The position numbers and the translations under genes are program-made. Positions 1 to 35,193 of a stretch of DNA of 35,193 nucleotides are shown one piece after another. Under the pieces are notes generated by a model, which did not search any database, was not told the DNA's origin, and was given only the letters and a program-made list of their open reading frames with translations. The stretch is from Candidatus Margulisiibacteriota bacterium (GTDB lineage: Bacteria > Margulisbacteria > Riflemargulisbacteria > GWF2-35-9 > DYQY01), in contig JAQWCF010000007.1 in NCBI GenBank assembly GCA_028706105.1, positions 1 through 35,193 of the forward strand, written 5' to 3'. How positions within the stretch are numbered: the first letter of the stretch is position 1; the number at the start of each line of letters is the position of its first letter.

Positions 1-317
1 TGTTTATGATAAACATAATTAGGATGTACATATTCAACGTTGGGGTCGTTTTGTAACTGTTCAAGTAATTCTAGATAATTTTCAGATGATGATGCTCTTA
101 CAATATAATTATCTTTAAATAGTTTTGTGTTCTTATATTTCTCTACAAATCCCTCAACTCTAGCTACTAAGCGAGATGATTTAATCTGAGCGTTGGAGGA
201 TTTGACTTGTTTGCCTGTAGTTTCTTTATACTTAACAATCAATTCAAGCGGTGCAGTAAAAGAGATACTTACCGTAAAAAATAATAAACTAACTAAAAGT
301 TTTGTGTTCCATCGCAT
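1..317 (-). CDS. Subtilisin-like (S8) serine protease, N-terminal part, cut by window edge
   Basis: Reading leftward from an ATG at 317-315, the frame stays open for 105 codons to the window edge. It begins with a clear Sec signal peptide (MRWNTK, then a hydrophobic core LLVSLLFFTVSISF, likely cleavage near SFTA). It continues as a typical S8 propeptide: an early LIVKYK strand and, near residue 90, the pattern LLEQLQNDPNVEYVHPNY, which closely resembles the end of fervidolysin/inhibitor-I9 type prodomains just before the catalytic domain. The catalytic Asp/His/Ser lie outside the window, so protease function is inferred from the prodomain only. The start lies inside uvrB, overlapping its end by 29 bases in another frame, so the gene is probably the last seen member of the leftward operon. 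A start further downstream would remove the signal peptide. Confidence 0.72.
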   Translation of the reverse strand, partial: MRWNTKLLVSLLFFTVSISFTAPLELIVKYKETTGKQVKSSNAQIKSSRLVARVEGFVEKYKNTKLFKDNYIVRASSSENYLELLEQLQNDPNVEYVHPNYVYHK

Positions 318-2301
318 ATATTTTATCTCTTAAGATAGCTGCTTTCTCAAACTCATAGTCCTGAGCAGCCTTTCTCATTTCCTTCCTTAAAACGTCAATA
401 GTTTTCAAAAATTCTTTAGGCGTAAGCTTCTCAACCTCTATTGTATCTAACCACTTCATATCTTCATAGTTCTTTTTGTCACCATACTTCATAGAATGTT
501 TCTTAGACGCACTATCACCTAACTTTTCTTTGATTCTAGAAGCAATAGTTGTTGGAGTAATATTGTTATCTTCATTATATTTACTTTGGATGGCTCTTCG
601 GCGATTAGTTTCGCTAATAGCTCTTTGCATAGAACCTGTCATCTTGTCTGCAAACAACAGAACCTTGCCATTGACGTTTCTAGCCGCTCTACCGATTATT
701 TGTATCAACGACCTCTCGTCACGCAGAAAGCCTTCTTTGTCCGCATCTAGTATCGCTATAAGGGAAACTTCGGGGAGGTCTAGCCCTTCTCTTAATAAAT
801 TAATTCCTACAAGAACATCAAATTCACCAGCACGTAAATCATGCAGAATTTCATAACGTTCCAAAGTATCAATATCTGAATGCATATATCTAGCTTTTAC
901 TTTCTTGTTTAACAAATAATTAGTTAGCTCTTCTGCCATCTTTTTGGTTAAAGTTATTAGTAGCGTTCTTTCCTTTTTATCTATTCTTAATTGTATTTGT
1001 TTTAAAATCTCATCCATTTGCCCTTTAGTTGTCATAACTTCTATTTCTGGGTCAATAAGTCCAGTCGGCCGAATCATTTGCTCAGCGATATGAGTAGAGT
1101 TACTTAGCTCATATGGACCGGGTGTTGCGGAGATAAATAATACTTGTTGCATCTTCTCCTCAAACTCGGGGAAATTTAAAGGTCTGTTGTCTAAAGCACT
1201 AGGTAAGCGAAAACCATAATCCACTAAAGTTTGTTTGCGGGAACGGTCACCTGCATACATGCCCCTAACTTGCGGTAAAGTTACATGTGACTCGTCAACT
1301 ATTAGCAGAAAATCCTTAGGAAAATAATCCAACAAGGTATAGGGTGCTTCGCCTGGTTTGCGGTCGGTAAGATAGCGGGAATAATTTTCGATACCAGAAC
1401 AATATCCAACTTCTTCGATCATCTCAATATCATACATAGTTCGTTGTTCCAGTCGCTGAGCTTCTAATAACTTATTCTCTTTCTTTAACTCCTGTAGTCT
1501 TATCTGCAAATCCTCTTGAATAGCAACAATTACCGAACGCTGAAAATCAGGGGCGACTAAAAAGTGGCTAGCAGGATAAACCATAAATTCTTCGAAAAAA
1601 GTTAGAGGTGTTTTGTTATAATTATCAATTAAATAAATTTTATGTATTTCTTCACCAAAAAGTTCAACTCTTAAAATATTATCACCATAGCTAGGAAAGA
1701 TTTCTATTAACTCACCTTTAACGCTGAAATTGCCTCGCTTAAGTTCGGTATCATTTCTGTCATAGCGAATCTCCATTAGTTTTTCGATTAAATCATCTCT
1801 ATCAATCAAGGCACCTTTTTTCAAAGTGATGCTACCTTGAGCATAAGTCTCGGGAGAACCGAGGCCATAAATACAAGAAACAGAAGAAACAATTAACACG
1901 TCCTTCCTATTAAATAAAGAAAAAGTAGCGCTATGTCTCATCTTTTCTATTTCTTCGTTAATTGAAGAATCCTTTTCGATATATGTATCGGTGGTGGGCA
2001 AATAAGCCTCGGGTTGATAGTAATCATAATAGCTAATAAAAAACTCTACTGAATTTTTGGGGAAATATTCTCTAAATTCGCTACACAGCTGGGCGGCTAG
2101 TGTTTTATTGTGGGCTAAAATAATTGCGGGTTTATTGATTTGAGCAATAATATTAGCTACTGTAAAGGTTTTGCCACTACCAGTAACTCCTCGTAATGTT
2201 TGAAAACGTTTTCCTTGATTGATTCCGTCTACTAACTCTTTTATTGCTTGTGGCTGATCTCCGGTTGGCTGATAGTTGGACTCTAAAATAAATTCTTGCA
2301 T
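289..2301 (-). CDS. uvrB: Excinuclease ABC subunit B (UvrB)
   Basis: This is the damage-verification helicase of nucleotide excision repair, which is loaded by UvrA and recruits UvrC. The 670-residue length is normal. Visible parts are Walker A GVTGSGKT (residues 38-45), the DNA-clamping beta-hairpin region with YYDYYQPEAYLPTTDTYIEKD-type sequence (about 92-112), the DESH Walker B, helicase motif VI QIIGRAARN, and a C-terminal UVR motif (KEMRKAAQDYEFEKAAILRDKI) that contacts UvrC. All key residues appear intact. The ATG sits inside the 3' end of coaE (19-base overlap) with no good Shine-Dalgarno, so expression is probably by translational coupling. The downstream protease gene overlaps its last 29 bases. 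No uvrA or uvrC is in the window. Confidence 0.98.
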   Translation of the reverse strand: MQEFILESNYQPTGDQPQAIKELVDGINQGKRFQTLRGVTGSGKTFTVANIIAQINKPAIILAHNKTLAAQLCSEFREYFPKNSVEFFISYYDYYQPEAYLPTTDTYIEKDSSINEEIEKMRHSATFSLFNRKDVLIVSSVSCIYGLGSPETYAQGSITLKKGALIDRDDLIEKLMEIRYDRNDTELKRGNFSVKGELIEIFPSYGDNILRVELFGEEIHKIYLIDNYNKTPLTFFEEFMVYPASHFLVAPDFQRSVIVAIQEDLQIRLQELKKENKLLEAQRLEQRTMYDIEMIEEVGYCSGIENYSRYLTDRKPGEAPYTLLDYFPKDFLLIVDESHVTLPQVRGMYAGDRSRKQTLVDYGFRLPSALDNRPLNFPEFEEKMQQVLFISATPGPYELSNSTHIAEQMIRPTGLIDPEIEVMTTKGQMDEILKQIQLRIDKKERTLLITLTKKMAEELTNYLLNKKVKARYMHSDIDTLERYEILHDLRAGEFDVLVGINLLREGLDLPEVSLIAILDADKEGFLRDERSLIQIIGRAARNVNGKVLLFADKMTGSMQRAISETNRRRAIQSKYNEDNNITPTTIASRIKEKLGDSASKKHSMKYGDKKNYEDMKWLDTIEVEKLTPKEFLKTIDVLRKEMRKAAQDYEFEKAAILRDKIYAMEHKTFS

Positions 2302-2831
2302 TTTTTGTCTGTTTCTAGCTTTAGTTCCTCGAGTGTACCATTGTTATCAATCACTATATCCGCTATTTGCAAATACCAATCTCTAGAGTTTTGTGACTCT
2401 AACCTTTTCTCGATATCCTGGACTTCGAACTTATCCTTTAATCGTTCTTTGATTATTGCATCGGAGGAATCAACAAAAACAACTACATCACTTAATCCAA
2501 TTAACTTTAATTCCATAGGCAAAGCAGAATTAATAATCGTCCCAGGGCGAAGATATGAATGTATTTCCTCAATGAGATATGGATGCATTATCTGATTAAG
2601 CACATTAACCTTGTTAGGAAAAACAAGCTCCGCTAACTTTTTGCGATTAATTTTCCCTTCTTCCACTGCTGTTGGAAAAGAATTTAATATTTGCTGAATA
2701 ACATAATCCCTAGTCAGTAACTCATGCCCAATTAAATCGGCATCCATTACAATGTAATCGCTAGGAACAGGAAGTAAGCTAAGTACTGTGTTTTTTCCTG
2801 AACCCATTCTTCCTGTTAACGTAATTATCAT
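2283..2831 (-). CDS. coaE: Dephospho-CoA kinase (CoaE)
   Basis: The enzyme catalyses the last step of coenzyme A synthesis, phosphorylation of the 3'-hydroxyl of dephospho-CoA by ATP. The 182-residue protein has the P-loop GRMGSGKN (7-14), the substrate-lid start DADLIGHELL (about 30-39), the conserved region around NSALPMELKL, and a late VVFVDSS strand. It is slightly shorter than the usual ~200 residues but no motif is missing. Its ATG directly abuts the TAG stop of the upstream LOG-family gene, with no separate Shine-Dalgarno, and its end overlaps uvrB. This is a tight operon arrangement with translational coupling. Confidence 0.93.
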   Translation of the reverse strand: MIITLTGRMGSGKNTVLSLLPVPSDYIVMDADLIGHELLTRDYVIQQILNSFPTAVEEGKINRKKLAELVFPNKVNVLNQIMHPYLIEEIHSYLRPGTIINSALPMELKLIGLSDVVVFVDSSDAIIKERLKDKFEVQDIEKRLESQNSRDWYLQIADIVIDNNGTLEELKLETDKKCKNLF

Positions 2832-3848
2832 CTATAAACTTTGATTAATTTGCTCAATGAAAAGTTTAATTTTGACAAAATCTCGTAATTTTTTCAAAGA
2901 CGATTGATAAACATATAAAGTTGTTTCAGGATAATACCTTTCACGAACATATGTCATTTCCGTCAAATCATTATCAAAAGCTATTTTGTTTAGTATTTTT
3001 TCTTCTGCTGGACTCAGCTTTTTCTTGAGCTGAAAAAAAAGCTCACTCTCGTTTAAGGTTAAATAGGAATGAAAAACCTTGTAAAAATCGTCTATTCTTT
3101 TGAGCGTTTCATCAGCACTAGTACAAATGTTATACATTGACCTATCTAAAGCCGAGATATAGCCTTTTTGCATATTTCGCTCAATCCATTCATCAAACTC
3201 TGTCCAAAAAACTCCGTTTGGCTCATCCAACAAAATAAAGGGAGTAATCCTTTTCTTTCCTGTCTGCAAAGTGGTTAAGCCTTGGTAAACTTCATCCATG
3301 GTTCCGTATCCTCCAGGCAAAACAACAACTGCATCAGCTTCTCGGTAAAAAGTGTGTTTGCGGGAATAAAAATTATTAAAAATAGTTATATGGTCGGGGC
3401 GTTCTTTGAAAATCTCGTTTTCATTCTCATAAGGTAGTTTCAAGCCTAGACCAAAACTATTATCGGCACCAGCACCTAGATTGCCTGCCTCCATTATTCC
3501 TGGTCCAGCGCCAGTGATAATTTTGTAGCCTTTTAAGGCTGCTTTATTAGAAAAATCCATTGTTAAATGATAGAGAGGATGATCTTGAGGTGTTCTGGCT
3601 GAACCAAAGACAGATATTTTAAGGTCATATCGGTATCTCTTAAACATATTCATTGCTTTTCTGATTTCTTCTATACCTTCTTTAAGAGGAATTAGGTCAG
3701 CAATTAAAGGGTCTTCCCAATGATATAGAAGCGTACAAAGCAAAAACTCCTTTAAGACTAAATAATGTTCTGCATCTTCAATGTTGTGCTTCTTAAGAAG
3801 AATGTCTATATCGTTAGCGAGTAACTGGGTGTCAGGCAATTGTTCCAT
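2832..3848 (-). CDS. LOG-family (TIGR00730-type) nucleotide phosphoribohydrolase-like protein
   Basis: This Rossmann-fold protein belongs to the lysine decarboxylase-like/LOG family, many members of which cleave nucleoside monophosphates to base and ribose 5-phosphate. The signature is intact: GAGPGIMEAG (113-122), SRK at 162-164, and PGGYGTMDE (178-186) with the catalytic Glu. It has an N-terminal helical extension of about 70 residues and a C-terminal extension of about 90, both absent from the short cytokinin-activating LOGs. I chose the ATG at 3848 (338 residues) because AGGAG stands 10 bases upstream. The longer frame from 3893 runs deeper into hisA and has no such signal. The gene overlaps hisA by 17 bases. 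Substrate is unknown. Confidence 0.86.
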   Translation of the reverse strand: MEQLPDTQLLANDIDILLKKHNIEDAEHYLVLKEFLLCTLLYHWEDPLIADLIPLKEGIEEIRKAMNMFKRYRYDLKISVFGSARTPQDHPLYHLTMDFSNKAALKGYKIITGAGPGIMEAGNLGAGADNSFGLGLKLPYENENEIFKERPDHITIFNNFYSRKHTFYREADAVVVLPGGYGTMDEVYQGLTTLQTGKKRITPFILLDEPNGVFWTEFDEWIERNMQKGYISALDRSMYNICTSADETLKRIDDFYKVFHSYLTLNESELFFQLKKKLSPAEEKILNKIAFDNDLTEMTYVRERYYPETTLYVYQSSLKKLRDFVKIKLFIEQINQSL

Positions 3849-4575
3849 TAATAATAAGCTCCTTTGCTTCTTTAACAGTAAATTTGTTTTCATAAACTGC
3901 TTTGCCAGTAATAATTCCGAAAAGTTTATTGTCTCGATTGATTTTGATTAAATCATTAATGTCTTCCAGAGAAGAAACACCACCGGATGCTACTAGTTTA
4001 ACATTAGTTTCCTGGATAATACGAGATAACATTTCCAGATTGGTTCCTTGCAACAAGCCATCTTTGTTGATGTCAGTATAAATAACATGCTTTAGTCCAT
4101 ATTTCTCGTATTCTTTAATTAAAGCAACCACTGAAATATCAGTATTTTCTAACCAGCCACTAACAGCAACACTATCGCCTCTTCCATCTATGCCGAAAAC
4201 AATATTGTTCGGATATTTTTTCAAGATAGAAATGGCTAAATCTTTGTCCTTAATAAGAATTGTTCCCAGAATTATCCTTTCCACTCCAATCGATAAATAC
4301 TGCTCCACAGTTTCAATGTCTCGTATTCCACCACCAACTTCCACAGGGATAGTTAAGCTGTCTTTAATTTTTTTGATAAGCTCAAAATGTACTGGAGTTC
4401 CTTGCTTTGCACCCTGCAAGTCAACTAGATGGAGAATATCTGCACCTTGTAACTGAAATAATTTAGCTGTTTGGATGGGGTCTAGACCGTAATCTGTCAT
4501 GCGAGAATAATCGCCCTGCAATAATCTAACGCATTTGTTGTCTATCAAATCTATAGCTGGTAATAGTTTAATCAT
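3832..4575 (-). CDS. hisA: HisA, ProFAR isomerase of histidine biosynthesis
   Basis: This is 1-(5-phosphoribosyl)-5-[(5-phosphoribosylamino)methylideneamino]imidazole-4-carboxamide isomerase, a (beta/alpha)8 barrel. It shows the N-terminal catalytic Asp in LLPAIDL (Asp9), the first phosphate-binding loop VEVGGGIRD, the second catalytic Asp in YTDINKDG, and the second phosphate loop ASGGVSS. With the ATG at 4575 the protein is 247 residues, the usual size. That ATG forms a 4-base ATGA overlap with the hisH stop. The frame could start earlier at 4617, but this would add 14 residues not found in the family. It follows hisH directly. hisF, the usual partner of hisH, is not adjacent. Confidence 0.95.
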   Translation of the reverse strand: MIKLLPAIDLIDNKCVRLLQGDYSRMTDYGLDPIQTAKLFQLQGADILHLVDLQGAKQGTPVHFELIKKIKDSLTIPVEVGGGIRDIETVEQYLSIGVERIILGTILIKDKDLAISILKKYPNNIVFGIDGRGDSVAVSGWLENTDISVVALIKEYEKYGLKHVIYTDINKDGLLQGTNLEMLSRIIQETNVKLVASGGVSSLEDINDLIKINRDNKLFGIITGKAVYENKFTVKEAKELIINGTIA

Positions 4576-5183
4576 TTTAATATTGTAAAGTATTCTAGTA
4601 CTTTTTGTAAGAAACAAAGACCAATACTTCCACTTTTTTCAGGATGAAACTGTACAGCAAGCAGATTATCTTTAATTATAGCTGAATTAAATTCTACTCC
4701 GTATATTGTTGAAGCAAGACAATTTTCCTGATTGTAAGAAATATAATAAGAATGCACAAAATAAAAAAAATTATCATGAAAATCTTTAAAAAAAGGATGT
4801 TTTACTTGGATATTATTCCAACCTGTCTGCGGAACTTTACCACAAATAGCAGAATCAAATCTAGTGACCTTGCCAGGAAAAACGCCAAGCCCCTTCACAC
4901 CTTTGCTTTCATCACTTTCCTCGAAAAGTAATTGTTCCCCTAAACAAATACCTAAAAACTTTCCGCCAGCAGAAATGAACGTCTTAATTGCTTCAGTCAG
5001 ATTAAGTTTGTTTAAGCTTTCCATAGTTGCCCCAAAGGAACCAACCCCTGGTAAAACTAAAATATCTTTCTCAAGATCCATTTCTGATAAATCACTACTA
5101 ATAATGGACTCTGCACCAATTTGTTTAAACGCTCTAGCAACATTTAAAATATTCCCAGCATCATAGTTTATGATTCGGATCAT
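4572..5183 (-). CDS. hisH: HisH, glutamine amidotransferase subunit of IGP synthase
   Basis: HisH hydrolyses glutamine and channels ammonia to HisF to form imidazole glycerol phosphate and AICAR. The 203-residue class I glutaminase has the oxyanion segment PGVGSFG (45-51), nucleophile Cys80 in GICLGEQLL, and His180 and Glu182 in QFHPEKSG, so the triad is complete. The start ATG overlaps the stop of the ROK kinase gene by four bases, and its own stop overlaps the hisA start likewise. HisF must be encoded elsewhere. Confidence 0.96.
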   Translation of the reverse strand: MIRIINYDAGNILNVARAFKQIGAESIISSDLSEMDLEKDILVLPGVGSFGATMESLNKLNLTEAIKTFISAGGKFLGICLGEQLLFEESDESKGVKGLGVFPGKVTRFDSAICGKVPQTGWNNIQVKHPFFKDFHDNFFYFVHSYYISYNQENCLASTIYGVEFNSAIIKDNLLAVQFHPEKSGSIGLCFLQKVLEYFTILK

Positions 5184-6166
5184 TCAGACAATCCTACAGC
5201 GATTGTCCCTAATAAACCTGCATCGGTTCCAAGGGTAGCTGGGATTATTTCCGTTTTTACATTTTTAACCATCGATAAATGTTCTTGAACTGTTTTTCTA
5301 ATTGCCTTAAACAGGATGTCGCCTATCTTGCTAACTCCGCCACCGATAATAATGGCCTCAGGATCTAAGATATTGATAATATTTACGCAACCAATCCCAA
5401 TGTAGTAAGCATTCTCTTCTATGATATCTTGAGCAAACTTATCACCCTGCTTCGCTGCGTGGTTAAGGACAATGGAAGTTATTTTGCTACGATTACTGGC
5501 AGAAAGCTCTAAAGTAATCTTTCCGTAATCATCTTTTGTCGTCTTTAACTTCATAATTTTTTTACTAGCTCTTTTGGCCATGTTTACCCCAGAAGCATAG
5601 GCCTCGAAACAACCAATCCGTCCACAACCACATTTAAATTCTGTATCCGTTGTTAAATTAAGGGGCATATGACCTATTTCACCTGCCATCGTGTTTTTCC
5701 CACTATACAGCTTTCTATCAATAATTATTCCACCACCTACGCCTGTACTTACTGTGAGGAAAACTATGTTTTTATAGTCTTTTTCTGACCCAAAATAAAG
5801 TTCACCCATAGCAGCGCAATTCGCATCATTTTCAACAATAATTGGAGTATTGGGGAAATCTTTTTGCACTTTATCCCTGAGTGGATAGTTTTCCCATCCC
5901 TTAATATTCGGTGCAATAATAACAACACCTTTGCTCTTAGTAATTTGACCTGGAATACCCAAAACAATGGTTTTCACATCTTGGATATGTACGCCTGCAT
6001 TCTTTAATAGCTCCTTAATCACAGAGCTAAGCTGGTTAGTTACTACTTCGGCTCCCTTTTTGGCTTGAGTTGGAGTGTTAATGGAAGTGATTATTTTTCC
6101 TTTATCGTCAGCAATAGCTGCAGCAATCTTTGTTCCACCTATATCTAAACCTATAATGTATTTCAT
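5180..6166 (-). CDS. ROK-family sugar kinase (glucokinase-like)
   Basis: This is an ATP-dependent hexokinase of the ROK family, most like bacterial glucokinases and N-acetylhexosamine kinases. The 328 residues show the phosphate-binding LDIGGTK (7-13), the sugar/catalytic region ENDANCAAMGE (about 113-123), GVGGGIII, and the ROK zinc-binding set EIGHMP followed by CGCGRIGCFEAYASG. It is the first gene of the leftward operon: AAGGAG lies just upstream of the ATG and a good sigma-70 promoter lies at 6187-6216. The exact sugar cannot be read from sequence. Its company (hisH, hisA, coaE, uvrB) does not suggest a dedicated sugar pathway. Confidence 0.9.
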   Translation of the reverse strand: MKYIIGLDIGGTKIAAAIADDKGKIITSINTPTQAKKGAEVVTNQLSSVIKELLKNAGVHIQDVKTIVLGIPGQITKSKGVVIIAPNIKGWENYPLRDKVQKDFPNTPIIVENDANCAAMGELYFGSEKDYKNIVFLTVSTGVGGGIIIDRKLYSGKNTMAGEIGHMPLNLTTDTEFKCGCGRIGCFEAYASGVNMAKRASKKIMKLKTTKDDYGKITLELSASNRSKITSIVLNHAAKQGDKFAQDIIEENAYYIGIGCVNIINILDPEAIIIGGGVSKIGDILFKAIRKTVQEHLSMVKNVKTEIIPATLGTDAGLLGTIAVGLSE

Positions 6167-6186
6167 GTCTGCTCCTTACTAAAAAG

Positions 6187-6216
6187 ATTATACCGTTTAT
6201 TAGTTAAATCGTTCAA
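6187..6216 (-). promoter_or_regulatory. Sigma-70-type promoter of the ROK-hisH-hisA operon
   Basis: On the minus strand there is TTGAAC (6216-6211), an 18-base spacer and a perfect TATAAT (6192-6187). Transcription would start near 6180, giving a short leader that contains the AAGGAG Shine-Dalgarno of the kinase gene. Confidence 0.75.
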
Positions 6217-6221
6217 TCGGA

Positions 6222-6270
6222 AATAGTTAGTGGTGAATAGTTAATAGTTAATAGGGAATAGGGAAAGGGG
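6222..6270. repeat. Degenerate A/G-rich 7-mer repeat tract
   Basis: The tract consists of approximate 7-base units: AATAGTT, AATAGTT, AATAGGG, AATAGGG, AAAGGGG, preceded by a looser AATAGTTAGTGGTG. A related tract on the opposite strand lies at 14682-14716. It occupies the middle of the 239-base gap between the divergent kinase and thioredoxin-like genes. I see no gene in that gap, and no function is evident. Confidence 0.6.
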
Positions 6271-6405
6271 AAAAGTCAATGTAAAAATGAAAACTAGTAA
6301 AGCCTCTTTGCAATAAACAACAAAAAATATCAATACATATAAATACTCATATTTGTCGATATTCTAAATAACAACAAATTTATAGGCTAAAAGGGGAGAA
6401 AACTT

Positions 6406-7185
6406 ATGATTAATAATATTGGCAACATCGGACAAATCAGTGCTAATTATGCAACAGGTGCTGAAAAACCGCAAGAAACAACAACAAGCCCTCTTGCCTA
6501 TATCTATTCAAACACAGAAACTACTGAAACTGAAAAAGTTGAAACATCCACGTCTACTAACTCCGCTAATCAACCAATTTCTTGGGGCACAGACTATCAG
6601 CAAGCAATGGCTCAAGCAGCAGCAGAAGGGAGACAAGTCATCGTTATTTTTGGTCGTCCAGAGTGTGGTAATTGTACTAGAACTGAAAATAATGCAAACA
6701 ACTCAGCTGAAGTTAGAGCATTAATAAATGATAACTATATAGCTGTTCACGTTAACATTGACACACCAGAAGGTAGAGCCGCATTTACCCCACTCCGTGC
6801 AGGAATGGGAGACATGATTTTGCCTTTGACTTGTATTATAGACCCAACAAATCCAAGCGAATATAGTGCTAGAACAACCAGAACTCAAAAAGCTGACAGT
6901 CTAATCGCGATGTTAGAACAGGGAATGGACGGCAAACCATCTCCAAATGGAACTCATTACACTCAAAATAGCTCTGGTGGTAACACAACTGGAACAGATG
7001 GAGTTGTTAGAGGCCTCCATTTTGACATAGAGGCTATACTTGCAGACCTAACCTCAGATATATTAGCAGATGTTTTAAATGAACTTGAACAAGAAAATAT
7101 ACCAAACTCAGAAAATGAAGCAACTACAACACCAGAAGCACACAAAGATGCTCCGGTAGCAACGAGTGCTCCTTCTCCTGAATAA
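6406..7185 (+). CDS. Thioredoxin-fold protein with CGNC site and low-complexity tails
   Basis: The 259-residue protein has three parts. Residues 1-58 are Thr/Glu/Ser-rich and start MINNIGNIGQISANYATG. Residues 59-180 form a thioredoxin_7-like domain: Trp60, then QVIVIFGRPECGNC with Cys87 and Cys90, and a probable cis-Pro in ILPLT. Residues 185-259 are Ser/Thr/Pro/Glu-rich with one hydrophobic helix (IEAILADLTSDILADVL). There is no signal peptide or membrane segment, which is odd because related domains are usually exported. A clear AGGGGAG stands upstream of the ATG. It is a single gene, divergent from the kinase operon and convergent with the radical SAM gene. The redox partner is unknown. 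A role at the cell surface via a non-Sec route is possible but only a guess from the tails. Confidence 0.72.
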   Translation: MINNIGNIGQISANYATGAEKPQETTTSPLAYIYSNTETTETEKVETSTSTNSANQPISWGTDYQQAMAQAAAEGRQVIVIFGRPECGNCTRTENNANNSAEVRALINDNYIAVHVNIDTPEGRAAFTPLRAGMGDMILPLTCIIDPTNPSEYSARTTRTQKADSLIAMLEQGMDGKPSPNGTHYTQNSSGGNTTGTDGVVRGLHFDIEAILADLTSDILADVLNELEQENIPNSENEATTTPEAHKDAPVATSAPSPE

Positions 7186-7221
7186 TTAATTTAATATTTA
7201 TGGATAATGGTTCCAAAAAAA

Positions 7222-8730
7222 TTACAAGGATTTTGGTCTAAAGTACTCTAAAGCTAACATCATGCCTTCCATTGTTGGAATTGACCTTGCTCTTTTTTCT
7301 GGTGGTAAATTTACAGCATTATCAAAGGGGCTATAAGCTACTAAATGACTGCGGATACCTGAAAGATTGTCTGCATCAAGTGAAACTACTTCGCCCAAAC
7401 TTATACCAAACTTTTCTGGATTATCATAGACAGGAGAACCAATAGTCACATGATAGCCACCAAACGCATGATCATAGTAATACGGAGTAATTGATTGCAA
7501 AAAAGACTTACTTTCCTCTAAATCAATTGGTGTTTCTCCTGGAAAACCGTACATCATCAAAACAATACTCACAATTCCTGCACTATAGGCGGCAATAATG
7601 TTTTCACGAGCCACTTCTGGCTGAACGGGCTTATTCATCGCGTGCAAGACTTTTGCACTTCCTGATTCCACACCCCAAGTAATCCAACTGCATCCAGCAG
7701 CAGCTATTTCGGATAATACTTCCAACGTAAGGCTTGCATTTGGCATAGCCATAAAGGCCCACTTCAACTGAGGATGATGTCTCTTCACTAAATTAGCTAG
7801 CTTTTTTAGCTCTGCAACCATTAACATTTGATCGCCCCAATATATATAATTTATTTTATTCTCTCGCAACCACACCAAGCGACTTTGCACATTGTCCCAA
7901 TTTTCATTTGGATGATGTCCAAAATAACTCAGATGACCTGAACAAAAGCTACATTTTCCCCAAGGACAGCCTCTTTTGATTAATAAACTAATAACAGGCT
8001 CGGGTGTTAAATAAGAGGTAAAAACGATACCCTCAGTGCTAGGCAAATAATCTAAATCCCGAAGCAGATTATCCGCTAAACAAGTTTGCAAAACTTCCTT
8101 CTTGGTTCTATATACAGCATTCGGGATATCGGACCATGGTTTTTCTTGTATCACTTGGACAAAACTCTCTTCGCTTTCCTTTAAAAGAATCATATCTATT
8201 GATTTACAAAGATGAAGAATCTCTTTTGGCTCAAGGTGATTAACCAATGAACCACCAAGAATAACTATAGTTTTTGGCGATATCTGCTTTATCCAAGTGG
8301 CAATAGCCAAAGTCATCCAAAACTGGCTGACATCATTACGTTGATGATAAGTTAAGGAGAGACCAATAACCTGAGAAAGGGGCAAGCACTGCTCTAGCTG
8401 ATTTTGCATAAGTGCTAACCACTCTGGTTTATTATTGCAAACATATTCTCTAGCTAATTCTACATACTTAGCTTGCCAACGTAGCCATTCATTGATAACT
8501 CGACTAATAACTTCCACATATTGGTCATGGTCTCGATAAATAATCTGATTTTTTAAGACCAAAACGTCTTCTGAATCCTTAAACAAATCATTAAACAAAC
8601 TGATGTTTAAATCTAATATCGGTTGGCTAAGGACGCCTCGTTTGTTCATATATCCTTGGATTTCCATCAGCATAGAAGGAATAAAGGTTGGATTGGCAAA
8701 AGGTGGAAAAATTAAACGCGAACTTAACAT
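7222..8730 (-). CDS. Cobalamin-binding-type radical SAM protein with CX4CX2C cluster motif
   Basis: The N-terminal half resembles B12-binding domains: RLIFPPF at the start, then IGLSLTYH, and IVILGGSLV, but no DxHxxG lower-ligand motif, so cobalamin binding is uncertain. The radical SAM half begins at about residue 250 with KRGCPWGKCSFC (Cys255, 260, 263), one residue longer than the canonical CX3CX2C. It is followed by typical barrel features: IYWGDQML, GCSWITWGVESGS and MMYGFPGET. I prefer the ATG at 8730 (502 residues) because the family usually begins with a hydrophobic strand before PPF. A GTG at 8763 would give 513 residues, but AGGAG there is too close to serve it. It lies downstream of and overlapping or abutting the Ldh_2 gene, so it is probably co-transcribed. 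Substrate unknown. Confidence 0.78.
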   Translation of the reverse strand: MLSSRLIFPPFANPTFIPSMLMEIQGYMNKRGVLSQPILDLNISLFNDLFKDSEDVLVLKNQIIYRDHDQYVEVISRVINEWLRWQAKYVELAREYVCNNKPEWLALMQNQLEQCLPLSQVIGLSLTYHQRNDVSQFWMTLAIATWIKQISPKTIVILGGSLVNHLEPKEILHLCKSIDMILLKESEESFVQVIQEKPWSDIPNAVYRTKKEVLQTCLADNLLRDLDYLPSTEGIVFTSYLTPEPVISLLIKRGCPWGKCSFCSGHLSYFGHHPNENWDNVQSRLVWLRENKINYIYWGDQMLMVAELKKLANLVKRHHPQLKWAFMAMPNASLTLEVLSEIAAAGCSWITWGVESGSAKVLHAMNKPVQPEVARENIIAAYSAGIVSIVLMMYGFPGETPIDLEESKSFLQSITPYYYDHAFGGYHVTIGSPVYDNPEKFGISLGEVVSLDADNLSGIRSHLVAYSPFDNAVNLPPEKRARSIPTMEGMMLALEYFRPKSL

Positions 8731-8740
8731 ACTGACTGCG

Positions 8741-9850
8741 CTATTCCCAAGGAAATGAAACACTCCTGAGATTAAGTTGCTTCTTCATCGCAGAAAAATC
8801 TCTTTGTACACTCGGTGGTAACGGTATCCCGGATTTTTCTCTTTCTATTCTAGCGATATATTCCTTTTCTCCAGCAGTATAGATTCTGTTTTGGCCTGGA
8901 GCTTTGGCTGAGGCACGAAGTTCTCGAAGGACTTCGCCTGTATTTTGCTTAAAAGTTTCTAAATCTACAAAAGCCTCTATATTGATTGCTAAGAAAGAAT
9001 GTCCTAGCTCTATTGAGGCAGGCTTTCCGTCTTTAACTCCTGATAAACCCCAAAGGAAATTTCCACTCTGTAAAGCTGAAGAAAGTATCTCGACAACAGT
9101 GGCATAACCGTAACCCTTGTAGCCACCCGTATCTTCCCCTATTCCGCCTAATGGAACTAAAGCAGCAGAGCCATTTACTAGGTCTTTTAAAATTTGAGCA
9201 CTGTCTGTCATGGTTTCGCCATCTCTGCCAATAACTAGACCTGGAGGAGTCGGCTGTCCTGTTCTCTCATAATATTCAATCTTACCTCGCTGAGTAACAG
9301 AAGTTGCACAATCCAAAACAAAGGGAAAAGGCTCATCTGTTGGGATGCCAAAAGTAAGGGGATTTGTACCAAGCATGTTCTCTACCCCAAAAGTTGGTGC
9401 AATAGATGGTCTAGCGTTGGTTGTAACTTGTCCAATCATTCCAGCTTCCGAAGCCATGGTGGCGTAATAACCAGCGATGCCAAAATGGGTAGAATTTCTA
9501 GCAACGACCATCCCTAATCCATGTTTTTTGGCTTTTCTAATAGCCATCTCCATACACTTTTTTGCTACAACAAAGCCCATACCATTATGGCCATCGACAA
9601 CCGCTGTTGTTGAGGTTTGCTTGATTATTTCAAAATTAGTTTTGGTATCTAATGTTCCTTGCTTGTATCTATCATAGTAGATAGGCTTTAATCTATTCAC
9701 ACCGTGAGAATCAATCCCACGCAAATCTGCCTCGATGAGGATTTCTGAACAAATCTTAGCTTCTGCTTTGGGTACTCCAATTTTCTGGAATACTTTAATC
9801 ATAAATTCTGCTAAAAAGTCAGCAGATAAATTGTAATTTTTCTCACTCAT
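8741..9850 (-). CDS. Malate/L-lactate/ureidoglycolate dehydrogenase family (Ldh_2) protein
   Basis: This is an NAD(P)-dependent 2-hydroxyacid dehydrogenase of the Ldh_2/MDH2 family, unrelated in fold to classical lactate dehydrogenases. The 369 residues carry family landmarks: EADLRGIDSHGVNRL (catalytic His region, about 42-56), ARNSTHFGIAGYYA, TTNARPSIAPTFG, LGTNPLTFGIPT and GGYKGYGYA. The exact substrate (malate, lactate, sulfolactate, ureidoglycolate) cannot be told from sequence. There is no Shine-Dalgarno. TAGAAT ends 7 bases before the ATG, predicting a leaderless message. A radical SAM gene follows in the same direction. The 165-base gap upstream (9851-10015) holds no gene. Confidence 0.9.
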   Translation of the reverse strand: MSEKNYNLSADFLAEFMIKVFQKIGVPKAEAKICSEILIEADLRGIDSHGVNRLKPIYYDRYKQGTLDTKTNFEIIKQTSTTAVVDGHNGMGFVVAKKCMEMAIRKAKKHGLGMVVARNSTHFGIAGYYATMASEAGMIGQVTTNARPSIAPTFGVENMLGTNPLTFGIPTDEPFPFVLDCATSVTQRGKIEYYERTGQPTPPGLVIGRDGETMTDSAQILKDLVNGSAALVPLGGIGEDTGGYKGYGYATVVEILSSALQSGNFLWGLSGVKDGKPASIELGHSFLAINIEAFVDLETFKQNTGEVLRELRASAKAPGQNRIYTAGEKEYIARIEREKSGIPLPPSVQRDFSAMKKQLNLRSVSFPWE

Positions 9851-10015
9851 CTTCCATATTCTATATGCTGAAATTAATGATGTCTAGACTTACAACTCAT
9901 TAATGATTGATTCACTCTGTCGTCAGGTGCACTCTGTATAATAAAATATCAGACACTTGCATTTCTTTTGCACTTAATAAGAAGACAATAAAATGTACCG
10001 TGACAAAACCTCTCT

Positions 10016-11770
10016 TTACCTTTTTACAATCATCTCACATTTTATACAATCAAACTGTAACTCAAATGTATTCTTTTCGTCTTTTAAGTATAGTGGTTGA
10101 GCTAGTTTTTTCTTTTTTAAACACATCCCCAGCTCATGTAAAACACAGTACCTAGTCCTCATTAAGGGCGCACCTTCATTATATCCAAGCTCAACCACAT
10201 TCTTTTTCTTGCCAAATAATTTTTCCGTTTTAGCATTAGCCACTAATATCTCTGGAACATTATTGATGATTGGCTCTTTTCTAGTGTTTCTGACTGGCAC
10301 TTTTTCTTCTCTAGTTTTTGTAAGTTCTGCTAACAATTCATTACGAGTACGCTTCAAACTACTAAGTGGTATAAAATGCTGTTTATCCAGTTGCAAACTC
10401 ACTGTCTCACAAATAAAACTAGTATTCCCTAACTTATTTAAGGTTTCTGTAATCCTGCTTTCGTAATCTGTAGCGAAACTTTCTATCTTATCTTTTAACC
10501 TAGAGGTCTTGACCAAAGAATTACCGTCCCCATCCTGCACTTGCAAAACATATTCACCATCTGCTTCTCGTAAATCAAATTCTATTAATATTTTTCTCTC
10601 TGTTTTGCTTTTATTGAGCTGATCTATAAACTTAGCATCATAATTTCTAAACAAGGCCGTACCATAAGTAATATCTAATGGTTTATTAGCAGTTAGCTGA
10701 TTGTTTGCAAAATTATTAACAAAAAAACCTTGCTGCTCATATCCATCTAGATAAACTATTCCATCTCCGTTACGCAATTCTATTGCAGTATCTACCCACA
10801 GCTTATCACCCATTATTCTGTCTACCACGCCGACATATTCGCCGACATTAAAGGATAGCTCGGAATTAACTTTATGCTTTGTGTTAAGAAAATACTCAGT
10901 ATATCCACGATTAAAAGTTTTGTTTAAGTTTGGCTCAAAATCATGCTGGATACTACCACTAGATGCTTTATATAAGCCTTTTTTCTCTAAAACAAGATCC
11001 AGCTTTTTTCTGTAGTAAGCTGTAACATTTCTAACGTAATTCACATCTTTCAGTCGTCCTTCAATCTTAAAAGAAGTTATTCCTGCATCTATTAATTCCT
11101 CAAGATTCTCTGCTAAATTTAAATCTTTGACTGATAACAGCTTGGAAGACTGTTTTAAAACTTTTCCCTTACTATCAAGCAATGAATATTGTTTTCTACA
11201 AGGCTGAGCGCATTCGCCCCGATTAGCGCTTCTTCCGCCTGCTTCATAGCTCATATTGCACTCTCCGCTGTAACAAACGCAAATGGCGCCATGTACAAAC
11301 GTTTCTAGTTCTACTTTAGTTGTTTGGCGTATCTCTTGTATCTCAGCTAAAGAAAGTGCTCGCTCTAAAATCACTCTCTTTGCACCTAAATCTTCTAAAA
11401 ACTTAACCTTCTCTGGTGAGATATTAGTAGCTTGCGTACTAATAAAAATGTCTATATTGGGTATATTTAAAGCAAAAATGCCCAAATCCTGAATAATAAT
11501 TGCATCTATCTGAATTTTAGATAAAGCATTAATCAACTCTTCTACTTTGTCTAACTCGGAATTAAAAATAATTGTATTAATCGTCACATACACTTTAGCG
11601 TTATAAAAATGTGCGTACTTAACAAGTGTTGCAATATCTTCGAGAGAATTTGAAGCTTCCTTGCGTGCACCAAAGTGGGGACCACCGATATATACAGCAT
11701 CTGCACCATATTTAATCGCGTTTATTCCACATTCTAAATCTTTGGCAGGTGATAAAAGTTCAATGCTCAT
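10016..11770 (-). CDS. U32-family RNA hydroxylation protein (RlhA/TrhP/YrrO type)
   Basis: The protein is annotated as peptidase U32 in most databases, but characterised members (RlhA, TrhP) insert hydroxyl groups into 23S rRNA or tRNA wobble uridine using prephenate. The U32 signature is present at 156-174: E156, H160-G161-A-I-C164, G169, C171 and MS, with further cysteines at 187 and 191 (RGECAQPCR), which fit the family's Fe-S cluster. The C-terminal third has the extra domain of the long RlhA-like forms, ending MRTRYCVLHELGMCLKKK and a final CIKCEM. At 584 residues it is somewhat shorter than E. coli RlhA. TATACT with an upstream TG lies 9 bases before the ATG. RNA substrate is undecided between rRNA and tRNA. 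Confidence 0.88.
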   Translation of the reverse strand: MSIELLSPAKDLECGINAIKYGADAVYIGGPHFGARKEASNSLEDIATLVKYAHFYNAKVYVTINTIIFNSELDKVEELINALSKIQIDAIIIQDLGIFALNIPNIDIFISTQATNISPEKVKFLEDLGAKRVILERALSLAEIQEIRQTTKVELETFVHGAICVCYSGECNMSYEAGGRSANRGECAQPCRKQYSLLDSKGKVLKQSSKLLSVKDLNLAENLEELIDAGITSFKIEGRLKDVNYVRNVTAYYRKKLDLVLEKKGLYKASSGSIQHDFEPNLNKTFNRGYTEYFLNTKHKVNSELSFNVGEYVGVVDRIMGDKLWVDTAIELRNGDGIVYLDGYEQQGFFVNNFANNQLTANKPLDITYGTALFRNYDAKFIDQLNKSKTERKILIEFDLREADGEYVLQVQDGDGNSLVKTSRLKDKIESFATDYESRITETLNKLGNTSFICETVSLQLDKQHFIPLSSLKRTRNELLAELTKTREEKVPVRNTRKEPIINNVPEILVANAKTEKLFGKKKNVVELGYNEGAPLMRTRYCVLHELGMCLKKKKLAQPLYLKDEKNTFELQFDCIKCEMIVKR

Positions 11771-11779
11771 ATATTGGTA

Positions 11780-11788
11780 AGTATAGCA
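11780..11788 (-). promoter_or_regulatory. Extended -10 of the U32 gene
   Basis: On the minus strand TGCTATACT (TG at 11788-11787, hexamer 11785-11780) lies 9 bases before the ATG at 11770, so the mRNA leader would be only about 2-3 bases. There is no Shine-Dalgarno. Confidence 0.6.
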
Positions 11789-11883
11789 CTTTCTGCTCGC
11801 TGGAGACCCTTCAAGATGAAGATTAGTTAGACAAAAGAGTGAAAAACTTAAGTTTGGCTCTGTTATTGCGTGGATTCCTCTGT

Positions 11884-11912
11884 TATACTTTTATTAAATT
11901 CATTTAGGAGGA
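11884..11912 (+). promoter_or_regulatory. -10 hexamer and strong Shine-Dalgarno of the SWIB gene
   Basis: TATACT at 11884-11889 is a good -10 with no clear -35. AGGAGGA at 11906-11912 is one of the strongest ribosome-binding sites in the window and stands 7 bases before the ATG at 11920. The predicted leader is about 24 bases. Confidence 0.65.
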
Positions 11913-11919
11913 AAGAAAT

Positions 11920-12246
11920 ATGGCAGAAGTAGGATTAAGTAAACCAGTAAAATTAAAGGCTGATCTAGCAGCATTTTGTGGAGCAAAAGAGCTTCCAAGA
12001 ACTGCAATCACACAGAAACTATGGGACTACATCAAAGCAAACAAACTTCAAGCAAAGACAGAAAATGGTAAAGCAGAAGGCGCTGGAAAGTATATCGTTG
12101 CAGATGCAAAACTATTAAAGCTTTTCAACAACACAAACGTAAAAAGCAAATCATCAGGCAAAGTAACTAATTTTACAGGTCTAAAGGCTGGTCAAACAAT
12201 CAGCATGCTTCAACTAGCTTCAGTAGTTGGCGCAAACATAGAATAA
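11920..12246 (+). CDS. SWIB/MDM2-domain protein
   Basis: This is a single-domain protein of 108 residues. It matches the SWIB fold: GLSKPVKLKADLAAFCG, then ELPRTAITQKLWDYIKANKLQ (the conserved R-x-E/A-I-x-x-x-LW-x-YIK core), then KYIVADAKLLKLF. SWIB domains are typical of eukaryotic chromatin remodellers and of chlamydiae, where one is fused to topoisomerase I. Stand-alone copies occur in scattered bacteria. The gene forms its own unit with promoter, strong Shine-Dalgarno and terminator, suggesting substantial independent expression. A DNA-associated role is possible but is inferred only from the family. Confidence 0.92.
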   Translation: MAEVGLSKPVKLKADLAAFCGAKELPRTAITQKLWDYIKANKLQAKTENGKAEGAGKYIVADAKLLKLFNNTNVKSKSSGKVTNFTGLKAGQTISMLQLASVVGANIE

Positions 12247-12256
12247 ATTCTTTTTT

Positions 12257-12290
12257 AAAGAAAGCCGTCGAAGGCGGCTTTCTTTGATTC
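12257..12290 (+). terminator. Rho-independent terminator of the SWIB gene
   Basis: An 11-bp perfect stem AAAGAAAGCCG / CGGCTTTCTTT (12257-12267 and 12275-12285) has a 7-base loop. The stem is followed by a T-rich stretch (GATTCTTTT). It begins 10 bases after the stop codon. Confidence 0.88.
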
Positions 12291-12360
12291 TTTTACCCAA
12301 CAAATATCATTTATACCTAGTTAGCGGGAATATATTAGTTTTTTTTCGATATATTAATAT

Positions 12361-13665
12361 ATGCTCAAATTTAAAATAATTGCGAATAGTTTATTATCAT
12401 CAAACAATAAAAAAACCGATAAAAGGTCAATATCTTTTTCTGATTTTTATAATATTAATAAACGCTATTACAGTACTGGAGTTGGGTTACATTCCTCTGG
12501 TTTTCCTTATGATTATATTAGAAGTAATGGCAGTAAAGCCCAATGGACACAACCGACTGCAATAGGCTTTTATTTACAGTATTTAGTAAATGAAAATAAC
12601 GAAAAAGAAGCGGAACGAGTAATGGAAAACTTATTAAAAACACAAACCAACCCAAACATATCCTGGAATGGGTTAATTCCCTGGCTTAAATTTAATGGTG
12701 ATGAGGTCTTAGCTGAAAGAACAGAAATCGCCTTTGGTGACAACTCTAATTTATCTAAAAAAGTCGCTATGGTTGCACAAAAATTTACCGGTAAAGCAAG
12801 CATTCTTGCCACCCAATTTCTCAATAATCAAAAAAGTGGGTACCAGCAAATGTATGATAATTCGCAAGGGCTGTTCTATGGTGCAGTAGACAGAGAAAGC
12901 GATGTCTTCAATAAAGGTTATCATATTAATAGACTTTTTAATGAGTTTAGGTCTGGAGTTGCTTTTGTTGTCTCTTATTTTTCCATTGATGAAAAAGCTT
13001 GGGATAATCTTATTGTTAATACCCCTAAAACAAATTACATCGATATTGAGGGCGACTCTGTCCCCATTGCTAGCACATATGATGGGTCAGGGTTTCAATA
13101 TAGTTGGCCTTTGCTCAGCGTCCCTGAAGGAAAACTTAGCGCAGACATGGAAAACATTCTTTTTAATGCCCTATATGCCCAACTAGATACCGCCCTCAAA
13201 TTAGGACATTTCGGTGGTTATTCTGCAAGCTCCTATGGTAATTCCGCGTCTATCAATGGATATTCTGGCAAAATAGGAGTACCAGAACTAGCAGAAACAA
13301 CCGACCATATTTCTAACAAAACTTTCTCCATATACTCCCTATTACCATTTTTAGTAATTTTAGAACAAGAAGACAAACAAACATTAATGGAATGGATAAC
13401 AACTTACGCCTCATATTCTGGGATACAGGGACAATATGGTTATTATGATTCAATCCATGCTGAGAAAAATGATAAAATTATTTCAGATTTAATCTTTGCT
13501 GTGGATAATGGATCGATGATTTTACCAAATTCTGAGGGACCACAATTACTGCTGGATTTCTTGGATAAATATGGGAAAGTAGATCAGTTTAAAAATCTTT
13601 ATAGTAAAATAAAACTAGGAATTCCCAAAATCAAGAAAAAGTTACCACTACCACCTAAAATTTAA
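12361..13665 (+). CDS. Unassigned 434-residue protein, possibly an alpha-toroid glycosidase relative
   Basis: I do not recognise a named family with certainty. Aromatic and Gly-rich segments recur in an alpha-helical background: YYSTGVGLHSSGFPYDYI (about 36-53), QPTAIGFYLQYL (64-75), YDGSGFQYSWPLL (about 239-251), GHFGGYSASSYGN and GKIGVPELAE. The spacing and the 'visible TGLP / PTxIG' style motifs recall glucoamylase-like (DUF3131 or GH144-type) alpha-toroid enzymes. Unlike those, it has no signal peptide. The N-terminal 25 residues are basic and polar, and the C-terminus ends in Lys/Pro (KIKKKLPLPPKI). There is no Shine-Dalgarno: TATATT (12350-12355) lies only 5 bases before the ATG. Flanking genes give no functional hint. 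Confidence 0.68.
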   Translation: MLKFKIIANSLLSSNNKKTDKRSISFSDFYNINKRYYSTGVGLHSSGFPYDYIRSNGSKAQWTQPTAIGFYLQYLVNENNEKEAERVMENLLKTQTNPNISWNGLIPWLKFNGDEVLAERTEIAFGDNSNLSKKVAMVAQKFTGKASILATQFLNNQKSGYQQMYDNSQGLFYGAVDRESDVFNKGYHINRLFNEFRSGVAFVVSYFSIDEKAWDNLIVNTPKTNYIDIEGDSVPIASTYDGSGFQYSWPLLSVPEGKLSADMENILFNALYAQLDTALKLGHFGGYSASSYGNSASINGYSGKIGVPELAETTDHISNKTFSIYSLLPFLVILEQEDKQTLMEWITTYASYSGIQGQYGYYDSIHAEKNDKIISDLIFAVDNGSMILPNSEGPQLLLDFLDKYGKVDQFKNLYSKIKLGIPKIKKKLPLPPKI

Positions 13666-13699
13666 TATTATTTACAAGTCGTAATTTATAAATTCAAAA

Positions 13700-14632
13700 T
13701 CAACGTTTAGTCATTAACCAACATTGATGTATTCTTTTGTTTCTAAAATCAAGAGGAATTGTTTGACTAGAGATATCCTTCACCTCAAAGTAGTTTAAAA
13801 TTCTATTCTCTTCTAACTCAAACTTTCTGAAATTGTTACTAAAATAAATTATTCCGCCTTTATTTAATTTATTGTAACAAAGGTTAAGCAATCTAACTTG
13901 ATCTCTTTCCACTTCAAAAGAATTATCCTTCATTTTCTTAGAATTACTAAAGGTTGGGGGATCACAGACAATAATATCAAACATATCTTTATTGTTCTCT
14001 AAATAATATAAACAATCTTGAGCTAAAACCTGATGATCAGTTTCATCAAATTTATTTAATTGCAAATTTCGTTTAGTCCAATCTGTGTATTGTGTACTTA
14101 AATCCACAGTGGTTGTCCGGCTAGCACCACCAGCGATGGCATAACAAGTAAACGCTCCAGTGTAAGAAAACAGATTCAAAACAGACTTATCCTGAGACTT
14201 CTCCTTAACCATCGCACGCGTATTGCGGTGATCCAAAAAAAGCCCAGTATCCAAATAATCACTCAAATTAACCTCAAACTTTAGCCCTTGTTCCCTGACA
14301 GTCTTCACGTATCCTTCTTTACTCATTCTTTCATATTGAGTTGTCTGCCGATAACGTTTCTTCACAAACAATTGATTGTTGTTTATTTCAAAAGTTTTTA
14401 AAATCTGGTCTGAAACTAACTTACAATAGGCTCTTTCTCGATCATGTGTCTCGTCAATCGTACGTTTAAAAAACCAAACAACTACGTCTCCATCATACCA
14501 ATCAACAATAATCGGAAACTCAGGAATGTCTTTATCATAAACACGGAAACAAGTAACTTCATTTTTGCGTGACCATTTAGCCAACTGCTTTTTATTCTTT
14601 AATATTCCATTGGAAAGACTTTCAATATCCAT
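13700..14632 (-). CDS. rlmK: RlmK-like 23S rRNA methyltransferase (class I SAM)
   Basis: This protein corresponds to the C-terminal half of E. coli RlmKL, which makes m7G2069 in 23S rRNA. The 310 residues show an N-terminal RNA-binding region, the conserved LDTGLFLDHRNTR (128-139), SAM motif I LNLFSYTGAFT (152-162), and the catalytic-loop DPPTFSNS (224-231) shared by RlmK, RlmI and relatives. It has no THUMP domain. It is transcribed divergently from the rlmL-like gene that supplies the other half. On the minus strand TGATAGAAT ends 6 bases before the ATG, so a leaderless mRNA is likely. The nearest alternative assignment is an RlmI-type m5C enzyme, but the PUA domain of RlmI is not seen. Confidence 0.85.
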   Translation of the reverse strand: MDIESLSNGILKNKKQLAKWSRKNEVTCFRVYDKDIPEFPIIVDWYDGDVVVWFFKRTIDETHDRERAYCKLVSDQILKTFEINNNQLFVKKRYRQTTQYERMSKEGYVKTVREQGLKFEVNLSDYLDTGLFLDHRNTRAMVKEKSQDKSVLNLFSYTGAFTCYAIAGGASRTTTVDLSTQYTDWTKRNLQLNKFDETDHQVLAQDCLYYLENNKDMFDIIVCDPPTFSNSKKMKDNSFEVERDQVRLLNLCYNKLNKGGIIYFSNNFRKFELEENRILNYFEVKDISSQTIPLDFRNKRIHQCWLMTKR

Positions 14633-14638
14633 GGCTTA

Positions 14639-14647
14639 ATTCTATCA
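14639..14647 (-). promoter_or_regulatory. Extended -10 of the rlmK-like gene
   Basis: TGATAGAAT on the minus strand (hexamer 14644-14639) is separated by 6 bases from the ATG at 14632, placing the predicted transcription start at or next to the initiation codon. Confidence 0.6.
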
Positions 14648-14681
14648 TAGGAAGAATTGTTTATTTGATAATTTATTAACA

Positions 14682-14716
14682 CTCCCTCCCGCTCTCCCTA
14701 TTCACCATTCACTATT
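14682..14716 (-). repeat. A/G-rich tract related to 6222-6270
   Basis: Read on the minus strand it runs AATAGTGAATGGTGAATAG, then GGAGAGCGGGAGGGAG. It shares the GAATAG/TTAATAG/GGGA word structure with the tract near 6240. It lies between the divergent rlmK-like and rlmL-like genes and overlaps the weak -35 of the latter. Confidence 0.5.
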
Positions 14717-14721
14717 AAGCA

Positions 14722-14730
14722 TGCAATAAT
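14722..14730 (+). promoter_or_regulatory. Extended -10 of the rlmL-like gene; decides its start
   Basis: TGCAATAAT (hexamer 14725-14730) is preceded by a TTCACC -35-like hexamer at 14701-14706 (18-base spacer). The predicted start of transcription is about 14737, which is the second in-frame ATG. The first ATG at 14731 would lie upstream of the RNA start. Confidence 0.6.
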
Positions 14731-14736
14731 ATGAAC

Positions 14737-15855
14737 ATGGAATTAACACTTATCGCTACTACAACCATGGGTTTAGAAAAAGAACTTTCTTATGAGCTAA
14801 ATAAACTAGGTTATACTGAGCAAAAAATTGATAATGGACGCATTGAATTTACTGGCGAATTAGAAGCAATCTGTAGAACCAACCTCTGGCTTCGAACTGC
14901 TGGCAGAGTAATGTTAAAAGTTGGTGCATTTAATGCTGAAACTTTTGATGAATTATTTGAAAAAACAAAAGCTCTTCCTTGGGGTGAATTTATTGGCAAA
15001 AACGATGCCTTTCCTGTAAGTAAAATTACAGCCAAAAATGCAACTCTGTTTAGTAAGTCAGACAGCCAAGCTATTGTTAAGAAAGCCATTGCCGAAAGTT
15101 TAAAAGAATATCATAAAACAAATATTCTCTCAGAAACAGGTTCTATGTTCGAAATAAGAGTTCAAAATGAAAAAAACTCAATCATAATGAGTATCGACAC
15201 AAGTGGCTCTGGCCTTCACAAAAGAGGCTATCGAGAAAACATGAACGAAGCACCACTTAAGGAAACCTTGGCAGCAGGACTGGTCATGTTAAGTAGATGG
15301 AAACCTGACAAAGAAACCCTACTCGACCCAATGTGTGGAACAGCTACCATCTTAATAGAAGCTGGAATGATTGCTAAAAACATTGCACCTGGATTAAAAC
15401 GATCGTTTGTCTCAGAATCATGGTCATTTATACCAAAAGAGCTTTGGGTAAAAACAAGAGAAGAAGCAGAATCCTCAATCAAAAATGATGTGGAATATAA
15501 TATCTATGGTTCAGACCTTGATTGGAAAGCATTAAAAATAGCTAGAGAAAACATTAAACTCGCTGGACTAGATGATATTTATATACAGAACCAACCACTA
15601 AAAGAAGCTCGTTCCAGATTTAATGTAGGCAAAATAATAACAAACCCACCATATGGTGCACGCTTAGATACTCCCGAAGAAGCAGAAGTTCTCTATGCAG
15701 AAATGGGCCGAGTATTTAGAGAAAACTTTCCTACTTGGGACTATTATGTTCTTTGTCCACATGAACAGTTAGACAAAATAACGAAACTTCATTCTGCTAA
15801 ACGTAGAAAACTATATAATGGTGGGATAAAATGCCATTATTATATGTACTACTAA
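14737..15855 (+). CDS. rlmL: RlmL-like 23S rRNA m2G methyltransferase with THUMP domain
   Basis: It corresponds to the N-terminal half of E. coli RlmKL (m2G2445 of 23S rRNA). With the ATG at 14737 it is 372 residues. It has an N-terminal ferredoxin-like plus THUMP region (about 1-155, ending in FEIRVQNEKNSIIMSIDTSG), the linker GLHKRGYRENMNEAPLKETLAA typical of the family, SAM motif DPMCGTATILIEAG (197-210), and the catalytic NPPYGARL (303-310). An ATG two codons earlier (14731) is in frame but lies where no transcript is predicted. The divergent neighbour is the rlmK-like gene. Confidence 0.9.
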   Translation: MELTLIATTTMGLEKELSYELNKLGYTEQKIDNGRIEFTGELEAICRTNLWLRTAGRVMLKVGAFNAETFDELFEKTKALPWGEFIGKNDAFPVSKITAKNATLFSKSDSQAIVKKAIAESLKEYHKTNILSETGSMFEIRVQNEKNSIIMSIDTSGSGLHKRGYRENMNEAPLKETLAAGLVMLSRWKPDKETLLDPMCGTATILIEAGMIAKNIAPGLKRSFVSESWSFIPKELWVKTREEAESSIKNDVEYNIYGSDLDWKALKIARENIKLAGLDDIYIQNQPLKEARSRFNVGKIITNPPYGARLDTPEEAEVLYAEMGRVFRENFPTWDYYVLCPHEQLDKITKLHSAKRRKLYNGGIKCHYYMYY

Positions 15856-15940
15856 ACACCATGGGTGGTGGTTAAACCCAAACAGCAAATCCTTAAACAC
15901 CAAATAAAGCAAAAAATAAAAAAATAACTTCTACAAAACA

Positions 15941-15970
15941 TTTACTTTGGTACCTTAAAAATGTTATTCT
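15941..15970 (+). promoter_or_regulatory. Promoter of the 69-residue gene
   Basis: TTTACT (15941-15946), an 18-base spacer, and TATTCT (15965-15970) preceded by TGT form a plausible extended sigma-70 promoter. The leader to the ATG at 16021 is about 44 bases and holds AAGGAG. Confidence 0.55.
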
Positions 15971-16020
15971 CATAATTAGAGTATTATTATTAATTTGATA
16001 GCTATGAAAGGAGAAAATAA

Positions 16021-16230
16021 ATGAATGATTTAGAGTTAATTTCTGTTGTCAAAGAATACATCGCAAACGTGGAGCTTATTAATAGAAAAAATTCCAGTTT
16101 AGACCTTTTCTCACTTGAAGATATCTTAAACAGAGAATTGAGTATAGATTTGTTTGTTGTTGCTCTGGAAGAAAAAATCAATTTTCTTTTAGACCAACCA
16201 CGCATAGTTGAAGTTTTGGTAGCAGGATAG
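16021..16230 (+). CDS. Small 69-residue protein, weakly acyl-carrier-like
   Basis: The reading frame has a clear AAGGAG 6-8 bases upstream and an extended -10 promoter, so it is very probably expressed. The protein is acidic, cysteine-free and predicted mostly helical. The stretch SIDLFVVALEEKINF resembles helix II of acyl carrier proteins (the VELVMALEE pattern). The position of the phosphopantetheine-bearing Ser would be occupied by Glu or Arg, so it could not carry a prosthetic group in the normal way. That similarity is by eye and weak. A hairpin and then a B12-type radical SAM gene follow. It could be an accessory or substrate protein for that enzyme, or unrelated. Confidence 0.65.
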   Translation: MNDLELISVVKEYIANVELINRKNSSLDLFSLEDILNRELSIDLFVVALEEKINFLLDQPRIVEVLVAG

Positions 16231-16285
16231 AATAAACCGCTTAACCCAAATAGCAATATTGGATTTAAATCATAAGTTAGTCTGT

Positions 16286-16316
16286 TTCTTCTTTTTTTGA
16301 ATTTAAAAAAGAAGAA
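16286..16316 (+). terminator. AT-rich hairpin after the 69-residue gene
   Basis: A 12-bp stem TTCTTCTTTTTT / AAAAAAGAAGAA encloses a 7-base loop (16298-16304). It lacks G+C at the base and a T-tract beyond it on the plus strand, so termination may be inefficient. It could instead be a processing or attenuation element before the radical SAM gene. Confidence 0.4.
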
Positions 16317-16411
16317 CATTTATAATTCCTAAAATTTGGTAAACATTGATATTGTTAACAATAAATCTAATGCTAGCAAAACGTTAGCAGAGGGACTTTA
16401 TAAATGTTTTT

Positions 16412-16420
16412 TGATATTAT
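16412..16420 (+). promoter_or_regulatory. Extended -10 of the B12-type radical SAM gene; decides its start
   Basis: TGATATTAT (hexamer 16415-16420) ends 6 bases before the ATG at 16427. An in-frame ATG at 16421 would precede the transcription start, so 16427 is preferred and a leaderless mRNA is predicted. Confidence 0.6.
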
Positions 16421-16426
16421 ATGCAA

Positions 16427-17791
16427 ATGACTGTATTACTAATACAAATACCTTATTGGAGCACTGAACCAGAAAAACACGCAATTAAATGTATAGTCAT
16501 GCCCAGCCTTGGAATGGGGTATTTAGCATCTACCCTTATTTATAACAACATTAAAACAACAATTATTGATCTTAATGTTGAATCTGAACAAATTCTCTTC
16601 GAACAACTAGAAACACAACAACCCCAAATAATAGGAATCAGCTGCTACACGTTTAATTCATCTCAATTAAAAAGACTAATTCCTAAAATTAAAAACACTC
16701 TACCAATAGCTAAAATAATCGTTGGTGGAGTATACGCTAGCTACGATTATAGATTTCTTCTCAAGACACATGCAATTGATTTTATTGTAAGATTTGAAGG
16801 AGAACATGCTTTTCTCTCTCTTTGCCAGGAAATATTAAGCCAGTCAAACAAGTTTAGATCTCTAAATAATCTTGCGTATATTGAAGATTACGAGTTAGTG
16901 ACAACAAAAATTGCTGAACCAATTAGCGATTTAGATAAAATACCCTTTCCACAGCTTGATGCTAACAAATATCCAACTAAAGAAATACCAATTATAACTA
17001 GCAGAGGCTGTGCCTTTCACTGTATTTATTGTTCTTCTTCAGCTTTTTGGGGAGCAGCAATGCGTTATCGCAGTTTAACAAATGTTAGAATTGAAATACA
17101 AAAATATAAACAATCAGGATATAAGATTTTTAACATTCTCGATGATAACTTTAATTTAAATAAAACTCGTTTAAAAGAATTTTGTAAAATAGCTAGCGAA
17201 GAAAAAATTAATTGGAAAACAAATTGTTGCGTGTCGGCGTTTGAAGCTGGTATGGTTGAGTCAATGATAGCTTCAGGATGTATTGGGTTAAGTATTGGAG
17301 TCGAGTCTGCCGATGAAGACGTTCAAAAAAAGACGGGAAAACTAGTAGACTTGCAACAAGCAGAAAATATAGTAAAAAAGGCAAACCAACTTGGAATAAA
17401 GGTTGTTTGTGGATTTATTCTGTTTCATTATTGTGACACGTCACAATCATTACAAAAAACTATTGATTTTGCTAAAAAACTTACATCGTTAGGGGCAATC
17501 GTTAGGTACACAATTAACACACCTTTTCATGGTACTTATCAGTATCAACATCGTTATGAATTAGGAATTAAAATTATTGATGAAAATTACGAACATTACA
17601 ATTTACAACAAGCAGTAATTAATACAAAAAACTTTAAAAATGATTACATGGATGAATTACGGTTAACCTTAAACAACGACGTAATAGACATAAACTTTCT
17701 TGAAAGCTTTATGAAAAAAAACAATATAACAGATTCAACGCAAATTACAACAGAAATGCTTCAACAAATAATTAAAGGTGCTTTAAAGTAA
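16427..17791 (+). CDS. B12-binding-domain radical SAM protein
   Basis: The 454-residue protein has an N-terminal cobalamin-type Rossmann domain (VLLIQIPYW, then MPSLGMGYLAS, IIGISCYTFN, AKIIVGGVYAS, DFIVRFEGE). The radical SAM domain carries canonical CX3CX2C in SRGCAFHCIYC (Cys195, 199, 202), with DDNFN, ISIGVESADEDV-like GLSIGVESA, and VVCGFILF later in the barrel. The DxHxxG cobalamin ligand is not present. Similar proteins include anaerobic methyltransferases and cyclases, but the reaction here is unknown. It follows the 69-residue gene with its own predicted promoter. A possible co-function is inferred only from adjacency. Confidence 0.85.
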   Translation: MTVLLIQIPYWSTEPEKHAIKCIVMPSLGMGYLASTLIYNNIKTTIIDLNVESEQILFEQLETQQPQIIGISCYTFNSSQLKRLIPKIKNTLPIAKIIVGGVYASYDYRFLLKTHAIDFIVRFEGEHAFLSLCQEILSQSNKFRSLNNLAYIEDYELVTTKIAEPISDLDKIPFPQLDANKYPTKEIPIITSRGCAFHCIYCSSSAFWGAAMRYRSLTNVRIEIQKYKQSGYKIFNILDDNFNLNKTRLKEFCKIASEEKINWKTNCCVSAFEAGMVESMIASGCIGLSIGVESADEDVQKKTGKLVDLQQAENIVKKANQLGIKVVCGFILFHYCDTSQSLQKTIDFAKKLTSLGAIVRYTINTPFHGTYQYQHRYELGIKIIDENYEHYNLQQAVINTKNFKNDYMDELRLTLNNDVIDINFLESFMKKNNITDSTQITTEMLQQIIKGALK

Positions 17792-17835
17792 TTAAATCGT
17801 TAAATGCCTAGCCCTTTATCTCGCATACCTTTCTT

Positions 17836-17843
17836 GGTATACT
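17836..17843 (+). promoter_or_regulatory. Extended -10 promoter of the Lys-rich mini-gene
   Basis: TGGTATACT ends with the hexamer TATACT at 17838-17843. A TTTATC -35-like element lies 17 bases upstream. The leader of about 28 bases to the GTG at 17878 contains AAGGGAG. Confidence 0.6.
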
Positions 17844-17877
17844 CATTGATAGGTTCCTAACGAAAGGGAGTGAGATA

Positions 17878-17979
17878 GTGAGCAAAGGAAAAGAAGCTAA
17901 GAAAGAAAACAAAAAACAACCAACGAAAAATCTTAAAGAAAAAAGACAAGAAAAGAAAGAAAAAAAGCATAGCTATTAA
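17878..17979 (+). CDS. Tiny Lys-rich protein, 33 residues
   Basis: A GTG start is preceded by AAGGGAG at a good distance, and the frame runs to TAA at 17977-17979. The product is extremely basic: thirteen Lys and one Arg in 33 residues, no hydrophobic core, beginning MSKGKEAKKENKKQPTK and ending KEKKHSY. The middle part NLKEKRQEKKEKK resembles short conserved hypothetical proteins with a K-[TSN]-LKEKR pattern that I recall from other bacteria. I cannot confirm that here. It has its own promoter and a terminator hairpin, which argues for a real gene. Nucleic-acid or ribosome binding is a guess from charge. The opposite strand in this stretch carries only a shadow frame. Confidence 0.7.
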   Translation: MSKGKEAKKENKKQPTKNLKEKRQEKKEKKHSY

Positions 17980-17991
17980 CAATTTAAATTT

Positions 17992-18018
17992 AAAGCGAAA
18001 GGAAGTAACTTTCGCTTT
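17992..18018. terminator. Bidirectional terminator hairpin between the mini-gene and the ABC-F gene
   Basis: A perfect 10-bp stem AAAGCGAAAG / CTTTCGCTTT (17992-18001, 18009-18018) has a 7-base loop. It lies 12 bases after the mini-gene stop. Its right arm reaches the stop of the leftward ABC-F gene, with AT-rich sequence on both sides, so it may serve both convergent units. Confidence 0.65.
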
Positions 18019-19801
18019 AAAGCTTAGCCATCTCACGTTCCAAAATAGCATATTGATCATCCAACTTTAATTGAAAGTCATGGTTTTCTTTAGATAAATC
18101 AGCTAAAGTTTTAGCATTATTTACAACAGCTGCTTCAGCTATCTTCTGGTTATTGTCAGAAATCTCTTTTTCTAGTAATTCAATGCGCTTTTCTGTTTTC
18201 TTTATCTCATTCTCGACAACTCTAGTCTGAGCTTTTTCTTCTTTATTTAACTCCATTTGTTGCTTACGCACTTCTTTTTCAGGCTTTTGCTTTTTCTTCT
18301 TCTTGCTTACACCTATTTCGTTCTGCCAACCAACTGTTTCTAAAAACTCAGCATATGTGCCTTCGAAAACATCTATCCCCTCTTCACTAAAGACAATTAA
18401 ACGATTAGCGATATTATTTAAAAACAACTCATTGTGGGTTACAACTAACACAGCTCCTGAAAAAGTATTAATTGCTTCAATCAAAGAATCGCAGGAATCC
18501 ATGTCTAAATGGTTGGTAGGTTCATCCAAAAGCAAAAAATTAGAGGGAGTTAATAATATTTTACCTAGCAACACACGGCTTTTTTCGCCGCCAGATAAGA
18601 CCTTAGTGCTTTTTGTTGCTAAGTCACCAGAAAACATCATCGCTCCACAGACGCTTCTGATAATCTTCAGATTACTTTCACCTGTTGAAGCCACTAGTTC
18701 GGCTTCGATAGTTTTAGTTGAATTTAGTCTATCAATATTAGTTTGACCAAAAACACCCATCTGTACACTTGGGTGATGATAAACTTCACCAGCTATTGGT
18801 TTTAGCTCCCCACTAAGAAGCTTTAACAAAGTCGTCTTGCCTTTTCCGTTTTTACCAACAATACAAATCCTATCTTCTTTGGAAATAGTGATAGAAAAAT
18901 CATTAATTAATTGTTCTTTGTGTGGGTAAGCGAATGATATATTATCCGTACTCATAACGACTTTGGCAGGAAAGTCAGCTTCTGTAAAACTAAATTCAAG
19001 TGTTTTAATCCTGTCTAACTTAGACATTTCAGTCATTCTATTAAGTGCTTTAACTCTAGATTGAGCCATGCCTGCGAGCCTAGCTTTAGCCCGAAATCTA
19101 GTAATAAAATCTTCCATCTCTTTACGTTGTTTTTCATCCTTAGCTCTTGTTCTTTCATAAGTTTCTTCTTCTAGGGCTATTTGCTCATACAACTTAGCAG
19201 TGTCACCCTCACTTTTTTTAATTTTTTGACGATGAATAATCATCGTATGAGTGGTTACACTATCCATAAAGGTTCTATCATGAGTAATGATTATTAGTTC
19301 GTTGGGCCAGCTTATTAAAAAACGTTCCATCCAACGAATGGAAACGATATCCAAATAGTTAGTCGGTTCATCCAATAACAATAAATCAGGCTCAGAAACA
19401 AGCACTTTAGCCAAATTAAGTCTTACCTGATAACCACCAGAGAATATTTTGGGGTCTTTGTATAAATCTTCCTCAGTAAAGCCCAGACCAAATAAGATCT
19501 TCTCTACTTTCCAAACATCATCCTCATGTCCAACTGGTAAACCTAAGCATCCTTCCTCAATAACAGTATGAGCACTAAATGCTAAATGTTGTTGCACATA
19601 ACCTATTCGATAATTCTTAGGAATAGAAACAACACCATTGGTAGTAGATTGTTTATTACATAGAAGGTTAAACAAGGTAGTCTTTCCACTACCATTTCTA
19701 CCTACTAAACCAATGCGCTCTTTGGCATTAACATTAAAACTAGCTTCATTGAATAAAACTTGCGCACCATAGGCTAAACTTAATTTATTTACTGTAATCA
19801 T
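18017..19801 (-). CDS. ABC-F family ATPase (EttA/Uup-type translation factor)
   Basis: This is a soluble protein of 594 residues with two ABC cassettes and no membrane domain, as in ribosome-associated ABC-F factors. Cassette 1 has Walker A GRNGSGKT (34-41), signature FSGGYQVR (120-127) and LLLLDEPTNYLD (140-151). Cassette 2 has GKNGKGKT, LSGGEKSR and LLLDEPTNHLD. The linker between them is a charged helical arm (EETYERTRAKDEKQRKEMEDF) of the kind that reaches the P-site tRNA. The C-terminal ~90 residues form a Lys/Glu-rich coiled coil, as in Uup. Whether it is a resistance protein or a housekeeping factor cannot be told. No Shine-Dalgarno is visible. Confidence 0.93.
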   Translation of the reverse strand: MITVNKLSLAYGAQVLFNEASFNVNAKERIGLVGRNGSGKTTLFNLLCNKQSTTNGVVSIPKNYRIGYVQQHLAFSAHTVIEEGCLGLPVGHEDDVWKVEKILFGLGFTEEDLYKDPKIFSGGYQVRLNLAKVLVSEPDLLLLDEPTNYLDIVSIRWMERFLISWPNELIIITHDRTFMDSVTTHTMIIHRQKIKKSEGDTAKLYEQIALEEETYERTRAKDEKQRKEMEDFITRFRAKARLAGMAQSRVKALNRMTEMSKLDRIKTLEFSFTEADFPAKVVMSTDNISFAYPHKEQLINDFSITISKEDRICIVGKNGKGKTTLLKLLSGELKPIAGEVYHHPSVQMGVFGQTNIDRLNSTKTIEAELVASTGESNLKIIRSVCGAMMFSGDLATKSTKVLSGGEKSRVLLGKILLTPSNFLLLDEPTNHLDMDSCDSLIEAINTFSGAVLVVTHNELFLNNIANRLIVFSEEGIDVFEGTYAEFLETVGWQNEIGVSKKKKKQKPEKEVRKQQMELNKEEKAQTRVVENEIKKTEKRIELLEKEISDNNQKIAEAAVVNNAKTLADLSKENHDFQLKLDDQYAILEREMAKL

Positions 19802-19872
19802 TGCCTAGATAACTTATCATATAGGTGGCATTTACAACAACAAGAAATTTCTTGATGGATAAAGCTTAAAAA

Positions 19873-21072
19873 CTAGTCTCTACGTCCTCTATAACCACTC
19901 TTCTTAAATGGTCGACGCACTACTGGCACATCGGTAACATGTTTTATTTCTTTATAATTAAATGTCTCTACTTTTTTTCGCTCGATTGTTTCGCCTAATT
20001 TTCTTTCAATCAGTTTTACCATAGACATATCTTCGTCAGAAACAAAAGTAAAGGCATCACCAGTACGTTCTGCCCTGCCTGTTCGCCCTATTCGATGAGT
20101 GTACGCTTCCGGAGTTCCCGGAATATCATAATTAATTACATGTGAAACTAAAGATACGTCAATGCCTCTAGCCGCAATATCAGTTGCTACCATTATTTGA
20201 TATGTTCCCTTACGGAAACCTTCTAAGGCTTCTTGTCTTCTATTTTGACTCAAATTGCCTTGCAAGGAAGTAGCTTTATAGCCTTTTTGTTGTAATTTTT
20301 TATCTAAATCCTTAGCTCGGTGTTTGGTTCTAGTGAAAATTAAAATGGACTTAGCATCCGTTTGCTTAATTAGCTCAAACAATAATCCTGTTTTTAAATG
20401 TTGTGGTACTGGATAAATTGCATGGTTAATAGTGCTTAGCTTCTCATGGACTTTTATCGCTACCTTGACTGGATTGTTGAGCGTTTCGCTGGCTAATGCC
20501 TGGATATCGCTGGGCATTGTCGCAGAAAACAACAAGGTCTGTTTGCGCTGCGAGGCAAACTTCAGGATCTTTCTAATGGTTGGCAAAAAGCCCATATCGA
20601 ACATATGGTCTGCTTCATCGAGCACCAAGGTCTCTAAATGATAAAGATCTATTTTGCGCGAATCTAAGTGGTCTAACAGTCTGCCTGGACAGGCGACAAT
20701 AATATCCACCCCTTTTTTAAGTTGAGCTTCTTGCTTAGCGTAACCAACTCCACCATAAATGACCATGCTTGAGATACCTAGTCTTTTGCCAAATTCAATT
20801 ATTGCATCATTAATTTGTTCTACTAACTCTCTGGTGGGAGCAATAATCAGCGCTCTAACTTTTCCTTTGACATTAGATTGGGCAATGCGGTGCAAAATTG
20901 GCAAAGCAAAAGCAGCTGTTTTGCCTGTTCCTGTCTGAGCTAGCCCCATAACGTCTTTGCCTTGCAAAATAATTGGGATAGTTTGTTCTTGAATTGGTGT
21001 TGGTGATTCATAACCCTTTTTCACTAATTCTGACAAAATCATTGGATTTAAATTAAACTCTTCAAACTTCAT
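19873..21072 (-). CDS. DEAD-box RNA helicase (RhlE-like)
   Basis: The 399-residue protein contains all core motifs: Q motif with SPTPIQEQTIP, motif I AQTGTGKTA (45-53), PTRELVEQ, DEAD at 152-155, SAT in LLFSATMP, RGIDVSLV and HRIGRTGRAER. The C-terminus is a short basic tail (RRPFKKSGYRGRRD) as in RhlE/CsdA-type enzymes that remodel rRNA or mRNA. AGGAG stands 6 bases before the ATG, and TATAGT lies upstream, so this gene has a normal leader. It is transcribed in the same direction as the ABC-F gene but with a gap of about 70 bases. Confidence 0.95.
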   Translation of the reverse strand: MKFEEFNLNPMILSELVKKGYESPTPIQEQTIPIILQGKDVMGLAQTGTGKTAAFALPILHRIAQSNVKGKVRALIIAPTRELVEQINDAIIEFGKRLGISSMVIYGGVGYAKQEAQLKKGVDIIVACPGRLLDHLDSRKIDLYHLETLVLDEADHMFDMGFLPTIRKILKFASQRKQTLLFSATMPSDIQALASETLNNPVKVAIKVHEKLSTINHAIYPVPQHLKTGLLFELIKQTDAKSILIFTRTKHRAKDLDKKLQQKGYKATSLQGNLSQNRRQEALEGFRKGTYQIMVATDIAARGIDVSLVSHVINYDIPGTPEAYTHRIGRTGRAERTGDAFTFVSDEDMSMVKLIERKLGETIERKKVETFNYKEIKHVTDVPVVRRPFKKSGYRGRRD

Positions 21073-21161
21073 AAATTCTCCTACTTTCTACTATAGATAA
21101 GTTTCTTATCTATATTCATTTTATTTTTAATACCGTATAGTGTACAGCTATTTATTTCAGG

Positions 21162-22904
21162 CTAGTCTCTGGCAAGATAATCGAGGTCTTTACTCTTACC
21201 TATTTTCATCAACGCTTTCTTCAGAAAATTATAATTATTTTTAATCCACGGCTGGAGCAAAGCTCTTTGCCAAAGCCGTTCTTCGTCTTTGGCTACATGG
21301 AGCTGATTGCCAGTAGCTGGATCTTGCTCGGTGTAATACATTACCGAGGCTATGGTCATGGGGATTGGAATAAAACTTTGAACTTGTTTAACTTTAATGT
21401 GCTTCTTTCTCAAATACATTGCCAACTCGTACATGTCTTGAAGTTTGCTTCCCGGATACGCAGAAATAAAATATGGAATCAGGTATTGTTCTTTTTTATT
21501 TTTCTTATTAGCTTCCTGGAATAGTTTCTCGAATTCTTCAAATTTATTGTTTTTAGGCTTGTTCATTAGCGCTAAAACACTATCACAAATATGTTCTGGA
21601 GCGATACTCATTTGACCGCTTACATGGTCTTTTATAATTGCTTTGGCATATTCCTTATCTAGCAAAGCCATGTCGAACCTTATTCCAGAATTAATGAAAA
21701 CTTTTTTGATACTGGGAAGTGAATTTACTTTTTTAATTAACTCTAAATGTTTTTGTTGATTTAATTTGAGAAATTTACAAGGCGTTGGAGCTAAACAACT
21801 GGCTCTTTCACAAGGTTCAGCTGCGCCACACTCACTTGAATACATATTAGCAGTTGGTCCCCCAAGGTCTAAAATATTTCCTTTAAAATTATTATCTTCT
21901 GCAATAATATTTTTTACTTCTTTTATTACTGATTCCATCGACCTATTCAATATTCGCTTGCCTTGGTGAATCCCTAAAGCACAAAAATGACAACCACCAT
22001 AGCAACCACGATGTGAGACAACCGAATCTTTAACAAAACCATAGGCAGGAATATCCTCTTCGTATATTGGATGTGCACTTCTGGCAAAGGGCAGTTCAAA
22101 TAACGCATCAAACTCTTCTGTAGACAACAGACTAGCTGGCTCAATAACTACATATTTGTTTTGACATTTCTGGACTACTTTTGTTTTCTTATCGGCTGCT
22201 ACAAATTTATGATAATCAAGATGTGTTTTAGTAAATATATTTTTATCCACTAATACTTCTTCATAACTGGCTAACTCTAAGCCTACTCCCTTAGGCAAAA
22301 AATCACTAATATAAGAAGTGTTTGGAATATCTACTAAAGGTTGTTGGTTCCTTAATTTTTCTGCTATTTGGACAATAGCTTTTTCGCCCATTCCATAAAC
22401 CAAAATATCTGCTCTAGTATCAAATAAGATTGATCTACGAATACTATTGGACCAATAATCATAATGAGAAATTCTTCTTAAACTAGCTTCTATTCCACCA
22501 ATCACTAAGGGAACATTCTTAAAAAGTTTTCTTAAGGCATTACAATAAACGGTTACTGCTCTATCCGGCCTTTTTCCTGCAAGACCACCAGGCGTATACA
22601 TGTCTTCTCTTCGAGGTTTTTTGTCAGAAGTTCTGTTTGCTACAAGAGAATCCAAATTACCCGCAGTGACTCCAAAAAATAAATTTGGTTTACCCAATTT
22701 TAAAAAATCAGCATCCTTGCGCCAATCAGGCTGAGCAATAATTCCAACCTTATAACCTTGTTTTTCTAGCCATCTACCCAAGATTGAGGCGGCAAAGGAG
22801 GGATGGTCAACGTAGGCATCACCAGTAACAAGAATAATGTCAACACTGTCCCAGCCTCTGTCGGTTAAATCTGACTTACTCATTGGTAGAAAATTTGAAT
22901 TCAT
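21162..22904 (-). CDS. YgiQ-family radical SAM protein
   Basis: The protein belongs to the UPF0313/YgiQ family, whose function is not established. The N-terminal domain includes DIILVTGDAYVDHPSFA, GYKVGIIAQPDW and the family hallmark VIGGIEASLRRISHYDYWS. The cluster motif SHRGCYGGCHFCALGIHQGK gives CX3CX2C. A second cysteine group, CGAAEPCERASCLAPTPC, follows and is also typical of the family. The frame extends upstream to a TTG at 22928, but the ATG at 22904 (580 residues) is preferred: TAGAAT ends 7 bases before it. A later ATG at 22883 would begin just before DLTDRGWDSVDII and is possible. Confidence 0.92.
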   Translation of the reverse strand: MNSNFLPMSKSDLTDRGWDSVDIILVTGDAYVDHPSFAASILGRWLEKQGYKVGIIAQPDWRKDADFLKLGKPNLFFGVTAGNLDSLVANRTSDKKPRREDMYTPGGLAGKRPDRAVTVYCNALRKLFKNVPLVIGGIEASLRRISHYDYWSNSIRRSILFDTRADILVYGMGEKAIVQIAEKLRNQQPLVDIPNTSYISDFLPKGVGLELASYEEVLVDKNIFTKTHLDYHKFVAADKKTKVVQKCQNKYVVIEPASLLSTEEFDALFELPFARSAHPIYEEDIPAYGFVKDSVVSHRGCYGGCHFCALGIHQGKRILNRSMESVIKEVKNIIAEDNNFKGNILDLGGPTANMYSSECGAAEPCERASCLAPTPCKFLKLNQQKHLELIKKVNSLPSIKKVFINSGIRFDMALLDKEYAKAIIKDHVSGQMSIAPEHICDSVLALMNKPKNNKFEEFEKLFQEANKKNKKEQYLIPYFISAYPGSKLQDMYELAMYLRKKHIKVKQVQSFIPIPMTIASVMYYTEQDPATGNQLHVAKDEERLWQRALLQPWIKNNYNFLKKALMKIGKSKDLDYLARD

Positions 22905-23005
22905 TAAAGCTATTCTATTATGAAGCAACTGAAAACACTAGTTTGGCTTATTTTCCTCATCCTAAAACACAGAAAATTCTCTTAGCCTAAAACCCAAATA
23001 ATCTA

Positions 23006-23011
23006 TATAAT
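23006..23011 (+). promoter_or_regulatory. -10 of the DUF4914 gene
   Basis: A perfect TATAAT has only a weak TTAGCC candidate 18 bases upstream. The predicted leader of about 38 bases includes TTGGAG before the ATG at 23056. Confidence 0.55.
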
Positions 23012-23055
23012 ACGTTTGATTAGTATTAGTACAATAAGGTGATTGGAGAAAATAA

Positions 23056-24936
23056 ATGACTAACGCTTGGAACGACTGGAATATAGAAGATGAGATTAAA
23101 GATATATTAAATGCTGCACCTTCCGTAACTATTGCAGAAAGCCGTGAAGAACTTTTTAAACTAGCAACTAACGGTGGACAAGATTCCTTTGATGTTGAAT
23201 ATGAACTGCTTGATGGTAGTAAGATAGTAGAAGCGCAGGTTGTAAAATGTAAAAACGGTCTAGCCATTAACTATCCTGACAAAAATATGCGGAGAAGAGA
23301 CCCTGACTGCATGGTGGTTGGCGACAATAAAGTTACGGATAAAGCTAAATACAAAGATGTCTTTAATAAAGACTTTGCTCCAATAAGGACAGAGACTTTT
23401 GACTGGTTAAAGAAACAAGAATTGCTGATTGCAGGGATTTACATTGGTGGAGAACAAACTGGATTAACAGGAATGATTATTGCTCCTGCTAATGCTGGAT
23501 TCTTTGTTGGTGGACTAGCTGATTTGCAAGGATTTATTGATTTAAATAAAATTGACAATTCATTTAATCCTGACTCTATACTATATTTAGCCCCTCCATT
23601 TAGACACACACACTACAATGGCAAACAAATTGTTGTGCATAACCGTAAAAAAAAGGTTCATGAAATATTCTCCTATAATTTATATCCAGGTCCTAGCGCA
23701 AAAAAAGGCATTTATGGTGTCTTGCTACAAAAAGGTGAAGAAGAAGACTGGTTAACTTTACACGCTTCCACTGTGCAGGTAGTAACGCCTTATGAAAACA
23801 TCACTACTTTTCTGCATGAAGGTGCTAGTGGTAGTGGGAAAAGTGAAATGCTTGAACACCCACATCGTGAAGATGATGGAAGGCTACTACTTGGTAAAAA
23901 TAAAATTTCTGATAAAACTTTTTATGTCACAATTAACCAAACATGTGGTCTTAAGCCTGTGACTGATGATATGGCTCTAGTTGACAATAAAAAAAGCATT
24001 AAAGAAAAAAAGTTAGTTGTAACCGATGCAGAAAACGCTTGGTTTTTACGAGTTAACCACATTGGTCATTATGGAACTGACCCTTATTTAGAGAAAATCA
24101 CAATACACCCAGCCGAGCCTCTTCTTTTCATAAATATTCAGGGAGCTCCTAACTCAACGATTCTTCTCTGGGAACATATTCAAGATGCACCAGGAAAAGC
24201 TTGTCCCAATCCACGAGTGATTCTCCCTAGAAAATTAATGCCTTCAATTGTAAACACACCTGCAGAAGTAGACTTCAGAAGTTTTGGTATCAGAACTCCA
24301 CTTTGTAGTGAAAAAAATCCTAGTTATGGGATAGTTGGAATGTTTCATATCTTACCACCAGCACTTGCTTGGTTGTGGCGTCTTGTTTCTCCTAGAGGGT
24401 ATGCAAACCCAAGCATTCTTGACGAAGAAGGTCTTTCCAGTGAAGGAGTTGGTTCTTACTGGCCTTTTGCTACTGGCAAATATGTTAATCACGCCAATTT
24501 GTTATTAAAACAAATCATGAACACTCCAAACACAAAATACCTACTTTTCCCCAATCAACACATTGGAAGCTGGGAAGTCAGATTTATGCCACAATGGATT
24601 TCTCGAGAATATTTTGCAAGAAGAGGTGCCGCTAGATTCACAAAAGAACAACTCAAGCCTGCCCGCTGCCCACTTTTGGGTTACACGCCTACAAGAGTGG
24701 TTGTAGAAGGTGTACAAATTCCTGAATACTTTTTTAATGTCGAACATCAGCATGAAGTTGGAGTAGAAGCTTATGATTACGGCAAAGAGCAGCTTTATAA
24801 GTTTTTCGAAAAAACACTTAAGGAATATTTAGTCCCGGAACTAGACCCATTAGGTAAAAAAATTATTGAATGTTGCCTTGAACGAGGTAGTGTTGCCGAA
24901 ATGGCTGGCTTAATATCTTTTAATAAAAGAGATTAA
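23056..24936 (+). CDS. DUF4914-type protein with PEP-carboxykinase-like P-loop
   Basis: The 626-residue protein matches what I recall of the DUF4914 family, whose function is undescribed. The clear biochemical clue is GASGSGKSEM (256-265), a P-loop form used by PEP carboxykinases and HPr kinase, in which Ser-Glu follows the Lys. It is followed by TDDMALVD (about 307-314), which could supply metal-binding acids, and by LLFINIQGAPNSTILLWEH. Upstream segments such as FLHEG lead into the P-loop. There is no signal peptide. Together these suggest a cytosolic nucleotide-dependent kinase or carboxykinase-like enzyme, but the substrate is unknown. It is a single gene with its own promoter and Shine-Dalgarno. 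Confidence 0.8.
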   Translation: MTNAWNDWNIEDEIKDILNAAPSVTIAESREELFKLATNGGQDSFDVEYELLDGSKIVEAQVVKCKNGLAINYPDKNMRRRDPDCMVVGDNKVTDKAKYKDVFNKDFAPIRTETFDWLKKQELLIAGIYIGGEQTGLTGMIIAPANAGFFVGGLADLQGFIDLNKIDNSFNPDSILYLAPPFRHTHYNGKQIVVHNRKKKVHEIFSYNLYPGPSAKKGIYGVLLQKGEEEDWLTLHASTVQVVTPYENITTFLHEGASGSGKSEMLEHPHREDDGRLLLGKNKISDKTFYVTINQTCGLKPVTDDMALVDNKKSIKEKKLVVTDAENAWFLRVNHIGHYGTDPYLEKITIHPAEPLLFINIQGAPNSTILLWEHIQDAPGKACPNPRVILPRKLMPSIVNTPAEVDFRSFGIRTPLCSEKNPSYGIVGMFHILPPALAWLWRLVSPRGYANPSILDEEGLSSEGVGSYWPFATGKYVNHANLLLKQIMNTPNTKYLLFPNQHIGSWEVRFMPQWISREYFARRGAARFTKEQLKPARCPLLGYTPTRVVVEGVQIPEYFFNVEHQHEVGVEAYDYGKEQLYKFFEKTLKEYLVPELDPLGKKIIECCLERGSVAEMAGLISFNKRD

Positions 24937-24978
24937 TTAATATAAAAAAACTTCGAGACAAATTATTTCAAAATAAGC

Positions 24979-24984
24979 TATAAT
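24979..24984 (+). promoter_or_regulatory. -10 of the hemolysin III gene
   Basis: A perfect TATAAT ends 6 bases before the ATG at 24991. GAGACA 18 bases upstream is a partial -35. A leaderless mRNA is predicted and no Shine-Dalgarno exists. Confidence 0.65.
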
Positions 24985-24990
24985 TACGTT

Positions 24991-25629
24991 ATGGGACTTA
25001 AAGATCCGGTTAGTGGTTTATTACATTTAATAGGTGCTGCCTTAGCTATACCAGCTACTATTTTATTAATTATTTTTGGTTCTGATTCTGCGTGGAAAAT
25101 AGTTTCGTTTTCAGTATATGGCTTATGTTTATTCCTTCTTTTCACCTTTAGCACACTTTATCACTGGCTACCTCAACGATGTAGCGGAAAACATCAAGTA
25201 TTTAGAAAGCTTGACCACTTAGCTATTTATGCATTAATTGCTGGTTCTTATACTCCTTTTTGTTTAGTCACACTCAGAGGTCCTTGGGGATGGACCATTT
25301 TTGGATTAACTTGGGGTTTAGCGATAATTGGCATGACTATTCAATCTATCTTTATTAATGCTCCTCGTTGGTTAACTACATCTATTTATGTACTGATGGG
25401 GTGGATGGTAGTAATAGCAATTAAGCCAATCACGACCTTGTTGCCAATCAAAGGACTTATTTTATTAATAGCAGGTGGCGTAGTTTACTCAATCGGTGGG
25501 GTTGTTTATACAATTAAAAAACCTAACTTTCACAAATTCTTTAATTACCATGATTTATGGCATGTGTTTGTACTATTTGGAGCTTTTTTTCACTTTCTAG
25601 CACTTTTACTCGTTGTATCCCAACAATAA
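24991..25629 (+). CDS. Hemolysin III / PAQR-family membrane protein (TrhA type)
   Basis: This 212-residue integral membrane protein has seven predicted helices. It belongs to the adiponectin-receptor-like superfamily, bacterial members of which affect membrane fluidity and unsaturated fatty acids. The zinc-site residues are in place: SxLYH (FSTLYHWLP, with Ser and His), the mid-protein HLAIYALIAGSYTPF segment, and the last-helix pattern HDLWHVFVLFGAFFH that supplies two His ligands. The 'hemolysin' name is historical. A TATAAT six bases upstream predicts a leaderless message. Confidence 0.93.
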   Translation: MGLKDPVSGLLHLIGAALAIPATILLIIFGSDSAWKIVSFSVYGLCLFLLFTFSTLYHWLPQRCSGKHQVFRKLDHLAIYALIAGSYTPFCLVTLRGPWGWTIFGLTWGLAIIGMTIQSIFINAPRWLTTSIYVLMGWMVVIAIKPITTLLPIKGLILLIAGGVVYSIGGVVYTIKKPNFHKFFNYHDLWHVFVLFGAFFHFLALLLVVSQQ

Positions 25630-25631
25630 AT

Positions 25632-25660
25632 TTGCCACTATCCACCTTTAAGAATATAAT
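25632..25660 (+). promoter_or_regulatory. Promoter of bipA
   Basis: TTGCCA (25632-25637), a 17-base spacer and a perfect TATAAT (25655-25660) form the best-formed promoter in the window. The predicted leader of about 29 bases carries AAGGAAG before the GTG start. Confidence 0.8.
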
Positions 25661-25695
25661 TCACTCTGGCCTAAACAACAGAAGGAAGTGTCATA

Positions 25696-27507
25696 GTGAA
25701 ACAAAGTAACATCAGAAATGTAGCAATAATAGCCCACGTAGACCACGGAAAAACAACTTTAGTAGATGAGCTATTCAAACAAAGCGGAATATTCAATGAA
25801 CGTCACCATATGACCGAGAGACTAATGGATTCCATGGACCTTGAAAGAGAAAGAGGTATAACCATTAAATCCAAAAACGGTTCTTGTTTCTATAAAAACC
25901 ACTTGATAAATATTATTGACACTCCCGGACATGCTGATTTTGGAGGAGAAGTTGAGCGAGTGCTGTATATGGCTGATGGAGCTGTTTTCTTAGTTGATGC
26001 CGCTGAAGGGCCCATGCCTCAATCCTACTTTGTATTAAAAAAAGCCTTAGCTCTTAATATCCCAGTTATTGTTGTTGTCAATAAAATAGACAAAGCTGCT
26101 GCAAGATGTGAATGGGTTGTTGACCATGTCTTTGATTTAATGGTGCAGTTAGATGCCCCTGATAATATCTTAGACTTCCCTGTTATTTACGCATCAGCAA
26201 AAGCTGGATTGGCTACGAAAAAACTTTCCGAGCCAGGCAAAAACATCTTTCCCCTTTTGGATACCATTATTGACTACATCCCAGCTCCTGTTGGTGATAG
26301 TACGGCTCCTTTTCAGCTTCAAATATGCGCGATAGACTATAATGCCTTCCATGGCAGAATGGCCATCGGGAAAATAACTTCTGGTAAAGTTGCTGTTAAT
26401 CAAGATGTTGCTGTTACTAAAAATGACAAAATTCTTAGAACTGGCAGAATCACAAAAATCTATAGATTTAATGCTGACCAAAAAGTAGAGACAGACGAAG
26501 CTATCTGTGGAGAAATAATATCAATAGCTGGTTTTGATGAAATGAAAGTTGGGGAAACCATCACGGATAAAGATACCCCCATGTTTTTGCCAGCACGAGA
26601 AGTAGACCCACCAACCATTTCCATGAACTTTCTACCAAACTCCTCACCTTTTGCAGGACGAGAAGGAACCTTTTTTACCTCCCGACATATCAAAGACAGA
26701 CTTGAGCGTGAACTATTGAGTGATGTTGCTTTACATGTTGAAGAACTAACCGAAATAACAGGCTATAAAGTTGCCGGCAGAGGTGAGCTTCATATTGCCA
26801 TACTTATTGAAAAAATGAGACGTGAAGGATACGAATTTGAAGTATCCAGACCAAGCGTTATCTTTCATGAAGAAAATGGACACAAAACAGAACCTTATGA
26901 ATTTATTTTTATTGAAATACCAGAAGAATATCAAGGCAAAGTCATTGAAAAACTTGGACAAAAAAAAGGACAAATGATTGACATGGAGCTTGATAAAGGA
27001 ATAATGAAAATGAAGTTTGAAATACCCACAAGAGGACTATTAGGCTATCACGCAGAATTCATGATGGACACCCATGGCATGGGGACAATAAACAATATTT
27101 TCCATCGTTACGCACCTTACTCTGGTGAAATTACTGGCAGAAAAAATGGTGTTATTATTGCAAAAGAAACAGCACCTACTGTTGCCTACGCTTTGTTTAA
27201 CCTTCAAGAAAGAGGAGATTTGTTTTATGGGCCTGGTGTTGATGTCTACGAAGGACAAATAATAGGAAGTTACTCAAAAGAAGGAGAAATAGTGGTTAAC
27301 GCTAATAAAGGAAAAAAGCTCACTAATGTCAGAGCCTCGGGAACTGACGAAGCAGTGGTGCTTACTCCTTATACTAGAATGTCACTTGAAGAATGCTTAT
27401 CCTTTATTGACAACGATGAACTAGTGGAAGTTACTCCTAAAAACTACAGAATGAGAAAAATTGATATTCATGAGCTTGATAGAAGAAGAAAAAAAAATAA
27501 AAAATAA
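25696..27507 (+). CDS. typA: Ribosome-associated GTPase BipA/TypA
   Basis: BipA is an EF-G-like translational GTPase that aids large-subunit assembly and growth under stress. The 603 residues show G1 AHVDHGKTT (13-21), switch [18 protein letters not shown], and G4 NKIDK. The BipA C-terminal domain is recognisable from [20 protein letters not shown] and [23 protein letters not shown], with the late [15 protein letters not shown] and AsnAspGluLeuValGluValThrPro segment. The GTG start with GGAAG upstream agrees with the usual length. Confidence 0.97.
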
Positions 27508-27530
27508 TTTCATCAGGTAAATGATAATTA

Positions 27531-27539
27531 TGGTATTAT
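27531..27539 (+). promoter_or_regulatory. Extended -10 of the carbonic anhydrase gene
   Basis: TGGTATTAT (hexamer 27534-27539) ends 7 bases before the ATG at 27547. It lies 24 bases after the bipA stop, and no terminator is visible between the genes. Confidence 0.6.
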
Positions 27540-27546
27540 ATCGGTG

Positions 27547-28170
27547 ATGCAAACATTACTAAAAGGTATTGTTGAGTTTAAAGAAAAGGACTTTGAGAAA
27601 TACAAGGAACTTTTTACCTCCATTTGCAAACACCAAGATCCGCACACATTGTTTATAGGTTGCTCTGACTCAAGAGTAATTCCTAACATGATTACAAAAA
27701 CATTGCCTGGCGAACTGTTTGTTCTTAGAAATATTGCTAACCTAGTTCCTCCTTACAGAGAAGTTGACGAATATCTAGCAACTACTTCGGGAATTGAATA
27801 TGCAGTTAAACAACTTAATGTAGAAAATATTATTGTTTGTGGACATTCTAACTGTGGTGGTTGTGCTTCATTGTTTATTGAGAATACCGGCAGCGATGAG
27901 CTCCCAGCTACGAGCAAATGGATGAATCTGGCTAAGAATGTGTTAAAACAAGTAAACGAACAGTTGCCTGACGGTTCGCTAGAAGCTAAAGGATGGCTAG
28001 CAGAACAAATAAATGTTGTAGAACAAATGAAGCATCTATTAACCTACCCTTACATCAAAGAAAAATATGAAAAAAAAGAAATAAACATCTTTGGCTGGCA
28101 TTACATTATTGAAACTGGTGATGTTTTTAACTATGACTCAAAAAAAGGAGTTTTTGAGCTAATTAATTAG
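27547..28170 (+). CDS. Beta-class carbonic anhydrase
   Basis: It interconverts CO2 and bicarbonate with a Zn2+ ion. The ligands are visible: Cys39, with Asp41 and Arg43 in GCSDSRV, then His100 and Cys103 in CGHSNCGGC. The 207 residues are normal for the bacterial beta class. An upstream GTG (27544) is in frame, but the ATG at 27547 fits the extended -10 best. Its last 8 bases overlap the end of the convergent S4-domain gene. Confidence 0.96.
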   Translation: MQTLLKGIVEFKEKDFEKYKELFTSICKHQDPHTLFIGCSDSRVIPNMITKTLPGELFVLRNIANLVPPYREVDEYLATTSGIEYAVKQLNVENIIVCGHSNCGGCASLFIENTGSDELPATSKWMNLAKNVLKQVNEQLPDGSLEAKGWLAEQINVVEQMKHLLTYPYIKEKYEKKEINIFGWHYIIETGDVFNYDSKKGVFELIN

Positions 28171-28369
28171 TAACAGTAATTTTTTCTCCCTTAACCTCAA
28201 TTATATCATTAACTCTAATCTTATTTTTTTTTCTAGTTTCGACAGAACCATTAACCTTTACTCGGTTCTGACTAATAGCAAATTTTGCTTCGCCACCTGA
28301 CATAAAAATACCAGTTACTTTTAATAATTGGTGTAGCTCGATGTAATCTGCTTCTAATTTGTAATTCAT
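28163..28369 (-). CDS. Small S4-domain RNA-binding protein (YbcJ/RlbA-like)
   Basis: The 68-residue protein is a lone S4 domain: ELHQLLKVTGIFMSGGEAKFAISQNRVKVNGSVETRKKNKIRVNDIIEV, the alpha-L fold found in ribosomal S4 and RNA-modifying enzymes. Similar short proteins sit near recF or in ribosome maturation contexts in other bacteria. TGCTATATT on the minus strand ends 6 bases before the ATG, so it is probably leaderless. Its 3' end overlaps the carbonic anhydrase gene tail-to-tail. Confidence 0.9.
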   Translation of the reverse strand: MNYKLEADYIELHQLLKVTGIFMSGGEAKFAISQNRVKVNGSVETRKKNKIRVNDIIEVKGEKITVTN

Positions 28370-28375
28370 GTGTAA

Positions 28376-28384
28376 AATATAGCA
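28376..28384 (-). promoter_or_regulatory. Extended -10 of the S4-domain gene
   Basis: On the minus strand TGCTATATT (hexamer 28381-28376) is separated by TTACAC from the ATG at 28369, placing +1 at the start codon. Confidence 0.6.
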
Positions 28385-28429
28385 TATATTTGCAATATTT
28401 GCTTATCCTACTTCATAAATGCCCAATAG

Positions 28430-28483
28430 ATTCCTCCACGCTTCAGTCTTTGACTGACTTGGTCGGGATGACCGTTAAAAAAA
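28430..28483. repeat. Degenerate repeat-like stretch with small inverted repeats
   Basis: The stretch contains CAGTC-TTT-GACTG (around 28445-28457) and GGTCGGGATGACC (28460-28472), reminiscent of worn intergenic repeats of the 'CTTCGTCGGAATGACC' style common in many genomes. No reading frame is supported. It separates the divergent S4 and M23 genes. Confidence 0.35.
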
Positions 28484-28539
28484 CCATACAGCCATAATAG
28501 TGCTTGAAAAACATCAATCTTCTGGTAGTCTATTCTTGC

Positions 28540-29400
28540 ATGAAAAACTTTATAAATAGATTGCTGTTACTTTTATCTATCCTTTCATTTTCATTCCCTG
28601 CAGAGGTTTTCTTTTCTAATGTAATCAAACAAGGCGACTCCAACTCTATCCTATTAAGAGCGCAAACCAAGTTAAATAACCCAGAACTCAATTACAACAA
28701 CAAAACAATACCAATGCATCTTATTTACTATGGTCCCGAAAAATACGTCTACAGATGCGTCATAGGAACCGACCCACTTACTTCTGTTGGGGTAAAAAAA
28801 GTAAAAATTATATTACAAGACCAAACATTGCTTGCACTTTCTTTTACTGTAACTAAAAATAACTTTCAAGAAGAATACATTGCTATCCCCGAGGCTAAAA
28901 AGGGAGCATTAACTAATAAAAATCTTGTGAATGAAGGAAATATAATTGGTTCAAAATTCAAAGAAATAACTAAACAAGCAAAATGGAGAGATAGGTTTAT
29001 TATGCCTGCTGAAGGACGGATTTCCTCACCATATGGCGCACAAAGAAAATATAACGTTAATAATATTGCTTGGTGGCACAAAGGCGTAGATATAGCAAAC
29101 TCCATTGGAACTCCAGTGCTTACTCCTAACGACGGAACTATTATCTTAACCGGTAGCTATGCTGTACATGGCAAAACTATTATGATTGACCATGGACAAG
29201 GAATTGTCTCTGTTTTTAATCATTTAAACTCTATCGATGTTAACGAGGGAGACTTTGTGAAAAAGGGAAAAAAAGTTGCGACCATGGGTAATACCGGAAA
29301 CAGTACAGGCCCACATCTCCATTGGGGATTAAGCGTCAATAATGTAAGGGTAAATCCTCTCCAGTGGGTAAATAATCGTTTCGCACCCAATTATTTCTGA
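28540..29400 (+). CDS. Secreted M23-family peptidoglycan endopeptidase (LytM domain)
   Basis: This is a cell-wall metalloendopeptidase. With the ATG at 28540 it has a clean Sec signal peptide (MKNFINRLLLLLSILSFSFPAE) and 286 residues. A beta-rich N-terminal region (30-145) leads to the LytM domain at about 160-286, with the zinc set WWHKGVDIAN (H and D) and GPHLHWG (HxH), plus MPAEGRISSPYG at its start. The longer frame from TTG at 28504 would bury the signal peptide. TGGTAGTCT ends 8 bases before the chosen ATG, hinting at a nearly leaderless mRNA. Confidence 0.9.
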   Translation: MKNFINRLLLLLSILSFSFPAEVFFSNVIKQGDSNSILLRAQTKLNNPELNYNNKTIPMHLIYYGPEKYVYRCVIGTDPLTSVGVKKVKIILQDQTLLALSFTVTKNNFQEEYIAIPEAKKGALTNKNLVNEGNIIGSKFKEITKQAKWRDRFIMPAEGRISSPYGAQRKYNVNNIAWWHKGVDIANSIGTPVLTPNDGTIILTGSYAVHGKTIMIDHGQGIVSVFNHLNSIDVNEGDFVKKGKKVATMGNTGNSTGPHLHWGLSVNNVRVNPLQWVNNRFAPNYF

Positions 29401-29467
29401 CCTCTCCCTAGCTCTCCTAAAGTAAAGAGAACAAACAAAACGTCTACTTTGATTAAATATTAATCAA

Positions 29468-29476
29468 TGTAAAAAT
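29468..29476 (+). promoter_or_regulatory. Possible extended -10 of the MnmL-MnmD fusion gene
   Basis: TGTAAAAAT (hexamer 29471-29476) ends 6 bases before the ATG at 29483. The hexamer matches TATAAT at four positions only, so this is weaker than the other cases. No Shine-Dalgarno is present. Confidence 0.4.
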
Positions 29477-29482
29477 ATACAT

Positions 29483-31219
29483 ATGCAAAAGAGAATTAAT
29501 TTCTTTAAAGATTATCTGATAGAAAAATACGGAGAAGCACTATACCGCATACCCCTTGATTTAAATACAAGCTGTCCTAATCGTGATGAAAAGGGCAAAG
29601 GTGGCTGCAGTTTTTGTTCGGAACACGGTGCGCGCTCAATGCAGACAATGCACTCTACTTCCCTAGCAGAGCAAGTTACTGATTCCTTGAAATTTGCTAA
29701 AAAAAGATATGGAGCAAAACAGTTTATGCTGTACATCCAAGCCTTCAGCGCCAACTTTCAACCTGAAAATATTGCTATCTATGACAAACTATTAACTGAC
29801 AAATTTAAAGCCATTAGTTTTGGTACAAGGCCAGATTGTCTAAACAAATCCGCCTATTCTTATCTACAACAACTCAATAAAAAAACTGATGTTTGGGTAG
29901 AATTAGGAGTTCAAACAGTTCATGACAAAACACTCAAGCTTATCAACAGAGGACACAACTTTAATTGCAGTAAGAACGCTATCAAAAAACTAAACAAAAT
30001 AGGCGTCAATGTTGCTGCCCACGTTATTATCGGACTACCTGGAGAATCTATGAGCAAGATGATTCAAACAGCTAAAACACTTTCGAAGCTACCGATTAAA
30101 GCTATAAAAATCCACAACTTACATGTTCTAAAAAACACTAAACTAGCTGAAGATTACAAAATAAAGCCATTCCCTACCCTGAATGAATATGAATATGTTG
30201 ATGTTTTAGTTGCGTTTCTAAAAAACCTTCGACCAGACATTTACATAATAAGAATGACAACTGAATCACTGGAAGGAACAGTTATTGCCCCTAAATGGAA
30301 AATGAATAAAAGTCATTTCAGAGAATATGTCCTGAGAAAAATGGCGTTTGAAGATGCTTATCAAGGAGATATTTTTTCTAAAAAAAATAAACCTGAATTA
30401 TTAACTGAGAAAAGCACTTTGGACGGTTCTATTACTTTTTGGAGCGAAGATTTTAAAGAACATTACCATGATAAGGCAGGCGCCATGCTAGAAGCCAAAA
30501 GTAAATTTCTAAACCAAGCTCTGCTGGATAAAAAAGATAATATTAAAATATTAGACATCTGCTTTGGGCTTGGTTACAACAGCTTGGTCAGCATGGAATA
30601 TGCACTAAAAAACAAAAAGAAGATAGAAATAACAGCCTTGGAAATAGACAAACGAGTTGTAAGAAATGCATCAAAAGTTCTAAATTACGGCACAAGCTTT
30701 AACTGGAAAACTTGCCTCAAAAAACTTTCCATAAAAGGCAAATACTCCAAAAATAATGTTAGCTTATCAGTGTTATGGGGTGACGCAAGACATCAAATAA
30801 CAAAATTAGAAAACAACTATTTTGATGTCGTTTATTTAGATGCATTTTCTTCACAACACAATAGCGAACTCTGGACCTTAGATTTTTTTAAAAAAATAAA
30901 AAAAGTAATAAAAAAAGATGGCGTGCTTCTAACTTACTCATCAGCAATACCCGTTAGACATGCTCTCAAGTTAGCTGGTTTCTTTGTAGGAGAAACACCT
31001 CCAGTTGCAAGAGAAAGAGGAAACACTATCGCCTCCTTAGATAAAACAAAAATATCTACACCCATACCAGCAACAGATTTAGCGTTCTTTAATACAACCA
31101 GAGGAGTTGTTTATCGAGACCCTTTTAATATTTGGCCCAACAAAGAAATTCTAAGAAAAAGAGAAATCTCCATCAAAGAGCTAAAAGCAAAATTAATAGA
31201 CTCTAATGAAAAAAGTTGA
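29483..31219 (+). CDS. Fusion of YtqA/MnmL-type radical SAM enzyme and MnmC/MnmD-type tRNA methyltransferase
   Basis: Residues 1 to about 305 are a TIGR01212-type radical SAM domain, with NTSCPNRDEKGKGGCSFC (Cys31, 42, 45, the family's CX10CX2C form), FGTRPDCL, WVELGVQTVHD, and AHVIIGLPGES. As I recall, B. subtilis YtqA (MnmL) of this family converts cmnm5U34 to nm5U34 in tRNA. Residues about 313-545 match the methyltransferase half of MnmC (DUF752/MnmD): SEDFKEHYHDKAGAMLEAK (about 321-339), SAM motif ILDICFGLGYNSL (356-368), WGDARHQI, LDAFSSQHNSELWT (452-465), and the late ARERGNTIAS. That domain methylates nm5U to mnm5U. The two domains are in one frame without a gap. The usual bacterial solution has them as separate genes or uses MnmC with an FAD domain. 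Confidence 0.88.
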   Translation: MQKRINFFKDYLIEKYGEALYRIPLDLNTSCPNRDEKGKGGCSFCSEHGARSMQTMHSTSLAEQVTDSLKFAKKRYGAKQFMLYIQAFSANFQPENIAIYDKLLTDKFKAISFGTRPDCLNKSAYSYLQQLNKKTDVWVELGVQTVHDKTLKLINRGHNFNCSKNAIKKLNKIGVNVAAHVIIGLPGESMSKMIQTAKTLSKLPIKAIKIHNLHVLKNTKLAEDYKIKPFPTLNEYEYVDVLVAFLKNLRPDIYIIRMTTESLEGTVIAPKWKMNKSHFREYVLRKMAFEDAYQGDIFSKKNKPELLTEKSTLDGSITFWSEDFKEHYHDKAGAMLEAKSKFLNQALLDKKDNIKILDICFGLGYNSLVSMEYALKNKKKIEITALEIDKRVVRNASKVLNYGTSFNWKTCLKKLSIKGKYSKNNVSLSVLWGDARHQITKLENNYFDVVYLDAFSSQHNSELWTLDFFKKIKKVIKKDGVLLTYSSAIPVRHALKLAGFFVGETPPVARERGNTIASLDKTKISTPIPATDLAFFNTTRGVVYRDPFNIWPNKEILRKREISIKELKAKLIDSNEKS

Positions 31220-31233
31220 TTGCCTAGAAATTG

Positions 31234-31482
31234 TTATAAAAATTTCTTAAATGTTGAGACTAATTCATCAATTGTTTCCTGTTTAACCGAGGGGTCAATA
31301 CAATTCATAATATTACCTTCTAAAATAAGACCAGCGGCTCTACGTAATCCTTTTTCTGAGGCAGCAACTTGTGTTAGTATTGCCGAACATTTTTGCTCAC
31401 CCTTCTCTACCATGGAAATAATTCCATCTATCTGACCTTTAACAATTTTTAATTGATGGGTTACATCTTCTTTTCTAGTCAT
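31234..31482 (-). CDS. CstR-like persulfide-sensing repressor (CsoR/FrmR family)
   Basis: The 82-residue all-helical regulator of the CsoR family has Cys32 (EQKCSAILTQVAAS) and Cys61 (EGNIMNC). These positions match the reactive pair of S. aureus CstR (31 and 60). The His of copper-sensing CsoR, four residues before the second Cys, is Asn57 here, arguing against copper and for persulfide sensing. The ATG at 31482 has AAGGA just upstream, so the longer frame from 31533 is rejected. It is divergent from a sulfur-transfer polyprotein, with an operator-like palindrome between them, consistent with repression relieved by reactive sulfur. It is convergent with the preceding fusion gene, 14 bases away. 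Confidence 0.87.
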   Translation of the reverse strand: MTRKEDVTHQLKIVKGQIDGIISMVEKGEQKCSAILTQVAASEKGLRRAAGLILEGNIMNCIDPSVKQETIDELVSTFKKFL

Positions 31483-31501
31483 TTTATTCCTTGTGCCAAC
31501 A

Positions 31502-31511
31502 CCCCTAGGGG
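31502..31511. promoter_or_regulatory. CsoR/CstR-type operator
   Basis: A perfect palindrome CCCCTAGGGG sits within CACCCCTAGGGGGTATA (31500-31516). CsoR-family sites are of this GC-tract type with flanking AT. It lies 20 bases upstream of the repressor ATG and about 70 upstream of the polyprotein gene, between both start sites. Confidence 0.72.
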
Positions 31512-31541
31512 GTATATACTTTAAGTTAATCATAACATAAA

Positions 31542-31547
31542 TATAAT
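31542..31547 (+). promoter_or_regulatory. -10 of the CoA-disulfide reductase polyprotein gene
   Basis: TATAAT is placed 34 bases upstream of the ATG at 31581, with AGAGGAGG before that ATG. Its -35 region would border the operator at 31502-31511, so repression by occlusion is plausible. Confidence 0.6.
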
Positions 31548-31580
31548 AATTATTAAAATAATCCTAAAGAGGAGGCAAAA

Positions 31581-34034
31581 ATGAAAGTTCTAATAGTTGG
31601 AGGAGTCGCAGGAGGAGCCAGTACGGCTGCTAGGTTAAGAAGAAATGATGAAAACGCAGAGATTATAGTTTTCGAAAAAGGCAAGGAGGTCTCTTATGCG
31701 AATTGCGGAATACCCTACTACATTGGTGATGTCATCAAAGACAGATCACTGCTGGAACTTTTAACTCCTGAGGACTTTAAAAAAATGCTCAATGTTGATG
31801 TTAGAAACTATTCAGAAGTTATCGAAATAGACAGAAAGAATAAAACCGTAACTGTCATGGATCATCTAAATAACAAAAAGTATCAAGAAAGCTATGATAA
31901 ATTAGTTCTCTCTCCAGGTGGGAATCCGATAAAACCGCCTCTTCCAGGCATTGGCAATGAAAAAATATTTACCATTAGAAATCTTGCTGATATGGATAAA
32001 ATAAAGACATTTATTAACACTCATAACCCTAAAAAAGCAGTTGTTATTGGTGCTGGGTTTATTGGCTTAGAAATAGCTGAAAACCTCAATGAGTTAGGAA
32101 TAAAAGTATCCATTGTGGAGCTTGCCGACCAAGTAATGAACGTAATTGATTATGAAATGGCGACTGTAATTCATCAGCATTTACATGCAAAAAACATTGG
32201 TCTTTACTTAAAAGACGGTGTGAAAGAGTTTAAAGAAAATGAAGACAACAAACTAGAAGTTGTCTTAAACTCAAACAGAACAATCATGGCAGATATTGTT
32301 ATGCTTTCTATCGGGATTAAGCCTGACACAACATTAGCAAAACAAGCTGGAATTACTTTGGGAGCACTGGGAGGCATTCTAACTAATTCAAAAATGCAAA
32401 CCTCAGACAAAGATATTTATGCGTTAGGTGATGCTACAGAGATAAAAGATTGTGTTTTAGAAAAAATGAACCTTATCCCCTTAGCCAACTCAGCAAATAA
32501 ACAAGGACGCATTGTTGCAGATAACCTTTGTGGTATAGACAGAGAGTACATAAGCACAACAGGAGCTGCTATTGCAAAAATATTTGATATGGTGGTGGGA
32601 ACAGTTGGAAGTAACGAAAAGAATCTTATAAAGAATAATATAAACTATTCTAAGGTATATTTACAACCGTCCTCACATGCTGGTTATTATCCGAATGCTT
32701 TTCCGTTAATGATGAAATTAATTTATAGTAGAACTGATTTTAGAGTGCTGGGAGCACAGCTAATTGGTGCTCAAGGCATTGATAAAAGAATTGACGTCAT
32801 TGCCACTCTCTTGCAAAGCAAAGGAACTATCTATGACCTAGCTAGATTAGAACTTTCCTATGCTCCACCTTTTAACTCCGCAAAAGACCCGGTTAACATT
32901 GCGGCAATGATAGCCATTAACCAAGTAGAAGGGAAAAACGACGTTATCTTCTGGAACGAAGTTAATAAATATAAACAAGCTGGTGCTCTTTTCTTAGACG
33001 TAAGAGATGAAATGTCCTACGATTTAGACCACATCGATACTGCCATAAATATTCCACTAACAAGCCTTAGAGAAAAGTTAGAAGATCTTCCCAAAGATAA
33101 AGACATTATTGTCTATTGTAATCAAGGAAAAACAGCTTATTTTGCTCTTAATATTCTTAATCAAAATGGTTTTACTAAAGTGAAAAACCTTTCAGGAGGA
33201 ATAAAGCTCTTTAAATTCACAACCTTTAAACAGGAAAACATTGGTATCTTCGATGATGATTATATTGATAAAAAAGATGATGTTCAAAAAGTAATCGCAC
33301 CAGCAGGAAAAATCATTAAAGTTGATGCTTGTGGCATGCAATGTCCTGGTCCAATTATGAGGTTAGCTAAAAGTATTGAGTTGGCTGAAATTGGAGACAC
33401 TATCCTTATCGAGTCTACGGATCAAGGATTTCAACAAGATGTTGGTGTTTGGGCAGATAAAACAAATAACGAACTAATCTCACTAGAATCTATTGGTGGG
33501 AAAATAACTGCGCAAGTAAAAAAAGGCAAACAACCAGAAGCTAAACAACTAAAAGGCGAAATCCCGCATGACAAAACATTAGTAGTCTTCAGCGGAGATT
33601 TAGATAAAGCAATTGCAGCCTTTATTATTGCAAATGGTGGAGCTGCCATGGGAAGAAAAGTGACCATGTTTTTTACTTTTTGGGGACTTAATATCCTTAG
33701 AAAAGAAGAAAAGGTAACAGTAAAAAAAGACATCCTGGGTAAAATGTTTGGCTTTATGATGCCAAAGGGAAGCAAAAAACTAGGACTATCTAAAATGAAC
33801 ATGGCTGGCATGGGACCCATGATGATCAAAATGTTAATGAAACAAAAAAATGTTACTTCCCTAGAAGGCATGATAAAAGATGCTATGGATAATGGCGTTA
33901 AAATAATTGCGTGCCAGATGTCTATGGATTTGATGGGTTTCAAACAAGAGGAACTTCTTGAGGGAGTGGAAATTGGTGGAGTAGCAACTTATCTAGGCGC
34001 AGCAGAAAGTGCCGACAATAATTTGTTTATTTAG
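31581..34034 (+). CDS. CoA-disulfide reductase-rhodanese-TusA-DsrE sulfur-transfer polyprotein
   Basis: The 817-residue protein joins four sulfur-handling modules. Residues 1 to about 450 are a flavin-disulfide reductase of the CoADR/NoxE type: FAD motif GGVAGGASTAARLRR, redox Cys42 in SYANCGIPYY, NAD-binding VVIGAGFIGLEIAENL and DIYALGDATE. Residues about 455-555 are a rhodanese with active Cys513 (YCNQGKTAY). Residues about 578-650 are a TusA domain with CPGP at 588-591. The rest is a DsrE_2-type domain with conserved Cys778 in ACQMSMDLMG and a Met-rich loop (about 735-755). The protein probably moves persulfide sulfur from CoA or low-molecular thiols. The divergent CstR-like gene and operator indicate induction by reactive sulfur. 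Confidence 0.92.
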   Translation: MKVLIVGGVAGGASTAARLRRNDENAEIIVFEKGKEVSYANCGIPYYIGDVIKDRSLLELLTPEDFKKMLNVDVRNYSEVIEIDRKNKTVTVMDHLNNKKYQESYDKLVLSPGGNPIKPPLPGIGNEKIFTIRNLADMDKIKTFINTHNPKKAVVIGAGFIGLEIAENLNELGIKVSIVELADQVMNVIDYEMATVIHQHLHAKNIGLYLKDGVKEFKENEDNKLEVVLNSNRTIMADIVMLSIGIKPDTTLAKQAGITLGALGGILTNSKMQTSDKDIYALGDATEIKDCVLEKMNLIPLANSANKQGRIVADNLCGIDREYISTTGAAIAKIFDMVVGTVGSNEKNLIKNNINYSKVYLQPSSHAGYYPNAFPLMMKLIYSRTDFRVLGAQLIGAQGIDKRIDVIATLLQSKGTIYDLARLELSYAPPFNSAKDPVNIAAMIAINQVEGKNDVIFWNEVNKYKQAGALFLDVRDEMSYDLDHIDTAINIPLTSLREKLEDLPKDKDIIVYCNQGKTAYFALNILNQNGFTKVKNLSGGIKLFKFTTFKQENIGIFDDDYIDKKDDVQKVIAPAGKIIKVDACGMQCPGPIMRLAKSIELAEIGDTILIESTDQGFQQDVGVWADKTNNELISLESIGGKITAQVKKGKQPEAKQLKGEIPHDKTLVVFSGDLDKAIAAFIIANGGAAMGRKVTMFFTFWGLNILRKEEKVTVKKDILGKMFGFMMPKGSKKLGLSKMNMAGMGPMMIKMLMKQKNVTSLEGMIKDAMDNGVKIIACQMSMDLMGFKQEELLEGVEIGGVATYLGAAESADNNLFI

Positions 34035-34087
34035 CACCTCACCAGCTAAAGTTACTTTCATTTATTAAACAATCTAATTTGTAGCTA

Positions 34088-34110
34088 CCTCTCCTAACAG
34101 AGGGGTTTAT
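34088..34110 (+). terminator. Probable weak terminator after the polyprotein gene
   Basis: A 5-bp stem CCTCT / AGAGG (34088-34092, 34099-34103) with a 6-base loop is followed by GGTTTATTT. The stem is short and the T-run interrupted. Confidence 0.45.
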
Positions 34111-34153
34111 TTGCTGTATGTTTTATTATTTTCTAAAAGAGAAGTTTTATAGG

Positions 34154-34159
34154 TATAAT
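34154..34159 (+). promoter_or_regulatory. -10 of the YgjP-like gene
   Basis: A perfect TATAAT ends 7 bases before the ATG at 34167. No Shine-Dalgarno is present. A leaderless mRNA is predicted. Confidence 0.6.
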
Positions 34160-34166
34160 ACAAACC

Positions 34167-34712
34167 ATGTTTACAAAAGAAAAAATGTTGGACATTGATG
34201 GAATAGGCAAAGTCGTACTTAGAAAAAATAAAAAAAATAGAAGTGTTCGTATTTCCATTAAGGCTGAACATGTTCTAGTAACTTTCCCTCCCTTTGTGGG
34301 GTTTAAAGGCGCAGAAAAAGTGGTTAATAAAAACTTAGAGTGGCTAACAACTAACATTGCCAAACTAACTAAAACTAAACCAGAAATAGATAAAAAAGAA
34401 CTTAGAAGAAAAGCCAAAGAAATTCTGCCAGACAAACTAGCATTATTAGCTAAAAAGTTTGACTTTGAATACAATCGAGTATTTCTAAGAGATACCTCAA
34501 CACGATGGGGAAGTTGCTCTACTAAAAAAAACATTAACCTTTCAATTAAGCTAGCTATCTTGCCTGAGCACCTGATGGAATATGTGATTCTGCATGAACT
34601 TAACCATCTTAAATATCATGGACACCAAAAAGACTTTTGGGATAGTTTAAGCGTGCTTTGTGGCACAAATGCCAAAGCGCTTCAAAAAGAATTAAGAGCT
34701 TTTTCTCTTTAA
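34167..34712 (+). CDS. YgjP-family (DUF45/M48-like) metallopeptidase
   Basis: The 181-residue soluble protein has the metal-binding HELNH motif (His143, Glu144, His147) and a further His153 in YHGHQKDFW. The family's diagnostic STRWGSCSTKKNINLS stands at 111-126. The family is called YgjP or DUF45 and is related to M48 and SprT enzymes. Its substrate is not established. There is no signal peptide or membrane helix. It is the last gene of the window. Confidence 0.9.
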   Translation: MFTKEKMLDIDGIGKVVLRKNKKNRSVRISIKAEHVLVTFPPFVGFKGAEKVVNKNLEWLTTNIAKLTKTKPEIDKKELRRKAKEILPDKLALLAKKFDFEYNRVFLRDTSTRWGSCSTKKNINLSIKLAILPEHLMEYVILHELNHLKYHGHQKDFWDSLSVLCGTNAKALQKELRAFSL

Positions 34713-34756
34713 AATATTTTTTGTTTCGAATAATCTATCATTCCCGTTAGTTATCA

Positions 34757-34783
34757 TGTCATTCCCGCGAAGGCGGGAATCTA
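34757..34783. repeat. dRS3-like short inverted repeat
   Basis: ATTCCCGC-GAAG-GCGGGAAT (34761-34780) forms a perfect 8-bp stem. It sits in the common TGTCATTCCCGC...GGGAATCTA context that resembles Neisseria dRS3-type repeats but is found in many genomes. A half copy (TCATTCCCGTTAG) lies just upstream at 34739. Confidence 0.7.
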
Positions 34784-34789
34784 TTTCTA

Positions 34790-34809
34790 TTAAAAAGTTA
34801 ACTTTTTAA
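34790..34809. repeat. Perfect 20-base AT palindrome
   Basis: TTAAAAAGTTAACTTTTTAA is its own reverse complement, 10 bases per arm with no loop. It could be a protein-binding site or a by-product of the surrounding repeats. Confidence 0.6.
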
Positions 34810-34819
34810 TTCTTTTCAA

Positions 34820-34840
34820 TAAGGGGCTCCGCGCCCCTTA
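34820..34840. repeat. GC-rich hairpin TAAGGGGC / GCCCCTTA
   Basis: An 8-bp perfect stem has a 5-base loop TCCGC. It is one of the chain of palindromes in this stretch and is not followed by a clear T-run. Confidence 0.55.
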
Positions 34841-34955
34841 TCAATCCCCTCGTCCCCTCGTAAAACATACTCCCTAAAATTTGGGGAATTACTCATCACC
34901 CTGTGATTAAGATTATTCTATAAAATATATTTCAGAACCTCCGGGAGGATTGCGA

Positions 34956-35084
34956 CCCTCTCCCGACGTAATGAATTATAAGCTTCTAACAAAGCATATT
35001 GCCGTCACCCTCTCCAAATACTTGGAGAGGGTCAGCAGCATCTTAGTTTATAAGCAAATAAATCCGTCTTCTGCTGGGAGAGGG
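34956..35084. repeat. 129-base imperfect inverted repeat (MITE-like)
   Basis: Outer arms CCCTCTCCC (34956-34964) and GGGAGAGGG (35076-35084) frame two ~60-base halves. The halves read alike when one is reversed, sharing TTATAAGC / GCTTATAA-type words. The centre is a perfect 11-bp stem ACCCTCTCCAA / TTGGAGAGGGT (35007-35017, 35022-35032). There is no transposase. A similar CCTCTCCC word appears at 29401. Confidence 0.6.
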
Positions 35085-35132
35085 CAAGAGTTTCGAGTTC
35101 TGAAAGCAATTAATAAAAAAGAATAGCGGATT

Positions 35133-35162
35133 AATAAGACCGGCAATTAAGGCCTTATTTTA
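35133..35162 (+). terminator. Terminator-like hairpin near the window edge
   Basis: Stem AATAAG / CTTATT plus a CC/GG step, followed by TTTT (35158-35161). The stem is imperfect and no gene precedes it on the plus strand within 400 bases. Confidence 0.3.
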
Positions 35163-35193
35163 GGAAAGTTTAAGAATTCTATTTTTAGTTAAT

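Follow-up and report, generated by a model that had tools for sequence, protein, structure and literature searches.

Gene organization and domain layout of the locus

The window, that is, the whole 35,193-nucleotide stretch of DNA that was analysed, from a Candidatus Margulisiibacteriota bacterium, carries a gene in which a radical SAM domain of the MnmL/YtqA family is joined to a methyltransferase domain of the MnmC2/DUF752 family (Table 1). The preliminary description of this DNA had read the gene as one frame of 578 codons with a TIGR01212-type and an MnmC-M/MnmD-type domain, and this was borne out by the uninterrupted open reading frame, which has an ATG start and zero internal stops, and by the Pfam and NCBIfam searches. 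The methyltransferase family was also as proposed, while the start of this domain, earlier placed at about residue 313, was corrected to about residue 311, and a conserved tail was found to follow it.

Judged from the translations only, the neighbourhood includes a small gene for a CsoR-like repressor on the opposite strand (31234–31533), adjoining the gene of an 817-aa protein (31581–34034) that resembles a CoA-disulfide reductase carrying rhodanese, TusA-like and DsrE-like segments. Elsewhere in the window, a 108-aa protein resembling a SWIB-domain protein is encoded at 11920–12246.

Table 1. Features of the MnmL-MnmC2 fusion gene, with positions in the window.
Feature	Position	Strand	Basis or remark
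MnmL-MnmC2 fusion gene, stop codon included	29483..31219	+	ATG start, 578 aa
Radical SAM MnmL/YtqA (TIGR01212) domain, residues 5-299, including Elp3-like Radical_SAM_C (206-287)	29495..30379	+	TIGR01212, PF04055, PF16199 and Elp3 fold matches
Cysteines C31, C42, C45 (C-x10-C-x2-C), predicted to bind the cluster	29573..29617	+	Kept in 33/33 covering fusion rows and in standalone members
Inter-domain linker, residues ~300-310	30380..30412	+	Boundary from domain matches; pLDDT ~60-72, lower model confidence
MnmC2/DUF752 SAM-dependent methyltransferase domain, residues ~311-522	30413..31048	+	PF05430, NF033855, 3vyw and E. coli MnmC (sequence, fold)
SAM-binding loop FGLGYN, residues 361-366	30563..30580	+	F361, G362, G364, N366 invariant in 34 rows
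Methyltransferase motif LDAFSSQHNSELW, residues 452-464	30836..30874	+	E. coli MnmC alignment; 34-row invariance
C-terminal tail, residues 527-578, with conserved YRDP (544-547) and I556/L557	31061..31216	+	34-row fusion alignment

Family membership and predicted fold of the two halves

In the Pfam search of the 578-aa protein, Radical_SAM (PF04055, residues 40–199) and Radical_SAM_C (PF16199) both scored above their gathering scores, and Methyltransf_30/DUF752 (PF05430, residues 419–518) reached 98.4 bits against a gathering score of 22. The NCBIfam model TIGR01212 matched with 266.7 bits, above its equivalog cut-off of 180, and all 34 fusions that were aligned match the same model at E ≤ 1e-20. 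The MnmC2 model NF033855 matched residues 321–515 at 114.1 bits, below its cut-off of 136, and this equivalog_domain cut-off was missed by the fusions of all six genomes tested, the window's genome included. On these profile scores, the C-terminal half is to be classed as a DUF752 member and not as an NF033855 MnmC2 equivalog, which leaves the prediction that it works like MnmC2 unaffected. Neither the FAD domain of MnmC1 (TIGR03197; Pfam and NCBIfam) nor the MnmM domain (PF06962; Pfam) was detected in the fusion protein.

Among proteins of solved structure, the nearest in sequence to the C-terminal half was the Aquifex MnmC2 (3vyw, 1.8e-30), and to the N-terminal half an archaeal Elp3 (6e-12); the identity of the C-terminal half to E. 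coli MnmC2 is about 22%. The preliminary description had considered that the C-terminal half might belong to a methyltransferase family other than MnmC/DUF752, and the best match turned out to be MnmC2/DUF752. It had also called for structure prediction of both domains, and an AlphaFold2 model built with 11 sequences (pTM 0.80, mean pLDDT 82) gave fold matches to 3vyw and to E. coli and Yersinia MnmC for the C-terminal half, and to Elp3 for the N-terminal half. The model supports the two folds that the sequence matches indicate.

Conserved residues and the C-terminal tail

Residue conservation was read from an alignment of 34 fusions, of which 33 cover the N-terminal cysteines. Cys31, Cys42 and Cys45, named beforehand for the radical SAM domain, are present in all 33 of these sequences, and the standalone TIGR01212 members share the radical SAM cysteines with a spacing one residue longer than that of the fusion. 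In the methyltransferase half, D358, F361, G362, G364, N366, E387, S456, L463 and W464 are invariant among the 34 fusions, as are D453 and F455, which both lie within LDAFSSQ and, on alignment, correspond to LDGF in E. coli MnmC. Downstream of the methyltransferase homology, residues 527–565 form a conserved tail with the pattern ..RG.xYRDP..NKEILR.R, in which D546 and I556 are present in 34 of 34 fusions. A similar tail was observed in two standalone relatives (L035 and L036), and it falls outside the aligned part of the Aquifex MnmC2; the confidence of the model is low at residues 543–555, inside this tail.

Gene content of fusion genomes

In the window's genome (99.74% complete), the fusion gene is the sole TIGR01212 match over the cut-off and the sole MnmC2 match, with one copy of MnmG, no match to MnmM (PF06962), and no over-cut-off match to MnmC1 (TIGR03197), for which weak partial matches to the FAD-binding start were obtained. 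A complete separate set of these enzymes, which the preliminary description had thought might leave the fusion with no role, was not found in this genome, there being no second MnmL or MnmC2, no MnmM and no over-cut-off MnmC oxidase. The same holds more widely, since the fusion is the sole TIGR01212 and the sole MnmC2 match in six fusion genomes including the window's, MnmM (PF06962) is absent from all six of those searched, and none of 25 fusion or split-gene genomes has an MnmC1 (TIGR03197) match over the cut-off. In Anoxybacillus, a member of the Bacilli, the TIGR01212 gene overlaps a gene of an MnmM-family methylase by four bases, which is the same pairing as in the fusion with a different methylase.

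These results bear on whether the C-terminal half has diverged from MnmC2 so as to methylate another amine or another site in the tRNA. The NF033855 score of 114 against a cut-off of 136, the low identity to E. coli MnmC2 and the extra conserved YRDP tail would suit such a divergence, but the Aquifex MnmC2 is the best match of this half in both sequence and fold, the Asp-x-Phe motif and the SAM loop are invariant in the 34 fusions, and the window's genome has no other MnmC2, MnmM or over-cut-off MnmC, so we regard this reading as very improbable.

Distribution of the fusion

A profile built from six fusions was searched against phylum-level genome samples. In the phylum of the window (Margulisbacteria), the fusion was detected in three of 74 sampled genomes; a genus relative has the same architecture at 76% identity, another member of the same order has it at 49%, and of these relatives one is a Candidatus Termititenax sp. 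and the other a Margulisbacteria genome. In the Verrucomicrobiota/Kiritimatiellae sample, taken from the phylum to which a Kiritimatiellae relative belongs, 96 of 388 genomes matched the profile, and about 74 of the 388 carry both halves in a single frame, a count that includes a few frames cut by contig ends and one genome (G366) recognised only from its retrieved locus. Among the 96 matched genomes, five have separate genes, 14 have the radical SAM half only and two have the methyltransferase only at the threshold used. The MnmL-like and MnmC2-like genes of the five split cases (G358, G091, G099, G262 and G169; loci L098/L099, L102/L103, L104/L105, L106/L107 and L108/L109) lie far apart or on different contigs. 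A further candidate for a split-gene genome, G273, was rejected, as both pieces run off contig ends, and it is probably a fusion broken by them. In the sample of Desulfobacterota, the phylum of a Desulfobulbus relative, 266 of 395 genomes matched, with only two matches spanning both halves, and the radical SAM half is mostly standalone there. The survey of other genomes that had been proposed at the outset thus finds the fusion recurring, the tested fusion genomes lacking alternatives, and five Verrucomicrobiota with split genes.

The possibility that the fusion is an artefact of assembly or gene calling, or a decaying gene, has to be weighed because the window is a contig from a draft genome of 147 contigs. 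However, a relative has the same architecture at 76% identity, the three phylum-level samples together contain about 79 genomes with it, and the frame has no stops and keeps its catalytic residues. Since the single ORF is conserved in dozens of other genomes, the fusion is not a chance or assembly join, and we give this explanation almost no credence.

No relative of the fusion was found among the viral contigs searched, and the phages and plasmids searched gave single-domain matches only, with zero fusions. Some unannotated "Bacteriophage sp." faecal records (e.g., MT837636.1 and MT838844.1) carry TIGR01212 matches, which are probably bacterial DNA within virome assemblies.

Phylogenetic relationships

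In the tree of the radical SAM domain, all the fused sequences form one group with a support of 100, while the standalone proteins from Desulfobacterota, Anoxybacillus, Salmonella, Thiothrix, Prevotella and two Margulisbacteria fall outside it. The methyltransferase tree shows the same two main fused groups. Four of the five split Verrucomicrobiota genes nest among the fused sequences in the N-terminal tree, and the same four lie outside both fused groups in the C-terminal tree; the five split-gene genomes are either fissions or relics from before the fusion. The Margulisbacteria sequences are placed among those of Verrucomicrobiota, which suggests lateral transfer into Margulisbacteria, a reading that fits the trees and that we do not press, given that the relevant branch supports are moderate (81–92) and the genomes are drafts.

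The Salmonella TIGR01212 protein (L095), other gammaproteobacterial members and the standalone Margulisbacteria proteins L044 and L045 were also observed to group together outside the fused clade with a moderate support of 84. Gammaproteobacteria can have MnmC as well, and the family name MnmL/YtqA may over-annotate the whole of TIGR01212.

Proposed reaction of the fusion protein

It is known that MnmEG makes cmnm5U34 with glycine and that Elp3 acts on the wobble uridine. We propose, at a probability of roughly 0.78, that the fusion is a single-chain enzyme which converts cmnm5(s2)U to nm5(s2)U and then to mnm5(s2)U, downstream of MnmE/MnmG. Both activities, the order of the steps and the radical chemistry are inferred from homology and gene content. 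The two-step function had already been put forward in the preliminary description, and homology, the sole copies and the presence of MnmG lend it good support as a prediction.

In this scheme, MnmEG would install the carboxymethylaminomethyl group on U34 with glycine as the donor, and the fusion would act afterwards. The MnmL half would hold a [4Fe-4S] cluster by C31, C42 and C45, split SAM to a 5′-deoxyadenosyl radical, and take off the carboxymethyl group to give nm5(s2)U, the likely route being abstraction of a hydrogen beside the nitrogen, followed by oxidative formation of an imine and its hydrolysis. The MnmC2 half would methylate the exposed amine with a second SAM to give mnm5(s2)U, so that SAM would be used twice, without flavin, for the job of bifunctional MnmC.

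The sequence and fold matches count for the two-step reading, as they point to two wobble-uridine enzymes, MnmC2 and Elp3, and so do the profile scores above the Pfam and TIGR01212 thresholds, the invariant motif residues, the gene content of the fusion genomes and the gene overlap in Anoxybacillus. Of the corresponding steps in other bacteria, MnmC1 oxidises cmnm5U to nm5U via an imine and MnmC2 methylates next (PMC3648344), B. subtilis MnmM has been shown experimentally to methylate nm5s2U (PMC9976899), and a 2025 review cites MnmL for the step preceding methylation (PMC12548931). Against the reading count the NF033855 scores, which fell short of the cut-off in each of the six fusion genomes tested, and the chance that TIGR01212 may not be functionally uniform, the Salmonella member lying outside the fused clade. 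A 2020 paper reported that the MnmC-like activity of B. subtilis does not need SAM (PMC7408541), which fits poorly with radical SAM catalysis.

A different division of labour would have the MnmC2 half alone in the mnm5U pathway, acting on nm5U made directly from ammonium by MnmEG, and the radical SAM half catalysing another wobble-uridine reaction. Two papers indicate that MnmEG can produce nm5U without MnmC1 (PMC3648344; PMC3936742), the Salmonella TIGR01212 protein stands apart from the fused clade, and enterobacteria also have MnmC, so a single family function is not required. However, genetic work in B. subtilis and S. mutans reportedly assigns the YtqA subgroup to the step before methylation, for which MnmL is also cited in the 2025 review (PMC12548931), and the fused radical SAM domain retains the family residues and is partnered by the methylase that would act immediately afterwards; we consider this alternative unlikely.

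Comparison with known systems and significance

Bifunctional MnmC of E. coli and Yersinia (3ps9, 3sgl) likewise uses one chain for both steps and the same MnmC2 family, the shared function of the fusion being predicted from its domains, but it carries the FAD oxidoreductase MnmC1 after MnmC2, whereas the fusion has the radical SAM MnmL before MnmC2. The MnmL (YtqA) and MnmM (YtqB) pair of Bacilli combines the same radical SAM family with a second-step methylase, but as two proteins with an MnmM from PF06962, where the fusion uses MnmC2/DUF752. The standalone MnmC2/DUF752 of Aquifex aeolicus (3vyw), the closest solved relative of the C-terminal half, has the same SAM loop and Asp-x-Phe and, unlike the fusion, no fused radical SAM domain. 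Elp3, the nearest solved fold to the N-terminal half, makes a carboxymethyl group and includes an acetyltransferase domain, whereas the fusion lacks such a domain and its partner is a methyltransferase.

Jaroch et al. (2024) reportedly assigned the MnmL step, with B. subtilis and S. mutans genetics placing the YtqA subgroup there, and their abstract is said to mention "the occurrence of fusion proteins". The assignment of the MnmL step is not new, and the fusion class may already have been described; outside that work, our literature search found no other description of an MnmL-MnmC2 fusion. NCBIfam names TIGR01212 "tRNA modification radical SAM protein MnmL/YtqA", so the Rosetta-stone argument of the preliminary description, by which the fusion would assign TIGR01212 proteins to this pathway, comes late; it supports the fused subclade and does not extend to the whole of TIGR01212, the Salmonella member being outside. 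The surprise is modest because the step had been assigned and fusions had probably been noted before. We consider less likely than not the fuller picture of a widespread, previously undescribed, flavin-free single-chain mnm5(s2)U34 enzyme that would complete the modification by passing tRNA between two SAM-using sites. In that picture the fused MnmL clade would have its centre in Verrucomicrobiota, would have reached Margulisbacteria and Desulfobacterota by transfer, and would differ in function from other TIGR01212 proteins.

The main value of the fusion is that, as a predicted single-chain enzyme, it would do the work of MnmC without flavin, with one gene serving two successive wobble-uridine steps; it also ties MnmL to MnmC2 instead of MnmM. 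Replacement of MnmC by this one protein in an E. coli mutant would be a direct test of the MnmL reaction and its chemistry, and the fusion may provide a route to mnm5(s2)U for Verrucomicrobiota, and for some uncultured bacteria, in which MnmM is absent and no MnmC oxidase can be recognised.
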